64,000 nt of DNA, taken from the NCBI RefSeq assembly GCF_003293745.1, contig NZ_PTLZ01000002.1, positions 682,001-746,000 of the forward strand, read 5' to 3'. How positions within the stretch are numbered: the first letter of the stretch is position 1; each line of letters begins with the position of its first letter. Of this stretch, positions 1 through 64,000 are shown in pieces. The notes below the pieces were generated by a model. It was not told where the DNA came from, did no database searches, and saw only the letters and a program-made list of their open reading frames with translations. The stretch comes from Herminiimonas fonticola (lineage in GTDB: Bacteria > Pseudomonadota > Gammaproteobacteria > Burkholderiales > Burkholderiaceae_D). The position numbers and the translations under genes are program-made.

Positions 1-1
1 G

Positions 2-709
2 CTGTGGACGCATTGGCGGCGTTTTTCCTTGCTGGGCTTGCTTGGCGTCGGACTGTATAACTCCCTGCAATACCTCGCCTTGAAAACTTCATCGCCGATC
101 AATGTCACTTTAGTCGCGGCCAGCATGCCGGTCTGGATGCTGATGATAGGTTCACTGTTTTTCGGCGTGCGTGTGTCGTTCAAACAATCCATCGGTGCAG
201 TGATGTCGATTGCCGGCGTATTGCTGGTGTTGAGTCGCGGCGAGCTGCGCCAATTGCTGGCCTTGCGTCTGGTGCCGGGCGACATCTTGATGATACTGGC
301 GGCGATTGTCTGGTCTTTTTACAGTTGGTTGCTGACCTTGCCGAAAGATCCGGTCGAAATCAAATCGAACTGGATTGCCTTCATGCTGGCGCAAGTGGCC
401 TTCGGTGCAGTGTGGTCGGGTGCATTTGCCGCAGCTGAATGGAGCATAGGCGCTCAAGACATCGCTTGGGGCTGGCCACTTATCGCAGCTTTGGTCTTTG
501 TCGCGATCGGCCCGGCCATCATCGCCTTGCGTTGCTGGGGCATAGGCGTGCAACGCGTCGGCCCGACCATTGCCGGATTCTTCAGTAATCTGACGCCGCT
601 GTTTGCTGCGCTCATGTCATCGGCCTTCCTGGGTGAAGTGCCACATCTTTATCATGCGTTTGCTTTCGCGCTGATCGTTGGCGGGATTGTGGTTTCTTCA
701 CGCCGCTGA
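2..709 (+). CDS. EamA/DMT-family transporter, 5'-truncated
   Basis: This is the C-terminal part of a drug/metabolite transporter of the inner membrane. The frame is open from base 2, so the true start lies before the window. About 235 residues are visible with roughly seven hydrophobic segments. The second EamA repeat ends with the usual pattern: a helix rich in Gly and Ala, a PLFAALMSSAFLGE-type helix, and a last helix finishing in SSRR. The substrate cannot be told from sequence; family members export amino acids, nucleosides or drugs. The TTG at base 29 is not a convincing start because coding continues upstream of it. Confidence 0.85.
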   Translation: MWTHWRRFSLLGLLGVGLYNSLQYLALKTSSPINVTLVAASMPVWMLMIGSLFFGVRVSFKQSIGAVMSIAGVLLVLSRGELRQLLALRLVPGDILMILAAIVWSFYSWLLTLPKDPVEIKSNWIAFMLAQVAFGAVWSGAFAAAEWSIGAQDIAWGWPLIAALVFVAIGPAIIALRCWGIGVQRVGPTIAGFFSNLTPLFAALMSSAFLGEVPHLYHAFAFALIVGGIVVSSRR

Positions 710-953
710 ACGCGCTTGTTTTTTGACCATGTCTTTGCCTGCGTGCAGCGGCATGGTAAGCATTCCCTGCATCCTTTGAAGTAGCTCTAGCCTCGCTAAA
801 AGACTATGCTTGATCCAGGCGATCGAGTATCTGCGTTTATCAGTTGTCATTTTTATTTTGATAACAAATTCATTATTCGTAAAAATATATTTCATTAGTA
901 AATTATATTTGAGTAAAATAGATTCATCCTTGCTACGGATTTACTTACGCATC

Positions 954-2465
954 ATGAAAAAACAGATGACTTGGTTGGCTCTTTCCTGTGTGACCGCGCT
1001 GCTTGGCGCGTGTGCCGACATGGGCAATATCAAACCGCAAGCCCGTCAGATGGATGCAAATACGCTGGATGGTGGCAAGCAGTTGGCGGTTTCGAATGCT
1101 GCAATCGCGGCGCAATGGCCGCAACAGGAATGGTGGCATGCCTATGGTGATCCGCAACTCAATAGCCTGATTGCGACTGCGCTTGCGGATAATCCAAGCT
1201 TGCATATCGCGGAAGCGCGCGTGCGTCAGGCGCAGGCTTTTGCCGGCATGGCCGAATCTGCAACCTTGCCTGCAGTTGGTGCATCGACTTCGATGACACG
1301 TCAACTCTTCTCCGAACACGACTTTATTCCGCCACCGGAGGCCGGTAACTATGCCTGGTACAACCGTGTTGCGGTAGAAGCGACTTACGATCTCGATTTG
1401 TGGGGCAAACAGCGTCAGGCCCTGGCCGCAGCACTGGATGAAGTGAAAGTCGCCGCTGCCGAATCGCAGATGGCGCGACTGGCGCTGGAAAACAATATCG
1501 TGCGCAGCTATGTGCAGCTTTCACTGCAATTCACTTTGAAAGACATGGTTGAAGATACGCTGTCGCATCGCGAAAAATCCCTGCATGTCATGCGTCAGCG
1601 TCTTGCTGCAGGTTTGGCGACTGAAGTCGATCTCACGCAACTCGAAGCTGCAGTACCGCCTTTGCATATACAGATAGAACAGCATGAGGAATCGATCACG
1701 CTCTTGCGTAATCAACTCGCCGCTCTCACAGGTAAAGGTCCGGCTGCCGGAGAGAAAATCACGCGCCCTACATTGATGCTCAAGAGCAATGCGTGGCTGC
1801 AGTTGCCGACTGCATTGCCGGCGGATTTGATAGGCCGTCGTCCTGATGTCGCTGCACGGCGCTGGGGCGTGGAAGCAGCCAGCAAGAAAATCGAAGTTGC
1901 CAAGGCGTCCTTCTATCCGAATATCAATTTGATGGCATTCATTGGTTTTCAATCGATAGGTTTCAGCAAATTCCTTAGCGGCGAATCGGCGATACGCGGA
2001 TTCGGGCCTGCGATTTCTTTACCTATTTTCGATGGCGGTCGTTTGCGCAGCAATCTGGGTGTGCATACAGCCGAGTACGACATCGCGGTGGAAAGCTATA
2101 ACGGCACCTTGATCCATGCTTTGGAAAACGTCGCCAGCACCTTGACCGTCGCGCAATCGCTGCAACAGCAAAAAGATCTGAACGATGGCGCATTGGCCAC
2201 GGCAAGCAAGGCCCGTAATCTGGCCAGCAAAGGTTTTTCCGCTGGCATGACGGATTTCCTCGTGTTGCTGAATAGTGAAGTTGCCTTGCTGGCGCAGCAA
2301 CAGCAGCAAGTGCAGATCACCGCCCGCATGATGGAAAGTCACGCAGCATTGATGCTGGCCTTGGGTGGTGGCTACAGCCCTGAACAAGTTGAAGCAACTG
2401 CTGCGTCTTCTCAGCAAAACGCGCAGAAAACGGAAAGCATGCAACAAAAAGGTAGGCAGCCATGA
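954..2465 (+). CDS. NodT-family outer membrane efflux lipoprotein
   Basis: Outer membrane channel (TolC/OprM type) of a tripartite efflux pump, 503 residues. The ATG at 954 is chosen because it opens a lipoprotein signal peptide (MKKQ, hydrophobic stretch, LLGAC lipobox with Cys20); the longer open frame from 810 would bury this signal. Two OEP repeats follow, with the family's SLIATALADNPSL and GRRPDVAARR segments. The C-terminal tail is rich in Gln. It is the first gene of an efflux operon; its stop overlaps the next start (ATGA at 2462). The downstream FUSC, DUF1656 and HlyD genes suggest export of aromatic acids or fusaric-acid-like compounds. Confidence 0.9.
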   Translation: MKKQMTWLALSCVTALLGACADMGNIKPQARQMDANTLDGGKQLAVSNAAIAAQWPQQEWWHAYGDPQLNSLIATALADNPSLHIAEARVRQAQAFAGMAESATLPAVGASTSMTRQLFSEHDFIPPPEAGNYAWYNRVAVEATYDLDLWGKQRQALAAALDEVKVAAAESQMARLALENNIVRSYVQLSLQFTLKDMVEDTLSHREKSLHVMRQRLAAGLATEVDLTQLEAAVPPLHIQIEQHEESITLLRNQLAALTGKGPAAGEKITRPTLMLKSNAWLQLPTALPADLIGRRPDVAARRWGVEAASKKIEVAKASFYPNINLMAFIGFQSIGFSKFLSGESAIRGFGPAISLPIFDGGRLRSNLGVHTAEYDIAVESYNGTLIHALENVASTLTVAQSLQQQKDLNDGALATASKARNLASKGFSAGMTDFLVLLNSEVALLAQQQQQVQITARMMESHAALMLALGGGYSPEQVEATAASSQQNAQKTESMQQKGRQP

Positions 2466-2959
2466 GTAATTTTGACAGTACCACTAGACGCATAGAGCGT
2501 TGCGGTGTTCGCATGCCGGATCATCCGAAGCAATTGGTGTCGCTGAGCCGTTTGGCGTATCACATACAAAAACGTATGCAGGACCAACTCAATGCGGTGA
2601 TGAGAAATCATGGTTTAACCAGCGTCAGTTATACCGCGCTGATGGTGTTGTACGGCTCCGATGATGAAACGCAACGCGCATCCGACTTGGGCGAGGCCTG
2701 TTCCGAGAAACCGGCCAATTTGACGCGCATCTGCAATGATCTGGAAAGACAGGGCTTGATCAAACGTCGTTTCAGTCAGGAAGACAGACGCAGCGTCGAT
2801 ATCTCCTTGACCAGCGCCGGCCGCAAGTGCGTCGAGAAAGTGTCGCCTGAGTATTGGAAGATCTTGCAGTTAACTTACTCAGGTATCAATGCAAAGGATC
2901 TCTCCTTGCACGAAGCATTGCTTAGGCAGCAGTTGAACAACCTGGAAGAAAGCGCCTGA
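2462..2959 (+). CDS. MarR-family transcriptional regulator
   Basis: A 165-residue winged-helix repressor of the MarR family. It has an N-terminal dimerisation helix, a helix-turn-helix around residues 60-95 (RASDLGEACSEKPANLTRICNDLERQGL) and a wing with the family motif RRSVDISLT near residues 103-111. It overlaps the upstream outer membrane gene by four bases (ATGA) and sits three bases before the FUSC gene, so it lies inside the efflux operon rather than beside it. MarR proteins of such operons usually bind phenolic ligands and repress the pump; that role is inferred here. Confidence 0.88.
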   Translation: MSNFDSTTRRIERCGVRMPDHPKQLVSLSRLAYHIQKRMQDQLNAVMRNHGLTSVSYTALMVLYGSDDETQRASDLGEACSEKPANLTRICNDLERQGLIKRRFSQEDRRSVDISLTSAGRKCVEKVSPEYWKILQLTYSGINAKDLSLHEALLRQQLNNLEESA

Positions 2960-2962
2960 GTC

Positions 2963-5197
2963 GTGAGTACTGCTGCTGAATCCACGTCTGCAATATCTGA
3001 TCCGGCAACGTCAGGGTCGGCACCACCGGCTGCATGGCATCGTCGTGCACGCGTGATTGCTCAGGATTGGATAGAGACAGAAGGGCAGCGTTGGGTCTTC
3101 GTATTGAAAACCATGCTGGCAGCTTTTCTCGCCTTGTGGATTGCATTTCGTCTCGGCTTCGATTCGCCGCGCAGTGCAATGATGACGGTCTTCATTGTTG
3201 CCTTGCCCAGCAGTGGCATGGCGCTGGAAAAAAGTATTTACCGTTTGCTTGGTACCTTGATCGGCTGTGCCGCAGCGTTGACATTGTTTGCCTTGTTTCC
3301 GCAACAGGCGCTGCTGCTTTTCATTGCACTCGCAGTGTGGGTGGGTTTGTGCACTGCCGGTTCGGCATTGATGCGCAATGCGCGTTCTTACGGTTTCGTA
3401 TTGGCGGGCTACACCGCGTGCATGATTGCTGTGCCGGCGATAGACATGCCGCTGCATGTGTTTGATCTGGCCGTCTCACGGGTGACTGAAATCTCACTCG
3501 GGATCTTGTGTGCGGCATTGGTCAATGATGCGATTTTTCCCAAGCATCAAAGTGAGCAATTGGTGCAGGCCGTACGCAAGTTGTATCGCGACATCGCACA
3601 GTTGTTCCATGATGCGATGCAAGGACGTCTTAGCCCGGAACAATTGGAGCGTCAGCATCTGCAATTTGCAACTGAAGTAGCCGCCCTGGAGTTGGGGCGC
3701 GCTGCTGCTTTTTTTGAAGCGGGCGATGTCCGTACGCGTAATCAGCAACTGTACGCATTCAATTCTGCCGCGATGATAGGACTGACAACCTTCCATACCT
3801 TGCATCAACTGATGCAACGCCTGCGCGATCGCGGCGACATGCTGGTGCCGGATGTGATGCATCCTTTGTACGCCGCATTTTCATCGGCATTGATGGTGAC
3901 GAATGCTCCGGCGCGCAATGCGGTCGAAGCTGGTGTGACGCGCGACAAGCTGATTGCATTGAATCAGGTTTTGCCGCAGCTGATTGCCGATACGCGTAGC
4001 GAATTTTTGCAGCATCCATTCAATGATCAGCAAAGGCTGGATCTGGATACGGCCCTGGAGTTGATGCAGCGTTTCAGCGACGAACTTTTCCAACTGGTTT
4101 CGATTTATCACGATCTGCCGAAACGACTGTCGAACATTCAAGAAAAGACTCAAACGAAAATACTGGCTTATAGCGCCAAGACGCCGCCCATGATTGCGAT
4201 TGCGGCCGGCTTGCGCAGTGCCGCGGCCTTGCTGCTGCTGGCCCTTGCCTGGTATGGATTGAACTGGCCTAGCGCCAGCGGTGCAGTCATCATCACGGTT
4301 ATTTTTTGCGGTTTGGCAGCATCATCGCCAGATCCTTCGACTTTGATACGTCAGACCACATTGGGCTTCAGCATCGCGCTTCCGTTTGCTTTTATCTGCG
4401 CTTTCTTCATGCTTAATCACGTGGAAGGTTATGCCATGCTGGTGCTGGCGATGTTGCCGTTTTTGATCGTTGGCGCGTACGTCAGTACCTGGCGCAAGGT
4501 GGCGGGGATAGGTATCGGTTTCAATCTGATGTTTGCGCAAATGATCTCGCCCGAGAATTTGATGCGCTTTGATGTTATCGATTTCATCAACTCAGGCATG
4601 GCGCAAATCATCGGGCTGATGCTCGCCGCCTTGATGTTCGCGCTGATCCTGCCTGAACACAAGCAGGGTTCGCGGCGGCATATTGCGGAAGCATTGTGGG
4701 ATGAGGCCTGGCGTCTTTGTATCAGCGATGCACGCCATTTACGCCATCATTTTGAAAGCAGTGTGCGCGATTTGTTGAACCAGCTCAGCATGAGTATTCG
4801 CGGGACTGCCGATGCGGCGACGCGCATGACGCTGAATCAGGCAATCACGCTACTGGAACTCGGTCACGCGATTATCGATTTGCGTGACTTGAGCGCGCGT
4901 CTTGCAGCCGGGCACCCGGCACGGATTGCGAAGGAAAAATGTGTAGCGAGCCTGGCCGATTATTTCCGCCGGCCTCAAGCGGAGCAACGCGAACGCGCAA
5001 TCGCCGAGACAAAAGCAGCTGGCAAGATGCTGCGCGAATTGTTATCTGATGGAAGCAATCTCTTGCCGCAAGAAACAGCACAACTGCAGCGTGCCTTGAC
5101 GGATCTGCATTTGATCCATACCTCGCTGCTGGATCAATCATTGAGTAATTTTTCCGTAACAGCGGAATCGGAGAATGGAGCACTTCATGCCGCGTGA
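2963..5197 (+). CDS. FUSC-family inner membrane efflux protein (AaeB/FusC-like)
   Basis: A 744-residue inner membrane protein of the fusaric acid resistance family (PF04632 type). It has an N-terminal block of about six transmembrane helices (residues 45-195), a long soluble region, a second membrane block (about 410-570) and a cytoplasmic C-terminal domain. This duplicated layout matches AaeB and YccS. It starts at GTG 2963, three bases after the MarR stop. Together with the outer membrane lipoprotein before it and the DUF1656 and HlyD genes after it, it forms a pump likely to extrude aromatic carboxylic acids. The exact substrate is unknown. Confidence 0.88.
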   Translation: MSTAAESTSAISDPATSGSAPPAAWHRRARVIAQDWIETEGQRWVFVLKTMLAAFLALWIAFRLGFDSPRSAMMTVFIVALPSSGMALEKSIYRLLGTLIGCAAALTLFALFPQQALLLFIALAVWVGLCTAGSALMRNARSYGFVLAGYTACMIAVPAIDMPLHVFDLAVSRVTEISLGILCAALVNDAIFPKHQSEQLVQAVRKLYRDIAQLFHDAMQGRLSPEQLERQHLQFATEVAALELGRAAAFFEAGDVRTRNQQLYAFNSAAMIGLTTFHTLHQLMQRLRDRGDMLVPDVMHPLYAAFSSALMVTNAPARNAVEAGVTRDKLIALNQVLPQLIADTRSEFLQHPFNDQQRLDLDTALELMQRFSDELFQLVSIYHDLPKRLSNIQEKTQTKILAYSAKTPPMIAIAAGLRSAAALLLLALAWYGLNWPSASGAVIITVIFCGLAASSPDPSTLIRQTTLGFSIALPFAFICAFFMLNHVEGYAMLVLAMLPFLIVGAYVSTWRKVAGIGIGFNLMFAQMISPENLMRFDVIDFINSGMAQIIGLMLAALMFALILPEHKQGSRRHIAEALWDEAWRLCISDARHLRHHFESSVRDLLNQLSMSIRGTADAATRMTLNQAITLLELGHAIIDLRDLSARLAAGHPARIAKEKCVASLADYFRRPQAEQRERAIAETKAAGKMLRELLSDGSNLLPQETAQLQRALTDLHLIHTSLLDQSLSNFSVTAESENGALHAA

Positions 5198-5384
5198 AAT
5201 TGCCATATTCGGTGTGTTAATGCCGTCACTGTTAATCGTTTTTCTGGCGAGCGTGCTGATTCATATCGGTATCGACTGGTTGTGCGGCCACTTTGGCGTC
5301 TATCGACACGTCTGGCATCGTTCGCTGTTTCGTTTGTGTTTGCTGGTTTGCATATTCGGCGTACTTGCGCTCTTGATTTACTAA
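5187..5384 (+). CDS. DUF1656 small membrane protein (AaeX-like)
   Basis: A 65-residue protein with two transmembrane helices, typical of the DUF1656/AaeX proteins found in FUSC operons. The sequence begins MPREIAIFGVLMPSLL and ends in a hydrophobic helix. ATG 5187 is preferred over ATG 5175 because GGAG lies six bases before it. The gene overlaps the end of the FUSC frame by eleven bases, pointing to translational coupling. Its job is not established; it is a constant small partner of the FUSC and HlyD subunits. Confidence 0.83.
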   Translation: MPREIAIFGVLMPSLLIVFLASVLIHIGIDWLCGHFGVYRHVWHRSLFRLCLLVCIFGVLALLIY

Positions 5385-5414
5385 AATAATTTACTGAAAC
5401 AAAGGATCACGCTC

Positions 5415-6284
5415 ATGCGTACATCTGCCACTCTGCGCTACGTCATTACCGGCGTACTCTTGTTGATTGCCATTCTGTTCGGTGCCTACCTGTGGAATGA
5501 CAATATGTATTCGCCATGGACGCGCGATGGTCGCGTCAAGGCGAATACCATACACATTGCACCGGATGTATCGGGCATCGTGACGAATGTTGCCGTGCAC
5601 GATAACCAATTCGTGCACAAGGGTGATGTCCTGTTCAGCATCGACAAGCGTCGCTATGCGCATGCGGTGTCGCAGGCAGAAGCGACACTGGCGGCGCAAC
5701 AGGCAGAGAGGGGCATGCGCAGCAAGGAAGCTGCACGTCGCAGCGGTCTGGACGCATCGATAGTCACCAGTGAAAATCGTGAAGCCGCGGCGTCGCTGTC
5801 GTCTATCGCTGGAGCAAAATATCAGGCTGCCGCGGCAGCGCTGGAAACCGCGCAACTCAATCTGGAACGCACCGATGTCAAAGCGCCGGTCGATGGTTAC
5901 GTCACCAATCTGCATGTGTATGCGGGTGATTTTGCAGCGATAGGGATTCCGCAGTTGGCGGTGATAGACAGTAATTCTTACTATATCAGCGGCTATTTTG
6001 AAGAAACCAAATTGCCTTATCTGGCTGTGAACGACGTCGTTGAAATTCACTTGATGAGTGGCGGTGCGTCATTGAAAGGCCATATCGAAAGTATTTCCCG
6101 CGGCATTACCGATCGCGATGCAGCGACTGGTAAAGAATTGCTGGCTGATATCAATCCGACGTTCAACTGGGTGCGCTTGGCTCAGCGTGTACCTGTGCGC
6201 ATACGGATCGATGATCTGGATAAAGAACACAAGCTGGTGGCCGGCACGACATGCACGGTGATCGTCAAGCCGGTAAAGAAGTAG
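5415..6284 (+). CDS. HlyD-family periplasmic adaptor (AaeA/FusE-like)
   Basis: A 289-residue membrane fusion protein. One N-terminal transmembrane helix (about residues 9-27) is followed by the family motif YSPWTRDGRVKA, a biotinyl-lipoyl-like half (IAPDVSGIVTNVAVHDNQFVHKGD split around a hairpin), a short coiled coil and a beta-barrel domain. It links the FUSC protein to the outer membrane lipoprotein across the periplasm. It lies 30 bases after the DUF1656 gene and closes the five-gene efflux operon. The short hairpin region is normal for AaeA-type adaptors. Confidence 0.88.
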   Translation: MRTSATLRYVITGVLLLIAILFGAYLWNDNMYSPWTRDGRVKANTIHIAPDVSGIVTNVAVHDNQFVHKGDVLFSIDKRRYAHAVSQAEATLAAQQAERGMRSKEAARRSGLDASIVTSENREAAASLSSIAGAKYQAAAAALETAQLNLERTDVKAPVDGYVTNLHVYAGDFAAIGIPQLAVIDSNSYYISGYFEETKLPYLAVNDVVEIHLMSGGASLKGHIESISRGITDRDAATGKELLADINPTFNWVRLAQRVPVRIRIDDLDKEHKLVAGTTCTVIVKPVKK

Positions 6285-6304
6285 GGTAACGTCGGATGTA
6301 AAGC

Positions 6305-6622
6305 TTAATGCCGACTCAGGCGTACCAGTTGCGCCTGCAAGCTCGCTATGCGATCCAGCAGATCCAATACCAGCGCAACCCCGGATGGATTGATTTCCAT
6401 GTCTTCCGTCAATTGCTGTGCCAATTTTGCACGGCGTAACGAAGAGCCGGGGAATTGCCACTCTTGTGCCTGCTGCTCAATCGGTTCCAGTACGCCTTCC
6501 ATTACCAGCGACCTGATCGTTTCTTCCGATGCATGCGATGCCTGGCACAGTTCAAACAAGGTCAGCTTAATGTCCTCTTCGACGATCTGGCAATCGAGAT
6601 AGTTGCTCACTGTTTTGCTCAT
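6305..6622 (-). CDS. cbpM: Chaperone modulator CbpM
   Basis: A 105-residue protein with an N-terminal MerR-like helix-turn-helix (LTLFELCQASHASEETIRSL) and a C-terminal helix (LDLLDRIASLQAQLVRL). CbpM binds the J domain of CbpA and blocks its DnaK co-chaperone and DNA-binding activity. It lies eleven bases downstream of a cbpA-type gene on the same strand, which is the standard order. Assignment rests on this pairing, size and the helix pattern. Confidence 0.85.
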   Translation of the reverse strand: MSKTVSNYLDCQIVEEDIKLTLFELCQASHASEETIRSLVMEGVLEPIEQQAQEWQFPGSSLRRAKLAQQLTEDMEINPSGVALVLDLLDRIASLQAQLVRLSRH

Positions 6623-6633
6623 GATGAACGTCC

Positions 6634-7578
6634 TTATGAAAAGGCACGAGGATTGAAGGGAGCAGCGTCACGCAGCTTGCGATAAGCTTCTTTTGCTTGT
6701 TCAGTATCGGCGGGTGGCAAGACGATGTTCAGAACCACATACAGGTCGCCTGCTTCCTTGCCGGGTATCCCTTTACCTTTCAGGCGCAGCTTGCGGCCGG
6801 CAGCGGAATTGGGTGGAATGCTCAGCTCGATCGAGCCTTGCGGTATCGCTACCGTCAGGCTGGCTCCGAGTGCAGCTTCCCACGGTGCGAGCGGCAGATC
6901 GACATACACGTCGTGGCCATCGACGCGATAGCGCGGATGTGGACGAAAGACGATTTCCAGATACAGGTCGCCGGCTTTTCCTCTACCTATGCCGGGGCCG
7001 CCCTGACCAGACAGGCGCAAGGTTTGTCCGGAACGTATACCTTTTGGAATGTTGACGCTAAGAGTGCGATCCCTGGTGACCACATGGCCACTGTCATCGA
7101 TCACCGGCATGCGCAGCGAGATATTACGTTCGGCGCCACGATAAGCGTCTTCCAGATCGATTTGCACTTTGGCATGATGATCCTCGCCTTGCGCATGCAC
7201 ATTGTGCCGTCGACCATGGCCAAAACCGGTTTGTCGGCCAAACATTTGCTCAAAGTATTCACCGAAGTCGGATACATCGCCGAACCCTGCATGGCCACCG
7301 CGACCGCCAAACTCAAAACCGGCATCCGCATTCGGTGGCGGCTGGAAGTCTTGTCCGTTTTTCCAGTTGGCACCAAGCTGATCGTAGGACGCGCGCGTCT
7401 CCGGATCTTTTAAAACCTTGTAGGCTTCGCCCATTTCCTTGAAGCGTGCTTCTGCATCCGCCTCTTTCGATACATCGGGATGAAGTTTGCGCGCCAGTTT
7501 GCGATAGGCGCTTTTGATCTGGTCTTGCGTCGCGTCGCGTTTGACGCCCAGTGTTTCGTAATAATCCTTGAATTTCAT
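6634..7578 (-). CDS. cbpA: DnaJ-like curved-DNA-binding co-chaperone CbpA
   Basis: A 314-residue class B J-protein. An N-terminal J domain carries the HPD motif (KLHPDVSKE, about residues 32-36) needed to stimulate DnaK. A Gly/Phe-rich linker follows (about 80-120), then two beta-barrel C-terminal domains. There is no Cys-rich zinc finger, which separates it from DnaJ proper. CbpA works as a DnaK co-chaperone and binds curved DNA. The cbpM gene follows eleven bases downstream, so the pair is probably one transcript. Confidence 0.92.
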   Translation of the reverse strand: MKFKDYYETLGVKRDATQDQIKSAYRKLARKLHPDVSKEADAEARFKEMGEAYKVLKDPETRASYDQLGANWKNGQDFQPPPNADAGFEFGGRGGHAGFGDVSDFGEYFEQMFGRQTGFGHGRRHNVHAQGEDHHAKVQIDLEDAYRGAERNISLRMPVIDDSGHVVTRDRTLSVNIPKGIRSGQTLRLSGQGGPGIGRGKAGDLYLEIVFRPHPRYRVDGHDVYVDLPLAPWEAALGASLTVAIPQGSIELSIPPNSAAGRKLRLKGKGIPGKEAGDLYVVLNIVLPPADTEQAKEAYRKLRDAAPFNPRAFS

Positions 7579-7667
7579 GACGGCAGCCTTGTGTCAGATT
7601 TCAGAGAAGATTCAATCGCCAGAATATCTACTCAGTAAAACTTATCCATATGATGCGTAGAAAGTCA

Positions 7668-8366
7668 TTAAACGATGGTGCCGAATATTTTTCCTATGCC
7701 GGCGGTGGTCACCATTGCCAATGCGCCCCAGAATCCGACGCGTACCGCAGCACGCAATAGTGGTGCGCGGCCAGCACGCGCTGCCAGTAAGCCCAAGGCT
7801 ATCAGGAACAGCAGTGAGGTCAATGCCAACGCAGGAATCAATAAATGTGCGGGTGCGATTAACACAGTCAGCAAGGGCAGCGCCGAGCCTACGGAAAAAG
7901 TGATGGCCGATGTGAGCGCTGCTTCAATAGGGCGTGCGGCAGAGGCTTCATGAATGCCCAGTTCATCGCGCGCATGTGCGCTCAAGGCATCGTGCGCCAT
8001 TAATTGTTGTGCAACCTGTGCCGCCAGCTCCGGCGTTACGCCGCGTGTGACATAAATGGATGCCAGTTCGCGATGTTCCGCAAGCGGCTGTTCGTGCAGC
8101 TCTATGCGCTCGCGTTCCAGTTCAGCCTGTTCGGTATCGGCTTGCGAACTGACTGACACATATTCACCTGCGGCCATCGACATGGCACCGGCGACGAGCG
8201 CCGCAATACCGGTGATTAATAATTCATGACGCTCGACATTGGCGGCGGCGACACCCAGTAAAAGGCATGCAGTAGAAATGATGCCGTCGTTCGCACCGAG
8301 TACTGCTGCACGTAACCAGCCGATGCGACCGTTGAGATGACTTTCGGCACGATGATGATGCGGCAT
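7668..8366 (-). CDS. VIT1/CCC1-family metal transporter
   Basis: A 232-residue membrane protein of the VIT family, which moves Fe(II) or Mn(II). The start at 8366 gives MPHHHRAESHLNGR and has GGGAG a few bases upstream; the frame is open further but lacks that signal. The diagnostic LRAAVLGANDGIIS segment forms the first helix. GAMSMAAGEYVSVSSQAD ends the second membrane segment. A cytoplasmic metal-binding helical region rich in Glu and His follows (about 75-135), then three C-terminal helices. The N-terminal His cluster could bind metal. It probably protects against excess iron or manganese. Confidence 0.88.
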   Translation of the reverse strand: MPHHHRAESHLNGRIGWLRAAVLGANDGIISTACLLLGVAAANVERHELLITGIAALVAGAMSMAAGEYVSVSSQADTEQAELERERIELHEQPLAEHRELASIYVTRGVTPELAAQVAQQLMAHDALSAHARDELGIHEASAARPIEAALTSAITFSVGSALPLLTVLIAPAHLLIPALALTSLLFLIALGLLAARAGRAPLLRAAVRVGFWGALAMVTTAGIGKIFGTIV

Positions 8367-8594
8367 GCATGGCTCCCGTAGCGTTATGGCTGAATGGTAA
8401 TGACACTCTAGCATCCTGACCATCTACATAACAATCACAGCAGTCTGAAAAATTGGAAAGGCCTGAATTTTCGCCATGCCCAGGCATTTAATTCGATATC
8501 GGGTGCATTGTCTGGGTCAATTTTGATCCATGTCAATTTGTTCGCAAGCTGCTTTGCTACAGTCGGTCAACTCTATTGCAAGCGAAGGATGATT

Positions 8595-9761
8595 GTGCCG
8601 GATATCGTATTCCCGAAATTGAAGCTGAAGAATAAATTGCTGCTCCCTATCGTACAAGGCGGAATGGGCGTGGGTGTTTCTGCGCATAGCCTGGCAGGTA
8701 ATGTCGCAAAACTGGGTGCAGTCGGTACGATTTCCAGCGTTGATTTGCGTCGCCATCATGCAGATTTGACGAGGCAAACCGAGAAGTCGCGTGACAAGGC
8801 CGCGATCAACTCTGCCAATCTGATTGCACTTGACCGCGAAATCAAGGCGGCGAAAGAAATCGCAGCCGGCAAGGGCATGATCGCCGTCAATGTAATGCGC
8901 GCAGTCGCCGAATATTCAGCCTATGTGCGGCAATCGTGTGAGAGCGGTGCCGATGCCATCGTGGTCGGTGCCGGTTTGCCTATGGATTTGCCGGAACTGA
9001 CAGCGGACTACCCCGATGTGGCCTTGCTGCCTATCTTGTCCGATGTGCGCGGCATTGCACTGATACTGAAAAAATGGATGCGACGCAATCGCCTGCCGGA
9101 TGCCATCGTGATCGAGAATCCGCAATATGCAGCCGGCCATCTGGGCGCGGCCGGCCTCGATAGCGTCAACGATCCTCACTTTGCTTTTTCTATTGTGCTC
9201 GAAGGCACGCGGCAACTATTCAAGGACTTGGGCATAGAGCCTGAAAAAATCCCGCTCATCGTCGCCGGCGGCATACACAATCCGCAACAGGTAAGCGAAT
9301 TGTTTGGCCTGGGCGCAAGCGCGGTGCAGCTCGGTACTGCCTTTGCCGTGTCGGAAGAAGGCGATGCGCATATCAACTTCAAGCATGTGCTGGCCGCTGC
9401 GCGACCGGAAGATATCGTTACCTTCATGAGTTGCGCCGGTTTGCCGGCGCGTGCAGTGAAGACGCAATGGTTGGTCAATTATCTAGGTAAAGAAGCCAAG
9501 CTGCAGGGTAAAGCCGGTCCCAAGGATTGTACGGTCGGTTTCGACTGCCTGCATCAGTGCGGTTTGCGTGACGGTATCGCCAAGGCAGGGCAGTTCTGCA
9601 TTGATACCCAACTCGGCTTTGCATTGAAAGGCGATGTTGAACGTGGCTTGTTTTTCCGTGGCTCCGAGCCTCTGCCATTCGGCAATGCGATCCGCCCGGT
9701 ACGTGAGCTGATTGATTATTTACTGAAGGGAGTCAATCCGATGCTTGCTGTAGCGAGCTGA
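8595..9761 (+). CDS. Nitronate monooxygenase/2-nitropropane dioxygenase-like flavoprotein
   Basis: A TIM-barrel FMN enzyme of about 388 residues. N-terminal LPIVQGGMGVGVSAHSLAG is the family's FMN-phosphate/loop signature; IVAGGIHNPQQV and GASAVQLGTAF form the C-terminal phosphate-binding part. GTG 8595 is chosen because GAAGG lies six bases before it, while ATG 8589 abuts that site. The C-terminus holds four Cys around residues 315-340 (DCTVGFDCLHQCG), seen in the longer members. Family members oxidise alkyl nitronates, but some are enoyl-ACP reductases or uncharacterised, so the substrate is open. The gene stands alone, divergent from the VIT gene. Confidence 0.83.
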   Translation: MPDIVFPKLKLKNKLLLPIVQGGMGVGVSAHSLAGNVAKLGAVGTISSVDLRRHHADLTRQTEKSRDKAAINSANLIALDREIKAAKEIAAGKGMIAVNVMRAVAEYSAYVRQSCESGADAIVVGAGLPMDLPELTADYPDVALLPILSDVRGIALILKKWMRRNRLPDAIVIENPQYAAGHLGAAGLDSVNDPHFAFSIVLEGTRQLFKDLGIEPEKIPLIVAGGIHNPQQVSELFGLGASAVQLGTAFAVSEEGDAHINFKHVLAAARPEDIVTFMSCAGLPARAVKTQWLVNYLGKEAKLQGKAGPKDCTVGFDCLHQCGLRDGIAKAGQFCIDTQLGFALKGDVERGLFFRGSEPLPFGNAIRPVRELIDYLLKGVNPMLAVAS

Positions 9762-9989
9762 ACTTGAACGTCTGAAAGTATCGTCTCTTTTGGGAAAAGT
9801 CTTCTTGTCCTACATATCCTCGCGTCAAGTCTTGCATGACGACTTGTGCTGTCTGTTATATCCTCGACCACTATCGATAGCTGTTGTTGCTTGATTCCTG
9901 TCTCCTGCTCATTATGCGAGCGTGGAATTTTCAAGAAATGTCAGCGGAAATTCGCTTCGATATAGAGTTTCCATACGAGGATTAGTGTC

Positions 9990-11927
9990 ATGAACGCACG
10001 CCGTAAAGTCTTACTGTGGGTCATATCCGGCTTGCTGCTGGCGTTCGTGATCGCTAGCATTAGCTTGTCCATGCTGGTGGACGGCAAGCACCTGAAAGAA
10101 CTGGCGCGCGACAAGGCGCAGCAGGAATGGTCGCGTGATCTGACGATAGGAGACATAGCACTGCAACTGTTCCCGTATCCGCAGTTGCATGCAAAGCATG
10201 TCATGCTTTCCAATCCGGACTGGGCGCGCGACAAATACCTGATTGAAGCTGCGGATATGCAGGTGGAGTTCGCTTTCCTTCCTTTATTGACAGGGAAATT
10301 CGTCGTGAGCGGCCTGCATTTCGACGGATTGAAAACCAATTTCAATATTGCGAATGACGGTCGCCGCAGTTGGGACTTCCCGCGTGCGCAAGCCTCCTCG
10401 TCAATTTCCATGGCGCTGACAAGCTTGAATGCGAAAAATAGTCACATCCGCTTCCGTCATGCCGAAAATGAACCCAGGACATGGCAGGTACAAAATCTGC
10501 GTGTTGATGGTCATCAGAATTTGCATGATGTTGAGTTCGATATGCAGCTGGAGCGCGACCAGTATTTGCTGCAGCTCAACGGCAAGCTTGATGATCTTTC
10601 CTCTCTTGGTCAAGAAGGTGCCGTGACTAAGGGCGTTATACACGCCAAATCCGGACAGGCTTCCGCCACCATCAGCGGAAAAATGCCGCTCGATACTTCC
10701 CTGAGCAACTACGATTTGCTGGTGACCATCGAAGCACCGTCGACGCAGGAATTTTTTGGCTTCCTCGGTGTGAAGCAAGACACACCCGCACCATTGAAAG
10801 CTAGCGTTGCACTGCAGGCGGTCAATAGAAAAACCGACTTCAAGGATCTCAAGCTGCAATTGGGCAAGATGAATTTATCCGGCGAAGGCCAGATCAATCT
10901 TCGCGGTAAAACCCCAGTCTTTAGCGCGCAATTGCAAGCGGATCGTGTGGATATGATCCAGACTTTTCTCGATGCTGGACAGCCGCCATTGCCACCAAAG
11001 AAAGCCGGCCAGCTGTTTCGCGACAATCCGTTCGCCTGGCATTTGCTGGTCGCACTGAATGGGACGCAAGGCAAAGTCGATGCGAATATCGCCGCCTTGA
11101 AATTGCGCTCCGGGATTGAAGTGACAGATGCCAGCGCGAAGATGACGTTCAACGACGATCGCCTGACAGTCAATAAGTTTTCCGGGAAATTGCTGGGCGG
11201 TGCTGCGGCTGGCGACGCAGTTTTCAATGGCAGTCGAAAGACCGTTCAACTTAACTTGCAAATGGAAGATACGACGCTGGAGCAGTGGTTCAAGCAAACC
11301 GGGAAAAGTATCACTGTCTCTGGCGGCAAGATGAAGGTCGATGCAAAAATTACAGCACAGGGTACATCGATGAATGGCCTTGCCGCGTCAGTGACTGGCC
11401 CCGTTCATATTCAAATCGGTGCGGCAAAAATCTTTTCACCGAAAGCAGGGCAGGCTGAGTTTTGGCTGACCGGTTTGTTCTCGGCCAAGGATTCGGATCG
11501 CGTCGATCTATCTTGTATCAGTGCACGCTTGCCATTCCAGTCAGGGATGGCTGAAGGTGAAGGCATCGTCGGCGCTCGTAGCGACGTAAGCCAGTTGCTG
11601 ACACGTGGCAAGGTCGATATGCGCGATCAGACTCTGGATTTGCATGGCCGCGTGCGCGCACGTTCCGGCGTCAATCTGGGTGTTTCCACGTTTGCCAGCG
11701 AGGTCAAAATTACCGGTCAGATCGTCAAACCTGAAATGAGCCTGGATGAATCCGGTGCTGTCGGAGCCATCGCCCGAGTGGGTGCAGCTATTTTGACCAG
11801 CGGCCTCAGTGTCGTTGCAACCTCATTATGGGATGGCGCAAATCCCGAGTCCGATCCCTGCCATCAAGTCTTCTCAATCAAGGCAAAAGCCGCGAACGAC
11901 AGGGATAAACGGCAATCGCCGAACTGA
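9990..11927 (+). CDS. AsmA-family envelope protein
   Basis: A 645-residue protein with an N-terminal transmembrane anchor (about residues 7-27) and a long beta-rich periplasmic body. The N-terminal AsmA region (LTIGDIALQLFPYPQLHAKHVMLSNPDW) and the C-terminal AsmA_2-like region are both present. AsmA-like proteins are now viewed as lipid-transfer bridges between inner and outer membranes; this is family knowledge. The gene is monocistronic by spacing. The size is close to the usual 600-650 residues. Confidence 0.85.
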   Translation: MNARRKVLLWVISGLLLAFVIASISLSMLVDGKHLKELARDKAQQEWSRDLTIGDIALQLFPYPQLHAKHVMLSNPDWARDKYLIEAADMQVEFAFLPLLTGKFVVSGLHFDGLKTNFNIANDGRRSWDFPRAQASSSISMALTSLNAKNSHIRFRHAENEPRTWQVQNLRVDGHQNLHDVEFDMQLERDQYLLQLNGKLDDLSSLGQEGAVTKGVIHAKSGQASATISGKMPLDTSLSNYDLLVTIEAPSTQEFFGFLGVKQDTPAPLKASVALQAVNRKTDFKDLKLQLGKMNLSGEGQINLRGKTPVFSAQLQADRVDMIQTFLDAGQPPLPPKKAGQLFRDNPFAWHLLVALNGTQGKVDANIAALKLRSGIEVTDASAKMTFNDDRLTVNKFSGKLLGGAAAGDAVFNGSRKTVQLNLQMEDTTLEQWFKQTGKSITVSGGKMKVDAKITAQGTSMNGLAASVTGPVHIQIGAAKIFSPKAGQAEFWLTGLFSAKDSDRVDLSCISARLPFQSGMAEGEGIVGARSDVSQLLTRGKVDMRDQTLDLHGRVRARSGVNLGVSTFASEVKITGQIVKPEMSLDESGAVGAIARVGAAILTSGLSVVATSLWDGANPESDPCHQVFSIKAKAANDRDKRQSPN

Positions 11928-12003
11928 AACAGCGCATTTGATGGAATAGAAGTGAAACAAAAGCTATGATGTCGGCAGTTTTTGTTTCGAAATAGGATCA
12001 CCG

Positions 12004-12231
12004 ATGGCTCTCATAGAAGATATTGTCAACAAGCAAAAGGACGGCGCGCGGTTTGTGATCTCGGCACAGGCGCTACGGCTGGATCCTGAAGAGTTCGAGA
12101 CGCTCGTGAAAATGTGGATGGAGGATGAGAATCGCGGCTTTGAGCTGGCTGCCGTCCCGCACCGTACTTGTATTGAAGGTGAATTTTTTATAGACCGTAT
12201 TACCGTCACCCGCGTGATCGCTCCAAAATAA
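12004..12231 (+). CDS. Small conserved-looking protein of unknown function
   Basis: A 75-residue acidic/basic mixed protein with no signal peptide or membrane helix. It contains two short predicted helices (DIVNKQKDGARFV and DPEEFETLVKMWMEDE) followed by beta strands. AGGA lies six bases before ATG 12004, supporting translation. I do not recognise a family. It lies between the AsmA gene and the phosphatidylserine decarboxylase gene on the same strand, but the gaps of 76 and 64 bases do not prove an operon. Confidence 0.65.
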   Translation: MALIEDIVNKQKDGARFVISAQALRLDPEEFETLVKMWMEDENRGFELAAVPHRTCIEGEFFIDRITVTRVIAPK

Positions 12232-12295
12232 ACGCAAACAAGCGCTACAATCACGCCACCGTTTTTATTACCCGTTTTTACTACCAATATCGCCT

Positions 12296-13177
12296 GTGCT
12301 CAATCGCCTGCCTGTAATCCCGCAATACCTTATGCCCAAAAAGGCACTGACCGTCTTTGCCGGCAAAGTTGCCGGCGCGAAGGCGGGACGTGTAACGACC
12401 GGGTTGATACGCTGGTTTATCGGCAAGTACAAAGTCAATATGAGCGAAGCGGCGAATCCGGATATTCACAGCTACGCCAGTTTTAATGAATTTTTCACGC
12501 GCGCATTACGCAGCGGCGCAAGACCGATTGCGGATGTCCCCTTCATTTGCCCGGTCGATGGTGCAATCAGCCAGTTTGGCGCGATACAAAAAGATCAGAT
12601 TTTTCAGGCCAAAGGCCACAACTATTCCACGACCATGCTGGTTGGCGGCGATAAAGAGCTGGCAACCAAATTCGAGAATGGCAGCTTTGCCACCTTGTAT
12701 CTCAGCCCGCGCGACTATCACCGCATCCACATGCCCTGCGACGGACGTTTGACGCGGATGATTTATGTGCCTGGCGATTTGTTCTCGGTCAATCCGACGA
12801 CGGCGCGTGGCGTACCTAATCTGTTTGCGCGTAACGAGCGCGTGGTTTGCGTATTTGAAGGCGAGGTAGGACCGTTCGTGTTGGTGCTGGTCGGTGCGAC
12901 TATCGTCGGTAGCATGCAGACGGTGTGGCACGGTGTCGTGAATGCCGCGCGTCTGGGTGTGGTGCGCGAATGGCACTACGACAAGCAATTCATCGCTTTG
13001 AAAAAAGGCGAAGAGATGGGCCGCTTCCTGCTTGGCTCCACCGTCGTGATGTTGTTCCCAGCCCAAACGCTGGCCTTCAATCAGGCATGGTTAGCGGAAC
13101 GGGCTGTGCAATTGGGTGAGCCTATGGGATCGGCGATAACTAAAGAAACTGCGAAAGAAACCGCAGTCACGCCTTAA
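12296..13177 (+). CDS. psd: Phosphatidylserine decarboxylase proenzyme
   Basis: Makes phosphatidylethanolamine from phosphatidylserine at the inner membrane. The 293-residue proenzyme contains the self-cleavage motif LGST at residues 246-249; cleavage before Ser248 creates the pyruvoyl group. Other family marks are FNEFFTRALRSGARP, CPVDGAIS (the conserved D-G pair), and YLSPRDYHRIHMP with its catalytic His. The GTG at 12296 gives a normal N-terminus. The C-terminal tail after residue 275 is Thr/Glu/Lys-rich and short. A hairpin just after the stop probably ends the transcript. Confidence 0.93.
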   Translation: MLNRLPVIPQYLMPKKALTVFAGKVAGAKAGRVTTGLIRWFIGKYKVNMSEAANPDIHSYASFNEFFTRALRSGARPIADVPFICPVDGAISQFGAIQKDQIFQAKGHNYSTTMLVGGDKELATKFENGSFATLYLSPRDYHRIHMPCDGRLTRMIYVPGDLFSVNPTTARGVPNLFARNERVVCVFEGEVGPFVLVLVGATIVGSMQTVWHGVVNAARLGVVREWHYDKQFIALKKGEEMGRFLLGSTVVMLFPAQTLAFNQAWLAERAVQLGEPMGSAITKETAKETAVTP

Positions 13178-13184
13178 GGTCGCA

Positions 13185-13208
13185 AGACGCCCGCAAGGCA
13201 GGGCGTCT
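13185..13208 (+). terminator. Hairpin after psd
   Basis: An 8-bp perfect stem AGACGCCC/GGGCGTCT with an eight-base loop starts seven bases after the psd stop. The following bases (ATATCTTTGG) are only weakly T-rich, so termination strength is uncertain. Confidence 0.55.
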
Positions 13209-13220
13209 ATATCTTTGGAT

Positions 13221-13394
13221 TCAATTACCTTTGGACGGGAAGGGATGATCTTCATCCACCAGGCCATAACGTTTTTCCTCTTCCTTTATGTCGTCCGAGT
13301 TCAGTGCTTGAGGCTTGTTGCTCTCCTTTTCGGTTTGCCCTGATTGCTTCTCACCGTTATCTGTATTCAGCCAAACCTTCTCTTCTTTGTTCAT
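13221..13394 (-). CDS. Small highly charged protein, 57 residues
   Basis: A short frame running leftward from ATG 13394 with a near-perfect AAGGAG six bases upstream. The 57-residue product begins MNKEEKVWLNTD and ends DHPFPSKGN. It is rich in Glu, Lys, Asn and Gln, with no hydrophobic segment or Cys, and looks intrinsically disordered. It is convergent with psd, whose hairpin lies just beyond its stop. I recognise no family. The ribosome site and lack of any competing frame support it as a real small gene. Confidence 0.6.
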   Translation of the reverse strand: MNKEEKVWLNTDNGEKQSGQTEKESNKPQALNSDDIKEEEKRYGLVDEDHPFPSKGN

Positions 13395-13590
13395 GCAGCA
13401 CTCCTTGGGTAATTAAGTTTTTTGAGACAAGACCGTTTGCAAAAGATTCAACCTAGTCCGAAAATCAGATTCAAGTGGCTGAATCATCTCTCATGCATTT
13501 GAAATCGGCAAGCGTGTCCCACATCTGCCTGATATGCTTTCACTGTCCAAATAATTGGGCAAAAGTTGAACTGACCGCAGAAAATATACT

Positions 13591-14517
13591 ATGAGCTTCC
13601 TTCTGGAACTGATTGAGCAATACGGATTGCTGTTTGTTTTTGGCAATGTGTTGATAGAACAATTGGGCGCCCCGGTTCCCGCTTACCCTACGCTGGTGAT
13701 TACTGGTGCCTTGCTGGGACGAGGTGAATACTCCGGCCCCATGCTGTTGTTCATTGCCGTTATCGCGGCCCTGATTGCAGATTTCGCGTGGTATCAAGCC
13801 GGTCGGCGTTATGGTGCCAGCGTGATGGCGCGTTTGTGCAAAATTTCATTATCGCCCGATTCCTGCGTGCGGCAAACCGAATCTATCTATGTGCGTTATG
13901 GCCCGGCCTCATTGCTGGTAGCCAAATTCATTCCCGGCTTTGCGTCGGTTGCGAGTGCATTGGCCGGCGCGATTGGTACGCGCCCTGCAAAATTCATAGT
14001 GTTCGATGCGCTGGGTGCTGCGCTGTGGTCGGGTTCGGCAATTTTTCTTGGTTCACTGTTCAGTTCTGCCGTTGCCGATTTGCTGGATATTCTGGCCAGT
14101 CTGGGTAAGTGGGGAATTTTGCTTGTCGCCTTGGCCCTGGCCGTCTATATCGCGAAGAAATGGTGGCAGCGTCGTGCCTTCATCAAGGAGCTGCGCATGG
14201 CGCGCATCACTGTGGAAGAGCTGGAGCAATTACTGAAAACGGGTAATCCGCCCACCATCATCGATGTGCGTTCCGAGCTGTCGCGTCAAACCGGAAGAAT
14301 TCCAGGCGCACAGATATTGTCTGATGATGACATCAGTGCCTTGGTGGTGAATACGACGACAGATTCGGAAGTAATTATTTATTGTGCCTGTCCAAATGAA
14401 GCGTCGGCTGCACGCTTGGCAAAAAAATTGATGCAACGTGGTTACACGCGTGTGCGTCCATTGACCGGCGGGATAGACGCATGGGTCGCAGCAGGTTTTT
14501 CGGTGGATAAAAATTAG
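13591..14517 (+). CDS. DedA-family membrane protein fused to a rhodanese domain
   Basis: A 308-residue fusion. Residues 1-190 are a DedA (SNARE-associated/VTT) membrane domain: FGNVLIEQLGAPVPAYPTL, the conserved KFIPGFASVASALAG motif with its Arg/Lys and Pro residues, and several helices. Residues 205-305 are a rhodanese domain with IIDVRSELSRQTGRIPGA and the active-site loop YCACPNEASA, whose first Cys is the likely sulfur acceptor. DedA proteins act in lipid carrier recycling and membrane homeostasis; the rhodanese part may act in sulfur or redox chemistry at the membrane. The fusion recurs in proteobacteria, with unknown function. Confidence 0.9.
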   Translation: MSFLLELIEQYGLLFVFGNVLIEQLGAPVPAYPTLVITGALLGRGEYSGPMLLFIAVIAALIADFAWYQAGRRYGASVMARLCKISLSPDSCVRQTESIYVRYGPASLLVAKFIPGFASVASALAGAIGTRPAKFIVFDALGAALWSGSAIFLGSLFSSAVADLLDILASLGKWGILLVALALAVYIAKKWWQRRAFIKELRMARITVEELEQLLKTGNPPTIIDVRSELSRQTGRIPGAQILSDDDISALVVNTTTDSEVIIYCACPNEASAARLAKKLMQRGYTRVRPLTGGIDAWVAAGFSVDKN

Positions 14518-14582
14518 GCTATTTGATGATTCCTGTAATCGTCGTTTACTAGTCGCAACTCATTCACTCTGGAAGTACAAGC

Positions 14583-15263
14583 ATGCTGATTCTGTTTTTA
14601 AAAGCGGCAGTTCTGATCCCGGTTACCTTGCTGCCGATTCTGAATCCTTTCGGTAATGCGCCGGTTTTTGCCAGCCTGCACGGCAATATCGCTCCGCAAG
14701 CACAAAAGCGACTGGCACGACAAGTAGCGATCAATTGCTTCCTGATGCTGGTAGGCGCGATGTTTATCGGTTCACATGTGTTGAATTTCTTCGGGATATC
14801 GCTCCCGATTGTGCGCATAGGTGGTGGCATACTGGTGATGGCAACCGGCTGGCGGTTATTGAATGACAATTCTCATGATGCGATTCGTACGCAAGTCGCG
14901 AGCAAGCAGGTAGAAGTATGGTCGGATGAGGATTTCAAGGTACGCAGTTTTTATCCGATCAGCTTTCCGCTGACGGTCGGCCCCGGTTCCATCGCTGCAG
15001 CAATCACATTGGGTGCCAACACACCGACGCGCGTGCTCGATTGGGTGATGTCCATCGGCAGCGCCGCCTTGGGCGCTGCCATGACGGCACTGGTGATTTA
15101 CCTCTGCTACAACTCTGCAAACAAGCTGATGAACTTGCTTGGACGTCTGGGCACCATGGTGCTGTTGCGCTTGTCAGCTTTTATCCTTCTGTGCATCGGT
15201 ATAGAAATACTCTGGCATGGCATTCTCGGGCTGATGAACGAAGCGGGCATAGTTATCGGCTGA
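14583..15263 (+). CDS. MarC-family integral membrane protein
   Basis: A 226-residue membrane protein with about six transmembrane helices. The family motif LLPILNPFGNAPVFASL occurs near the N-terminus and PISFPLTVGPGSIAAAITLGA in the second half, the mirrored repeat typical of MarC/YchE. Despite the name, MarC does not cause multiple antibiotic resistance and its function is unknown. It lies 65 bases after the DedA-rhodanese gene and is convergent with the SRPBCC gene. Confidence 0.9.
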   Translation: MLILFLKAAVLIPVTLLPILNPFGNAPVFASLHGNIAPQAQKRLARQVAINCFLMLVGAMFIGSHVLNFFGISLPIVRIGGGILVMATGWRLLNDNSHDAIRTQVASKQVEVWSDEDFKVRSFYPISFPLTVGPGSIAAAITLGANTPTRVLDWVMSIGSAALGAAMTALVIYLCYNSANKLMNLLGRLGTMVLLRLSAFILLCIGIEILWHGILGLMNEAGIVIG

Positions 15264-15277
15264 ATCGTTCATCTTGT

Positions 15278-15826
15278 TCAAGCATTCGCTGCAGGATATT
15301 CCGGAATACTCGCCTGATATTCCTTTTCCATTTGTAAAAATGTATTCCAGAACAGGCGTGGCTCTTGTTCGCTCAAACGATCTTCCAAGACGTCCAGATG
15401 GGTATGCCATCCGCCTGACACATTGACCATTTCTTTGCGGTTCGGCAGTTTGCTGTGAGTCAAAGTCAACAGTGTCTTTTTCCCTTGTGGCTTTAGTTCA
15501 AAGCGTACTTCCGATCCTTGTCCATTTTTTTCATTCCAGGTAAAGCACAGCAGATGTGGTGGTTCGCATTGCGTGACGTGGCCGCTTTGCACATGACCAG
15601 TTTCGTAGGGGCGAAAACGTTCTGGTGTGATTTCTTTTGTCAGACATTTGAAGTCGAATGCCAGTGTCACTTGACCGCCCACTTTCAATTCCATAATGCC
15701 GGATGCCAGCCATGTGCTGCGTTTCTCCGAATCGGTCAGATAAGCCCATACCTGATCCACGGAACCGGACAGGGTACGCTCCATGCGTACCGTTGCCGTA
15801 TCAATTACCACGCCATAGTCACTCAT
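15278..15826 (-). CDS. SRPBCC/AHSA1-domain protein
   Basis: A 182-residue START-like (Aha1/CalC) domain protein. Marks are the N-terminal MERTLSGSVDQVWAYLTDSEKRSTWL and the C-terminal SGGWHTHLDVLEDRL helix. This fold makes a deep cavity for small hydrophobic ligands. Its start overlaps the upstream ArsR-type gene by four bases, so the two are translated as a pair. ArsR-AHSA1 pairs are very common, but the ligand is usually unknown. Nothing points to heat-shock ATPase activation here. Confidence 0.88.
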   Translation of the reverse strand: MSDYGVVIDTATVRMERTLSGSVDQVWAYLTDSEKRSTWLASGIMELKVGGQVTLAFDFKCLTKEITPERFRPYETGHVQSGHVTQCEPPHLLCFTWNEKNGQGSEVRFELKPQGKKTLLTLTHSKLPNRKEMVNVSGGWHTHLDVLEDRLSEQEPRLFWNTFLQMEKEYQASIPEYPAANA

Positions 15827-16173
15827 GTTTTTCTCCTTTTTGCTTTCGTTGATTTTTGCAGCTCGCGCTCCAATGCATCAAGTCGATCCGACCAGAAATT
15901 TTCATAAAAACGTAACCAATCCTCAGCGGCTGCCAACGGCGCAGCCTGCAGGGAGCAGGTGTGTGTACGACCTTGTACCGTTCGCAGTATCAGGCCGGCA
16001 TTCTCCAATGCTTTGACGTGTTTGGACGCACCGGCCAGCGACATATCGAAAGGAGCAGCAAGTTCACTGATCGTCCGTTCGCCGTCGGCCAGCAGTCGCA
16101 GCATTTTCCGTCGTGTTACATCGCCAAGAGCGGTGAACACGGCATCGAGTTTTTGAGAGTTTAATTCAACCAT
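15823..16173 (-). CDS. ArsR-family transcriptional regulator
   Basis: A 116-residue winged-helix protein. The helix-turn-helix spans about residues 35-60 (TISELAAPFDMSLAGASKHVKALENAGL), followed by a wing (LRTVQGRTHTCSL). The ELCVCDL-type metal-binding Cys pair of arsenic sensors is absent, so it probably senses something other than arsenite. It is the first gene of the ArsR-SRPBCC pair. Two related inverted repeats, one covering the start codon, are likely its own operators. Confidence 0.9.
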   Translation of the reverse strand: MVELNSQKLDAVFTALGDVTRRKMLRLLADGERTISELAAPFDMSLAGASKHVKALENAGLILRTVQGRTHTCSLQAAPLAAAEDWLRFYENFWSDRLDALERELQKSTKAKRRKT

Positions 16174-16220
16174 ACAGTTGAATATATCAGGCGAAAATTA
16201 AAAGTCAACCTTTTGGTTTA
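16164..16220 (-). promoter_or_regulatory. Two candidate ArsR operators
   Basis: Site 1 is ATTCAAC-CATACA-GTTGAAT (16164-16183), a perfect 7-bp inverted repeat covering the arsR start codon. Site 2 is TCAACC-TTTT-GGTTTA (16206-16220 core), about 40 bases upstream. Both fit the pattern TCAACC-N4-RGTT(K)AA, so they are likely two copies of one binding site. Autorepression is the natural reading; it is an inference. Confidence 0.55.
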
Positions 16221-16273
16221 ATATTTTTCGAGTGCGGTGAAACTGTGCTGTAGAACTGATAAGGTAATACGAG

Positions 16274-16390
16274 TCATTCCAGCGCCATCACTGCAACGAT
16301 GCAGGTTGCACAGACTGTGATCAGCGCGTACAGGTATTTGCGTACCCGCCTTCGTCTGTCAATCAGAAAGAGTGTTCTTTCACGCTTCAT
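16274..16390 (-). CDS. Tiny predicted membrane peptide after rnk, 38 residues
   Basis: A 38-residue frame starting two bases after the rnk stop, with GAGGTG about eight bases before its ATG and inside the rnk end. The product has a basic front (MKRERTLFLIDRRRRVRKYLY) and one short hydrophobic stretch with two Cys (LITVCATCIVAVMAL). That layout suits a single-pass inner membrane peptide, N-terminus inside. I know no family for it. Its position and ribosome site are the evidence. Confidence 0.45.
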   Translation of the reverse strand: MKRERTLFLIDRRRRVRKYLYALITVCATCIVAVMALE

Positions 16391-16392
16391 GG

Positions 16393-16803
16393 CTATTCCA
16401 CCTCGCTGATCAAGTTCACGTTGGCAACCTCAAGTATCTTGATTTTTTCCATGCGATTGGCAGGCAAGGCGACATCGATGATGTGTAGCGTTTTTCTACC
16501 TATCAATGCCATGCCTATAGGCGATAAGACCGATACATATGCCAATTCCGGATTGGCTTCATGCGGACAAACAAGCGTAAGGATTCGTTTGTCGTCAACG
16601 TTCGCCGGTGTATAGCTCACACTTGAATAGAGCGCAACGCAATCTTTGCGTTCCGTGTCAGCGGCGAGTATTTTCGACGTTGAAACGATATCCAGCAATT
16701 CTTCGCCGACATTGAGCTCAACGTCAGCCAGGCGCAATAATTGTTCAGCAAGCCGGCTCAGGATAGCGGCATCGTTTTGTTTCAGGATACGTTGATTTTT
16801 CAT
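16393..16803 (-). CDS. rnk: Rnk-like GreA/GreB-domain regulator
   Basis: A 136-residue protein whose C-terminal half is a GreA/GreB-type domain that can bind the RNA polymerase secondary channel (YTPANVDDKRILTLVCPHEAN, LSPIGMALIGRK). The N-terminal half is a short helical region (about residues 10-50), too short for the GreA coiled-coil finger, as in Rnk. Rnk is called regulator of nucleoside diphosphate kinase. ATG 16803 is chosen since the longer frame begins in a Arg/Pro-rich stretch unlike the family. A small membrane peptide gene follows immediately. Confidence 0.78.
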   Translation of the reverse strand: MKNQRILKQNDAAILSRLAEQLLRLADVELNVGEELLDIVSTSKILAADTERKDCVALYSSVSYTPANVDDKRILTLVCPHEANPELAYVSVLSPIGMALIGRKTLHIIDVALPANRMEKIKILEVANVNLISEVE

Positions 16804-17268
16804 GGCAATAGTTCTCCGTGGCCGACCACGAAAGGCAGGCCAAAATTGGCAGTGCAATATCGATGCGCGTGATTACACAAGCATCAACAAAAAGGAAGAT
16901 TCAGGCGGGTGGCTCGGGAGTGATGTGAGGGAACGAAACTTCGTTCCTGCTGATACTCGCCGAGCCTAAGAGAGGCAGGCGAGGTCTCTTGTGAAAGACG
17001 ATGGTGTGTAAATCTCCGCCGCGCCGTGGGCGATGGCAGAGACGCTCATTGCGAGCAGAAAATGCGCGCGCAGGGATTCCGTGTTCGGCGCAGAACTGAT
17101 GCGTTTCGACAGGAAGGTTGGCGCGGTGGTCATTTTAATAATGATGAAAAATTAAGCAATGCGCGCAATCGATGCGCGACCTGGATGAGTATAGCTGTTT
17201 GCAGGTTTACGTCAACCTCATGAACATCTGTGTTTTTGCACAAGAGGTTTTTGTTTGTGGAAATAAGG
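16804..17268. other. Gene-free interval with two strong hairpins
   Basis: I see no convincing gene here. Two structures stand out. One is GGAACGAA-AC-TTCGTTCC (16930-16947), an 8-bp inverted repeat with a two-base centre. The other is a long hairpin, CTCGCC (16956-16961) with GGCGAG (16978-16983) enclosing GCCT/AGGC. They lie between the stop of the TSUP gene and the start of rnk, both leftward. They could be a terminator, an operator or part of a leader for rnk. Confidence 0.4.
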
Positions 17269-17994
17269 TTAACGCAATGCGGCCCACAGCAAAGACAAGC
17301 CTGAAAACAGCAGCAAGACATCCAGCAGATAGCGATGCGCTTGATCGCTCAACTTTAGCATCACGATTTTTCCGGCAAAGGTACCCGCCATCAACGAGGC
17401 GCCTACCAGTAAACCTTTGATGAAGATATTCGGTGGCATTGCCCCGAACTCGCCAAAGGTAATGATCTTGCTGACGTAAAGAAATAGCGAGCTGGCGGCT
17501 TCGGTTGCGATGAAGGCACCTTTCACCAATCCGTATGAAATAAAGGCCGGAACGCTGAGCGGTCCGGTCGAGAGCACCACGCCAGTCAGATAGCCGATGA
17601 AGGCACCGGCTATCGAGAGTTGCCACAGGCGCAGGCGAAAGTTGCGCAGCATCAGCCAGTGACGTGCTGGAATCATCGCAATGAAAAAGATGCCGAGAAA
17701 AATATTGATCAGGTTGGCAGGCAAGGCGAGCAGGGTGCGTGCACCAAGGGCCGCCGCCGGGATGCCGGTAATCGAGTAGGCTGCGAATGCGCGCCAGTCG
17801 ATCAACTTCCACCACGCCATCACACGCGCCAGATTTGCCATGACGGCGGCGACTGCCATGATAGGTACAGCCTGTTTGGGGCCGAAGGTATACACCAGTA
17901 TCGGCAGCAGGATGATGGATGAGCCGGTGCCTATGATGCCGCTGATGCCACCTGCAATCAGGCCGACAATAAGGACAAAGAGATAAGAAATCAT
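17269..17994 (-). CDS. TSUP-family exporter (TauE/SafE-like)
   Basis: A 241-residue inner membrane protein with about seven to eight helices. The two pseudo-repeats begin GLIAGGISGIIGTGSSIILLPIL and AGAFIGYLTGVVLSTGPLSVPAF, the glycine-rich pattern of the TauE/SafE (DUF81) family. Members move sulfite, sulfoacetate or related organic anions. No sulfur-metabolism gene is adjacent, so the substrate is open. It is divergent from smpB. Confidence 0.88.
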   Translation of the reverse strand: MISYLFVLIVGLIAGGISGIIGTGSSIILLPILVYTFGPKQAVPIMAVAAVMANLARVMAWWKLIDWRAFAAYSITGIPAAALGARTLLALPANLINIFLGIFFIAMIPARHWLMLRNFRLRLWQLSIAGAFIGYLTGVVLSTGPLSVPAFISYGLVKGAFIATEAASSLFLYVSKIITFGEFGAMPPNIFIKGLLVGASLMAGTFAGKIVMLKLSDQAHRYLLDVLLLFSGLSLLWAALR

Positions 17995-18075
17995 GCGTGC
18001 AGATGATGTATGTGTTTGCTGCCAGTGCAGATTGTGCTGCAGACCGTTACACTGCCGGTATTAATAGAGAGTGCC

Positions 18076-18525
18076 ATGACGATAGTAGACAACAGAAAAG
18101 CGTTTCACGATTACTTCATCGAAGATCGATACGAAGCAGGCATTGTATTGCAAGGATGGGAAGTCAAGGCGATCCGCGCCGGCCGTGTGCAGCTGAAAGA
18201 AGCATACGTGATTGCGCGCGACAATGAAATTTACCTGTTCGGCGCACACATCAGCGCATTAAACAGTACATCAGCGTTCGATCATCCGGAAGCGATACGC
18301 ACGCGCAAGCTCTTGCTGCATGCGGCAGAGATCAAACGTTTAACCAGCAAGGTCGATCAATCCGGTTTCACGATGGTGGCTGTCAATCTGCACTGGGTGC
18401 AAGGCCGTGTGAAGTGCGAGATTGCGCTGGCCAAGGGCAAGAAAGAATACGACAAACGCAATACCGAAAAAGAACGCGACTGGCAGCGTGAGCATCAAAA
18501 AATCATGAAGATCCATCGCCGTTGA
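18076..18525 (+). CDS. smpB: SsrA-binding protein SmpB
   Basis: A 149-residue trans-translation factor that brings tmRNA to stalled ribosomes. Family marks are the N-terminal [26 protein letters not shown] barrel start, the [15 protein letters not shown] stretch and the basic C-terminal tail rich in Lys, Arg and Glu (about residues 115-149) that enters the mRNA channel. ATG 18076 gives the usual length; the longer frame from 18010 adds an unrelated Leu/Cys-rich piece. The ssrA gene itself was not seen nearby. Confidence 0.96.
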
Positions 18526-18553
18526 TCTCAAGCTGAAAACGTAAAAATTCGCT

Positions 18554-19195
18554 ATGCAAAATTCAGACAAAAAACTCAGTTCGCAAGAACTCACGCATAT
18601 CACCGATGTCACGCTCGATCATTACAACCAGCGCGCCGCTGCTTTCTGGGAAGGCACGCGCTCGCATGATGTCAGCCAGAATATTCACTCCTTGCTAAAG
18701 CATATAGAGGGCGCTGCACCTTTCAGTATTCTGGATTTGGGTTGCGGTCCGGGGCGTGATCTGAAAACGTTCATAGCACTGGGACATCAGCCGGTAGGCC
18801 TGGACGGCTCGGCAGAGTTTGTACAGATGGCGCGTGATTATGCAAACTGCGAAGTATGGCAACAGGATTTTCTGAAGCTGGATTTGCCGGAACAACGTTT
18901 TGACGGCGTGTTCGCCAATGCATCGCTGTTTCATGTGCCGAGTCAGGAATTGCCACGCGTACTCAAACAACTGCATGCAAGCTTGAAAAACGGCGGCGTA
19001 CTCTTCACCTCCAATCCGCGCGGTGAAAACCAGGAGGGATGGAGCGGCGATCGCTATGGCGCTTATTTCGAATTACCCGCTTGGCGTCAATTCATGACAG
19101 ATGCCGGGTTCGCCGAGTTGGAGCATTACTATCGGCCGCCAGGTTTGCCGCGTGAACAGCAACCTTGGCTGGCCTCGATCTGGCGCAAGATCTGA
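18554..19195 (+). CDS. Class I SAM-dependent methyltransferase
   Basis: A 213-residue Rossmann-type methyltransferase. Motif I is ILDLGCGPGRDLKTF (about residues 58-72), followed by the acidic VGLDGS loop, motif II-like WQQDFLKLDLPEQRFDGVFAN and motif III LKNGGVLFTSNPRG. The C-terminus has a cap region with WRQFMTDAGFAELEHYYRPPGLPREQQPW. The substrate cannot be inferred. It lies 28 bases after smpB and may be cotranscribed with it. Confidence 0.88.
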   Translation: MQNSDKKLSSQELTHITDVTLDHYNQRAAAFWEGTRSHDVSQNIHSLLKHIEGAAPFSILDLGCGPGRDLKTFIALGHQPVGLDGSAEFVQMARDYANCEVWQQDFLKLDLPEQRFDGVFANASLFHVPSQELPRVLKQLHASLKNGGVLFTSNPRGENQEGWSGDRYGAYFELPAWRQFMTDAGFAELEHYYRPPGLPREQQPWLASIWRKI

Positions 19196-19211
19196 TCTTG
19201 TTTGCTACTTC

Positions 19212-20489
19212 TTAAACCGCCCTTGCCGGTTTTCGTATCATGAAAATAATCACTGCTGCAAACAGGCACGCCGCACCAGCGGTGTACAAGGCTGGCGTAT
19301 AAGTCAGCAACATCGTGCGTGACAAACCTGCACCGTAAGCAGCGATCGCACTGCCGATCTGATGTGCCGCAAAGATCCAGCCGAACACCATGCCCGCACG
19401 CTCCTTGCCAAACGTCGCACCCGCCAGTTTGACCGTGGGCGGCACCGTCGCGATCCAATCCAATCCGTAAAACATTGCGAAGATAGACAAGCCATACAGC
19501 GTGAAATCCGAATGTGGCAACCACAGCAGCGACAAACCGCGCAAGCCGTAATACCAGAACAGTAGTTTGCGATTGTCATAGCGGTCGGACAGCCAGCCCG
19601 ACAAGATGGTGCCGACAAAATCGAAGGCGCCCATCATCGCCAGCATGCTGGCAGCAGGGATTGCAGCCATGCCGTAATCGCCGCACAGCGAGATAAAGTG
19701 CGTCTGGATCAGTCCGCTGGTGGAGAGGCCGCAGATAAAGAAGGTGCCGGCAAGAACCAGGAAGGTGCGATTGCGAGAAACACTGGCCAGTACTTTCAAC
19801 GGCTCCAGCAAAGTCATGTGTGCTGCTGAAGCTTGCATAGGCAATGCCACGCTCGGGTCAGCACCGTAAGCGACGATGCCCACATCATTAGGATGGTTGC
19901 GTATCAGGAGGAAGGCCAGAACGGCGACCAGGGCGCAACAGAAAAATACCGGCAACACAGCCATGCGCCAGCCGTGATGCTCGATCAGCCACGCAGCGAC
20001 CGGCAGGAAGATCAATTGTCCGGTCGCAGAGCTTGCGGTCAGCAGACCGATCACCAGTCCACGCCGTTTTTCAAACCAGCGATTGGCAACCACTGCGCCC
20101 AATACCAGTGCCGTCATGCCGGTCGCAATGCCAAGGATCAAGCCCCACAGCATGAACATATGCCAGAGCTGTGTCATTTGCGTGGACAAGGCGAGACAAA
20201 GCGCCACCAGCGTCAGTGCAGTCGAGATCACATTGCGCAAGCCGAAACGTTCCATGAAAATGGCCGCAAACGGTCCGATCAGGCCGAACAAAATGAAGCG
20301 CAGTGCGATTGCGGATGAAATCTGATCCGTAGTCCAGCCGAACTCCTTGCTGAGTGGTTGCAGCAGCACGCCCGGCAAACCCAGCGCGGCGGCAGAAGTC
20401 AGCATGGTCAGGAAGGTGATAGCGACGATCATCCAGGAAAAATGGATACCTTTGCGGTCCAGCCATCTGGACAATGATTGAGCGAACAT
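19212..20489 (-). CDS. MFS transporter
   Basis: A 425-residue major facilitator with twelve predicted helices. The A-like motif between helices 2 and 3 (FGLIGPFAAIFMERFGLRNV) and the second-half counterpart (GTILSGWLSDRYDNRKLLFWYYG) are clear. The pattern resembles the oxalate/formate antiporter-like or monocarboxylate branch. The gene is 44 bases downstream of a tetR gene on the same strand. Local control by that TetR through the repeats at 21159-21202 is likely. Substrate unknown. Confidence 0.87.
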   Translation of the reverse strand: MFAQSLSRWLDRKGIHFSWMIVAITFLTMLTSAAALGLPGVLLQPLSKEFGWTTDQISSAIALRFILFGLIGPFAAIFMERFGLRNVISTALTLVALCLALSTQMTQLWHMFMLWGLILGIATGMTALVLGAVVANRWFEKRRGLVIGLLTASSATGQLIFLPVAAWLIEHHGWRMAVLPVFFCCALVAVLAFLLIRNHPNDVGIVAYGADPSVALPMQASAAHMTLLEPLKVLASVSRNRTFLVLAGTFFICGLSTSGLIQTHFISLCGDYGMAAIPAASMLAMMGAFDFVGTILSGWLSDRYDNRKLLFWYYGLRGLSLLWLPHSDFTLYGLSIFAMFYGLDWIATVPPTVKLAGATFGKERAGMVFGWIFAAHQIGSAIAAYGAGLSRTMLLTYTPALYTAGAACLFAAVIIFMIRKPARAV

Positions 20490-20533
20490 GAATTTCCTAT
20501 TTGTGGTTCGACAGGGTGCTGTTGAATGGTGAA

Positions 20534-21127
20534 TCAGACATTTGCATTAGCGAGCAATTGCGCGCGTGCGGCTGACAAAATTTCTTCCGCAATCGCATCG
20601 TCATGGGTGGCGCGCGCCAGCATCATCGCGCCTACCATCGTGCTCCATTGCGCCAGCGCTACCTTCCTGCGCGTTGCGGTGTCATCGGATGCAACCAGTG
20701 ATGCCAGCACCTCCACCAATTCGGTAGTGCCAGCCAGATAGGCGGCGCGCACCGGCTTGTCGTGCGCTTCGCGTGCGACGTCGACGGCGAGGGCGGGGCC
20801 TGGGCAACTGTTACCAATATCCAGTACATTTTTCGACGACAGATAATTGTCGACGATGGTTTTCAGTGCAGTTTTTTCATCCTTTGCACTCTCCACACGC
20901 TTTTTCCAGCGCTCAACTGCATGGTCGAACGCATTGGCGCAGGCTACTGCCGCCAATTCATCCTTGGATGAAAAATGCCCGTAAAAGCCACCGTGCGTCA
21001 GCCCGGCTGCTGCCATCAGGTCAGCGACGCTGACACCGTTGAAGCCTTTTTCGCGAAACAGTTTTGCAGAAACGTTCTCGATGGCAGAGCGGTTCAGGTC
21101 GGTTTGTTCTTTGGATACGCGTGGCAT
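20534..21127 (-). CDS. TetR-family regulator, upstream of the MFS gene
   Basis: A 197-residue TetR-type repressor. The N-terminal helix-turn-helix covers about residues 28-50 (FNGVSVADLMAAAGLTHGGFYGHFSSKDEL). The GGFYGHF recognition helix is typical of the AcrR/TetR_C_33-like group. The C-terminal ligand domain holds CPGPALAVDVAR. It is the first gene of a two-gene unit with the MFS transporter. A pair of direct repeats with internal dyads lies just upstream and is the probable operator. Confidence 0.9.
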   Translation of the reverse strand: MPRVSKEQTDLNRSAIENVSAKLFREKGFNGVSVADLMAAAGLTHGGFYGHFSSKDELAAVACANAFDHAVERWKKRVESAKDEKTALKTIVDNYLSSKNVLDIGNSCPGPALAVDVAREAHDKPVRAAYLAGTTELVEVLASLVASDDTATRRKVALAQWSTMVGAMMLARATHDDAIAEEILSAARAQLLANANV

Positions 21128-21158
21128 GGCAGGTTCGGAAAAGTAGGCTTGAACGAAT

Positions 21159-21202
21159 AATAGATGTTAATCATCATAAATGCAATAGATGTTATTCATC
21201 AT
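21159..21202. promoter_or_regulatory. Tandem operator-like repeats upstream of tetR
   Basis: Two 19-base direct repeats, AATAGATGTTAATCATCAT (21159-21177) and AATAGATGTTATTCATCAT (21184-21202), differ at one base and begin 25 bases apart. Each holds the dyad GATG-N5-CATC. They lie 32-75 bases before the TetR start codon, where an autoregulatory operator is expected. Confidence 0.6.
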
Positions 21203-21315
21203 CTATAAATTTAATTGGATTGGCTGAAAATGAATTTGCGTAACGCTAAATCCAGGGGGCGTACTTGCAGGCCAGGGTTCTCACGATGTGAGATTGACAA
21301 CGGCAGATGCCGACA

Positions 21316-23076
21316 TCAATCGATGCGGGTAATCCTGTTTGTCGCAGGCGGCGTCATCGGCGAATGACTGCGCAGATATGCTTCCAGCGCATCGACATCG
21401 ATCGCGCCGCCAGAGATATGTTCGCCCTTATTGAATAGACTGAACTGATCGCCGCCGTTCGCGAGATAACTGTTGATCGTCACGCGATAGATAGCTTTGT
21501 CGACAATCGGCACGCCATGCAGGCGCATCGCGCTGACGCGTGAGCCGGCAGGTTTTTGCAGATCGTAGGAATAAGTAAATCCTGCAGATGGAAATAATAT
21601 GCGCGGACCGTCGTCGGTATTCGATTGCCGCTTGAATTGTTGTTCCAGCACTCGATGTAATTGCGTACCGCTAAAACTCTTCACGACAAGATTATTGCCG
21701 AACGGCTGCACGCTGAATATCTGCCCATACGTAATCTCTCCACCTCTATTTGGCACATGCAGGTCGGCACGAATACCGCCCGGATTCATCAGCGCGATTT
21801 GCGCTCCGCCATGTTCGGCAGACTGTGTGGCGGCAAGTTGCGCATCCGCGATCAAATTGCCTAGCGGGCTTTCGCCGGATATGGCTGACCTGCGTGATAC
21901 GGATATCGTCAACCTGCCGACCATGCGATTGGTCAATGCGGCTGCCGCATCGGCATAACGGGTGACGATCGCATCGACATCACGGTCTTTGCCAAAGCGC
22001 GGATAGTCTGCCGATGGCTTGATCGTCACTCCGGCGTTATTCACGAAACTTTCGCCCTGCACGATGACGTTGTCCGCAGATTTTGAAACAACTTTATGCG
22101 TGCGTGGATCGATGGTCAGATTGATGTCTGTGATCACAGTGCCGTATTGCCCAGCGCTGGTCAGCAAGAATGGTTTGGCCGGATTGCGTTTGCCGTAATC
22201 GCAAATGTAGGATCGATGCGTATGCCCGGAAACCACGACGTCGATGGCCGGAGCTAGACGTTCAAGTATAGGCACGATAGCGCCGGTCAGGCTGGGGCAG
22301 GAACTTTCACTGCTGCCATTGGTTACACCGCCTTCATGGATCACAACCACGATCGCATCGGCACCTTGCGCTTTCAACTGCGGTACCAATGCATTCGCGG
22401 TGCCAGCTTCGTCGGCGAAGCTCAGTCCGGCGACGCCGGCAGGCGTGACGATGTGCGGCGTGTTCTTCAGCGTCAAACCTATGAAGCCGATTTTGACTTG
22501 TTGTGTGCCACTACCGAATGATTTGATGCCGGTGGCAGGGAATAAGGTCTGCCCGTCAGCCTTGAATGTATTGGCCGCCAGAAAGCCGAAATTGGCACCA
22601 GGGAATTGCTTGTTGAGCGCGCATGGTTCGCGCTGCGTGAACTTGGCACAACCGCCATTTTGCATACGCAGTAACTCGCGCCAACCTTTATCAAATTCAT
22701 GATTGCCTACCGCGTTGAAGTCGATGCCGAATGCATTGACCGCTTCTATAGTTGGTTCGTCGAGGAATAGGGCAGAGACCAGCGGCGACGCACCTATCAT
22801 GTCGCCGGCAGATACAACGGCGTGATTGGGATTGGCTTGCTTTAGTGATTTGATTGCGCTGGCCAGATAAGCCGCGCCGCCTGCCGGCACGTAAGTACCG
22901 ACGCTATTTGCGGCAGGGACGAACAAGGATAAACGAGGTGCTTCCAGATGGCCGTGCAGATCGTTGAAGGCAATGATCTTGACCTCGACATTGCTGGCAT
23001 CTGCAGAAGCGCTGCTGGCGCTGCCGGTCAAAAAAATGACAGACAGCGCCAGCAGTATCCTGCTTGATTTAAACAT
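21316..23076 (-). CDS. Periplasmic bifunctional metallophosphatase/5'-nucleotidase
   Basis: A 586-residue exported enzyme of the UshA/YfkN type. A signal peptide (about residues 1-26, ending SASADA) is followed by the metallophosphatase domain with FNDLHGHLE, SAGDMIG, GNHEFDKG and VSGHTHRSY metal-binding motifs. The C-terminal 5'-nucleotidase domain (about 360-570) has NPGGIRADL and TYGQIFSVQPFGN. It probably hydrolyses nucleotides or other phosphomonoesters in the periplasm to salvage nucleosides and phosphate. It has four bases fewer constraints from neighbours: it stands 32 bases after the DUF1993 gene's opposite end and may be independently transcribed. Confidence 0.92.
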   Translation of the reverse strand: MFKSSRILLALSVIFLTGSASSASADASNVEVKIIAFNDLHGHLEAPRLSLFVPAANSVGTYVPAGGAAYLASAIKSLKQANPNHAVVSAGDMIGASPLVSALFLDEPTIEAVNAFGIDFNAVGNHEFDKGWRELLRMQNGGCAKFTQREPCALNKQFPGANFGFLAANTFKADGQTLFPATGIKSFGSGTQQVKIGFIGLTLKNTPHIVTPAGVAGLSFADEAGTANALVPQLKAQGADAIVVVIHEGGVTNGSSESSCPSLTGAIVPILERLAPAIDVVVSGHTHRSYICDYGKRNPAKPFLLTSAGQYGTVITDINLTIDPRTHKVVSKSADNVIVQGESFVNNAGVTIKPSADYPRFGKDRDVDAIVTRYADAAAALTNRMVGRLTISVSRRSAISGESPLGNLIADAQLAATQSAEHGGAQIALMNPGGIRADLHVPNRGGEITYGQIFSVQPFGNNLVVKSFSGTQLHRVLEQQFKRQSNTDDGPRILFPSAGFTYSYDLQKPAGSRVSAMRLHGVPIVDKAIYRVTINSYLANGGDQFSLFNKGEHISGGAIDVDALEAYLRSHSPMTPPATNRITRID

Positions 23077-23108
23077 CGCTCAGACGATGATGTTTAAAAA
23101 GACAGTAT

Positions 23109-23621
23109 TTAAGGATTGCCCATGAAATCGCGCTTGCCGATTTCAATACCGTTGTGGCGCAGGATTGCGTAAGTCGTCGTCACGTGGAAGAAGAATTGCG
23201 GCAGGCCGAAGTGCACCAGATAGTCCTGAGCGTTGAATTTTCTTTCTTTCGGGGTACCTGGGCGCAGAACGATCTCGCGTGCTTCCTGACCGTTGATCTT
23301 GTCTGCCGGGATGCCGTCGATAAAGGCGACAGTTTCTGCCAGCATCGCGCGCAAATCCGCAAAGGTAGTCGCCAGACTGTCATCGACTTTCGGTACTTCC
23401 AGACCGGCCAGACGAGCCGAGACACCGCGGGCGAAGTCGCCTGCGATTTGTACCTGGCGAATCAAAGGGAACATGTCCGGGTAGAGACGAGCTTGCAGAT
23501 AAGCATTCGGCTCTATGCTTTTTGCTGTTGCATGTTCTTCTGCTTTGCTCAGTAGAGCGCTGACACTGTTAAGCATTTGTTTGAAAACAGGGACAGAAGC
23601 GGCGTGTAGAGAAATGGTCAT
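23109..23621 (-). CDS. DUF1993-family protein
   Basis: A 170-residue soluble protein with the DUF1993 features: N-terminal ISLHAASVPVFKQMLNSVSALLSKAEEHA, central LYPDMFPLIRQVQIAGDFARGVSARLAG, and a C-terminal FHVTTTYAILRHNGIEIGKRDFMG block. The fold is DinB-like, a four-helix bundle. The His residues of that block could sit at a metal site. The function is unknown. It precedes the 5'-nucleotidase gene on the same strand by 32 bases. Confidence 0.86.
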   Translation of the reverse strand: MTISLHAASVPVFKQMLNSVSALLSKAEEHATAKSIEPNAYLQARLYPDMFPLIRQVQIAGDFARGVSARLAGLEVPKVDDSLATTFADLRAMLAETVAFIDGIPADKINGQEAREIVLRPGTPKERKFNAQDYLVHFGLPQFFFHVTTTYAILRHNGIEIGKRDFMGNP

Positions 23622-23870
23622 GAAAGTTCCTTGAATAAGTTTGCAGTGAGGTCATTCGCCGAATGGGCGGTAAAGCGTGCAGCGATTATAGGCAGGAAAT
23701 CAAAGACGCGTTGCCTGCGTCTTTAAATGGGCAGACTCTCGATATTTTCTTCGTGATTGCAACACGGGTATTGATTGTCACAAAAGGGATATAGCGAAAG
23801 ACAGCGCTTCATTATTTTAAATCGTGGTCGAAGACGTGATTTTTGCGAGGAGTAAACAGTCTGCTTTCGA

Positions 23871-23935
23871 CCTTGGATTCAACCGGTCAATGCAACAAGT
23901 TGGCTGAATCCAAGGCCGATAGCGGACATCTGCTC
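23871..23935. repeat. Dispersed repeat, copy A, with an 11-bp inverted repeat
   Basis: In the 318-base gap 23622-23939 I see no gene. It holds CCTTGGATTCA (23871-23881) and its exact complement TGAATCCAAGG (23905-23915) around a 23-base loop that reads ACCGGTCAATGC, then GGCCGATAGCGGACATCTG. The right arm recurs at 25397 and, inverted, at 27082. It looks like a small mobile or palindromic intergenic repeat, or the end of one. Confidence 0.6.
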
Positions 23936-23939
23936 GCAA

Positions 23940-24521
23940 CTACGCATTATCAAAAGAGAGAAGACCAGCTGCACGATAACTTTCAATTAAGGAATCAAAG
24001 AGCTTGATATCTTGCCTTCCTCTCGCCATGAGCTGTGCCCCTGAAATGGCCGCAAAGATTGCGCGAGCGCGAAGTTCAGCAGGCTTTCGCTTCATTCCAG
24101 TCCGTTGCAGCACGTTACCTAGCCATGCCACGTTCACCTCTGCAAACGCTTGCACTTGGACTTGAACCTCTAACGGTAAATCATCGTATTCAGCAGTCAT
24201 GAAGCTACAAAGACAAATACGATTACCGTTCTCTAATGACCGTCGAAAAGTTTCTGGGTATCGATTCAGACATACCTCAGGCGTTCCTGCATTCATTGCT
24301 ATTGCCTCTAAGGTGGCCGCTGAATCGTCAGCATAGCGTCGAGCCACTGCTGCAGCCAAATCCGCCTTACTTGGAAAATGGTGATACAGACTTGCGGCCT
24401 TTATACCCACTTGTTCAGCCAGAGTACGCAGATTTAATCCCCTATAGCCGTGCGCCTGAGCAATACGCGTAGCGGCAGCAAGAATCTTGTCGCTAGAACT
24501 AGAACTCTGATTGGTACTCAA
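23940..24521 (-). CDS. TetR-family regulator divergent from GST
   Basis: A 193-residue repressor. The helix-turn-helix is NLRTLAEQVGIKAASLYHHFPSKADL (about residues 29-55). TTG 24521 is chosen because GAGGG lies seven bases before it; the longer frame to 24584 would run through the operator and promoter region. The C-terminal ligand domain contains NGNRICLCSFMTAEYDDLP. It is divergently arranged with the GST gene, and a perfect 7-bp inverted repeat lies between them. An electrophile or xenobiotic signal is plausible from the GST partner. Confidence 0.88.
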   Translation of the reverse strand: MSTNQSSSSSDKILAAATRIAQAHGYRGLNLRTLAEQVGIKAASLYHHFPSKADLAAAVARRYADDSAATLEAIAMNAGTPEVCLNRYPETFRRSLENGNRICLCSFMTAEYDDLPLEVQVQVQAFAEVNVAWLGNVLQRTGMKRKPAELRARAIFAAISGAQLMARGRQDIKLFDSLIESYRAAGLLSFDNA

Positions 24522-24543
24522 GATGATGCCCTCAAATATATGG

Positions 24544-24593
24544 TTGACGAATGCCAGTATAGCGCATATTCTTAAACCTAACAAACGTTAGGT
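24544..24593 (+). promoter_or_regulatory. GST promoter with overlapping TetR operator
   Basis: TTGACG (24544-24549) and TATTCT (24567-24572) are spaced by 17 bases, a good sigma-70 promoter facing the GST gene. Directly after the -10 lies ACCTAAC-AAAC-GTTAGGT (24576-24593), a perfect 7-bp inverted repeat at the expected transcription start. This is the classic place for TetR repression. Confidence 0.68.
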
Positions 24594-24649
24594 AGGATTT
24601 GTGTATAACCCTCCTTTTTTGTTAATTCTATTTAATTCAGGAGAATGTA

Positions 24650-25324
24650 ATGACATCTAGCACCACAACCAACAGCACCAATATGACGGTCTATGACTTT
24701 CCGGTCGGCCCTTATCCGACGCGCGTACGAATCGCTATAGCAGAAAAGAAATTGCAAATGAAAATCCGGTTCGAGCTGGTAGATTTGTACAAGGGGGAAC
24801 ACAAAAAACCAGAGTTCATCGAGCAAAAAAATTATTCGGGAACGCTGCCAGTGCTCGAGTTGGCAGATGGCACACTGATAGCCGAATGCACCGCCATTAC
24901 TCAATACCTCGATACGCTAGATGGGTCGCCCAGCCTTACGGGCAGCACGCCTCTGGAGCAGGGAATCATTCATATGATGAGCAAGCGGGCCGAAATCGAA
25001 TTGCTTGACGCTATTAGTGTCTATTTTCACCATGGCACGCCAGGCTTGGGACCATTGGTGGAGCTTTACCAAAATCCAGAATGGGGATTCCGTCAGCGTG
25101 ACAAAGCGATTCGAGGTATGCATTACTTTGACAAAGTGCTCCAGCGCCAACCTTTCATTGCTGGCGACAAATTTTCGATGGCGGACATAACTGTCATCGG
25201 AGGCCTAGTGTTTGCTGCCATCGTAAATCTGGAAGTCCCACCGGAATGCAAAGCCTTGCTTTCCTGGTACGAGCGGATGAAAAAACGCGAAAGTGTTGCT
25301 ACACAACCGGCGTTTTCTAGTTAA
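24650..25324 (+). CDS. Glutathione S-transferase family protein
   Basis: A 224-residue GST. The N-terminal thioredoxin-like domain starts MTVYDFPVGPYPTRVRIAIAEK and carries the glutathione-binding NYSGTLPVLELADGTLIAECTAI segment with the cis-Pro. The all-helical C-terminal domain ends with the FIAGDKFSMADITVIGG capping motif. AGGAG lies just before ATG 24650. The first twelve residues (Thr/Ser/Asn-rich) precede the domain and the true start could be ATG 24683. Control by the divergent TetR is likely; conjugation of an electrophile is the expected activity. Confidence 0.9.
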   Translation: MTSSTTTNSTNMTVYDFPVGPYPTRVRIAIAEKKLQMKIRFELVDLYKGEHKKPEFIEQKNYSGTLPVLELADGTLIAECTAITQYLDTLDGSPSLTGSTPLEQGIIHMMSKRAEIELLDAISVYFHHGTPGLGPLVELYQNPEWGFRQRDKAIRGMHYFDKVLQRQPFIAGDKFSMADITVIGGLVFAAIVNLEVPPECKALLSWYERMKKRESVATQPAFSS

Positions 25325-25383
25325 GAGGGCTTTCGCAGAATTGAGAATGGTCGGCCGGGACAGCTTTGTGTGGCATACATGCA

Positions 25384-25418
25384 AATGTCCACTCTTGGCC
25401 GATAGCTGACGTCTGCTC
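25384..25418. repeat. Dispersed repeat, copy B
   Basis: AATGTCC (25384-25390) and, after six bases, GGCCGATAGCTGACGTCTGC (25397-25416). The second part matches 20 of 22 bases of copy A at 23914-23935 in the same orientation. It lies 60 bases after the GST stop. Confidence 0.5.
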
Positions 25419-25495
25419 CCCACCCTAAACTGAGCCTGAGCAGAGTGACGGCGAACTGTCGTGGGGCGTCGGGTGGTAGCTCCGGCTTCATGCGC

Positions 25496-25969
25496 CTATG
25501 CTTGCTTGTCGCGCTCGCGTGCCCACTCAGTGTACAGATCGGGAAGGTCGTCCGTTGGCACTGGCATGTGGCGGATTGTCATGGATTGCTCGGAGAAGGG
25601 CTTGGCAAGATCCTCATAGACCGCTGCGGAAGATAGTCCGAACGGCGCGCCGTCCGCATTGGAATAGGCGTAGGTGATTTTGCGAACGCCAGCCATGCGC
25701 ATGGCCGCCATGCACATGGGACACGGATGGCCGCTGGCATAGACGACACAACTGCTGAGATCAGGCGAACCGAGTTTTCGGCTGGCGGCGCGAATGGCCA
25801 TTAATTCGGCATGGGCTGTCGGGTCATTGGTTGCGCAAATTTCGTTGACGCCGGTGGCGATCACCACGTCATCCCGTACCACAATCGCACCGAAAGGGCG
25901 CCCACCTCTGCTTATGTTGGCGCGGGCTAGTTCGATGGCGTCAAGCAGGTAGCGATTTTCATTAGTCAT
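25496..25969 (-). CDS. Nucleoside/guanine deaminase-like zinc enzyme
   Basis: A 157-residue cytidine-deaminase-fold protein. The zinc site is complete: HAE with His53 and Glu55, and PCPMC with Cys83 and Cys86. The NDPTAHAELMAIRAA and SGHPCPMCMAAMRMA motifs match guanine deaminase of the GuaD type better than TadA. It probably deaminates guanine to xanthine or a related base. AAGGA lies before the ATG. It follows a membrane protein gene by 24 bases, so an operon is likely. Confidence 0.82.
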   Translation of the reverse strand: MTNENRYLLDAIELARANISRGGRPFGAIVVRDDVVIATGVNEICATNDPTAHAELMAIRAASRKLGSPDLSSCVVYASGHPCPMCMAAMRMAGVRKITYAYSNADGAPFGLSSAAVYEDLAKPFSEQSMTIRHMPVPTDDLPDLYTEWARERDKQA

Positions 25970-25993
25970 GATTGTGTTCCTTTCAATGGTATT

Positions 25994-26560
25994 TTAAATT
26001 TTCGGCGTGCACTGGCAGTCAGCACAAGCGGCTCGAAGTTCTGGTGGGGACACGACGAGCTGGGATGCTAGATGTTTACGCAGCGCGGCCTCAGTAACGT
26101 AACCGCAGCCAATCATCGTCAGTACCGGCGCATGCGAGGCTACCCCGGAAGCCGCAATCATTGCACCCGCACCCATGCTGAAACGTGCGTGGTTAACTAC
26201 AGTGATCCAATTGAAGCAAGCTCTGAAATTTGCGTTTCCATAAAAAACGCCGTTGGCAAGCGCCAAACAGGTTCCGGCTATTGTCAGCGCGTTTTGCCCG
26301 GATGCCATACCGCCCTGGATCATAAATATACCGTTGATCGTAAGCGGTACGTTGGCACACAATCCAAAGAAGGGTATGAGACGTTCATATCTAGTTCCTA
26401 TGCCTGGGATTTGATTGGCGAATAGGCATACGGCGGCCGCTAGACTTGCAGCAATACCACCGCTAATAACCATTGTGTTGGGCCCCGTCATCGCGAGACC
26501 GAGCGAGCTAATCAAAAAAATTACTGACGATGCAGTAGCTTTAAGTTCGTCTGACAACAT
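25994..26560 (-). CDS. Unknown membrane protein, 188 residues
   Basis: A hydrophobic protein with about five predicted helices (for example ASSVIFLISSLGLAMTG, IAASLAAAVCLFANQIPG, LIPFFGLCANVPLTI, LTIAGTCLALANGVFYG, and MGAGAMIAASGVAS). The C-terminus ends in a Cys-rich tail (RAACADCQCTPKI) that may bind metal or form disulfides. I recognise no family. It is 24 bases upstream of the deaminase gene and probably in one transcript with it, which hints at a transport or substrate link, but that is speculation. Confidence 0.55.
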   Translation of the reverse strand: MLSDELKATASSVIFLISSLGLAMTGPNTMVISGGIAASLAAAVCLFANQIPGIGTRYERLIPFFGLCANVPLTINGIFMIQGGMASGQNALTIAGTCLALANGVFYGNANFRACFNWITVVNHARFSMGAGAMIAASGVASHAPVLTMIGCGYVTEAALRKHLASQLVVSPPELRAACADCQCTPKI

Positions 26561-26670
26561 GCCGCAAGTCCCCGTTATGTGTATTTATGAAACAGGAGCG
26601 TAGACATGCTGCAAAACCGTGTCCATCGGGCTTTCCTGATTTTTAACTAAGGATTTACTGAGACGTGTAG

Positions 26671-26850
26671 TCTGTCCCGGTCTCAATGGACACCAGGTTA
26701 AGCATTGAGTGCTAATTGGCGTGGCTCGAATCCGGCCGGGGTCAAATACCCTAATGTCGAATGGCGGCGATGCCGATTGTAAAACCGAATGTAATCGAAA
26801 CACGTTTGTACGTGCTTCTTCGTAACTTCCATCAATGCGCAATACTTCTG
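26671..26850 (-). pseudogene. IS3-family transposase OrfB remnant
   Basis: The minus-strand frame ending at 26698 encodes DYIRFYNRHRRHSTLGYL followed by TPAGFEPRQLALNA, the C-terminus of IS3-family OrfB integrases after the last catalytic Glu. Only about 45 residues look like transposase; upstream the frame turns into AT-rich unrelated sequence. Beyond the stop lies CTGTCCCGGTCTCAATGGAC, resembling the terminal inverted repeat of such elements. No orfA, DDE core or second end was found, so this is a decayed end piece. Confidence 0.75.
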
Positions 26851-27204
26851 CAGCAGCAGACGGAAGCGTTGGAATCGCAGGCCCGATTGCAAGAAACAAC
26901 ATTCCAAAGCATTTATATAGCTCGGTAAAGAGGAAGAGAAAATTGAAACAGCTCGACCTTGCTTCTTATAATACGTTTCGACTGTCTCGCTTAAATAGTT
27001 CCAATCGTTCTCTTCAATTTTTAATAGCGCGATTACCTCTCTTAATAATTTTCAAGTGCTTTCATTTTTTGCGGCAGATGAATGTCCGCTATTGGCCTTG
27101 GATTCAACCGGCGACCTATCATGGCCGAGATCGCGATAAAGCGGAACAAGGTTGAGAATAATTGGTTGCTCATGGAGGATGATTTTTATTGGGCGGTCGA
27201 TTTT
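26851..27204. other. AT-rich gene-free stretch with repeat copy C
   Basis: No convincing gene. Base composition is clearly lower in GC than the neighbours, a sign of foreign or decayed sequence. An open minus-strand frame runs into the IS3 remnant but lacks a start and has no recognised domain. The stretch ends with repeat copy C at 27082-27111. Confidence 0.4.
27082..27111. repeat. Dispersed repeat, copy C, inverted to copy A
   Basis: ATGTCCGCTATT followed by GGCCTTGGATTCA (27082-27106) is the reverse complement of 23905-23929 in copy A with one mismatch. ACCGG follows, as in the left arm of copy A. Copies A and C face each other across a 3.2-kb segment. Confidence 0.6.
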
Positions 27205-27876
27205 TCAGATTTCGCTTTCCTTTGATTTTGGATCGTAGCTACTGATCTGTTCAACAAAGCCATCGAATGCCGCTAGCAGGGGTAGATACTTTTCTGTTTC
27301 ATTTTCCAGTTGCATCAACGCATGGCAGGTCGCCTCGTACGTCGAGAGCTGATCCGGCTTGTGTGCCTTGCGTATCCGGTAATGCGAAGCAGGTGGATCG
27401 CTTAAAGGCAGGCGCGGCAATTGTTGCAGTAGCGGATTGAGGTAAAGCATCTTTCGGCTTTTGCGCCAGGTTCCATCGATTACGACCAGGCGATATTGGA
27501 TTGCTGTGTTATCTGCAGGAATAGTCAATACTGGCGGAGTTGCGATGTTGCCGTCTTCCGAGGTGCTGGGGTACAGCAATAATGGCAGAATTGTTTTTTG
27601 CCTCTGATCATTATCTTGTCGATGAGGGAAGGGCGCATACAGCAATCCACGCAACTCATCTTCCGCAAATACTTCACCGGTAATTATTTGGCTGCGCGCC
27701 AAACTCAGATGCAGCAGGCGCGCGCTTCCCTTTGCGTTGTCGATTTCCAGCGGGTGCTGCAGAAAAAGCACTTCGACCTCGTGCCCAGTCGGTGTAATCC
27801 AACGGCAAATGCATGTACGTTGCGGGCGCAGGCATTTTGTACAGAGTGCTCGTTTAATGGATGTCATGTGATCCAT
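27205..27876 (-). CDS. tapT: tRNA-uridine aminocarboxypropyltransferase (DTW domain)
   Basis: A 223-residue DTW-domain enzyme that adds the acp group of S-adenosylmethionine to uridine 47 of tRNA (TapT/YfiP). The N-terminal zinc-like cluster CTKCLRPQRTCIC and the hallmark DGTW motif (LVVIDGTWRKSRKMLYLNP) are present. The central FLQHPLEIDNAKGSARLLHLSL segment is also typical. The ATG at 27876 or the one three codons later could be used. The stop of the upstream LysR gene abuts this start, so the two may be cotranscribed. Confidence 0.85.
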   Translation of the reverse strand: MDHMTSIKRALCTKCLRPQRTCICRWITPTGHEVEVLFLQHPLEIDNAKGSARLLHLSLARSQIITGEVFAEDELRGLLYAPFPHRQDNDQRQKTILPLLLYPSTSEDGNIATPPVLTIPADNTAIQYRLVVIDGTWRKSRKMLYLNPLLQQLPRLPLSDPPASHYRIRKAHKPDQLSTYEATCHALMQLENETEKYLPLLAAFDGFVEQISSYDPKSKESEI

Positions 27877-28800
27877 TCAGATTGCAGAAAATCGCTTGGC
27901 CAATTTCTCTTTGCGGAAATGTTCAACCACGAAATCAACGAAGGCACGTGTTTTTGCAGGGAGCAGCTTTTGTGCAGTGAAGTAGAGTGACAGCGTGCCG
28001 ATGTCGACATACCAATCCGGCATCACGCGTATCAGTTTTTTATTTTCCAGGTAATGAAGTGCATTAGGCATCGAAATCAGCGCGATTCCCAGGCCCAATT
28101 GGGCTGCTTCACACGCGGCATCGGGGTCGCTCATGGTCATGCGCGTACGCAAGGTAATCGGCATTTGTTCATTCACGTGATTGCGTAAAGGCCACGAACG
28201 TATGCGCCCGGTTTGCGGTGAACGAATCAAAATGCCATCGTGTTGCGCCAGATCTTCCGGCACGCGCGGCATGGCTTTATCCGCAAAGTAATTCGGTGCT
28301 GCGACCAGCACACCGTGCGCCGGTGCCAGCGCGCGTGCCACTACACCAGGCGGCAAATCGAAGCCACCGCCGATGGCGGCATCGAATCCTTCAGCCACCA
28401 TATCGACGCGACGATTATCGAAGTGCCAGTCAGGCACGATGGCAGGATAAAGCTTCAGGAAATCTGCGAGCAGAGGCACGATATAAGTACGGCCGAAACC
28501 TGTGCCCATGCTGATTTTCAGCGTGCCTGCAGGCTGGCCATCCACGTTGGCCAGATTGGCGACAGCTGACTGGATAGTCGCCAGGCCGCCGCTGACTTCT
28601 GCCAGGAAGAGTTCGCCAGCCTCGGTCAATTTCAGGCTGCGGGTGCTGCGCTGGAACAGGCGCACGCCCAGATTTGTCTCCAGTTTTGCCACGTTCTTGC
28701 CCACTGCGGCCGAAGTCAGACTGAGGCGCCGTGCGGCTTCCGAGAAGCTTCCTGCCTCTGCGCTGCGGACAAAACATTCGATGCTGCTCATGGATTCCAT
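27877..28800 (-). CDS. LysR-family transcriptional regulator
   Basis: A 307-residue LysR protein. Helix-turn-helix at residues 18-37 (SFSEAARRLSLTSAAVGKNV), followed by the LEtnLGVRLFQRSTR wing and a periplasmic-binding-like effector domain. It belongs to the large group often found beside short-chain dehydrogenase genes. AAAGGA precedes the start. It is divergent from the SDR gene at 28945; the 144-base gap is AT-rich and probably holds the shared control region. Confidence 0.9.
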   Translation of the reverse strand: MESMSSIECFVRSAEAGSFSEAARRLSLTSAAVGKNVAKLETNLGVRLFQRSTRSLKLTEAGELFLAEVSGGLATIQSAVANLANVDGQPAGTLKISMGTGFGRTYIVPLLADFLKLYPAIVPDWHFDNRRVDMVAEGFDAAIGGGFDLPPGVVARALAPAHGVLVAAPNYFADKAMPRVPEDLAQHDGILIRSPQTGRIRSWPLRNHVNEQMPITLRTRMTMSDPDAACEAAQLGLGIALISMPNALHYLENKKLIRVMPDWYVDIGTLSLYFTAQKLLPAKTRAFVDFVVEHFRKEKLAKRFSAI

Positions 28801-28944
28801 GGCGGTCCTTTTATAATCACTTTAAACCATTAGTATCAACAGATTATAGAAATTACTATCTAGTCACAACATAATTCATGATCGATACTGACTCCGTCGT
28901 CTCGCAATTCAACTTAATTTAATCAAACAAACGGAGAATAAATC

Positions 28945-29700
28945 ATGTCGAACTCAACACAACAAACTTTGGCAGGCAAAACAGCTTTCGTTCAAGGCGG
29001 TTCACGCGGTATTGGTGCCGCCATCGTCAAACGTCTGGCACGTGACGGTGCCGCAGTTGCTTTCACTTACGTCAGCTCGCCTGACAAGGCAAATGAAGTT
29101 GTTTATGCGATTCAACAAAGCGGTGGCCGCGCGCTGGCTATCAAGGCCGACAGTAGCGATGCTGCAGCAGTTAAACAAGCCATCGATCAAGCAGCAGCGA
29201 CCTTCGGCGGTATTGATATTCTGGTGAATAACTCTGGCGTCCTGGCTTTGGGTCCTATTGAAGAATTCAAGCTGGAAGATTTTGATCGCACCGTTGCAGT
29301 GAATGTGCGTAGTGTGTTCGTTGCAACTCAAGAAGCGCAACGTCACATGGGCGACGGTGGTCGCATCATCACGATAGGCAGCACAAATGCTGACCGCATG
29401 CCGTTCCAGGGCGGTGCAGCGTATGCGATGAGTAAAGCAGCAATCGTCGGTTTGACCAAAGGTCTGGCACGCGATCTTGGCCCACGCGGCATCACTGTGA
29501 ATAATGTGCAGCCAGGTCCTGTTGATACCGATATGAATCCTGCCGACAGTGATTTTGCAGATAGTTTGAAAGGTTTGATGGCAGTCGGACGCTATGGCAA
29601 GGTAGAAGAAATCGCATCTTTCGTGGCTTATCTTGCTGGCCCTGAAGCTGGTTACATCACTGGTGCCAGCTTGACGATTGATGGTGGTTTTGCCGCGTAA
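28945..29700 (+). CDS. Short-chain dehydrogenase/reductase
   Basis: A 251-residue classical SDR. Cofactor motif QGGSRGIGAAIVKRLA near the N-terminus, NNSGVLALGP for the NNAG motif, catalytic Ser in ITIGSTNAD and YAMSK for the YxxxK pair. The C-terminus TGASLTIDGGFAA is standard. The nucleotide loop begins FTYVSSPDK, suiting NADP. CGGAG precedes the ATG. Control by the divergent LysR is likely. Similar genes reduce quinones or 3-oxoacyl groups, but the substrate is unknown. Confidence 0.9.
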   Translation: MSNSTQQTLAGKTAFVQGGSRGIGAAIVKRLARDGAAVAFTYVSSPDKANEVVYAIQQSGGRALAIKADSSDAAAVKQAIDQAAATFGGIDILVNNSGVLALGPIEEFKLEDFDRTVAVNVRSVFVATQEAQRHMGDGGRIITIGSTNADRMPFQGGAAYAMSKAAIVGLTKGLARDLGPRGITVNNVQPGPVDTDMNPADSDFADSLKGLMAVGRYGKVEEIASFVAYLAGPEAGYITGASLTIDGGFAA

Positions 29701-29727
29701 TCAAGCAAGCAGAATATGGAAAAAATG

Positions 29728-29762
29728 AAAATTGGCCTGCGTTATAGCAGACCAATTTTTTT
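29728..29762 (+). terminator. Intrinsic terminator after the SDR gene
   Basis: AAAATTGG (29728-29735) pairs with CCAATTTT (29752-29759), with an inner TGC/GCA, and is followed by a run of T. It is well placed 27 bases after the stop. Confidence 0.75.
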
Positions 29763-29814
29763 ATAGCTTGTCCTTAAATCAAAGCTGCGCGAAATCAACT
29801 TTGCTTGATTCCTT

Positions 29815-31920
29815 CTAGAAGAAGAATGTCGCGTTCAATAAAATTTGGCGCGGATCGCCAAGGGCAACAACGTTATTGCTCAAGGCCCCTGGATAGTACT
29901 TTTTGTCGAACAGGTTTTTCACATTTAACGCAAGCTTGTAGCCATTGCCTACATAGTTGAGAGCTGCATCTGCCAAGGTATAGCCGGGAATAGTGTAGCT
30001 ATACGAATAGCCGCGCATGGCACCCGAATAGCGAACGCCGGCACCAACGCTGAAGCCATGCAATGCAGCCTGACGGAATGTGTAAGTTCCCCACAAGGTT
30101 GCAGCATGACGTGGCACGTTATTCAGCGGTTTGCCAACATTGGCCGCAATGGTATCCTTCGTGACCTCGCTGTCGGTATAGGTATAGCCGGCCAGCATAT
30201 TCCATCCGTTGCGCAGATCCATTGCAAGATCTACTTCCACACCTTTGCTTTGTTGCTCACCGATTTGCAGGTAGTAGCCAGTGTTGTTTACGTCGGATGC
30301 GGATACGTTTTGACGTGTCAAATCATAGAGCGCAATACCTGATGTGATACGGCCATCGTCGGATGCAAACTTCAAGCCGACTTCGCTTTGCTTGCCGCTC
30401 TCGGGTTTGAGTTGCTCGCCACTGATTTTTAAACCGCTGAGCGGTAAAAATGAATCTGCATGGCTGATGTAAGACATCACATTTGGCGAAATTTTGAACA
30501 TCAAGCCAGCATTTGATGTAGTGGCCAAGGTGTTTTGCGTTTGCATGGCTCCGGTTTTGTTGTTGAGTGTTTCCAGTTTGCCGTCTTCACGACGTACACC
30601 AAGCAAGAGGCTGAACCTATCATTGAATTCAATGCGATCACGCAAGTAGAGTGCAGTCGATGAAAACGTGGTGGTGTTGTCGTTTGTCCAGTTTGCAGGG
30701 CAGGTGATCGCAGCGCCATAGACTGGTTGATACAGATTGAGTGCCGCAAGACTGCAGGTGCTGGACTTGAAGTGGTCTCTATCTTGTGCCAGATCGAGTC
30801 CGCCCATGACAGCATGCTTCATGCCGAGCAGCTCAAGTTTCTTTTCAATATTGGTGTCTAGTCCAATGACGCGACTATCAGAATCTTGCAGAGTCGCAGA
30901 ACGATTCTGCAGGATCTGGTTTGCTTGAAGCGTGCCATTGAATACTGCGCGTCCTTGCATTGATTGTTCTTGCCAACGGAAATTCTGCTGCAATTTCAGA
31001 TCTGGCGCGAAACGGTGCTCCAGCGTATAGCCGACGCGATATTGCTCGGAAGTGTAAGGGCCGAATGCCGATTCGCCGATGAAGCGATTCCACGGAATTG
31101 CGCCATTTTTATTCGGCAGGATGGTGCCATAAGGTGACAAACCTTGCTGGCGTATGTATTCGTTGTAGTTATAGCTGGTTAATAGAGTGAAATCGGTATC
31201 CGGCCCCACATCCAGTGTCAGCGAAGGAGCGATCCAGCGATGCTTCTGATAGACGAAGTCGGTAGGGTCGTCGCGATCGAGTACCAGCCCATTGATGCGA
31301 AACGCGCTCTTGCCATTCGCTGAAATCGGTCGACCAAGATCGAAGGTCGCTTGCTTGAAGCTGTCGCTGCCGATGGTGACGCCGACTTCATTGAAAGCGT
31401 CGCTACGCGGTTTTTTACTGACCATATTTACCATACCACCCGGCTGTACTTTGCCGAACATGATGGATGCCGGTCCTTTTAAAACCTCCACGCGTTCCAT
31501 GCCGAACGGCTCTTGTGCCACCCATGCGTTTTGCGAAACGGATAAGCCGTCCAGGAAAACCGATTCGGTCGCACGTTGCCCGCGAATGATGAAATCGTCC
31601 CAGCCGCGTCGACCGAAATTGCCGGACACGACGCCCGTCACATTACGCAATGCATCGGTGAGTGTGACGGCTTGTTGAGAGTCCAGTAACTCGCGTGTCA
31701 GGACGGAAATTGACTGCGGCGTCTCCAGCAAGATCGCGTCCGATTTGGTGATGCCTGATGCTTTCTTCGCGATAAAACCGGCGCCATCGCTCTGTGTAGT
31801 TTCGACGACGATCTCTGGCAACACGACAGGATCTGGCGTGTTGTTTTGTGCATGTACCAGCGATAAAGTGAAGGGTAAAAACAGAGTCGCCATGGAACTG
31901 GCGATGATTTTTTGTTTCAA
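29815..31920 (-). CDS. TonB-dependent siderophore receptor
   Basis: A 701-residue outer membrane receptor. TTG 31920 is chosen because GAGG lies five bases upstream and it gives a clean signal peptide (MKQKIIASS to LSLVHAQ). LPEIVVET is a TonB-box-like segment. The plug domain carries ETPQSISVLTRELL, FGRRGWDDFIIRG and VEVLKGPASIMFGKVQPGGMVN, and the barrel ends with a terminal Phe (NATFFF). The ferric-siderophore class fits best. A Fur box and a 13-bp inverted repeat lie upstream, so it should be iron-repressed. Confidence 0.92.
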   Translation of the reverse strand: MKQKIIASSMATLFLPFTLSLVHAQNNTPDPVVLPEIVVETTQSDGAGFIAKKASGITKSDAILLETPQSISVLTRELLDSQQAVTLTDALRNVTGVVSGNFGRRGWDDFIIRGQRATESVFLDGLSVSQNAWVAQEPFGMERVEVLKGPASIMFGKVQPGGMVNMVSKKPRSDAFNEVGVTIGSDSFKQATFDLGRPISANGKSAFRINGLVLDRDDPTDFVYQKHRWIAPSLTLDVGPDTDFTLLTSYNYNEYIRQQGLSPYGTILPNKNGAIPWNRFIGESAFGPYTSEQYRVGYTLEHRFAPDLKLQQNFRWQEQSMQGRAVFNGTLQANQILQNRSATLQDSDSRVIGLDTNIEKKLELLGMKHAVMGGLDLAQDRDHFKSSTCSLAALNLYQPVYGAAITCPANWTNDNTTTFSSTALYLRDRIEFNDRFSLLLGVRREDGKLETLNNKTGAMQTQNTLATTSNAGLMFKISPNVMSYISHADSFLPLSGLKISGEQLKPESGKQSEVGLKFASDDGRITSGIALYDLTRQNVSASDVNNTGYYLQIGEQQSKGVEVDLAMDLRNGWNMLAGYTYTDSEVTKDTIAANVGKPLNNVPRHAATLWGTYTFRQAALHGFSVGAGVRYSGAMRGYSYSYTIPGYTLADAALNYVGNGYKLALNVKNLFDKKYYPGALSNNVVALGDPRQILLNATFFF

Positions 31921-32017
31921 AATGACCTCGATAAAACGCGGCAAGCCGCAACAATTGTTACTGGCTGGCTATCGAGATAATCGATTTTGATGGCTGGCTG
32001 AAGGGTGGTTCCTGCAA

Positions 32018-32064
32018 ATTTTTAGTTTTGTTTCGATGGTGCGGTGCATACCAAAACTAAAAAT
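32018..32064 (-). repeat. 13-bp perfect inverted repeat in the receptor leader
   Basis: ATTTTTAGTTTTG (32018-32030) and CAAAACTAAAAAT (32052-32064) are exact complements with 21 bases between. The structure lies between the Fur box and the receptor start, so it would be in the 5' untranslated RNA or act as an operator. Its role is unknown. Confidence 0.55.
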
Positions 32065-32083
32065 CGACAGTAAAAATATTTTT

Positions 32084-32102
32084 GCTAATGATAATCGTTA
32101 TT
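32084..32102 (-). promoter_or_regulatory. Fur box upstream of the TonB receptor
   Basis: GCTAATGATAATCGTTATT matches 16 of 19 positions of the classical GATAATGATAATCATTATC Fur site. It lies in the 226-base gap between folE and the receptor gene, both leftward, so it most likely controls the receptor. Confidence 0.8.
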
Positions 32103-32146
32103 GTTTGTGATTAAAAGAGCTTTGTGCTGTTTGTGTGGCTGTGCAC

Positions 32147-32776
32147 TCAATTTTTCTCCCGCGCCAGCGATAGAAATTCGCTCCTGAGTCCGAGATTGCT
32201 GCGCATTTCACCCAGCAATGCGGATGTCACCGTTTCTTCTCCCGGCGTCTGGATGCCGCGACTTTCCATGCACATGTGGCGGCATCGAATCACCACGCCA
32301 ACCGACAGCGGCTGCACATGTTCCATCAGCGTTTCCGCGATTTGTATGGTCAGGCGTTCCTGCACCTGCAGGCGGCGTGCAAAGCAATCGACCAGGCGCG
32401 TGAGTTTGGAAAGGCCGACGATTTTGCCGTTCGGCGTATAGCCTATGGTGGCGGTACCGAAGAAGGGCGCAAGATGATGTTCGCAATGGCTGTAAACAGG
32501 AATACCTCGTACGACGATCAATTCGTTGTATTGCTCTGCACCGTCTTCAAAGACCTTGAGTATTTCAGCCGGATTTTGCGCATAACCGGCGGTCCAGTGT
32601 TGCCACGCTTTTTGCACGCGCCGCGGCGTGTCCTGCAAGCCTTGTCGCTTCGGATTTTCGCCGAGATGGATCAACAGACGGCGCCAGTCGTGCTCTGAAA
32701 AATCGTCGTCTTTTATTTCAGCCAGAGCTGTCGGCCTTGTATGCAAGAGGTGTTCGTCAAGCGGATGTATTTTCAT
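32147..32776 (-). CDS. folE: GTP cyclohydrolase I (type I, FolE)
   Basis: A 209-residue enzyme that converts GTP to dihydroneopterin triphosphate, the first step to folate and pterins. Marks are HCEHHLAPFFGTATIGYTPNGKIVGLSKL and the CRHMCMESRGI segment; zinc ligands are the Cys of HCEHH, a His and the Cys of RHMC. The start is taken at 32776, whose ATGA overlaps the cytochrome c stop; ATG 32785 is possible. Its place at the end of a sigma factor-ferritin-cytochrome operon and before an iron-regulated receptor is unusual for a folate gene. Confidence 0.92.
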   Translation of the reverse strand: MKIHPLDEHLLHTRPTALAEIKDDDFSEHDWRRLLIHLGENPKRQGLQDTPRRVQKAWQHWTAGYAQNPAEILKVFEDGAEQYNELIVVRGIPVYSHCEHHLAPFFGTATIGYTPNGKIVGLSKLTRLVDCFARRLQVQERLTIQIAETLMEHVQPLSVGVVIRCRHMCMESRGIQTPGEETVTSALLGEMRSNLGLRSEFLSLAREKN

Positions 32777-33171
32777 GATTTGCATTCAGGCGAGGCATTC
32801 GCCTGTTTCAGATAAGCGATCAAATCGCTGCGTTCTTGTTTGCTTGCAACACCGGCATAGCCCATCGCAGTTCCGGGAACGGCCTTGGTCGGATTGGTGA
32901 GGAACAGATCCAGCGTTTTTGCGTTCCAGACGATAGTCGAATTTTTCATCGCGTCCGAATACGCGAAACCCTTCACGCTGCCGGCGCGGCGGCCGAACAG
33001 GCCGCAATGTCGCGGACCTGTACGATCGTAGGCGAGGGCATGGCAAGCCAGGCAACGTGCGTAAATTGCTTCACCTGCCTTGACCTGCGTCGTCAGTGCT
33101 GCATCGTTCCCCGATGCAGCAACTGCCGACGCCATGCCCGCGGCCAGCGCCAAACTGAGTAGTCTGCGCAC
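32773..33171 (-). CDS. Class I c-type cytochrome, periplasmic
   Basis: A 132-residue cytochrome c with an N-terminal signal peptide (MRRLLSLALAAGMASAVAAS). The haem-binding CLACH motif is at residues 40-44 and the axial Met is in GTAMGYAG. The central GLFGRRAGSVKGFAYSDAMKN is typical of mitochondrial-like cytochrome c2. It lies five bases downstream of the ferritin-like gene and overlaps folE by four bases. It probably carries electrons in the periplasm, perhaps to or from the ferritin-like protein, which is speculative. Confidence 0.9.
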   Translation of the reverse strand: MRRLLSLALAAGMASAVAASGNDAALTTQVKAGEAIYARCLACHALAYDRTGPRHCGLFGRRAGSVKGFAYSDAMKNSTIVWNAKTLDLFLTNPTKAVPGTAMGYAGVASKQERSDLIAYLKQANASPECKS

Positions 33172-33176
33172 GATGC

Positions 33177-33755
33177 TTACGACATGAAAGCCGACGGCAC
33201 AGGGATTTCTCCCAGCGCATTGCGCAGGATCGCCCAGTGCATTGCTTCGTCACCCAGAATGCTGGCGGCGGCTTGCGCGAGTTCGCGATTGCCGAACAGC
33301 GGTACCGCGCCCAGATAGGCGCTGACTGCGCCTTTTTCCAGCGTGGCGGCGAAGCGCAATACATCGGTTTGCGATTTCAGTTTATCGACCGGAAAAACGT
33401 ATTTGTCTTTGGGATTGACGGCCTTGCCGCCAAGTTTGGCAATGGTCTTGGCAAGAACGTCTGCATGTTCCTTGTGATGACCCTGAAAAGTCAGCGCCAG
33501 GTCGAGCACCGGTTTTTGCAGCAGGCCGCTTTCCGCACCCAGCTGATAGGCGGCAATTGCTTCGAGTTCTGCACCAAGAGCGCTGTTGAGTATGCTTACG
33601 TCGGAAGCGGTCGATGTGCTTCCTTTGGCAGCCAGTGCATCATTTCCTGCGAGCAGGGCGACGGCGGCGCCGGATAGCAGCAGGCCGGATTTGCCGAGAA
33701 AGGAGCGACGTGTCGCAGGGAGTGAAAAATTATCGGCTTGAATTAGAAATGACAT
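33177..33755 (-). CDS. Tat-exported ferritin-like domain protein
   Basis: A 192-residue protein with a twin-arginine signal (TRRSFLGKSGLLLSGAAVALL; Arg16-Arg17) and a ferritin-like four-helix bundle. The bundle carries repeated Glu/His iron ligands: ALGAELEAIAAYQLG, FQGHHKEHADVL, LEKGAVSAYLGAVPLF and ILGDEAMHWAILRNALG. Export folded through Tat suits a metal-loaded protein. It is the second gene of the operon headed by an ECF sigma factor and is followed closely by cytochrome c. Iron handling or oxidative protection in the periplasm is likely. Confidence 0.85.
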   Translation of the reverse strand: MSFLIQADNFSLPATRRSFLGKSGLLLSGAAVALLAGNDALAAKGSTSTASDVSILNSALGAELEAIAAYQLGAESGLLQKPVLDLALTFQGHHKEHADVLAKTIAKLGGKAVNPKDKYVFPVDKLKSQTDVLRFAATLEKGAVSAYLGAVPLFGNRELAQAAASILGDEAMHWAILRNALGEIPVPSAFMS

Positions 33756-33804
33756 GTTATTTCTCCATTAAATAAGTACTGCACTCGATTAGGCCTAGGA
33801 CCTG

Positions 33805-34503
33805 TTAATGATTAATTTGTGAGATGCGTTCCAGCGTGCCGGCGACGATGCGATCGCAACGCGCGCCATCGAAGGAAAACGCGGTTTCGTAGACGAAATC
33901 GATTTCCTTCGCCAATGCCTCGCGCAGCAGGCCGCGGGCACGGAAGAAACGGCTGCGTACGGTGGCTTCCGGAATGTCCAGACAGCGCGCCGTTTCATCG
34001 ACGCTCATTTCTTCCAGTGCGCGCAATACGAACACTGTGCGGAATACATCCGGCAGTGCATCGATCTGCCGCTCCAGCATGCGGCGTGCTTCCGCACGCG
34101 ACGCTGCTTCTTCGGGCTGTTCAGGTGTTGCTTCATTCATGTTGACCTCTGCGGCTTCGTTTTCCAAAACAGCATCGCCATCCAGACGAATGATGTCGGC
34201 CCGGCGTCGGCTTTTACGTGAGCGCGCAATGGCTTCGTTGATGACGATGCGCGTCAGCCAGGTAGATAAAGTTGATTCACCGCGAAATTTTTCCATGTTG
34301 CGATAGGCCAGCAGATAGGCTTCCTGCAACACGTCTTCGGCTTCGGCGTCGTCTTTCAGAATGCTGCGTGCGGTACGGTACAAGGGGCGGTTATGACGTC
34401 GCATCAGGAACGTGAATGCAGTCTGATCGCCGTGCGCAATGCGTTGGGCAATTTCGCTATCCGAACAGTCGGCGGGATTTTCTTTTGCTGTGGACGTTTG
34501 CAT
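33805..34503 (-). CDS. ECF-type RNA polymerase sigma factor
   Basis: A 232-residue ECF sigma factor. Region 2 is AFTFLMRRHNRPLYRTARSILKDDAEAEDVLQEAYLLAYRN with the core-binding and -10 helices, then STLSTWLTRIVINEA. Region 4 is ALEEMSVDETARCLDIPEATVRSRFFRAR. A 30-40 residue C-terminal extension with one Cys (DGARCDRIVAG) follows region 4. No anti-sigma factor gene is adjacent, which is unusual. It leads the ferritin-like, cytochrome c and folE genes, so it may drive its own operon. Confidence 0.9.
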   Translation of the reverse strand: MQTSTAKENPADCSDSEIAQRIAHGDQTAFTFLMRRHNRPLYRTARSILKDDAEAEDVLQEAYLLAYRNMEKFRGESTLSTWLTRIVINEAIARSRKSRRRADIIRLDGDAVLENEAAEVNMNEATPEQPEEAASRAEARRMLERQIDALPDVFRTVFVLRALEEMSVDETARCLDIPEATVRSRFFRARGLLREALAKEIDFVYETAFSFDGARCDRIVAGTLERISQINH

Positions 34504-34744
34504 TGCTTTCTCGCTTTTTTGTGTTGTTGCATCATTGGATGCAGGTTGCGACGCTGGCGTTCCCGTTGCTGATATTCGTCAGTGTTGGCGTTTATTTGAT
34601 GTATGTGGCACAGGCAACGTTTCTGTGTTGCTCGGTATGTGAATGCTGCAATGCAATGTCCAGGTTGGAGGGCTTGCTTACACATTGAAAGTCGGCACAT
34701 ACTGCCTATACTGAAGCATGTACAGGCAGCTTAGAGGAGCCGTC

Positions 34745-35242
34745 ATGAGACACAGACTGTATTATTTTCTGCCGGATATAGACAGTGCACGCCGTAGCTT
34801 CGATGACATGTTGCTGAGCCGCATAGAGCAACGTCATATTCGCTTTATTTCCAGCGATCCATTACCTCCAGATATGCCGGAGGCAAGTTTTCTTATTAAA
34901 ACAGATGTGTTGCATGGCGCCGCGGCCGGCATGATCGTCGGTGCAATTCTCGGTATAGCATTTGGTGCCTTGCTGATTGTGTATTTTGACCTGGGGCAAG
35001 CAACCGTACTGGTTACAACCTTGATGGGTATTTTATTTGGCGGTTGGGCCTCGAGCATGGCTGCAGCGGCTATACCCAATTCGCAGTTGAAGGTGTTTTA
35101 TCCAGATCTTGAAAAAGGTCGGATATTGATGATAGTGAATGTGCCTGCGCGACGCGTGGAAGAAATTGAAAAAATGCTGGCTGCACGTCATCCTGAAATG
35201 AAGTTCGGTGGCGAAGAGCCACATATACCGGTTTTCCCCTGA
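34745..35242 (+). CDS. Unknown membrane protein with glycine-zipper helices
   Basis: A 165-residue protein. ATG 34745 follows GAGGAG by six bases. The N-terminal part is soluble (RHRLYYFLPDIDSARRSFDDML), then come two helices rich in Gly/Ala (AAAGMIVGAILGIAFGALLIV and VTTLMGILFGGWASSMAAAAI) and a soluble C-terminus with VNVPARRVEEIEKML. The layout resembles DUF1269-type proteins that join a ferredoxin-like soluble part to a glycine-rich hairpin. I give no function. It is divergent from the sigma factor gene. Confidence 0.75.
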   Translation: MRHRLYYFLPDIDSARRSFDDMLLSRIEQRHIRFISSDPLPPDMPEASFLIKTDVLHGAAAGMIVGAILGIAFGALLIVYFDLGQATVLVTTLMGILFGGWASSMAAAAIPNSQLKVFYPDLEKGRILMIVNVPARRVEEIEKMLAARHPEMKFGGEEPHIPVFP

Positions 35243-35351
35243 TCCGAAAAACTGGCCTGATTGAATTTGGTGATGAGATGTCTGTTGTGCAGCAATGACC
35301 GAAAAGCTTGAGTGATTTTTAAATCGGTATTGTTTCTTTATGGAGGTTGTT

Positions 35352-35849
35352 ATGGAACTTCACATGCATTCACATCGATGGGAAAATCGCAGTCCTGACT
35401 GGACGGTGGCCGCTGTTTCCGGATTTGCCGCGGGTGCAGTTTTGATGGTGCTGGAGTTACTTTGGTCGACTATCATCATGGGCGCAAGTCCTTGGGAAAC
35501 ATCGCATATGGTGGCGGCAATCACGATGGGGCAAGATGCCTTGCAGTCCACCGATTTTGATCTGCTGATCGTTTCAATAGCCTTGATTACTCATTATGTG
35601 CTGGGGATTGCATTCGCGATTGTCCTTTCCTTCTTGATCGCGTCCTTCCATTTCGATTCAAGCATAGGCATGGTGTTGTTGACCGGCGCAGTATTCGGGG
35701 CAGTTCTGTACTTGTTTAATTTCTATGGCATGGTGCAGTTTTTCTCGTGGTTTGCTGAAATGCGTGGCTGGGCAACGGTTGCTGCGCATGTGATCTTCGG
35801 CATGGTAGTCGCCTCCATGTACTGGAAGCTGGAACAGGTACGACGGTAA
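35352..35849 (+). CDS. Unknown four-helix membrane protein
   Basis: A 165-residue protein with about four transmembrane helices (VAAVSGFAAGAVLMVLELLW, LLIVSIALITHYVLGIAFAIV, IGMVLLTGAVFGAVLYLFNFYGMV, VAAHVIFGMVVASMYW). The N-terminus is His-rich (MELHMHSHRW). ATG 35352 is favoured by GGAGG about seven bases before it over ATG 35340. I recognise no named family. A clear terminator follows 51 bases after the stop. Confidence 0.75.
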   Translation: MELHMHSHRWENRSPDWTVAAVSGFAAGAVLMVLELLWSTIIMGASPWETSHMVAAITMGQDALQSTDFDLLIVSIALITHYVLGIAFAIVLSFLIASFHFDSSIGMVLLTGAVFGAVLYLFNFYGMVQFFSWFAEMRGWATVAAHVIFGMVVASMYWKLEQVRR

Positions 35850-35900
35850 GGGGAGAGCATCGAATAGTCACTGATTTATTTACATGATTATTTAATGCTG

Positions 35901-35939
35901 AAAACGGCACGCGACGGAAAATGTCGGGTGCCGTTTTTT
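35901..35939 (+). terminator. Intrinsic terminator
   Basis: AAAACGGCAC pairs with GTGCCGTTTT, with an inner CGAC/GTCG, followed by TT. The A/T tails make it usable in both directions, so it may also end the leftward gene at 35976. Confidence 0.82.
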
Positions 35940-35975
35940 ATGATGCGTTAGATGTTTGCCGCTTGAAGGACTGGC

Positions 35976-36590
35976 TTAATAACCTACTGTAAAACGTTGG
36001 CGCGTATGTACAGGTTTTTCCAGCTCGTCGATAAACGCAATCGCGAAATCCTTGAACGAAATCCAGCTTCTGCCATGCGCATCAACCAGCAAGTCATCCT
36101 TGCCTAAACGAAATGTGCCAGTACGGGCTTCTTCGACAAACTCGGCTGAGGGTGACAGGAAAGTCCAATCCAGTTCTGTTTCCTGACGCAAGGTATCGAG
36201 AAACACACTGCCTGCGCTTGCTTCTGCTTTGTATTCAGCAGGGAAGCCAGGCGCATCGATCACCTTCAAACCTGGTGCGGCAAACAAGCTGCCTGCACCA
36301 CCGACGACCAGCAAGCGTTTAACGCCGGCTTTTTTAACCGGATTGATGATTGCGCTCGCTGGAATGCCGGAAAAATGCGCTGCGCTGAATACGGCGTCGT
36401 GGCCAGCGACTGCACTTTCCAGTGCTGCGGCGTCCAGCACATCTACATTCTTTGTCGTCACACCGGCGCGCGTACCCAGCGCCGATGCTTTGCGTGCAAT
36501 TGCCGTCACGGTATGGCCGCGGCGTAATGCTTCTTCAAGTAATTGACTGCCGGCGCGGCCGGTTGCTCCGATGATGGCGATCTTGCTCAT
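35976..36590 (-). CDS. NAD(P)-binding oxidoreductase (atypical SDR)
   Basis: A 204-residue protein of the NAD(P)-binding family that includes YwnB-like flavin/quinone reductases. The N-terminal IAIIGATGRAGSQLLEEALRRGHTVTAIAR is a GxxGxxG cofactor loop; the C-terminus has DAHGRSWISFKDFAIAFIDELEKP. There is no YxxxK pair, as expected for this group. It is divergent from a LysR gene 101 bases away, the usual pairing of regulator and target. Confidence 0.88.
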   Translation of the reverse strand: MSKIAIIGATGRAGSQLLEEALRRGHTVTAIARKASALGTRAGVTTKNVDVLDAAALESAVAGHDAVFSAAHFSGIPASAIINPVKKAGVKRLLVVGGAGSLFAAPGLKVIDAPGFPAEYKAEASAGSVFLDTLRQETELDWTFLSPSAEFVEEARTGTFRLGKDDLLVDAHGRSWISFKDFAIAFIDELEKPVHTRQRFTVGY

Positions 36591-36691
36591 GTTTGCTCCT
36601 GTTGATTGGTATGAGGCTTCAGCTTAGTTGCTTAAAGCGAATCTAAAAAGCGTATTATTTGACATAGTTTGTTTCTAAAAACGGTCGAATA

Positions 36692-37594
36692 ATGGATAGA
36701 TTGATTGCAATGCAGGTGTTCGTCGAGGTTGTGGATGGTGGCAGTCAATCTGCTGCCGCAGACAAGCTTGATATGTCGCGACCTGTCGTTTCACGCTACC
36801 TGGCTGAACTGGAAGAATGGGCTGGCGCACGTTTGCTGCACCGCACGACGCGCAAGCTGAGTTTGACCGTTGCGGGTGCTGAAATGCTGCCACGCTGTCG
36901 TCAAATATTGGAGTTGTCTACTGATATGAAAACCGCGCTTGCGATGCCGGAGGATGCGCCGCAAGGGCTGTTGCGTATCACCGTCAGCACTTCGTTTGGC
37001 CAGGCACATCTGGCCGAAGCCGTGTCTGAATATGTGCAGCGTTATCCAGCGGTCAATGTCGAGATGCTGCTGCTGGACCGCGTCGTTAATCTGGTGGAAG
37101 AGCGCATTGATCTGGCGATTCGTGTCAGCAAAGAACTGGATCCGAACCTGATTGCTCGCAAACTTAGTGTGTGCCGATCCGTGATGTGCGCTTCACCTGC
37201 CTATCTGGATAAATACGGTACGCCTACGCAGATTGAACAGTTAATTCAGCACAACTGCCTGATTCACTCGTATTACGGTAGCGTGTGGCAGCTGGAGCAT
37301 GACAATATGCCTGCCAATGTTGCGGTTAAAGGCAATATCAGTGCGAATGACGCGACCTCTTTGGTACAGGCAACTCTGGCAGGTGCGGGCATCGCATTGC
37401 TGCCAACTTATCTGGTTGCACCTTTTCTTCATTCTGGTCAGTTGTTGGCACTGTTGCCGGATTATCATCCGCAGGAATTCGGTATTCATGGCGTGTATGC
37501 ATCGCGCAAACACATGCCGGCGACTTTGCGTACGATGCTGGATTTTTTGGCTGAGCGTTTTACCCTGGAGCCGACATGGGATAAATTTCTTTAG
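36692..37594 (+). CDS. LysR-family transcriptional regulator
   Basis: A 300-residue LysR protein. The helix-turn-helix is GSQSAAADKLDMSRPVVSRYLAELEEWAGARLLHRTTRKL (about residues 17-56). The effector domain has LRITVSTSFGQAHLAEAV and VQATLAGAGIALLPTYLV. It belongs to the DsdC/AaeR-like subgroup common near quinone or NAD(P) reductases. It is divergent from the NAD(P)-binding oxidoreductase and probably controls it. A strong hairpin lies 28 bases after its stop. Confidence 0.9.
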   Translation: MDRLIAMQVFVEVVDGGSQSAAADKLDMSRPVVSRYLAELEEWAGARLLHRTTRKLSLTVAGAEMLPRCRQILELSTDMKTALAMPEDAPQGLLRITVSTSFGQAHLAEAVSEYVQRYPAVNVEMLLLDRVVNLVEERIDLAIRVSKELDPNLIARKLSVCRSVMCASPAYLDKYGTPTQIEQLIQHNCLIHSYYGSVWQLEHDNMPANVAVKGNISANDATSLVQATLAGAGIALLPTYLVAPFLHSGQLLALLPDYHPQEFGIHGVYASRKHMPATLRTMLDFLAERFTLEPTWDKFL

Positions 37595-37622
37595 GGAAAT
37601 TTTATTTTAGTCAGGCGATGGA

Positions 37623-37651
37623 TGGATTGTTTTCAATCTGAAAACAATCCA
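37623..37651 (+). terminator. 13-bp hairpin after the LysR gene
   Basis: TGGATTGTTTTCA and TGAAAACAATCCA are exact complements around a three-base loop (ATC). There is no T run after it, so it may be a processing site or Rho-linked structure rather than an intrinsic terminator. Confidence 0.5.
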
Positions 37652-37748
37652 GAAACGACTTGCTGCGCAGCAGCATTATTTTCAACTAGCGGTGAATTTT
37701 TTGCATGTGTGGTGATAAATGTCGGGTGCTATGATCGGCAAAACCGGC

Positions 37749-37937
37749 AAAACCGGTCTTTATCCATGCCCGGTTTTATCCCGAATCGGCGCCCAGCAAA
37801 TATCTGCCTATCCAGCATTTGCAGTAAATATAGGCCTCGCCCACTAGCGGCAGGGCATCATCCGGCATGACCGGAGGCAAGGCCTAGCGTCTTTCCCCGG
37901 CCTCGGCCTGACAATCTGAATAAGACATCACCTATCT
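37749..37937 (+). promoter_or_regulatory. Structured leader before the MFS gene
   Basis: The 343-base gap 37595-37937 holds no gene. After the hairpin above comes AAAACCGG/CCGGTTTT (37749-37777, 13-base loop). Then TAGGCCT (37831-37837) pairs with AGGCCTA (37880-37886) and encloses two hairpins: GCCC/GGGC (37839-37856) and TCCGG/CCGGA (37861-37875). This is a three-way junction ending 51 bases before the MFS start. It matches no riboswitch class I can recall. Confidence 0.45.
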
Positions 37938-39245
37938 ATGAGCGCCATTTATCCTAGTAATACATTCAGCGTACGCGAAACGCTGGAAAACAGTATCTAT
38001 TCCAAAGTCACTTTGCGTTTGTTGCCTTTCCTTTTTCTTTGCTACGTCGCGGCTTACCTCGATCGCGTCAACGTCGGTTTTGCCAAGCTGACAATGTTGA
38101 ACGATCTGCAGTTCAGCGAAACCGTTTATGGTTTGGGCGCTGGCATTTTCTTTATCGGTTACTTCCTGTTTGAAGTACCAAGTAACATCATCATGCACAA
38201 GGTCGGCGCACGCGTCTGGATCGCCCGCATCATGGTGACGTGGTCGATACTGTCCGCCGCAACCATGTTCGTCACATCGCCGACCATGTTCTATGTGATT
38301 CGTTTTTTGCTCGGCGTGGCTGAAGCCGGCTTCTTCCCTGGCATCGTGTTGTACCTGACTTACTGGTTCCCGGCTTCGCGTCGTGGCCGCATGAACGCCT
38401 TGTTCATGATTGGTATCCCGATTGCAGGTGTAGTCGGTGGTCCTTTGTCGGGCTGGATCATGAATCATTTTGCTGGTGCTAACGGCTGGCACGGCTGGCA
38501 ATGGCTGTTCTTGCTGGAAGCCATTCCATCGTTGATCCTCGGTATCGTTACATTCTTTTATCTGCCTAACAGCATCCGTGCATCGACATGGTTGTCTGAC
38601 GACGAGAAAAAGATTTTGGAAGAAAACATTGCAAAAGATGGCAGCGAAAAAAAATCGCACTCCATCGCTGGCGTGTTTACCAATCCTAAAGTCTGGCTGA
38701 TGGCGGCTATCTATTTCTGCTGCATGATGGGCTTGTATGGCATCAGCTTCTATTTGCCAACACTGGTTAAAGCATCGGGCGTCAAGGATGCGCTGGACGT
38801 CGGTTTGCTGACGGCAATTCCATACACCTGCGGCGTGATCGCTACCTTGCTGGTTGCACGTAGCGCGGATCGTATGCGCGAACGTCGTTGGCATTTTGCT
38901 ATTGCCAGTGCACTCGGTGGCCTGGGCTTGTTCCTGAGCACCGTGTATGGCGATAACGTTGTGTTGGCCTTGATGGCTCTGTCCCTTGGTACCGCCGGCA
39001 TGTTGTCGACGATGCCAGTGTTCTGGACTTATCCAAGCGCAATCCTTGGTGGTGCTGCCGCTGCAGCGGGTATTGGCTTGATCAATTCGGTAGGCAACCT
39101 CGCAGGTTTCGTCAGCCCAACGATTGTCGGTTGGTTAAAAGACGTTACCGGTAGTACTAACGCCGGTATGTACTTTGTTGCTGGTGCGCTGGTACTTGGT
39201 GCTGTGCTGGCATTGTTGCAGCCGAAGTCACTGGTTAACAAGTAA
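37938..39245 (+). CDS. MFS transporter of the anion:cation symporter type
   Basis: A 435-residue, twelve-helix transporter of the ACS/phthalate-permease group. Marks are LPFLFLCYVAAYLDRVNVGFAKL at the N-terminus, the FFIGYFLFEVPSNIIMHKVGARVWIARIM motif A, and the RFLLGVAEAGFFPGIVLYLTYWFP helix. Members import organic acids such as phthalate, hexuronates, tartrate or 4-hydroxyphenylacetate. No catabolic genes are adjacent, so the substrate is open. A structured leader precedes it and a perfect terminator follows. Confidence 0.9.
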   Translation: MSAIYPSNTFSVRETLENSIYSKVTLRLLPFLFLCYVAAYLDRVNVGFAKLTMLNDLQFSETVYGLGAGIFFIGYFLFEVPSNIIMHKVGARVWIARIMVTWSILSAATMFVTSPTMFYVIRFLLGVAEAGFFPGIVLYLTYWFPASRRGRMNALFMIGIPIAGVVGGPLSGWIMNHFAGANGWHGWQWLFLLEAIPSLILGIVTFFYLPNSIRASTWLSDDEKKILEENIAKDGSEKKSHSIAGVFTNPKVWLMAAIYFCCMMGLYGISFYLPTLVKASGVKDALDVGLLTAIPYTCGVIATLLVARSADRMRERRWHFAIASALGGLGLFLSTVYGDNVVLALMALSLGTAGMLSTMPVFWTYPSAILGGAAAAAGIGLINSVGNLAGFVSPTIVGWLKDVTGSTNAGMYFVAGALVLGAVLALLQPKSLVNK

Positions 39246-39281
39246 ATACACGCCGCAATAAATCAGCAAATAGCTCCGAAT

Positions 39282-39311
39282 AAAAAATCCCGCTTTTTAG
39301 CGGGATTTTTT
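39282..39311 (+). terminator. Intrinsic terminator after the MFS gene
   Basis: AAAAAATCCCGC pairs exactly with GCGGGATTTTTT around a six-base loop. The flanking A and T runs suit termination on both strands; the leftward DsbA-like frame ends 66 bases away. Confidence 0.9.
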
Positions 39312-39377
39312 ATTCGGCATCGTTTTCGCGGGGATACACAATAACGATATTTTCGTTCGTGACAGATTCTTGAAATA

Positions 39378-40021
39378 TTAGGAGTGTAGTGCTTGCAGGG
39401 CCGATTGCAAATGCTGCTCCAGCTCTTCAACAGGCGCATAACCTGGGCTGATCGTTCGTGTCTCTCCGTTGATTTCCAATAAGAGTGCAGGGAAGCTTCG
39501 TACGCCTAATGAACGAGACCGTGCGAAACTTTTCTTGCCAAAGCAATCGTGCTATCAGCTTCCCACACCTTATAGAACGCAGTCATGTCGATGGAATAAC
39601 CCAGCTTACGAAGTGCGTCGCTAGCCAGACGAGCAAGTACATGTCCGTCTGTTGTGTCAACGGCCTCGACATAAAAGCCGTGCTGCAGCGCTCTAAATAC
39701 GGCGAGTAAATCTGCATCAGGTGCAACAACCCTCGCAGCTACCACTGCACGACAAATTGGTTCGGTGTCATATACAAAGTTTTTACGCGCCATCAAACCC
39801 TCACGATTGAATGGCAAGCCACTAGCTTCTTCCACGCGAGCCCAATGAGTAAGGCGGATGTTCTTGCCGGCCTCATCAAGAACATCAGTAGTGCCTGCGC
39901 GCAAACCACCGACAACAATCTCAAGCGGTAATTCCGGATGCAATTTTGCCAGTGCAGTCATTTCCTTGCCGAAGCCGTAACACCATGAACACATGGGGTC
40001 ACCTACAAATATAAGTTTCAT
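39378..40021 (-). pseudogene. DsbA-family oxidoreductase, frameshifted
   Basis: A thioredoxin-fold protein of the DsbA/FrnE type. The intact first 163 residues carry the CSWC active site in FVGDPMCSWCYGFGKEM. The frame then ends early at 39506 after an AAAA run near 39530. In the next frame the sequence continues as SLGVRSFPALLLEINGET, the conserved cis-Pro region, and on to a stop at 39378, giving the normal total of about 214 residues. A one-base indel is therefore likely, by real mutation or sequence error. It is the last gene of a four-gene operon. Confidence 0.72.
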
Positions 40022-40073
40022 ACTTTATTTCCTGAGGCAGACGTCCTCATTGACAGGAGCCCGCAAAATTTAA

Positions 40074-40295
40074 TTAACGAACAGTTTTCTTTTCCACTTG
40101 ACGTTGACGCATGGTGGTCACGTTCTCGCGGGCGACGCCCCAGTTGTCGGTCTCAACTTCATCGATGATGACGAAGGTGGTGGCTGGATCTTTATTCAGA
40201 ACACGGGTCAGCAAATCAGTGGCGCCTTCGATCAGTTGAAGTTTCTGTTCTGGAGTCACACCTTCGCGGGTGACGCGGATATTGACGTAAGGCAT
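40074..40295 (-). CDS. 4-oxalocrotonate tautomerase family protein
   Basis: A 73-residue small tautomerase. The catalytic Pro follows the initiator Met (MPYVNIRVTREG), and TPEQKLQLIEGATDLLTRVLNK is the family helix. The C-terminus (NWGVARENVTTMRQRQ) is typical. The usual unit is a hexamer of such chains. It sits between the NTF2-like gene and the DsbA-like gene, so it likely acts in the same pathway, which is unknown. Confidence 0.88.
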   Translation of the reverse strand: MPYVNIRVTREGVTPEQKLQLIEGATDLLTRVLNKDPATTFVIIDEVETDNWGVARENVTTMRQRQVEKKTVR

Positions 40296-40312
40296 GGCAA
40301 GTACTCTTCGAG

Positions 40313-40678
40313 TTAAACAGCCAGATTAGTAAAAGTTTTATTCACGATCCTCCACTGTTCCTTATTGCGAACGAGCGAAAGGTACAACTGATAATTGAAA
40401 CCAAGCATGGGCGAATGGAGCTTGACGTTGGCAATGCATCCGGAGATATCAACGCTCACGAGTTTCATTAGGTAGGGATCGCCGTTGTCCTTCGGACTAG
40501 TGCGATTGGCAACCCCGTCCAAATATGCTGCGATCGTTTTGTGATACGGCTGCCCATTCACCTCGCCATAAACCTGAGCGCCTTCATCAAAGATCGCAGC
40601 AAGCGTAGTCACGTTGCCTGTATAGACGCCGTCAAAATAAGACTGCACCACAGTACGAATTTGTTTATCAGCGTCCAT
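40313..40678 (-). CDS. NTF2-like/SnoaL-like protein
   Basis: A 121-residue alpha+beta barrel protein: an N-terminal helix (ADKQIRTVVQSYFDGVYTGN), ALAAIFDEGAQVYGEVNGQPYHKTIAAYLDGV and a C-terminal sheet ending WRIVNKTFTNLAV. The putative lumazine-binding/NTF2 group fits. ATG 40678 is chosen as AAGGA lies seven bases before it. Such proteins bind or isomerise small ligands. The upstream SDR stop is 26 bases away. Confidence 0.82.
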   Translation of the reverse strand: MDADKQIRTVVQSYFDGVYTGNVTTLAAIFDEGAQVYGEVNGQPYHKTIAAYLDGVANRTSPKDNGDPYLMKLVSVDISGCIANVKLHSPMLGFNYQLYLSLVRNKEQWRIVNKTFTNLAV

Positions 40679-40704
40679 GCACGGATCCTTGATGAAAGCG
40701 GTCT

Positions 40705-41448
40705 TTACCAAACGCCAGCGGTTGCACCACCATCCACCGTCAATATCGTGCCGGTCGTAAATTGTGAGTCGGTGATGTACAGCACAGCGTCGACGATGTC
40801 ATTGGTGAGGCCGGTTTGGCCCATAGGCGCCAGCGCTTTGCGGAAGTTGGTTGTGGCATCGTCACTGCCATGCAGTGGCGTATCGATACTGCCGGGTGCC
40901 ACAGCATTTACTTTGACATTCGACGTTGCCAGTTCCAACGCGAGACCACGTGTTGCATGGTTGAGCCCACCCTTGATAAGAATCGGTAATAAGGCTGGCA
41001 ACTTCACATTTGGCGCCATCGCGATACTTGCCGTGATGGTCACGATATGGCCTTGTTTGTTAGCGGCCATATGCTCGGCCGCTTCTTGTGACGGATAAAA
41101 GAAACCCTTCAGATTCGTGTTAACGAGCGAATCGAGATCATTTTCGGTGTACTGAGCGATAGGTTTGGCGATAAAGATGCCCGCGTTATTAATCAAGATA
41201 TCAACTTGTCCGAAGGCAGCAATTGCCTTGCTAAACAGCTCTTTAGCAGTAGATGGTTTTGCGATATCACCAGCAACTTGCAGGAAATTTTTCGGATTGC
41301 CCAACTTGGCAGCAGCCGCTTGCAGACGCTCGGAAGTACGCGCATTACCTACGACGTTGTAGCCACGCTTCAAATATGCTTCGACCAGGGCATATCCGAT
41401 GCCACTTGATGCGCCCGTAACAATGACTGTTTTGTTAGTAGTGTTCAT
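40705..41448 (-). CDS. SDR-family protein lacking the catalytic Tyr
   Basis: A 247-residue short-chain dehydrogenase-like protein. ATG 41448 is the family start; the frame is open 90 codons further but codes for nothing recognisable. VTGASSGIGYALVEAY is the cofactor loop, NNAGIFIAKPI the NNAG motif, TITASIAMAP holds the Ser. At the YxxxK position the sequence is PILIK, so Lys is kept but Tyr is replaced by Pro. That variant recurs in one SDR subgroup but should alter chemistry. It heads the NTF2-4OT-DsbA operon. Confidence 0.88.
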   Translation of the reverse strand: MNTTNKTVIVTGASSGIGYALVEAYLKRGYNVVGNARTSERLQAAAAKLGNPKNFLQVAGDIAKPSTAKELFSKAIAAFGQVDILINNAGIFIAKPIAQYTENDLDSLVNTNLKGFFYPSQEAAEHMAANKQGHIVTITASIAMAPNVKLPALLPILIKGGLNHATRGLALELATSNVKVNAVAPGSIDTPLHGSDDATTNFRKALAPMGQTGLTNDIVDAVLYITDSQFTTGTILTVDGGATAGVW

Positions 41449-41926
41449 TTTGAGATTTTCTTTAGTTATCAGTGGGATTGCAGGCAATAGGAATGTGGCC
41501 TGCTTCGACGGTGCTGAGCCGTTGTGCTCGGCACCGATGTGATGAACTATACTTATGCAAAAAATGTAGATAAATACTGTTTTTCGTAAATTTATTGATA
41601 CATGATGTAATGAATTGGATGTCTGTTTACGACAAGCAAGTTGCGTCGGAATGTTCAGCTCTATTGAGTGTTCGCTTTGGACTGATAGCGGCCATTGACG
41701 GAACTCGTGGCAATTCAATTTGGTGTAAGGGACTTGATGCTGCCTTGGATATCGCTATGACACATGGACGCTAGCCGGTTCCAGACACGCTCTGCGCACT
41801 GGCGTTCGCCTGTCAAATTATTCGCATGCGGCAGCGTTTGTGAAAAGCATCGATGTATTACACGGCACCGGCATGGTGACGGATAATAGCGATCACATCA
41901 TTTTGAGCACCATTTTTGGAATCCCC
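41449..41926. other. Intergenic region between divergent SDR and OsmC-YcaO genes
   Basis: The 478 bases hold no convincing gene. The first part is AT-rich (41545-41625) and probably contains the SDR promoter. GGACTGATAGCGGCCATTGA at 41679-41698 resembles the core of the dispersed repeat (GCCGATAGCGGACAT). The in-frame extension of the OsmC-YcaO frame from GTG 41840 could be an alternative start. Confidence 0.4.
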
Positions 41927-44131
41927 ATGGAAATTAAGGTCAACTTTCTCGACAAGCTTCGTCTGGAAGCCAAGTTCGATGACTTCACGGTAATCGCCGA
42001 CCAGCCTATCCGCTATAAAGGCGATGGCTCGGCGCCAGGTCCCTTTGATTACTTTCTGGCTTCATCGGCTTTGTGCGCGGCTTATTTTGTGAAGTTGTAC
42101 TGCAACACTCGCAACATTCCTACCGAAAATATCCGTCTGTCTCAGAATAATATTGTTGATCCGGAAAACCGTTACCAGCAGATTTTCAAGATTCAGGTCG
42201 AGTTGCCAGCAGATATCTCGGAGTCAGACCGCCGAGGTATTTTGCGCTCCATCGACCGTTGTACAGTGAAGAAAGTAGTGCAGGCAGGGCCAGAGTTTGT
42301 GATTGAAGAGGTAGAGAACCTCGATGCCGACGCTCAGGCCTTGCTGACCTTGACGCCGGCTGCTGATGCCAGCACCTATATCGCGGGCAAGGATCTGCCG
42401 CTGGAGCAAACCATCGCCAATATGTCGGGCTTGTTGGCGGATCTGGGCATCAAGATTGAAATCGCTTCGTGGCGCAATATCATTCCCAATGTGTGGTCGC
42501 TGCATATCCGTGATGCGCATTCGCCTATGTGTTTTACCAACGGCAAGGGATCGACGAAGGAAAGTGCGCTGGCATCTGCCTTGGGCGAATATCTCGAGCG
42601 ACTGAGCAACAACCATTTCTATGCCGGCACGTTTTGGGGCGAAGACATCGCGAACGCAGAGTTTGTGCATTACCCGAACGAGCGCTGGTTCAAGCCTGGC
42701 CGTAAGGATGCGCTGCCGCCTGACATTCTGGATGAGTACTGTCTGCAAATTTACAATCCCGATGGCGAGCTGCGTGGCTCGCATCTGGTCGATACCAACT
42801 CCGGCAATACGCAGCGTGGCATCTGTTCGTTGCCGTATGTGCGACAGTCGGACGGCGAGGTCGTGTATTTCCCGTCCAACCTGGTCGAAAACCTCTACGT
42901 CAGCAATGGGATGAGCGCCGGGAATACGCTGGTCGAAGCGCAGGTGCAATGTCTGTCGGAGATTTTTGAAAGGGCGGTTAAACGCGAAATTCTGGAGGGT
43001 GAAATCGCCTTGCCGGATGTGCCGCAGGAAGTACTGGCGAAATACCCTGGCATTCTGGCCGGCATTCAGGGCTTGGAAGAACAAGGCTTTCCGGTGCTGG
43101 TGAAGGATGCGTCGCTGGGCGGTGTGTACCCAGTGATGTGCGTCACATTGATGAACCCGCGCACAGGTGGTGTCTTTGCATCGTTCGGCGCACACCCAAG
43201 TTTGGAGGTGGCTCTGGAACGCAGTCTGACGGAATTGCTGCAGGGCCGCAGTTTTGAAGGCTTGAATGATTTGCCTCGGCCCACCTTTGCAAGTGAGGCC
43301 GTGACTGAGCCAAATAACTTTGTCGAACACTTCATCGATTCCAGCGGCATCGTGTCGTGGCGTTTTTTCAGTGCGAAGGCTGATTACGATTTTGTTGAGT
43401 GGGATTTTTCTGGCCAAGGTGAAAACTCCAATGCCGAGGAAGCCGCGACCTTGTTTGGCATTCTCGAAGAGATGGGCAAAGAGGTTTACACGGCAGTGTA
43501 TGACCAGCTAGGCGCCGTGGCCTGCCGGATTCTGGTGCCGGGGTATTCCGAGGTTTATCCGATAGAAGATTTGATCTGGGATAACACCAACAAGGCGCTG
43601 CTGTTCCGCGCCGATATCCTGAACCTGCATCGCCTGGACGACGACAACCTGGACGCACTGCTTGAGCGTCTGGAGAACAATGAGCTGGATGATTACGGCG
43701 ACATCGCCACCTTGATAGGCATCGAATTTGACGAAAATACGGACTGGGGTCAACTAACCGTTCTAGAGTTGAAGTTGCTGATCAATCTCGCCTTGCAGCA
43801 ATTTGAGGAGGCGCATGACCTGGTGGGAGCCTTCCTGCAGTACAACGACAACACAGTCGAGCGCGGATTGTTTTATCAAGCCTTGAATGTGGTGCTGGAG
43901 GTGTTGCTGGATGAAGAGTTGGAACTGGATGATTACGTAGTCAATTTCCGACGGATGTTTGGCAACGTCCGGATGGACGCAGTGCTGGGCTCAGTGGACG
44001 GCAGCGTGCGCTTCTTCGGCTTGACGCCAACGAGTATCGAGCTGGACGGACTCGACAGGCACCATCGTCTGATCGACAGCTACAAAAAATTGCACGTCGC
44101 GCGGGCTAAAGCAGCGGCTACATCAAGTTAG
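41927..44131 (+). CDS. OsmC-YcaO fusion protein
   Basis: A 734-residue two-domain protein. Residues 1-140 are an OsmC/Ohr-like domain with a redox Cys pair, Cys50 in FLASSALCAAYF and Cys112 in SIDRCTVKKVV. Residues 180-600 are a YcaO ATP-grasp-like domain with GKGSTKESALASALGEYLERLSN and QCLSEIFERAVKREILEG, which carry the Glu ligands for Mg-ATP. The C-terminal 130 residues are Asp/Glu/Leu-rich (TPR-like). YcaO activates amide backbones; E. coli YcaO is linked to methylthiolation of ribosomal protein S12. Start 41927 matches the domain; GTG 41840 is possible. Confidence 0.9.
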   Translation: MEIKVNFLDKLRLEAKFDDFTVIADQPIRYKGDGSAPGPFDYFLASSALCAAYFVKLYCNTRNIPTENIRLSQNNIVDPENRYQQIFKIQVELPADISESDRRGILRSIDRCTVKKVVQAGPEFVIEEVENLDADAQALLTLTPAADASTYIAGKDLPLEQTIANMSGLLADLGIKIEIASWRNIIPNVWSLHIRDAHSPMCFTNGKGSTKESALASALGEYLERLSNNHFYAGTFWGEDIANAEFVHYPNERWFKPGRKDALPPDILDEYCLQIYNPDGELRGSHLVDTNSGNTQRGICSLPYVRQSDGEVVYFPSNLVENLYVSNGMSAGNTLVEAQVQCLSEIFERAVKREILEGEIALPDVPQEVLAKYPGILAGIQGLEEQGFPVLVKDASLGGVYPVMCVTLMNPRTGGVFASFGAHPSLEVALERSLTELLQGRSFEGLNDLPRPTFASEAVTEPNNFVEHFIDSSGIVSWRFFSAKADYDFVEWDFSGQGENSNAEEAATLFGILEEMGKEVYTAVYDQLGAVACRILVPGYSEVYPIEDLIWDNTNKALLFRADILNLHRLDDDNLDALLERLENNELDDYGDIATLIGIEFDENTDWGQLTVLELKLLINLALQQFEEAHDLVGAFLQYNDNTVERGLFYQALNVVLEVLLDEELELDDYVVNFRRMFGNVRMDAVLGSVDGSVRFFGLTPTSIELDGLDRHHRLIDSYKKLHVARAKAAATSS

Positions 44132-44247
44132 GATTGCGAGTCATGGCTGGATGCGACGATGTCGTTCATCCAGCACAAACGCATGTTCGATAGCAGAGCG
44201 ACCATTTGCACCAGCGTGCATCAGTTGGGGCAATATCCTCTTCCGAT

Positions 44248-44268
44248 CTCGGATTCAACCAGTCGATG
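44248..44268. repeat. Repeat arm before the small lipoprotein
   Basis: GGATTCAACCAGTCGATG resembles the left arm of repeat copy A (GGATTCAACCGGTCAATG; 16 of 18 bases). It ends 18 bases before the lipoprotein start. Confidence 0.4.
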
Positions 44269-44285
44269 AAAAAAAGGAAAAAGAA

Positions 44286-44606
44286 ATGCGATTTGCTCAA
44301 ATTGGCTCTGCTGCATGCCTCTATATTTCGGTTTTGCTCATTAGTGGGTGCGCTACTCCGTACTTGAAACCCACTTCGGAACAGGCTTCGAGCGCTAGTC
44401 AGGAGCCAACCTTCTGCCTGCAAAGCAATGATATGAGTTGTTCAATTACCGCAGATCCAGCAGTTCAACCTGAGCCTCGCAAGAACTGTCACCAGCTCCC
44501 GGAGGGGTTTGATCCTGAAAAAGATTCGGGCGCTTGTCCAATAGAAAACGTATGGGGCACAGGCCGTCGTGGAGGATACCAGTGCTGTAAGCGTCCACCT
44601 GTTTAA
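44286..44606 (+). CDS. Small Cys-rich lipoprotein
   Basis: A 106-residue predicted lipoprotein. The signal peptide ends in the lipobox LISGC with Cys22; the preceding AAGG supports ATG 44286. The mature part is rich in Ser, Pro and Glu and contains six further Cys, including a CC pair near the end (GGYQCCKRPPV), suggesting disulfide bonds in the periplasm. I recognise no family. It lies between two arms of the dispersed repeat, like cargo. A bidirectional terminator follows. Confidence 0.7.
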   Translation: MRFAQIGSAACLYISVLLISGCATPYLKPTSEQASSASQEPTFCLQSNDMSCSITADPAVQPEPRKNCHQLPEGFDPEKDSGACPIENVWGTGRRGGYQCCKRPPV

Positions 44607-44666
44607 TTACCGGGCTACGACTTGGCCGACCAGATATATGTTGCTGTGTGCGTGTTAATAACTAAG

Positions 44667-44686
44667 TTGCCGATAGCGGACCTTGG
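44667..44686. repeat. Repeat arm after the small lipoprotein
   Basis: TTGCCGATAGCGGACCTTGG contains GCCGATAGCGGAC, shared with the right arm of copy A at 23915-23927. Confidence 0.45.
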
Positions 44687-44707
44687 TATCAAATAAGCAC
44701 GAGAATA

Positions 44708-44744
44708 AAAAAGGGCAGACACATTTGAAATGTCTGCCCTTTTT
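44708..44744. terminator. Bidirectional intrinsic terminator
   Basis: AAAAAGGGCAGACA pairs exactly with TGTCTGCCCTTTTT around a nine-base loop. It lies between the convergent lipoprotein and MFS genes and can serve both. Confidence 0.92.
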
Positions 44745-44768
44745 ATTTGCGAAGCTAGTCGCTAAAGA

Positions 44769-46112
44769 TTAATTGCGAATCTGTAGTGAGCGGTTGAGGC
44801 TCAATGCAGCCAGCGAGCCAAAGGCGCCGGACAGCAAATACAAGCTGACATAGCCGAGGCCAAAATGCGCTGACAGGCCCAGTGCAACCAACGGTGCAAA
44901 ACCTGCACCAACCAGCCATGCAAGATCGGAAGTCAGCGCGGCACCGGTGTAGCGGTATTTGGCAGGGAAGTTTGCCGAAACCGCACCAGCAGCTTGACCA
45001 TATGACAAGCCCAGCAGGCCAAAGCCGAGGATCACGAAAAGATCCTGACCTTCAGGTCCGCCATCCATCAGCATAGGTACAAAGGCGCTGAAGATCGCGA
45101 TCAATACAGCCAGCGTACCCAGTGTGGTGCGACGACCGAAGCGATCGGCAATCAGACCAGACGCTACAACGCCGACAGCCGCCAATGCCGCTCCCCACAT
45201 TTGAACGTGCAGGAAGACGCTGATGGAGCGCGCCGAGTACAGGTTGATCCACGACAGCGGGAATACCGTCACAAGGTGAAACAGCGCGTAACTTGCCAGT
45301 GCTGCCAGCGCACCGATGACCAAGTTGCGGCCTTGCGAACGGGTGATTTCCACGACGCCGGTTGGCTCCAGTTCCTGTTCATCCAGCAGGCGGCTGTATT
45401 CTGGTGTCGATACCAGGCGCAGACGAGCAAACAGCGCTACCACGTTGATGGCAAATGCGACATAGAAGGGATAGCGCCAGCCCCAGTCAAGAAAATCGGC
45501 TCTGGGAATAGTCGATATCAGGTAAGCAAACAAACCAGCGGCAATAATGAAACCGACTGGCGCACCGAGTTGTCCCAACATCGCATACCAGCCACGTTTG
45601 TTTTGCGGGGCGTTAAGCGCAAGCAGGGAAGGCAGGCCATCCCATGAACCGCCCAGCGCAATACCTTGGCCTATGCGTAATAGTGACAACGCGATAATTG
45701 CGGTTGCTCCCATATGCGCGTAAGTCGGCAGGAACGCGATGCCAGCAGTAGAAAAGCCGAGCAAAAAGAGGGCTAGTGTCAGTTTTGCTTCACGACTAAA
45801 ATGTCGCTGAATTGCCATGAAGGCAATAGTGCCGAATGGCCGTGCAATAAATGCAAATGAAAAGATGGTGAAGGCGTACAGCGTACCTTCAAGCGGTTCG
45901 GCAAAAGGAAAAAATACCGCCGGAAAGACCAGTACCGACGCAATTGCATAGACAAAAAAATCGAAGTATTCCGACGCGCGGCCTATGACGACGCCGATGG
46001 CAATTTCGCCGGGGGCGATTTGGCTGTGCCTGGTATTAAGCAGGCGTGGGCCATTGCCAGGTGAGGCAAGCCGTGAATCGGGTGGAAGTTCAGTGTTATA
46101 AGTGCTGTCCAT
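44769..46112 (-). CDS. MFS metabolite:H+ symporter
   Basis: A 447-residue transporter of the sugar-porter/MHS branch (ProP, KgtP, ShiA-like). Marks are IAIGVVIGRASEYFDFFVYAIASVLVFP in helix 1, FAFIARPFGTIAFMAIQRHFSREAKL, and ADRFGRRTTLG in the second half. ATG 46112 follows GGAGG by nine bases; the longer frame is Arg/Lys-rich and unlikely. Members take up organic acids or betaines with protons. It is divergent from cyoA, and the shared 155-base gap holds a palindrome. Confidence 0.88.
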   Translation of the reverse strand: MDSTYNTELPPDSRLASPGNGPRLLNTRHSQIAPGEIAIGVVIGRASEYFDFFVYAIASVLVFPAVFFPFAEPLEGTLYAFTIFSFAFIARPFGTIAFMAIQRHFSREAKLTLALFLLGFSTAGIAFLPTYAHMGATAIIALSLLRIGQGIALGGSWDGLPSLLALNAPQNKRGWYAMLGQLGAPVGFIIAAGLFAYLISTIPRADFLDWGWRYPFYVAFAINVVALFARLRLVSTPEYSRLLDEQELEPTGVVEITRSQGRNLVIGALAALASYALFHLVTVFPLSWINLYSARSISVFLHVQMWGAALAAVGVVASGLIADRFGRRTTLGTLAVLIAIFSAFVPMLMDGGPEGQDLFVILGFGLLGLSYGQAAGAVSANFPAKYRYTGAALTSDLAWLVGAGFAPLVALGLSAHFGLGYVSLYLLSGAFGSLAALSLNRSLQIRN

Positions 46113-46189
46113 AATCTTGGCCTCCGTATCGATTTTATTAATCAACGCGCCGACGTTACCCCACTTCCACAGGTCCCTGACCTCTAGGG

Positions 46190-46206
46190 TGGGACAAAAC
46201 GTCCTA
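46190..46206. promoter_or_regulatory. Palindrome between MFS and cyoA
   Basis: TGGGAC-AAAAC-GTCCTA (46190-46206) is a near-perfect dyad, preceded by GTCCC (46174) that can also pair with GGGAC. It lies 62 bases before cyoA, where an activator or repressor site is expected. The binding protein is unknown; RegA encoded downstream is one candidate. Confidence 0.4.
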
Positions 46207-46267
46207 TCGGCAACGCGCGCTGTTTGTATTACATTAGCACGATCTTCCAACCTCCGTAATGCATTGA

Positions 46268-47302
46268 ATGACTTCTTTGATAACTCGTCGCGGATTATTG
46301 TTGTTACCACTCGTGTTGCTTGCAGGCTGCGACTTGGTGGTGCTCAATCCTTCCGGTGACATAGCTGCACAACAGGGGCAACTGATTGTTGTTTCTACGC
46401 TATTGATGCTGTTGATCATCGTCCCGGTGATCGCTCTGACTATATTTTTTGCCTGGCGCTATCGGCAAAGCAATACAACAGCTAAATATGATCCTGATTG
46501 GGATCACTCCACTCAACTCGAACTGGTGATCTGGGGCGCTCCGCTTCTGATCATTATTGTTCTCGGCGCGATTACATGGATCAGCACGCATACGCTGGAT
46601 CCATATCGTCCGCTGGACAGGCTGGATGCTGATCGCCCGATCTCAGCCGCTGCCCAGCCGATCACGATTGAGGTCGTGGCACTCGATTGGAAATGGCTGT
46701 TCATCTATCCTGAACAAGGCATTGCGACCGTCAACGAATTGGCTACGCCGATTGACGTTCCTGTGCGCTTCAAGATCACCGCATCGACTGTGATGAATTC
46801 GTTCTACATCCCTGCGTTGGCTGGCCAGATCTATGCAATGCCAGGCATGCAAACGCAATTGAATGCAGTCATCAACAAAGAAGGCGTCTACGACGGTTTC
46901 TCCGCGAACTTCAGCGGCGATGGTTTCTCGCACATGCGCTTCAAGTATCACGGCATGGAAGTGGCGGACTTCGACAAGTGGGTGAAAAAAGTCAAAGCTG
47001 AAAGCAACTCGCTGGATCGTACAAGCTACACCGCGCTGGAAGCTCCTAGCGAACGCGAACCTGTGCGTTACTACGGCAAAGTCGCTCCAGACTTGTACGG
47101 CGCGATCTTGAATCGTTGCGTTGCCGAAGGCACGGTCTGCATGGACAAAATGATGCATGACGATGCAAACCGCATGAAGATTGATGCGGCTGCCAAGAAT
47201 TTCCTTAAAGACGGAAACGTATCCCGTGTCGCGCAAATCGACGCTGCGGTATGCACTTCGTCCACCAATTTAGTGAAGAGTAATGATGCTAGAGCATATT
47301 GA
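46268..47302 (+). CDS. cyoA: Cytochrome o ubiquinol oxidase subunit II
   Basis: A 344-residue inner membrane lipoprotein subunit. The signal ends LLAGC with Cys21, followed by two transmembrane helices (about 38-62 and 85-108) and a periplasmic cupredoxin-like domain with [21 protein letters not shown]. The CuA ligands are absent ([17 protein letters not shown] in place of a CSxxC site), as in quinol oxidases. It opens the cyoABCD operon and overlaps cyoB by 20 bases. Confidence 0.94.
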
Positions 47303-49289
47303 TCTGACGAAGCTTATCTTCGGTCGTCTGAGCTGGGACGCGATCCCGTTTCACGAACCTATCTTGCTGGTAACGTTCGGCATGGTGGTGCTCGGTGGCG
47401 CTGCACTGTTGGGCGCGATGACTTATTTCCGCGTGTGGGGCACTTTGTGGCGCGATTGGATTACCAGTATCGATCACAAGAAAATCGGCATCATGTACAT
47501 GATTCTCGGTTTGGTCATGTTGATGCGCGGCTTTGCCGATGCATTGATGATGCGTGCCCAACAGGCTATCGCTTTTGGCGACAATCCTGGCTTTCTGCCA
47601 CCGCATCATTACGATCAAGTCTTTACTGCGCACGGCGTGATCATGATTTTCTTCGTGGCGATGCCGCTGGTAACCGGTTTGATGAACTATGTCGTGCCTT
47701 TGCAAATCGGCGCACGTGACGTTGCTTTCCCGTTCCTGAATAACTTCAGCTTCTGGATGACGACCTTCGGTGGCGGATTGACGATGGCTTCGCTGTTCGT
47801 CGGTGAATTTGCACGTACTGGCTGGCTGGCATATCCGCCGCTGTCCGGTATTTTGGCCAGCCCGGGAGTAGGGGTCGACTATTACATCTGGTCACTGCAG
47901 GTGGCCGGCGTAGGGACCTTGCTGTCCGGCGTCAACCTGATTGCAACCATCGTCAAGATGCGCGCACCAGGCATGGATATGATGAAGATGCCGGTGTTCA
48001 CTTGGACTGCCTTGTGCACCAACGTGTTGATCGTCGCTGCTTTCCCTATCCTGACCGCTGTGCTGGCAATGTTGTCGCTGGATCGCGTATTTGATACCAA
48101 CTTCTTCACGAACGACTTGGGCGGCAACGCCATGATGTACGTGAACTTGATCTGGATCTGGGGCCATCCTGAAGTCTACATTCTGATTCTGCCGCTGTTC
48201 GGCGTGTTCTCGGAAGTCGTATCGACATTCTCGGCCAAGCGTTTGTTCGGTTACACCTCGATGGTGTACGCGACTGTCGTTATCACGATTCTGTCTTACC
48301 TGGTTTGGCTGCATCACTTCTTCACGATGGGTTCCGGCGCGAGTGTCAACTCGTTCTTCGGTATCACAACGATGATTATTTCGATTCCGACCGGCGCGAA
48401 GATTTTCAACTGGTTGTTCACGATGTATCGCGGCCGTATTCGTTTCGAATTGCCGATGTTGTGGACCATGGGCTTCATGATCACATTCGTGATCGGCGGT
48501 ATGACCGGCGTGTTGCTGGCTGTTCCACCAGCTGACTTCGTATTGCATAACAGCCTGTTCCTGATCGCTCACTTCCACAACGTGATCATCGGTGGTGTGG
48601 TGTTCGGTGTGTTCGCCGCGATCAACTACTGGTTCCCGAAAGCATTCGGCTTCAAGCTGGACGTGTTCTGGGGTAAATGCTCGTTCTGGTTCTGGCTCGT
48701 CGGTTTCTGGATGGCGTTCATGCCGTTGTACGTATTGGGTCTGATGGGCGTAACGCGTCGTATGAGTCAGTTCCAGGATCCATCGCTGCAAATCTGGTTC
48801 CAGATTGCTGCTGTCGGTGCAGTCCTGATTGCGTTGGGTATCGGCTCGATGTTCATGCAGTTCTATGTCAGCTTCAAACGTCGCAAGGAATTGCGCGATG
48901 TGACTGGCGATCCATGGAATGGCCGTACGCTGGAATGGTCGACTTCGTCGCCGCCGCCAGATTACAACTTCGCATTCACACCACGTGTACATGACAATGA
49001 CACATGGGCTGACATGAAGAAAAATGGCTACACGCGTCCATTGACGGGCTACACCTCGATTCACATGCCGAAAAATACGGCAGCCGGTTTCATCATCTCT
49101 GCATTGAGTGCGGCGATCGGTTTCTGCCTGATCTGGCACATGTGGCTGGGTGCTGGCGTCGTGTTCGTTACCATGATGGCAGCCATCATTATTCATACCT
49201 TTAATTACAAACGCGATTTCTACATCCCGGCGGAAGAAGTAACCCGCACGGAAGAAGCTCGCACACGTTTGCTGGAAAGCCATGTCTGA
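47283..49289 (+). CDS. cyoB: Cytochrome o ubiquinol oxidase subunit I
   Basis: The 668-residue catalytic subunit with fifteen predicted helices. Haem and copper ligands are visible: [29 protein letters not shown] with the His-Tyr crosslink pair, [11 protein letters not shown] for two CuB His, and [12 protein letters not shown] for the high- and low-spin haem His. It reduces oxygen to water and pumps protons using ubiquinol. Both ATGs at 47283 and 47286 are possible. Order and overlaps match the canonical cyo operon. Confidence 0.96.
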
Positions 49290-49929
49290 AATTACTGCAA
49301 CTTCTGCCAGCGCATTGAGCGCTGATCTTGGCGCGGATCCGAGCGCTCGTTATTACGTGCAAGAGCATCATCCGGAAAACAGCACCTTGCTGGGTTTCTG
49401 GTTGTATCTGATGAGCGATTGTCTGATTTTCGCGTGTCTGTTCGCAACCTACGCTGTACTGGGTCGCAACTACGCGGGCGGCCCTACCGGTGCCGAATTA
49501 TTCGACCTGCCGCTGGTGGCGATGAACACGGCATTCCTGTTGTTGTCGTCGATTACCTACGGCTTTGCCATGCTGGAATCGCAACGTAAAAACCTGCGTG
49601 CCACCATGATCTGGCTGGCAGTGACCGGTTTGTTCGGCTTGGCCTTCCTGGCGTTGGAACTGTACGAATTCCATCATTTGATTCATGTGGGCGCAGGTCC
49701 ACACCGCAGCGGTTTCCTGACAGCGTTCTTCGCACTGGTGGCGACTCACGGTTTGCACGTTACTTTCGGTATCGTGTGGTTGGTAACCTTGATGTTCCAA
49801 CTCAAGCGCCACGGCCTGATTCCTGAAAACGGCCGTCGCCTGATGTGCCTGTCCATGTTCTGGCATTTCCTGGACGTGATCTGGATCGGCGTCTTTACCT
49901 TTGTTTATCTGATGGGAGTTTTGCCATGA
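49282..49929 (+). CDS. cyoC: Cytochrome o ubiquinol oxidase subunit III
   Basis: A 215-residue five-helix subunit. [25 protein letters not shown] is the first helix of the short, quinol-oxidase form of subunit III, and [38 protein letters not shown] is the conserved centre. It overlaps cyoB by eight bases and shares ATGA with cyoD. Confidence 0.94.
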
Positions 49930-50357
49930 GCGATCATCACGCACATGCCGATCACGGTCATCACGGCCACGAAGACCATGTTGATCATGGCAGCCTGAAA
50001 AGCTATTCGATTGGTTTCATCCTGTCGGTTATCCTGACAGCGATTCCATTCTGGCTGGTCATGGGTAAGGTCATCACCGACTCCAGCACTACGGGTTTCG
50101 TTCTTCTTGGTTTTGCGGCAGTACAAATCGTGGTTCACATGATTTACTTCCTGCACATGAATACCAAATCCGAAGGTGGCTGGTCGATGCTGGCTCTGGT
50201 GTTTACCATCATGGTGGTTGTCATCATGTTGGCAGGCTCCATCTGGGTCATGTATCACCTCAACACCAACATGATGCCGCACATGATCGATCCGACTGGC
50301 GAAGCACACATTCCATCGGCAGTACATGATGCAGCGTCACACATGAACCATAAATAA
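49926..50357 (+). CDS. cyoD: Cytochrome o ubiquinol oxidase subunit IV, His-rich N-terminus
   Basis: A 143-residue subunit with three helices (FILSVILTAIPFWLVMG, GFVLLGFAAVQIVVHMIYFLHM, MLALVFTIMVVVIMLAGSIWVMYHL). The first 22 residues hold ten His ([21 protein letters not shown]), longer than the E. coli protein, perhaps binding copper or another metal. ATG 49926 overlaps the cyoC stop as ATGA. Its own stop overlaps the next start as TAATG. Confidence 0.92.
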   Translation: MSDHHAHADHGHHGHEDHVDHGSLKSYSIGFILSVILTAIPFWLVMGKVITDSSTTGFVLLGFAAVQIVVHMIYFLHMNTKSEGGWSMLALVFTIMVVVIMLAGSIWVMYHLNTNMMPHMIDPTGEAHIPSAVHDAASHMNHK

Positions 50358-51190
50358 TGGTGCATGAGTTGCAAAACAAGGACGGCTCGGTTTCGCAGGA
50401 AACCGAGCCGTCTTTACGTTCACGCACAACACGCATAGTCTTGGCAGTGTGTGCGCTGGTGTTGTTCGCCGCTTTTGTCGCGCTAGGTACATGGCAGGTT
50501 TATCGTTTGCAATGGAAGCTCGCGCTGATCGAGCGCGTAGACCAACGCGTACATGCAGCGGCAATTGCTGCGCCAGCGCCTGATTGCTGGTCGCAGGTCA
50601 GTGCAGAGAGTGACGAATATCGCCATGTCAATGCAAGCGGTGTCTTTTTGCATGAACTGTCCAGCAAGGTGCAGGCGGTGACGGAACTCGGTGCCGGCTA
50701 CTGGTTGCTGACACCGTTACGCCAAGATGATGGCAGCGTGGTCTTCATCAACCGTGGTTTCATCACGGAAGCGCAGAGCAAGACGATTTTTACCGATCAG
50801 AAAAAAGCAAATCCAGTTGTGCTCGGAAATGGCGAGCGAGTTGTAATCACCGGTTTGTTGCGCATCAACGAACCGGGCGGCGGCTTCTTGCGTAAAAACG
50901 ATATTGCAGGTGATCGCTGGTATTCGCGTGATGTACAGGCGCTGGCGCAGGCTCACAATCTGTCACGCGTAGCGCCTTACTTTATCGATGCAGAAACTGA
51001 TAAAAGCAATTCTTCCAGCAGCGCGGATGCGTCGCTGATCCGTCCGGTTGCCGGCTTGACGATCATCTCATTTCACAATAGCCATATGGTCTATGCACTT
51101 ACTTGGTATGCTCTTGCCTTGATGGTGGCAGGCGCGGCCTTTTGGGTGACGCGCGAAGAGCGCAGGGCAAGGCGATCAAGATCGCATTGA
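50357..51190 (+). CDS. SURF1-family oxidase assembly protein
   Basis: A 277-residue protein with the SURF1 layout: an N-terminal helix (about 28-48), a periplasmic domain with VALGTWQVYRLQWKLALIERVDQRV, GYWLLTPLRQDDGSVVFINRGFI and HMVYALTWYALALMVAGAAFWV as the C-terminal helix. SURF1 helps insert haem into haem-copper oxidases. It is directly coupled to cyoD (TAATG). A strong terminator-like hairpin at 50378-50415 lies inside codons 8-19, so either the start is further downstream or expression is attenuated. Confidence 0.88.
   Translation: MVHELQNKDGSVSQETEPSLRSRTTRIVLAVCALVLFAAFVALGTWQVYRLQWKLALIERVDQRVHAAAIAAPAPDCWSQVSAESDEYRHVNASGVFLHELSSKVQAVTELGAGYWLLTPLRQDDGSVVFINRGFITEAQSKTIFTDQKKANPVVLGNGERVVITGLLRINEPGGGFLRKNDIAGDRWYSRDVQALAQAHNLSRVAPYFIDAETDKSNSSSSADASLIRPVAGLTIISFHNSHMVYALTWYALALMVAGAAFWVTREERRARRSRSH
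50378..50415 (+). terminator. Strong hairpin inside the start of the SURF1 frame
   Basis: GACGGCTCGGTTTC (50381-50394) and GAAACCGAGCCGTC (50399-50412) are exact complements with a four-base loop, preceded by A-rich bases and followed by TTTA. It has the form of an intrinsic terminator 24 bases after the cyoD stop. The T run is short, so leakage is likely. Confidence 0.72.
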
Positions 51191-51242
51191 TTGTCCTGGT
51201 GCGCTGCCAATCGCACCGATTGTATAGACCGAGAAACTGAAG

Positions 51243-52577
51243 ATGCCGGGAAAAACTGAAACTCCTTCGGTTAAAGAAGACCTGAAAATTCGAAGCAGCG
51301 CTGTGCGTGGCGAAAATTCCGCCGGCCACAAGAATATGCAGCAACTGATTCAGCTGCGCTGGATCGCCGTCGTTGGACAAATCACGACGATTGCTGTCGT
51401 TACCCTGATCTTCGGCATCGATCTTCCTGTGCGCCATATGCTGGAAGTTCTCGTTTGCCTGGTTGCCTTCAATATTGCCAGCCATCTGCGTTGGCACGAA
51501 CGGCCTTACGTATCAAATAATGAGTTGTTCCTGGCGATGCTGGTCGACGTCGGCATCCTTACCGCGCAGCTTTACCTGAGCGGTGGCACCACCAATCCCT
51601 TCATCTTCCTGTACTTGTTGCAAGTCATTTTGAGCGCGATGCTGCTTGAAGCATGGTCGACCTGGAGCATTGTTGCGATCACCAGTATCTGCTTGGTTGG
51701 TCTGACGCTATTTTCCAGTCCGCTTACCTTGTCTTATGATCACGAGCTGCGGTTTTTCAGCTTGTATGTACAAGGCATGCTGATCTGTTTTACCTTGAAT
51801 GGCATCTTGCTGGCGTTTTTCATGACGCGTATCAGTCGTAATTTACGAGCCGGCGATGCGCGACTTGCCGAGTTTCGCAAACGCGCGCTGGAAGAAGAAC
51901 ACATCGTCCGCATGGGCTTGCTGGCGTCCGGTGCGGCGCATGAACTGGGAACGCCGCTGGCAACCTTGTCGGTGATTCTCGGCGACTGGAAGCACATGCC
52001 GGAGTTCACCAATAACAAAGTGTTGCTGGAAGAAATTATCGAAATGGAAACGCAGTTGCAACGTTGCAAAAGCATCGTCAGCAGCATTCTGCTATCCGCC
52101 GGTGAGGCTCGAGGTGAATCGTCGGTCAAGACTACGCTCAGTACTTTTCTGGACGATCTCGCGACCGATTGGCGTAGCAGCAGGCCGGTTGTATTGTTTG
52201 AATACAGCAATCGGATCGCGCATGACGTCCCGGTGGTATTTGACTCCGTGTTGAAACAGATGATCTGCAATGTTCTCGACAATGCATTTGAGGCATCACC
52301 GCAATTCGTGAGTCTGGACGTATCCCGACAGGGCGATACCTTGACTTTGCGCATTACCGATAAAGGCCCCGGCTTTGCGCCTGCGATGCTGGCACAAATC
52401 GGCAAGCCTTATCAGTCCAGCAAAGGGCGGCCGGGTAGCGGGCTAGGTTTGTTTTTAGTGGTGAATGTGGCGCGCAAGCTTGGCGGTACCGTTAATGCGA
52501 GTAATCGGGAAGAGGGCGGCGCGCTGGTTGAACTGACTTTGCCACTTGCTGCAATCAGTCTGGACGAGGAAGAGTAA
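51243..52577 (+). CDS. regB: RegB/PrrB-type redox sensor histidine kinase
   Basis: A 444-residue sensor kinase. Six transmembrane helices in the first 200 residues contain LDVGILTAQLYLSGGTTNPFIFLYLLQVILSA, close to the quinone-sensing loop of RegB (GGxxNPF). The H box is GAAHELGTPLATLSVI, the RegB signature, and the ATP domain has NVLDNAFEAS, DKGPGFAP and GSGLGLFLVV. RegB senses the redox state of the ubiquinone pool. It follows SURF1 by 52 bases and precedes its response regulator. Confidence 0.88.
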   Translation: MPGKTETPSVKEDLKIRSSAVRGENSAGHKNMQQLIQLRWIAVVGQITTIAVVTLIFGIDLPVRHMLEVLVCLVAFNIASHLRWHERPYVSNNELFLAMLVDVGILTAQLYLSGGTTNPFIFLYLLQVILSAMLLEAWSTWSIVAITSICLVGLTLFSSPLTLSYDHELRFFSLYVQGMLICFTLNGILLAFFMTRISRNLRAGDARLAEFRKRALEEEHIVRMGLLASGAAHELGTPLATLSVILGDWKHMPEFTNNKVLLEEIIEMETQLQRCKSIVSSILLSAGEARGESSVKTTLSTFLDDLATDWRSSRPVVLFEYSNRIAHDVPVVFDSVLKQMICNVLDNAFEASPQFVSLDVSRQGDTLTLRITDKGPGFAPAMLAQIGKPYQSSKGRPGSGLGLFLVVNVARKLGGTVNASNREEGGALVELTLPLAAISLDEEE

Positions 52578-53114
52578 ATGTCGACTGATCGTTTATTGTT
52601 ATTGATTGAAGATGATGCCGCTTTTGCGCGCACATTGGGTCGTTCGTTTGAGCGCCGCGGTTACACGGTTTTATTGGCAGCGAACCTGGATGCGGCAACG
52701 GCTTTGTTGCGAGAACATTCGCCGGGTTATGCGGTAGTCGATCTCAAGCTGGAAGGTAATACTTCCGGTCTTGCATGCGTGCAGATGCTGCATAAACATG
52801 ATCCGGCAATGCTGATTGTTGTGTTGACGGGATTTGCGAGTCTGAATACAGCGGTAGAGGCGATCAAGCTGGGCGCATGCCAGTACCTTGCCAAGCCATC
52901 GAATACCGATGACATTGAAGCTGCATTTGGTCACATCGCTGGTGTAACGGAAATTGAATTGACCAGTCGTTCGACGTCGATCAAGACGCTCGAATGGGAG
53001 CGCATACACGAAGTGCTGGTGGAAACGGATTTCAATATTTCCGAAGCTGCCCGTCGGCTCGGCATGCACAGACGTACCTTGGCGCGTAAACTGGAAAAGC
53101 AGCGCGTCAAGTAA
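52578..53114 (+). CDS. regA: RegA/PrrA-type response regulator
   Basis: A 178-residue regulator. The receiver domain has the acidic pair Glu11-Asp12, the phosphorylated Asp55 (VVDLKLEG), Thr84 in VVLTGF and Lys106 (LAKPS). The C-terminal Fis-type helix-turn-helix is FNISEAARRLGMHRRTLARKLEKQ, typical of RegA/ActR. It starts at the next base after the regB stop, so the pair is translationally tight. Known relatives switch respiratory oxidases, photosynthesis or nitrogen genes. The cyo operon upstream is the obvious candidate target. Confidence 0.9.
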   Translation: MSTDRLLLLIEDDAAFARTLGRSFERRGYTVLLAANLDAATALLREHSPGYAVVDLKLEGNTSGLACVQMLHKHDPAMLIVVLTGFASLNTAVEAIKLGACQYLAKPSNTDDIEAAFGHIAGVTEIELTSRSTSIKTLEWERIHEVLVETDFNISEAARRLGMHRRTLARKLEKQRVK

Positions 53115-53218
53115 GCATCGTTGCAGTCGCAACAGTATTCACAATATCTGCAAACACAGTTCGAATATGCCAACGCGTACTGCATCTTGTTTTGATCAAG
53201 TGATTTGAGAAGCCTGTG

Positions 53219-53872
53219 ATGACCTTGAGCTTGTTCGATGACGAAGAAAGCAGGCGTACATGGCAAGAGCCTTTGTGCGAAGGCGCTGTTGTGTTGCGTG
53301 GTTTCGCTCTTGATGATGAAACCAGGATTCTTGCCGCGCTGAAAAAAATCCTCGCACAATCACCCTTACGCCATATGGTCACGCCCGGCGGTTTTCGCAT
53401 GTCGGTCGCGATGAGTAATTGCGGGACTTACGGCTGGGTGACAGATCGCAGCGCTTATCGCTACGACCGTATTGATCCCGAAAACGGGAATGCATGGCCG
53501 GCCATGCCAGGATTCTTTGCAGAGCTTGCGCAGAAAGCAGCGGCGCAAGCCGGCTTCAAAGATTTTATGCCTGACGCCTGCCTGATCAATCGCTACGAAG
53601 TTGGCGCACGCATGTCTTTGCACCAGGACAAGAACGAACGCGATTTTACGCAGCCTATTGTTTCTGTTTCGCTAGGCATTCCAGCCGTGTTTTTATTCGG
53701 TGGTATGCAACGCGCAGACAAAGCCATGCGCGTGCCGCTGGCGCATGGCGATGTGGTGGTGTGGGGTGGTCCCGCAAGATTACGGTATCACGGCGTATCG
53801 GCACTCAAGCCTGCAAGTCATTCGCTGCTTGGCGAATGTCGGATCAACCTGACATTCCGCAAGGTGAGTTGA
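53219..53872 (+). CDS. alkB: AlkB-family Fe(II)/2-oxoglutarate dioxygenase
   Basis: A 217-residue DNA/RNA demethylase. The 2-oxoglutarate dioxygenase core is complete: HQD in SLHQDKNERDF gives His and Asp, the distal His lies in ARLRYHGVSAL and the 2-oxoglutarate Arg lies in RINLTFR. MSVAMSNCGTYGWVTDRSAYRYDRIDP is the substrate lid of AlkB proper. It repairs 1-methyladenine and 3-methylcytosine by oxidation. GTG 53216 just before ATG 53219 is an alternative start. No ada gene is adjacent. Confidence 0.93.
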   Translation: MTLSLFDDEESRRTWQEPLCEGAVVLRGFALDDETRILAALKKILAQSPLRHMVTPGGFRMSVAMSNCGTYGWVTDRSAYRYDRIDPENGNAWPAMPGFFAELAQKAAAQAGFKDFMPDACLINRYEVGARMSLHQDKNERDFTQPIVSVSLGIPAVFLFGGMQRADKAMRVPLAHGDVVVWGGPARLRYHGVSALKPASHSLLGECRINLTFRKVS

Positions 53873-53947
53873 TCGCCTTTGCTGCCAGACTGATCGACGC
53901 TGCGCAAGCAGCGTACTTATTTTTCCGCAAGCGCTAATGGATGGCGA

Positions 53948-54412
53948 TCAGGCAGGCATTTTTTCCATGGCTTGTTGCATTTCTTGCTGACTTACGTCGC
54001 GGATGTGGGTGGCGATGGACCAGTTGTGACCAAAAGGATCTTCTACTACGCCGTAACGGTCGCCCCAGAAAGTATCTTCCATAGGAAACTTGGCAGTCGC
54101 ACCGGCGGCAATTGCGCGATTGAAAACGGCATCGGCATCTTCGACATACAGGTGAATAGTGACCAGTGAACCCTTCAATGCTTTGGGTCCCAAGGCACCG
54201 CAGCCGCGCATTTCGTCCATCAGCATGATGCAGGAATCGCCGATGCGGATCTGGGCGTGCATTATTTTTCCGTCAGGTCCGGGCAATCGCATCATTTCAA
54301 CTGCATGAAATGCTTTGATATAAAAGGTGATTGCGTTGGCGGCACCGTCGCAAACAAGATGAGGTGTCACGGTATGCATACCGGTGGGGATGGCTTGTAC
54401 TTTTTGACTCAC
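53948..54412 (-). CDS. VOC-family (PhnB/glyoxalase-like) protein
   Basis: A 154-residue vicinal oxygen chelate fold protein. MHTVTPHLVCDGAANAITFYIKAFHAVEMMRLPGPDGKIMHAQIRIGDSCIMLMDE is the first half, and DADAVFNRAIAAGATAKFPMEDTFWGDRYGVVEDPFGHNWSIATH the second. These are the PhnB-type repeats. The enzymatic role is unknown; PhnB-like proteins are often annotated as glyoxalase-related. It stands alone between alkB and unknown genes. Confidence 0.88.
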   Translation of the reverse strand: MSQKVQAIPTGMHTVTPHLVCDGAANAITFYIKAFHAVEMMRLPGPDGKIMHAQIRIGDSCIMLMDEMRGCGALGPKALKGSLVTIHLYVEDADAVFNRAIAAGATAKFPMEDTFWGDRYGVVEDPFGHNWSIATHIRDVSQQEMQQAMEKMPA

Positions 54413-54530
54413 GATAATTCTCCTTTGGATTGAAGATCCGGTTGTCTGTAATGGCCGGACATGGTGCTGCGCTTGTCGTCCCTGATCGTTGATGATGTGA
54501 ACAATTTTTGATCTGCTTCGTAGTATTCAA

Positions 54531-54905
54531 TCAAGCGATCAATCCTTGCCTCTCATTTTCGTCTTGCTCCGTGCTTTGCATAGACACCGTCGATTGTAAT
54601 AAGCGGTCAAAGCGTGCGATTGCATCCAGATAGCTTAGATCGTTAATCAGGTTTTGAAACCCTGTATCTACAAATACTCTGCAGGTTTCATTTCCTGGAG
54701 GCATTACGAATGGCATAGCTTGTGACTGGAAATGACAGGCAAGAGCGGCTTGGCGCCATTTCAGTTGTTGAGCTGTGCGCAGAATTTCTCGCTTGGTTTG
54801 CAGGCGGAAGCCGGACGCTAAGCGAGCAGCAAGACTAGTGTGTGCGGAGTCAGTGTGAACGCAAGGGATCCAGCAAGCTTCGCAAGTCGTTATGGTCGAG
54901 CTCAT
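54531..54905 (-). CDS. Doubtful small protein
   Basis: An open frame of 124 residues in an otherwise gene-free stretch (54413-54849). The middle (LRTAQQLKWRQAALACHFQSQAMPFV) and the part up to FDRLLQSTVS look protein-like, but the first 56 bases overlap the DUF3820 gene in another frame. A start inside (around 54790) would avoid that. No family recognised; it may be chance. Confidence 0.3.
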   Translation of the reverse strand: MSSTITTCEACWIPCVHTDSAHTSLAARLASGFRLQTKREILRTAQQLKWRQAALACHFQSQAMPFVMPPGNETCRVFVDTGFQNLINDLSYLDAIARFDRLLQSTVSMQSTEQDENERQGLIA

Positions 54906-55062
54906 ACATCAAGGCAATCAGACTGCCTAATTCACCTTTGGGAAAACCTTCACGCGCAAACCAGCCCAGATAATGTCCAGGCAAATCGGCCAGCAGACGG
55001 CCTTTGTATTTGCCATATGACATGGTGCGACTGACCAGCAGGGACAGGTGTTCTGGATTCAT
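54850..55062 (-). CDS. DUF3820-family protein
   Basis: A 70-residue protein: MNPEHLSLLVSRTMSYGKYKGRLLADLP, then HYLGWFAREGFPKGELGSLIALMYELDHNDLRSLL. The MPYGKYKGxxLxDLPxxYLxWF signature marks DUF3820 (putative quorum-sensing-regulated virulence factor in some annotations, without proof). ATG 55062 matches the domain start; the longer frame to 55215 is implausible N-terminally. Confidence 0.82.
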   Translation of the reverse strand: MNPEHLSLLVSRTMSYGKYKGRLLADLPGHYLGWFAREGFPKGELGSLIALMYELDHNDLRSLLDPLRSH

Positions 55063-55266
55063 ACTTACATTGGAATTATTCGACGATGGCGCAAATGATA
55101 AACCGTCAAACCGGCAAGATTGATGTTGTTTATCGAAATTCGAATGATGCCGCTGCGACGGTTTGTTAACAGGGTATGCTTCAATCCTGCCTACAATAGG
55201 TATTCCTGAGTACACAAGTCCCCAAGCAATGTAAGTTCAAATCACCTTTCGAATATGGAGAACAGC

Positions 55267-55818
55267 ATGAGCCAATATCAAATTGCAGTTGTCGTCGGCA
55301 GTCTGCGCAAGGATTCCTTCAATCACAAAATGGCAAATGCTCTTGCCAGGCTCGCACCGACTGGATTCGTATTCAAGCAAGTGCAGATCGGTGATTTGCC
55401 GCTCTACAATCAGGATGATGATGGCAATCCATCTGCCGAAGTGAAGCGCTTGAAGGCAGAGATATCTGCTGCGCAAGGTTTGCTGTTTGTGACGCCTGAA
55501 TACAATCGTTCGATTCCGGGCGTGCTCAAGAATGCGATCGATCATGCCTCACGCCCTTACGGTCAAAATACTTGGGCTGGCAAACCAGCCGGCGTGCTCG
55601 GCGTTTCTGTTGGTGCGGTAGGTACTGCGCTGGCACAACAGCATTTGCGCAATATTCTCGCTTATCTCGATGTACCTACACTTGGTCAGCCGGAAGCATT
55701 TATTCACGCCAAAGACGGATTGTTTGACGCGGATGGAAATATTGGCGAAGGCAGTAAAAAATTCCTGCAGGGATGGATGGATTTATATGTCGCCTGGGTG
55801 AAGAAGCACGCAGGCTGA
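55267..55818 (+). CDS. NADPH-dependent FMN reductase
   Basis: A 183-residue flavodoxin-fold protein. AVVVGSLRKDSFNHKMANALARLAP is the FMN phosphate loop, and LFVTPEYNRSIPGVLKNAIDHASRPYG the isoalloxazine-binding stretch typical of the NADPH-dependent FMN/azo/chromate/quinone reductase family (ChrR/YieF-like). GGAG six bases before ATG 55267 decides the start over ATG 55255. Likely reduces quinones or metals such as chromate. Stands alone before the feo locus. Confidence 0.9.
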   Translation: MSQYQIAVVVGSLRKDSFNHKMANALARLAPTGFVFKQVQIGDLPLYNQDDDGNPSAEVKRLKAEISAAQGLLFVTPEYNRSIPGVLKNAIDHASRPYGQNTWAGKPAGVLGVSVGAVGTALAQQHLRNILAYLDVPTLGQPEAFIHAKDGLFDADGNIGEGSKKFLQGWMDLYVAWVKKHAG

Positions 55819-55999
55819 TAGCGCTGTCATTAGATCTGATTACCGGCGCCGTCCGGCAAGATATTGATGGCGCCAACAGTATTACGCCAAGCAGGGTTTC
55901 ATCGCCTTCAGCATGATTCCCATGCGTCTTTTTCTGGGGCAAGGAAAGACACCTCAGCACTGAGGGCGGGTTCAGCTAGAACCCGCGAGCAAATTAGAA

Positions 56000-56018
56000 T
56001 ACAATGAGAATCATTGTT
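56000..56018 (+). promoter_or_regulatory. Fur box before feoA
   Basis: ACAATGA-GAA-TCATTGT (56001-56017) is a perfect 7-bp dyad containing AATGAGAATCATT, matching 14 of 19 positions of the Fur consensus. It lies 18 bases before the GTG start of feoA, so Fur would block the promoter. Confidence 0.78.
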
Positions 56019-56035
56019 ATTTAAATTGGTTTTGT

Positions 56036-56275
56036 GTGAATCTTTCCGAGCTCCCTCCCTTTACTTCCGCAGTTGTCGATCAAGTAACAAATATTGAGAG
56101 CGACGATCCGATTGCCAAACGTTTGCGTGAGCTTGGATTTGTTTCCGGCGAGCCGGTTCGTATTGTGGCGAGTGGACCTATGGGTGCAGACCCTTTGCTG
56201 GTGCAAATCGGTTTTACGCGTTTTGCCTTGCGTCGCTCGGAAGCGCAGCGCGTCAGCATTCATCTCGATAATTAA
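56036..56275 (+). CDS. feoA: Ferrous iron transport protein A
   Basis: A 79-residue SH3-like protein: DDPIAKRLRELGFVSGEPVRIVASGPMGADPLLVQIGFTRFALRRSEAQRVSI. FeoA binds FeoB and supports Fe(II) uptake. The GTG at 56036 is the only start that keeps the N-terminal NLSELPPFTSAVV stretch; no strong ribosome site is visible. feoB follows after 14 bases. Confidence 0.9.
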   Translation: MNLSELPPFTSAVVDQVTNIESDDPIAKRLRELGFVSGEPVRIVASGPMGADPLLVQIGFTRFALRRSEAQRVSIHLDN

Positions 56276-56289
56276 TTTTCGGTTCTTCC

Positions 56290-58134
56290 ATGGCTATCTC
56301 AGGTATTTCACGCATCGCGCTGGTCGGCAATCCTAACTGCGGCAAAACGGCTTTATTCAATCAGCTGACAGGCAGCCGCCAGAAAGTGGCGAACTATGCC
56401 GGCGTGACGGTTGAACGCAAGGAAGGGCGCTTTACTGCAGCGTCCGGCCGCGTCTTCAAACTATTGGATTTGCCCGGTGCTTATAGCCTGGAAGCAACCA
56501 GCCCGGATGAGGTCGTCACGCGCGATATTTGCCTGGGACGCATTCCTGGCGAAGAATTGCCGGACTTGATCGTCTGTGTGGCCGACGCCACCAATCTGCG
56601 TTTGCATTTGCGTTTTGTGCTGGAAGTGAAGCGCCTGGGCCGGCCTATGGTGCTCGCGCTGAACATGATGGATGCGGCACGCAAGCGCGGCATCACCATC
56701 AATCGTGAAGAGCTGCAGCGCCAGCTCGGCATGGACGTCATCGAGACGGTTGCCATTAAACACGATGGCGCAAAAAATCTGGTCGCGCACATCGATCAGA
56801 TGCAAGTGCCGGAAGTGCATGCTGCGACGCACGAAAGCGATGCAGATTTACATACGGAAGTGCGCAAGATCCTTGCTATTGCCGTCACCATGCCACGCAC
56901 CACGGCGGTTGTCGACGATGCGATCGATCGCTGGGCGCTGCATCCGATATTTGGTTTGGCCATTCTGGCGGCAGTGATGTTCTTTATCTTCCAGGCTGTG
57001 TTCTCGTGGGCAGAACCGCTGATGGATGGCATTACTGAAGGCGTGACCTTTACTGGTCAATGGTTCGCTTCGACCATGCCGGATGGCTTGTTGCGCAGCC
57101 TGATTGTCGATGGGCTGTTTGCCGGTTTGGGGGCGGTGCTGGTTTTCCTGCCGCAGATTTTGATTTTGTTCCTGTTCATCCTGGTGCTGGAAGAATCCGG
57201 TTACCTGCCGCGCGCGGCCTTCTTGCTTGATCGCATGATGTTCAAGGCTGGGCTGACGGGGCGCTCGTTTATTCCCTTGCTGTCGAGCTTTGCCTGCGCG
57301 ATCCCGGGCATCATGGCGACGCGCAGCATTCAGGATCCACGCGATCGGCTGACGACGATTCTGGTAGCGCCGTTGATGACGTGCTCGGCTCGCTTGCCGG
57401 TGTATACCTTGCTGATCGCCGCGTTTATCCCAAACACAACGGTATGGAATTACTTCAATCTGCAAGGCATCGTACTGTTCGTGCTGTACGTGTCGGGGGT
57501 GACCAGCGCGCTTGCAGTTGCGTGGTGCATCAAGCGCATGCGCAAGGATAAAAGCGAGCATGCATTGCTGATGGAATTGCCGTCTTACCGTTTGCCTAGC
57601 CCACGCAATATTGCGATCGGTCTGTGGGAACGTGCTTATATTTTCATGCGCCGCGTTACTACCATCATCATGTCCCTGACTGTGCTGCTGTGGTTTTTGT
57701 CGACTTTTCCAGCGCCGCCGGAAGGTGCGACCTTGCCGGCGATTGATTACAGTCTCGCCGGCATGATCGGTCATTTTATTGAACCTGTATTTGCGCCCAT
57801 CGGTTTCAATTGGCAAATCTGTATTGCCTTGATTCCTGGTCTTGCTGCGCGCGAAGTTGCCGTTGCTGCTTTGGGTACCGTGTATGCGATGTCAGGTAGT
57901 GAAGAAGCGGTGGCCGCACAACTCGGCCCGGTCATTGCGGCGCAATGGTCGCTGGCGACAGCTCTGGCTTTGCTGGCCTGGTATGTATTTGCACCGCAAT
58001 GTCTGTCGACACTTGCTGTAATACGACGCGAAACAAACTCGTGGCGTGTGGTGGCAGTTTCCGCCGGTTATCTGTTTGGCCTGGCTTATCTGGCGGCATT
58101 TTTGACCTATCACATTGCAAAGGCACTCTCATGA
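56290..58134 (+). CDS. feoB: Ferrous iron transport protein B
   Basis: A 614-residue Fe(II) transporter. The N-terminal G domain has GNPNCGKTALFN (G1), DLPGAYSLE (G3) and NMMD (G4). The membrane part (from about residue 215) has two gate motifs and the conserved FIPLLSSFACAIPGIMATRSI, with a Cys-containing segment. FeoB moves Fe(II) across the inner membrane, driven by NTP hydrolysis. It is shorter than the 773-residue E. coli form, as in many betaproteobacteria. The C-terminal gene overlaps by four bases. Confidence 0.95.
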   Translation: MAISGISRIALVGNPNCGKTALFNQLTGSRQKVANYAGVTVERKEGRFTAASGRVFKLLDLPGAYSLEATSPDEVVTRDICLGRIPGEELPDLIVCVADATNLRLHLRFVLEVKRLGRPMVLALNMMDAARKRGITINREELQRQLGMDVIETVAIKHDGAKNLVAHIDQMQVPEVHAATHESDADLHTEVRKILAIAVTMPRTTAVVDDAIDRWALHPIFGLAILAAVMFFIFQAVFSWAEPLMDGITEGVTFTGQWFASTMPDGLLRSLIVDGLFAGLGAVLVFLPQILILFLFILVLEESGYLPRAAFLLDRMMFKAGLTGRSFIPLLSSFACAIPGIMATRSIQDPRDRLTTILVAPLMTCSARLPVYTLLIAAFIPNTTVWNYFNLQGIVLFVLYVSGVTSALAVAWCIKRMRKDKSEHALLMELPSYRLPSPRNIAIGLWERAYIFMRRVTTIIMSLTVLLWFLSTFPAPPEGATLPAIDYSLAGMIGHFIEPVFAPIGFNWQICIALIPGLAAREVAVAALGTVYAMSGSEEAVAAQLGPVIAAQWSLATALALLAWYVFAPQCLSTLAVIRRETNSWRVVAVSAGYLFGLAYLAAFLTYHIAKALS

Positions 58135-58469
58135 GCATGTATGGATTTGTACAGGATGCGATCATCGCCCTCGTTGTGCTGATGAGTGCTCTGTACGTTC
58201 TGCGCAAGTTGATGCCGAAGTGGGCGCGTGGCAGGCAGTTGGCCTTGGCGACGATGCTGACTCAGCCTTCGCATTCGCTGCTGGTACGCAAGTTGGGGAG
58301 TTTCATGACACCTGGCGATTCGTCGGGTGGTGGCTGCGGTAGCGGTTGCAGCAGTTGTTCGAGCTGCGCTTCCAATCCGGAAAGCGGTTCCGAATCCAGG
58401 CCGCAAGAACAGTCTGAAAAGAAGGTGGAAGCGGAAGCCAAACCCTTGGAGTTTCAGCGCCATATCTGA
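58131..58469 (+). CDS. FeoC-like/DUF6587 Cys-rich membrane protein
   Basis: A 112-residue protein with one N-terminal helix (AIIALVVLMSALYVLRKLM), a Gly/Ser/Cys segment GGGCGSGCSSCSSCASN (about residues 69-86) with four Cys that could bind iron or a cluster, and a charged tail. It starts by ATGA overlap with the feoB stop. It is not homologous by sequence to E. coli FeoC but occupies that place. Its role in iron sensing or Feo assembly is an inference from position. Confidence 0.8.
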   Translation: MSMYGFVQDAIIALVVLMSALYVLRKLMPKWARGRQLALATMLTQPSHSLLVRKLGSFMTPGDSSGGGCGSGCSSCSSCASNPESGSESRPQEQSEKKVEAEAKPLEFQRHI

Positions 58470-58550
58470 GTTAAAAGTAACTCAGCAATCATTCAACGCA
58501 TCACGGTCCTGAGCAGGATGTGCCCTCGCGCTGAAGATAAATTCAAACTC

Positions 58551-59375
58551 TTATTTGATATTCAGCCCAGCCATGACTGGCTGTTGACGTTCCGCCATCA
58601 GGAAGCGATGCAGGTTGATTGCATCGGCAGTGCGGTTCACACTGGCACGCGCATTCAACAAGACCATGATTGCATCACGACCGGCAGTGCGCACACGCAT
58701 GATGATGCAACGTCCGGCTTCTTGCGTATACCCTGTTTTGGACAAGGAGATCGTCCAGTTCTTGTCACCCACCAGTTTGTTCGTGTTGTGATAGTGACGG
58801 GCGGAGCCACCGACATCAATCAGATCGCCAGATACGGTCGTGATTCTTTCGATTTCAGGATAGCGGGAAGCCGCCATCGCCAACTTGGCCAGATCGCTTG
58901 CAGTCGACGTATTGAACGGCGAAAGCCCGGTCGGCTCTTCAATATTGGTGCGACGCAAAGATAATGCATGCGATTTATTGCGTACCGCTTGTTTGAAATA
59001 CTCAATGCCGCCCGGATAAGTGCGAGCCAGTGCATGTGCTGCGCGATTGTCGGACGACATCAATGCCAGTTCCAGCAAGGTATTGCGCGACAGGACGGCG
59101 CCGACAGGGACGCGTGACGAACTGAACTTGAGTACGTCTACATCTTCTTCAGTAATGACGATATGTTCGTGCATATCCAGATGCGCATCGAGCACCACCA
59201 TGGCGGTCATCAACTTGGTCAGCGATGCAATCGGTACGATATCGCTGGAATTTTTCTCGAACAGCACTTTGCCTGTAGCTTCATCAATCACGATGGCATG
59301 CTTGGAGCCCAGGGACATCGCCGAGGATGATGCAGTAAGGGTGATTAGTGCAGCAAAGAGAAAAGACTTGATCAT
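58551..59375 (-). CDS. pbpG: D-alanyl-D-alanine endopeptidase (PBP7 type)
   Basis: A 274-residue penicillin-binding protein of the low-molecular-mass class. The signal peptide is followed by Ser51-Leu-Thr-Lys54 (SxxK nucleophile), SSDN for the SxN motif and SKTGYTQEAG for KTG. PBP7 (PbpG) cleaves DD-crosslinks in murein in the periplasm. The N-terminal LGSKHAIVIDEATGKVLFEKNSSDIVPIASLTKLM is characteristic. It faces the feo operon. Annotated variants name it S11 peptidase. Confidence 0.92.
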   Translation of the reverse strand: MIKSFLFAALITLTASSSAMSLGSKHAIVIDEATGKVLFEKNSSDIVPIASLTKLMTAMVVLDAHLDMHEHIVITEEDVDVLKFSSSRVPVGAVLSRNTLLELALMSSDNRAAHALARTYPGGIEYFKQAVRNKSHALSLRRTNIEEPTGLSPFNTSTASDLAKLAMAASRYPEIERITTVSGDLIDVGGSARHYHNTNKLVGDKNWTISLSKTGYTQEAGRCIIMRVRTAGRDAIMVLLNARASVNRTADAINLHRFLMAERQQPVMAGLNIK

Positions 59376-59627
59376 GTGCGCTCGAAAAATAATTGCTTCG
59401 GGCGCTGATCATAGCGTCGTTTGCAGAGGATGTATGTGGTTATCGTGTCGCTGCAAGGATATTTTTTGTAACCGATGCATATTGGTCAAGCTGTCGACAC
59501 TGACAAGATATAAACAGAATAGAAGGCGATGCAGAAATGACATCTGCATAAGATGATTGCATCACGATTTGCTATCTATAACTTCAATCTGAAAGTTGTA
59601 GAGATAAGCTTGTTTTGAGGGAAATTT

Positions 59628-59657
59628 TGGACGATGCAGATGATCAGGCATCGTCCA
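59628..59657 (-). terminator. 10-bp hairpin after the 81-residue gene
   Basis: TGGACGATGC and GCATCGTCCA are exact complements around a ten-base loop, immediately after the stop of the leftward gene. The base run after it on that strand is mixed A/T (AAATTT), so it is only a possible terminator. Confidence 0.5.
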
Positions 59658-59664
59658 CCTTGGC

Positions 59665-59910
59665 TTAAGAAGCGTCAGGTTTTGCTGGCAGGTTTGGATC
59701 GAGTGTTCGTGCAACTGCGGCGAACATTTCAGATGCAGCAGTAAATTTATTGCGTTCAAGGTATTCGGATTCGCGCATCAGATGGACGGCGAGGGCGGTA
59801 TCGTTGGTCGTGATGCCCTTCAGGCTGCGGCCAAGGTGGCGGCAGAAGGAAGCAACTTCACTTTTGCTAACGGTTTCTACTGGTGCTGCGCTGGTATTCG
59901 TGTCGCTCAT
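59665..59910 (-). CDS. Small protein of unknown function, 81 residues
   Basis: A helical 81-residue protein (MSDTNTSAAPVETVSKSE, then VASFCRHLGRSLKGITTNDTALAVHLMRESEYLERNKFTAASEMFAAVARTL). No signal or membrane helix. GGAAG lies a few bases before the start, so it is probably translated. I know no family. It is divergent from the opgD region and convergent with nothing; a hairpin follows its stop. Confidence 0.65.
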   Translation of the reverse strand: MSDTNTSAAPVETVSKSEVASFCRHLGRSLKGITTNDTALAVHLMRESEYLERNKFTAASEMFAAVARTLDPNLPAKPDAS

Positions 59911-60281
59911 TGATGCTTCCTTTTTTATTCAGTGGCTGAAGGTGAAATGATAGCTAAGCTGTCATAAATTGTCTTCTATGCTCTTTGCATAAATTTTTTC
60001 AGCCTCGAAAATACCAGATAAATCAGACCATCGCCTTCAAATCAACTTTACACAAATTACTTTAATATATAAATATAAATAATTGATTATATTAATAAAT
60101 TTAAATTAATTTAAAGTGCTTTGTGAGATTCGTGACGGGCAGCGGACATCAGCAGGAAATCTTTTTCTGTCAATGACGCGCGGTTGCCATGCACAAGTCA
60201 TGGCACGAATATTGAACGTTATTCGTTTGCCTATGCCGAAGTGTTTGGTGAACCATTACCCTTATCCAACAAAGGAGTCTG
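59911..60281. other. AT-rich region before opgD
   Basis: No gene seen. Bases 60045-60116 are unusually AT-rich (only a few G/C), a likely curved or silencer-bound promoter region. TGCCATG-CACAAGT-CATGGCA (60185-60205) is a perfect 7-bp dyad 77 bases before opgD and may be an operator. A GCGGACATC sequence at 60142 recalls the dispersed repeat core. Confidence 0.45.
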
Positions 60282-61865
60282 ATGCAACGTCGTGACCTAC
60301 TCAAAGCATCCGCCGCGCTCGCGCTGGCCGGTTTTTCTGCCCCTCAGTTATACGCAGCGGGTAACGCTCCCGCCAAACTCAAAACCTTAGGCAAGTCCGA
60401 ACTCTTCGATTACGCATTCCTGAAAGGTCGTGCGCGTGACATGGCCGGCAAGCCATATCAGCAGACCGTCGACAAGGTTCCCGCCAAGGTCAAGGCACTG
60501 GATTGGGATCAGTATCAGTCCATCGGTTATCGCGACGATCATGCCTTGTGGGGTAAGGATAAGCTGCGTTTTCAAACCAAGTTCTTCCATCTGGGCATGT
60601 ACGCGACGCAGTCGGTCAAGATACATGAGCTGGAAGACGGCAAGGCGCGCGAGCTGGCTTACGATCCGGAGATGTTCAATTACGGCAAGAGTGGACTGAA
60701 AGGTGCAGATTTGCCCAAAGATCTCGGCTTTGCCGGTTTTCGCGTGAATTTCCATACGGATCTGGTGCGCGATATTGCTGCGTTCTTGGGTGCCAGTTAT
60801 TTCCGTGCGGTGGGTGGCGATTGGCAATACGGCTTGTCGGCACGCGGTCTGGCGATCGATTGCGGCATGGCGCGTCCCGAAGAATTTCCGCGCTTTACCG
60901 AATTCTGGCTGGAACGTCCGGCCAAGCAGTCGAGCAAATTGATTGTCTATGCCTTACTGGATTCGCCTAGCGTCGCCGGTGCTTATCGTTTTGAAATCAT
61001 GCCCGGCGCGACCATGTTGATGGATATTGATGTCGCCCTCTATCCGCGCAAAGCCATCGAGCGCATGGGGGTTGCGCCATTGACCAGCATGTTCCTGACT
61101 GCAGAAAACGATAGGCGCATAGGTAACGATTGGCGTACAGAGATCCATGATTCCGATGGTTTGGCGATGTGGTCGGGTAATGGAGAATGGATCTGGCGAC
61201 CTTTGGTCAATCCTGAAAACCTGCGCTTCAATGCCTACGCCGATCAAAGCCCGCGCGGGTTTGGCTTGATGCAGCGCGATCGCAATTTCGATCATTATCA
61301 GGATGACGGCGTCTTTTACGACAGGCGTCCGAGCTTGTGGGTGGAACCTAAATCGGGATGGGGAAAAGGCTCTATCCAGTTGGTTGAAATTCCAACCGTC
61401 GATGAAACCTTCGACAACATTGTCGCATTCTGGAACCCGGAAGCAATACCGCAACCGGGCCAGGAATTGTTGTTTGGCTACAAGCTGCATTGGGGTGCCA
61501 AGATGCCGTTCAACCCGCAGGCGGCCAAGGTAGTGGCGACGCGCACCGGCATCGGTGGTGTCGTCGGCAAGCAGCGCACGTATTTCTCCTGGCGTTTTGC
61601 AGTGGACTTTGCCGGCGGCGATCTGGCCTTGCTCGGACGCGATACCAAGGTTAAAGCGGTCGTAACAGCAAGCAAAGGTGAGGTTGAAATCACGTCAGCG
61701 CGTCCGCTGGACGATATCAAAGGCTATCGCGCCATGTTCGACGTGAAGATCGCTGACGATATTCAGGGGCCGATAGACTTGCGACTGTATCTGACCGCAG
61801 ATGGACAAACCTTGTCCGAAACCTGGTTGTATCAATGGACGCCGCCGACCAAGCGCAGCTTTTAA
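60282..61865 (+). CDS. opgD: Glucan biosynthesis protein D (OpgD/MdoD)
   Basis: A 527-residue periplasmic protein of the MdoG family that shapes osmoregulated periplasmic glucans. The N-terminus is a Tat signal (MQRRDLLKASAALALAGF), which distinguishes OpgD from the Sec-exported OpgG. Family segments include FLGASYFRAVGGDWQYGLSARGLAIDCG and PRGFGLMQRDRNFDHYQDDGVFYDRRPSLWVEP. AAAGGAG precedes the ATG. No opgH is adjacent, as is common for opgD. Confidence 0.92.
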   Translation: MQRRDLLKASAALALAGFSAPQLYAAGNAPAKLKTLGKSELFDYAFLKGRARDMAGKPYQQTVDKVPAKVKALDWDQYQSIGYRDDHALWGKDKLRFQTKFFHLGMYATQSVKIHELEDGKARELAYDPEMFNYGKSGLKGADLPKDLGFAGFRVNFHTDLVRDIAAFLGASYFRAVGGDWQYGLSARGLAIDCGMARPEEFPRFTEFWLERPAKQSSKLIVYALLDSPSVAGAYRFEIMPGATMLMDIDVALYPRKAIERMGVAPLTSMFLTAENDRRIGNDWRTEIHDSDGLAMWSGNGEWIWRPLVNPENLRFNAYADQSPRGFGLMQRDRNFDHYQDDGVFYDRRPSLWVEPKSGWGKGSIQLVEIPTVDETFDNIVAFWNPEAIPQPGQELLFGYKLHWGAKMPFNPQAAKVVATRTGIGGVVGKQRTYFSWRFAVDFAGGDLALLGRDTKVKAVVTASKGEVEITSARPLDDIKGYRAMFDVKIADDIQGPIDLRLYLTADGQTLSETWLYQWTPPTKRSF

Positions 61866-61904
61866 TGAGCCATTCGCTTCACAGCAAAAACATGGCTGAA
61901 ATCT

Positions 61905-61937
61905 GGCCGTCGTGCAGCCTCGGCCGTTTTCAATTTT
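61905..61937 (+). terminator. Possible terminator after opgD
   Basis: GGCCG (61905-61909) pairs with CGGCC (61921-61925) around an eleven-base loop and is followed by TTTTCAATTTTT. The stem is short but the T-rich tail is good. Confidence 0.5.
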
Positions 61938-61961
61938 TAATGAAGAAGGTAAGATGTCGGC

Positions 61962-62639
61962 ATGATTGATCCTTCATTGATGGGCCGGCTTTCCTTTACG
62001 CCGACAGCTCCTACCAAACCACCGTTGCAGCCTGGTCGTCACAATCTCGGCATAGCCGAAGAACGTGATGCCATTCTGTATGTTCCAACCGGGCTCGAAG
62101 AAGAAGTCGCCGTGCCTTTGCTGGTCATGTTCCATGGCGGCGGCGGTAGCGCTGAAAAAGTGCTGCCTTTCCTGCAAGAGCATGCAGAGCGCAATCAATT
62201 CCTGTTGCTTGTGCCGCAATCGATTTATCCGACCTGGGATATCGTCATAGGCGGTAACGGCCCCGATCTGCAGCGGCTGAATCAGGCGCTGACAGAGGTA
62301 TCGTCACATTATTTTATCGATCCTGATCATTTCGGCTTTGCCGGATTTTCGGATGGCGGCAGTTATGCCTTGTCGAATGGCATCACGAATGGTGATCTGA
62401 TCACGCATGTAATCGTGTTCTCTGGCGGCTTCATGTCTGTCTTCATGCAAGAAGGTGCGCCCAAGGTATTCATCGCGCATGGTCTGTCGGATGAACAATT
62501 GCCGATTGAAACCAGCGGTCGTCCGCATGCAGATAAATTGAAGGCTGCAGGCTACGACGTGACTTTCCTGGAATTCAATGGCAATCATTCGATACAGCCG
62601 CCTATCGTGAAATTGGCTGTAGAGTTTTTCCTGAAGTAA
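61962..62639 (+). CDS. Alpha/beta-hydrolase, phospholipase/carboxylesterase type
   Basis: A 225-residue esterase-like protein. LLVMFHGGGGSAEKVLPF is the oxyanion loop, GFAGFSDGGSYALSNG holds the nucleophile Ser in GFSDGG, and HGLSDEQLPIETSGR with FNGNHSIQPP supply the Asp and His. These match the predicted esterase/polyhydroxybutyrate-depolymerase-like group. Substrate unknown. No signal peptide, so it acts in the cytoplasm. It follows opgD by 96 bases. Confidence 0.87.
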   Translation: MIDPSLMGRLSFTPTAPTKPPLQPGRHNLGIAEERDAILYVPTGLEEEVAVPLLVMFHGGGGSAEKVLPFLQEHAERNQFLLLVPQSIYPTWDIVIGGNGPDLQRLNQALTEVSSHYFIDPDHFGFAGFSDGGSYALSNGITNGDLITHVIVFSGGFMSVFMQEGAPKVFIAHGLSDEQLPIETSGRPHADKLKAAGYDVTFLEFNGNHSIQPPIVKLAVEFFLK

Positions 62640-62709
62640 ACGCGCTGTCTCTCATGCGAGACTTATTTATCCAAGTAAGACGACAAACAAGCCGTGCTAA
62701 AATTTTGAC

Positions 62710-63147
62710 ATGAACCGACTTTTCAAGACTGCGATGTTGTGGCTGCTTGCGCTGGCTTTGCCAGTGCAGGGCTTTGCCGCGGTAACGCAATCGTCTTGTG
62801 TGCCGCAGATGCAAGCGCAACATATCGTTGCAGCGACTGGCGGCATGCAGGATTCGGTGCAGCCTCATCACACGACAGAACATCAGCATCATCAAATGAG
62901 TATGTCTGCTGAGCACGCCGTACCTGTCGCTGCAGATGTGCCGTCTGATCATCAGATAAATACCCATGCAAACGTAAAATGCAGTGCCTGCGCTACGTGC
63001 TGTATCGGTATCGCCATGTTGCCTGTCATGCCGGAATTGCCTGCTTTCCCGATTGCTTCAACGCCAGTTTTTTCTTCGCTGTCTTCTTTGTTTCCCGGTC
63101 ATATTCCTGACGGGCTCAAACGTCCCCCCAAGTTTTCTCTCGTTTAA
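62710..63147 (+). CDS. CopL-like metal-binding exported protein
   Basis: A 145-residue protein with a signal peptide (MNRLFKTAMLWLLALALPVQGFA) and a His/Met-rich middle (HHTTEHQHHQMSMSAEH, about residues 54-70), then CSACATCC, a Cys cluster suited to copper or zinc. A hydrophobic C-terminal region follows. Such proteins (CopL/DUF2946-like) commonly precede RND heavy-metal efflux genes. It lies 105 bases before a CzcC/CusC-type gene. A role in metal sensing or chelation is likely. Confidence 0.72.
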   Translation: MNRLFKTAMLWLLALALPVQGFAAVTQSSCVPQMQAQHIVAATGGMQDSVQPHHTTEHQHHQMSMSAEHAVPVAADVPSDHQINTHANVKCSACATCCIGIAMLPVMPELPAFPIASTPVFSSLSSLFPGHIPDGLKRPPKFSLV

Positions 63148-63252
63148 ATCTCGGTAATCAATTTGCTTGAACAGCTTTGCTGTTCAAGTCGCGATTGATG
63201 TGCGTGCGCATTGCGTACGCCGATTACTCATCATTTATTAAACGAGAATTTC

Positions 63253-64000
63253 ATGAAAATTCCATTTCATTCGCCAATTGCAGTGATGGCGTCGCTTGTC
63301 TTGCTGTCGGGTTGTGCCAATTTTTCAGCCGATGGTGGCATGAACGATGTCGCAGCACTGACTAAGGAACGCACCGGCCAGATACCGCAGCGTACGAGCA
63401 CGGAGCAGGACCGAGTCCAGCACGATAAAACCGTGCGTGATTTGTTGTCCCGACCACTGACACCGGATAGCGCAGTTCAAATTGCCTTGATCAATAACCC
63501 TGGCTTGCAAGCCAGGCTAAGCGCGTTGGGCGTAGCCGAATCCGATCTGGTACAAGCCGGTCGCATGCGTAATCCAGGATTTTCATTCGGTCGTTTGAGT
63601 GGCGGTGGCGATGTGGAGATAGACCGCAGCATCATGTTTGATCTGGTCGGTTTGCTGACCATCCCACTGCGTAGCGAGATTGAGCGTGGCCGCTTCGAAC
63701 AGGCAAAACTGCAGGCTGCGATTGATGCCGTCAAGCTTGCCGCCGAAACGCGCCGGGCTTTTTTCTATGCAGTCGCCGCACAGCAGACAGCCTTGTTCAT
63801 GGAACAGGTCAAGGAATCAGCCGAAGCCGGTGCCGAGTTGGCGCTAGGCATGCGCAAGGCCGGTAACTGGAACAAGCTGGATACCGCACGCGAGCAAATT
63901 TTTTACGCAGAGTCGATCGCAGAACTGGCACGCAGTCGCCAAACTGCAGTCAGCACGCGCGAACAATTGACGCGCACCTTGGGTCTGCTGCAGTCCGACC
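63253..64000 (+). CDS. TolC-family heavy-metal efflux outer membrane lipoprotein, 3'-truncated
   Basis: The first 249 residues of an outer membrane factor; the window end cuts it. The signal peptide ends SLVLLSGCANF (lipobox Cys21), then comes the OEP repeat with LTPDSAVQIALINNPGLQARLSALGVAESDLVQAGRMRNPGFSFGRLSGG and FFYAVAAQQTALFMEQVKESAEAGAELALGMRKAGNWNKLD. That pattern is the CzcC/CusC metal-efflux subgroup. The CopL-like gene upstream agrees. RND and adaptor genes should follow beyond the window. Confidence 0.87.
   Translation, partial: MKIPFHSPIAVMASLVLLSGCANFSADGGMNDVAALTKERTGQIPQRTSTEQDRVQHDKTVRDLLSRPLTPDSAVQIALINNPGLQARLSALGVAESDLVQAGRMRNPGFSFGRLSGGGDVEIDRSIMFDLVGLLTIPLRSEIERGRFEQAKLQAAIDAVKLAAETRRAFFYAVAAQQTALFMEQVKESAEAGAELALGMRKAGNWNKLDTAREQIFYAESIAELARSRQTAVSTREQLTRTLGLLQSD

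Follow-up and report, generated by a model that had tools for sequence, protein, structure and literature searches.

A selected RNA hairpin within the first codons of SURF1, downstream of cyoABCD, and its possible role as an mRNA 3' boundary

Hairpins that separate the fates of genes within one operon are known in Escherichia coli. Dar and Sorek (2018, PMC5927463) describe 26 protective structures, 17 of them located within the coding sequence of the next gene; the structures carry no U tract, and wobble positions are conserved. These hairpins of differentially decaying operons, demonstrated by term-seq together with decay, lie on average 107 nt into the gene that contains them and mark a step between genes needed in different amounts. 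The same text describes an intergenic case, the malE-malF 3' protective structure, which stabilises the abundant upstream member of its operon. In the gal operon the galE-galT 'E-hairpin' has an 8-bp stem and defines where the upstream mRNA has its 3' end, about 120-130 nt past the galE stop; the portions available of the reports concerned (PMC9239205; PMC11925234) describe a combination of failed initiation at the next gene, action of Rho or RNase E, and trimming back to the hairpin. Intrinsic terminators are defined, in the available part of PMC7566282, by a U-rich RNA of 7-9 nt directly past the hairpin.

The hairpin described here, at the junction of cyoD and the gene for the oxidase assembly factor SURF1, shares the main properties of the PMC5927463 group: it is stable, it is located within the downstream coding sequence, it is conserved in relatives with additional conservation of wobble positions, and it stands between operon genes needed in different amounts. 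Its U tract is poor, while that group has none. The hairpin differs further in being known from sequence alone, in lying only 24 nt into its gene and in a conservation that includes compensatory amino-acid changes. Its stem and its distance from the upstream stop codon differ from those of the E-hairpin, with which it shares location inside a gene and, as we propose, the marking of the upstream mRNA 3' end; the role of Rho or RNase E, of trimming and of failed initiation, described for galE-galT, would here be assumed by analogy. As proposed for the present case, the malE-malF structure favours an abundant upstream product, but it is intergenic whereas ours is coding. We consider it somewhat better than an even bet (a probability of roughly 0.55) that the hairpin is a 3' boundary whose main action would be to block exonucleases from degrading the cyoABCD mRNA, possibly alongside a degree of termination. 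This reading is supported by the E. coli precedent, in which protective hairpins occur in downstream coding sequence without a U tract and with wobble conservation.

A term search of the main text of PMC5927463 found neither 'cyo' nor 'oxidase', and the accessible part of PMC9145763 contains nothing on a hairpin at the cyoD/SURF1 junction. Among the matches listed in a search of open-licence PMC text, consisting mostly of titles and the openings of abstracts, none described such a hairpin. Thus, while operon hairpins embedded in coding sequence are a known kind, this instance, the evidence for its dual coding and its turnover in relatives were not found among the matches listed in these sources.

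The window analysed is a 64,000-nucleotide stretch of the betaproteobacterial genome of Herminiimonas fonticola. The operon lies on its plus strand in the order cyoA (46268..47302), cyoB (47283..49289), cyoC (49282..49929), cyoD (49926..50357), SURF1 (50357..51190), a RegB/PrrB/ActS-like histidine kinase (51243..52577) and a RegA/PrrA/ActR-like response regulator (52578..53114). The last two are named from their best NCBIfam matches, which fall below the curated cut-offs. The TAA stop of cyoD, which encodes quinol oxidase subunit IV, occupies 50355-50357 and overlaps the SURF1 ATG (50357-50359) as TAATG; SURF1 itself has 277 amino acids. In Sinorhizobium fredii, SURF1 decreases jointly with cyoABCD, which fits co-transcription (PMC9100948, accessible text).

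The hairpin is located at 50378..50415 of the plus strand. Its arms, GACGGCTCGGTTTC (50381-50394) and GAAACCGAGCCGTC (50399-50412), form exactly 14 Watson-Crick pairs around a GCAG tetraloop (50395-50398), and three basal pairs (G50380-U50413, A50379-U50414 and A50378-U50415) extend the stem to 17. TTTACGTT comes next; it opens with a TTT tail (50413..50415), followed by ACGTTC, that is weaker than that of typical intergenic stems of the same genome. A preliminary description had reported a 14-bp perfect stem with a four-base loop and a short T tail within the first 19 codons of SURF1, and all of this is present in the sequence: the perfect stem is encoded by codons 9-19 and the tail has three Ts. 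The spacing it gave, 24 bases after the cyoD stop, is the distance from the A of the SURF1 ATG; the perfect stem follows the stop at a spacing of 23 nt.

It had also considered such pairing unlikely to arise by chance, with which our results agree. Folding of 50340-50460 yields -54.2 kcal/mol (z -6.7), and none of 200 dinucleotide shuffles was as good. We surveyed 464 kb of the same genome (the window plus 20 stretches of 20 kb) for perfect Watson-Crick stems of at least 12 bp and found 35, of which 32 lie outside and three inside ORFs, as judged by crude ORF calls of at least 100 codons. The other two in-ORF stems are of the A-tract/T-tract terminator type and lie near the starts of ORFs thought to be mis-started. 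The 14-base arm has no second exact match in the 3.1-Mb assembly (a single place matches with one mismatch), and the window contains no second copy of the stem-loop at up to three mismatches (0.00 expected). The folding z, the stem survey and the uniqueness of the arm together place the hairpin far beyond chance and make it exceptional for coding DNA. A repeat element or dispersed terminator was considered and rejected, as the hairpin is single-copy in each genome, and no Rfam family matches 46000-54500 at its gathering score.

Two other stems in the window were recorded during this survey. One, at 39276-39317, is a perfect stem of 19 bp, accompanied by A and T tracts and located 30 nt past the stop of a plus-strand ORF; it is the longest perfect stem of the 464 kb and has the look of an ordinary bidirectional terminator. 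The other, at 37623-37651, is a 13-bp perfect inverted repeat situated 28 nt past the stop of a plus-strand ORF; it lacks a T run, and its terminator score is negative.

The preliminary description called for an alignment of related genomes, which retrieved both the stem and compensatory changes. The stem pattern occurs in nine of 13 genomes of the genus, once per genome and always at the cyoD/SURF1 junction. SURF1 is present in 12 of the 13; the other, G004, has no SURF1 or CyoD match. Two genomes (G003 and G010) have a shorter, different hairpin at the junction (p 0.22 and 0.03, respectively, against dinucleotide shuffles), and in G008 the stem is mostly lost, which counts against a boundary role. 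The inner 13 pairs are formed in all nine genomes that carry the stem. Both partners have changed in three of the 17 pairs (12/43, 13/42 and 18/37). Pairs 12/43 and 13/42 join codons 9 and 19, where Asn or Asp combined with Ser gives way mostly to Ser combined with Leu; at pair 18/37, Ser to Pro accompanies Glu to Gly, with U-G in three genomes; and pair 22/33 passes from U-A via U-G to C-G, with Val to Ala and Thr to Ala. As read from the alignment and the proteins, the compensations within the genus are non-synonymous on both arms. The covariation signal of the genus alone is modest, since three two-sided pairs were reached by 35 of 500 shuffles and the covariation score by six of 500.

The third codon positions provide a second line of evidence. 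At variable residues the third base is invariant in six of seven stem codons but in only five of 132 in the rest of SURF1 (Fisher p 3.5e-7; eight genomes, G012 being omitted since its SURF1 is split over two contigs). Across codons 9-20, four of 12 residues are invariant compared with 10 of 12 third bases. One other run of 10 SURF1 codons also has nine invariant third bases, but there the residues are conserved. These figures bear on the idea that the pairing simply reflects codon bias or conservation of the peptide and has no RNA function: although chance pairing is conceivable between recurrent codons for Gly, Ser, Glu and Pro, shuffles of synonymous codons never reach the stem of the window (p 0.01, 100 shuffles), and residues vary where third bases do not. 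We regard this explanation as highly improbable. The compensations change both amino acids while third positions stay fixed, so the RNA takes precedence over the peptide, and the pattern of substitution indicates that the hairpin is under selection as RNA, in the sense orientation. Paired amino-acid replacements that preserve a stem are clean evidence for dual coding. They also carry a warning against taking the N-terminal SURF1 residues of these bacteria as functional protein.

The orientation can be read from the wobble pairs. Within the genus the imperfect cells of the inner 13 pairs comprise nine U-G and no C-A in the sense RNA (nine and two when G156, a genome of another genus, is included), and would be A-C on the other strand; the sense RNA is therefore most likely the functional molecule. 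The inverted repeat could in principle be a DNA palindrome, serving either as the site for a regulator that binds as a dimer or as a terminator acting on the opposite strand, where the flank is T-rich. The terminator scan does list the stem under the minus strand only, an entry to which we give no weight since TTTACGTT satisfies its 5-of-8 rule. Besides the wobble bias, the minus-strand terminator score is only 12.5 (33.1 in the sense direction), and paired bases are replaced jointly so that a different Watson-Crick pair results, a change incompatible with a fixed protein site. A DNA-level role is thus very hard to sustain.

A homologous stem is found at the same junction in two genomes of another genus, G156 and G182. 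With these added to the nine (11 genomes), two-sided changes occur in seven of 17 pairs (13 such cells), a figure reached in none of 500 shuffles, and the covariation score of 0.290 is reached by none of 500 shuffles and by no slid register; slid registers give one to five two-sided pairs. This stronger result depends on G156 and G182, both of which were found with a search pattern derived from the stem, and the alignment leaves out seven genomes of their genus that have CyoD (G034, G068, G138, G170, G194, G203 and G233), either for indels or for a different or absent structure as judged by reading. The pattern matched 22 of 195 family genomes; 13 of these are outside the genus of the window, and in two of the 13 the match is at the cyoD junction. 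A reversed control pattern matched six genomes, so that most of the remaining matches away from the junction look like chance. In G156 and G182, G-C pairs have mostly taken the place of the lower A-U pairs and of the T tail, so the stem is kept and the tail is lost; G156 also has two C-A mismatches in the inner stem. In genus g6, 11 genomes have a nearly invariant stem of 14 positions at the same junction, with a GCAA loop and one C-C mismatch.

The fate of the tail is relevant to whether the hairpin ends transcription. A leaky intrinsic terminator, or attenuator, would use the stem and short U tail to release some polymerases after cyoD, and a trailing ribosome that re-initiates at SURF1 might melt the stem and let transcription pass. 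Like the intrinsic terminators of the same genome (so named by their look), the hairpin has a GC-rich stem and small loop just past a stop codon; it differs from them in its weak U tail and its location inside a reading frame. Calculated with the constants of a d'Aubenton-Carafa-type terminator score, d is 33.1 with an nT of 3.75; this is above zero, so some termination in the genus is possible. However, 25 of the 32 intergenic stems (of at least 12 bp) of its own genome score higher, and 26 of the 32 have a T run of at least four on one strand or the other, compared with a sense run of three here. TTTACGTTC, the sequence after the hairpin, has five U in nine positions, with a longest run of three. 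The T run directly after the GC-rich stem is 3-5 in the nine genomes of the genus and is absent from G156 and G182, where the stem persists.

A positive d is found at 17 of 45 SURF1 starts (six of them in the genus of the window) compared with 0, 3, 2 and 0 of 45 in control windows, which favours termination. The score is nevertheless inflated at SURF1 starts because hydrophobic codons are U-rich: codon-shuffled SURF1 starts average a d of -20, as against -31 to -42 in control windows. Stems followed by ATTTTTCTTT, TTTTTCTTT, GTTGTTTTTTTT or TATTTTTTTT do occur in the SURF1 codons of Herbaspirillum-type, Undibacterium and related loci, and speak for termination in those cases; among the 12 loci outside the genus with a codon-test p of at most 0.05, however, a U-rich tail was read in only three, or four if locus L030 is counted. 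Release of polymerases as the principal function is thus possible but unlikely. The preliminary description had proposed attenuation of transcription between the oxidase subunits and the genes below. The part of that proposal concerning a selected RNA element is supported by covariation, frozen third positions and recurrence in relatives; the part concerning termination fares less well, the T tail being weak for this genome and missing from two relatives with paired stems. As a separate observation, stems with a U tract of these kinds within the codons for the first hydrophobic stretch of SURF1 were seen at ten Herbaspirillum-type loci and three others, and have the appearance of intrinsic terminators in coding sequence.

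Structure at this junction is not confined to close relatives. Averaged over 69 non-redundant loci, the folding z falls from about -0.2 at a distance from the junction to -1.6 for windows that begin 10-30 nt past the cyoD stop, and the signal peaks 0-40 nt after the stop. Smaller dips occur near the cyoD start (-0.85) and at -70 (-0.6). The lowest mean z is -6.0 in eight loci of the genus and -1.8 in 38 other loci with overlapping starts. The profile of the 23 loci with separate starts is broad, at about -1.0 to -1.1 near the junction, and reaches -1.3 at -60, so that the junction does not stand out, which counts against a boundary. In a synonymous-codon test, applied to the loci in which an overlapping start was found (24 of the 69 being omitted), a hairpin was significant (p of at most 0.05) at 19 of 45 SURF1 starts, including 13 of 38 outside the genus, while six control windows gave 3, 0, 3, 3, 2 and 5 of 45. 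The 26 of 45 loci with no significant structure also count against the boundary reading. Nine of 19 further loci were significant, compared with six of 76 control windows; five of the 19 belong to a genus picked after the stem-pattern search (three of five significant) and the remaining 14, one of which (L135) is G010 of the window's own genus, give six. Where no overlapping start was found (24 loci), a hairpin past the cyoD stop reached a p of at most 0.05 against dinucleotide shuffles in 12, a count made without control windows.

The stem sequences differ between genera. Herbaspirillum-type loci have two stems. Conservation of the first is only partial, with 85.6% of cells paired and a single two-sided pair, and in the second the outer seven pairs are invariant and hence uninformative. 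We read the junction as a place that is probably kept for structure while the sequence turns over, although not universally, given the 26 of 45 loci that show none in the codon test. A broader proposal is more tentative, and we place it a little short of even odds: the junction may be a conserved 3'-boundary slot across much of the Proteobacteria, intergenic in alphaproteobacteria and encoded by SURF1 in betaproteobacteria, where the N-terminal extension would mainly encode RNA. If this is true, it would be a device for operon stoichiometry conserved by shape and place over large distances. The E. coli cyoD-cyoE junction was tried as a comparison and set aside; no comparable stem was apparent by eye, and with a different next gene it says little. 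The small dip near the cyoD start of relatives lies close to a histidine-rich stretch (22 residues, 49926-49995 in the window) at the CyoD N-terminus, possibly metal-binding.

The alphaproteobacterial loci are informative in another respect. Since the stem begins 24 nt into SURF1, counted from the A of its AUG, just past a coupled start codon with no Shine-Dalgarno sequence evident by eye, it might act in translation, slowing the re-initiating ribosome and keeping SURF1 low while leaving transcript ends unaffected. At seven alphaproteobacterial loci, however, the hairpin sits in the gap between cyoD and a separate SURF1 start, out of reach of SURF1 elongation, and we consider translational control improbable as the principal role.

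For the 3' boundary that we favour, the following sequence of events can be envisaged. Ribosomes that terminate at the cyoD stop have the hairpin immediately ahead of them, and their position may be relevant. RNA ends would be generated within surf1 through Rho after failed re-initiation at SURF1, through RNase E or through partial termination at the hairpin; 3'-5' exonucleases would then trim the RNA back until halted by the stem. The outcome would be a stable cyoABCD mRNA and little SURF1 mRNA. We infer the arrest of exonucleases, the stabilisation of cyoABCD and the reduction of SURF1 from the features of the hairpin and its precedents. Such a boundary offers a testable answer to the question of how one operon could yield much oxidase and little assembly factor.

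It had been suggested that SURF1 might instead start further down, but the alignments argue against this. In the eight aligned genomes of the genus no frameshift interrupts the frame that opens with the ATG overlapping the cyoD stop. Between the stem and codon 36 the only in-frame ATG, GTG or TTG codons in these eight genomes fall at codons 26-36, where the first hydrophobic stretch is reached or already under way (as judged by eye), and a later SURF1 start is therefore unlikely.

It had further been suggested that the hairpin lowers expression of RegBA. This is doubtful because a conserved DNA element that is a candidate regB promoter lies below it, near the 3' end of SURF1. The element, ACTTGGTATGCTCTTGC (51101..51117, plus strand), is not part of the hairpin and is conserved at the DNA level. 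Its core, TGGTATGCT, which we take to resemble an extended -10 element, lies about 130 nt before regB, making ACTTGGTATGCTCTTGC a candidate internal promoter for regBA; were it to act as one, regBA would not depend on readthrough. Many loci with a downstream RegB homologue lack an exact copy, which speaks against the promoter reading. The element occurs only once in its own genome and is identical, third positions included, in the eight aligned genomes of the genus. Exact copies are present at 16 of 101 loci in all, including eight outside the genus, and the corresponding stretch has two differences in G008 and five each in G003 and G010.
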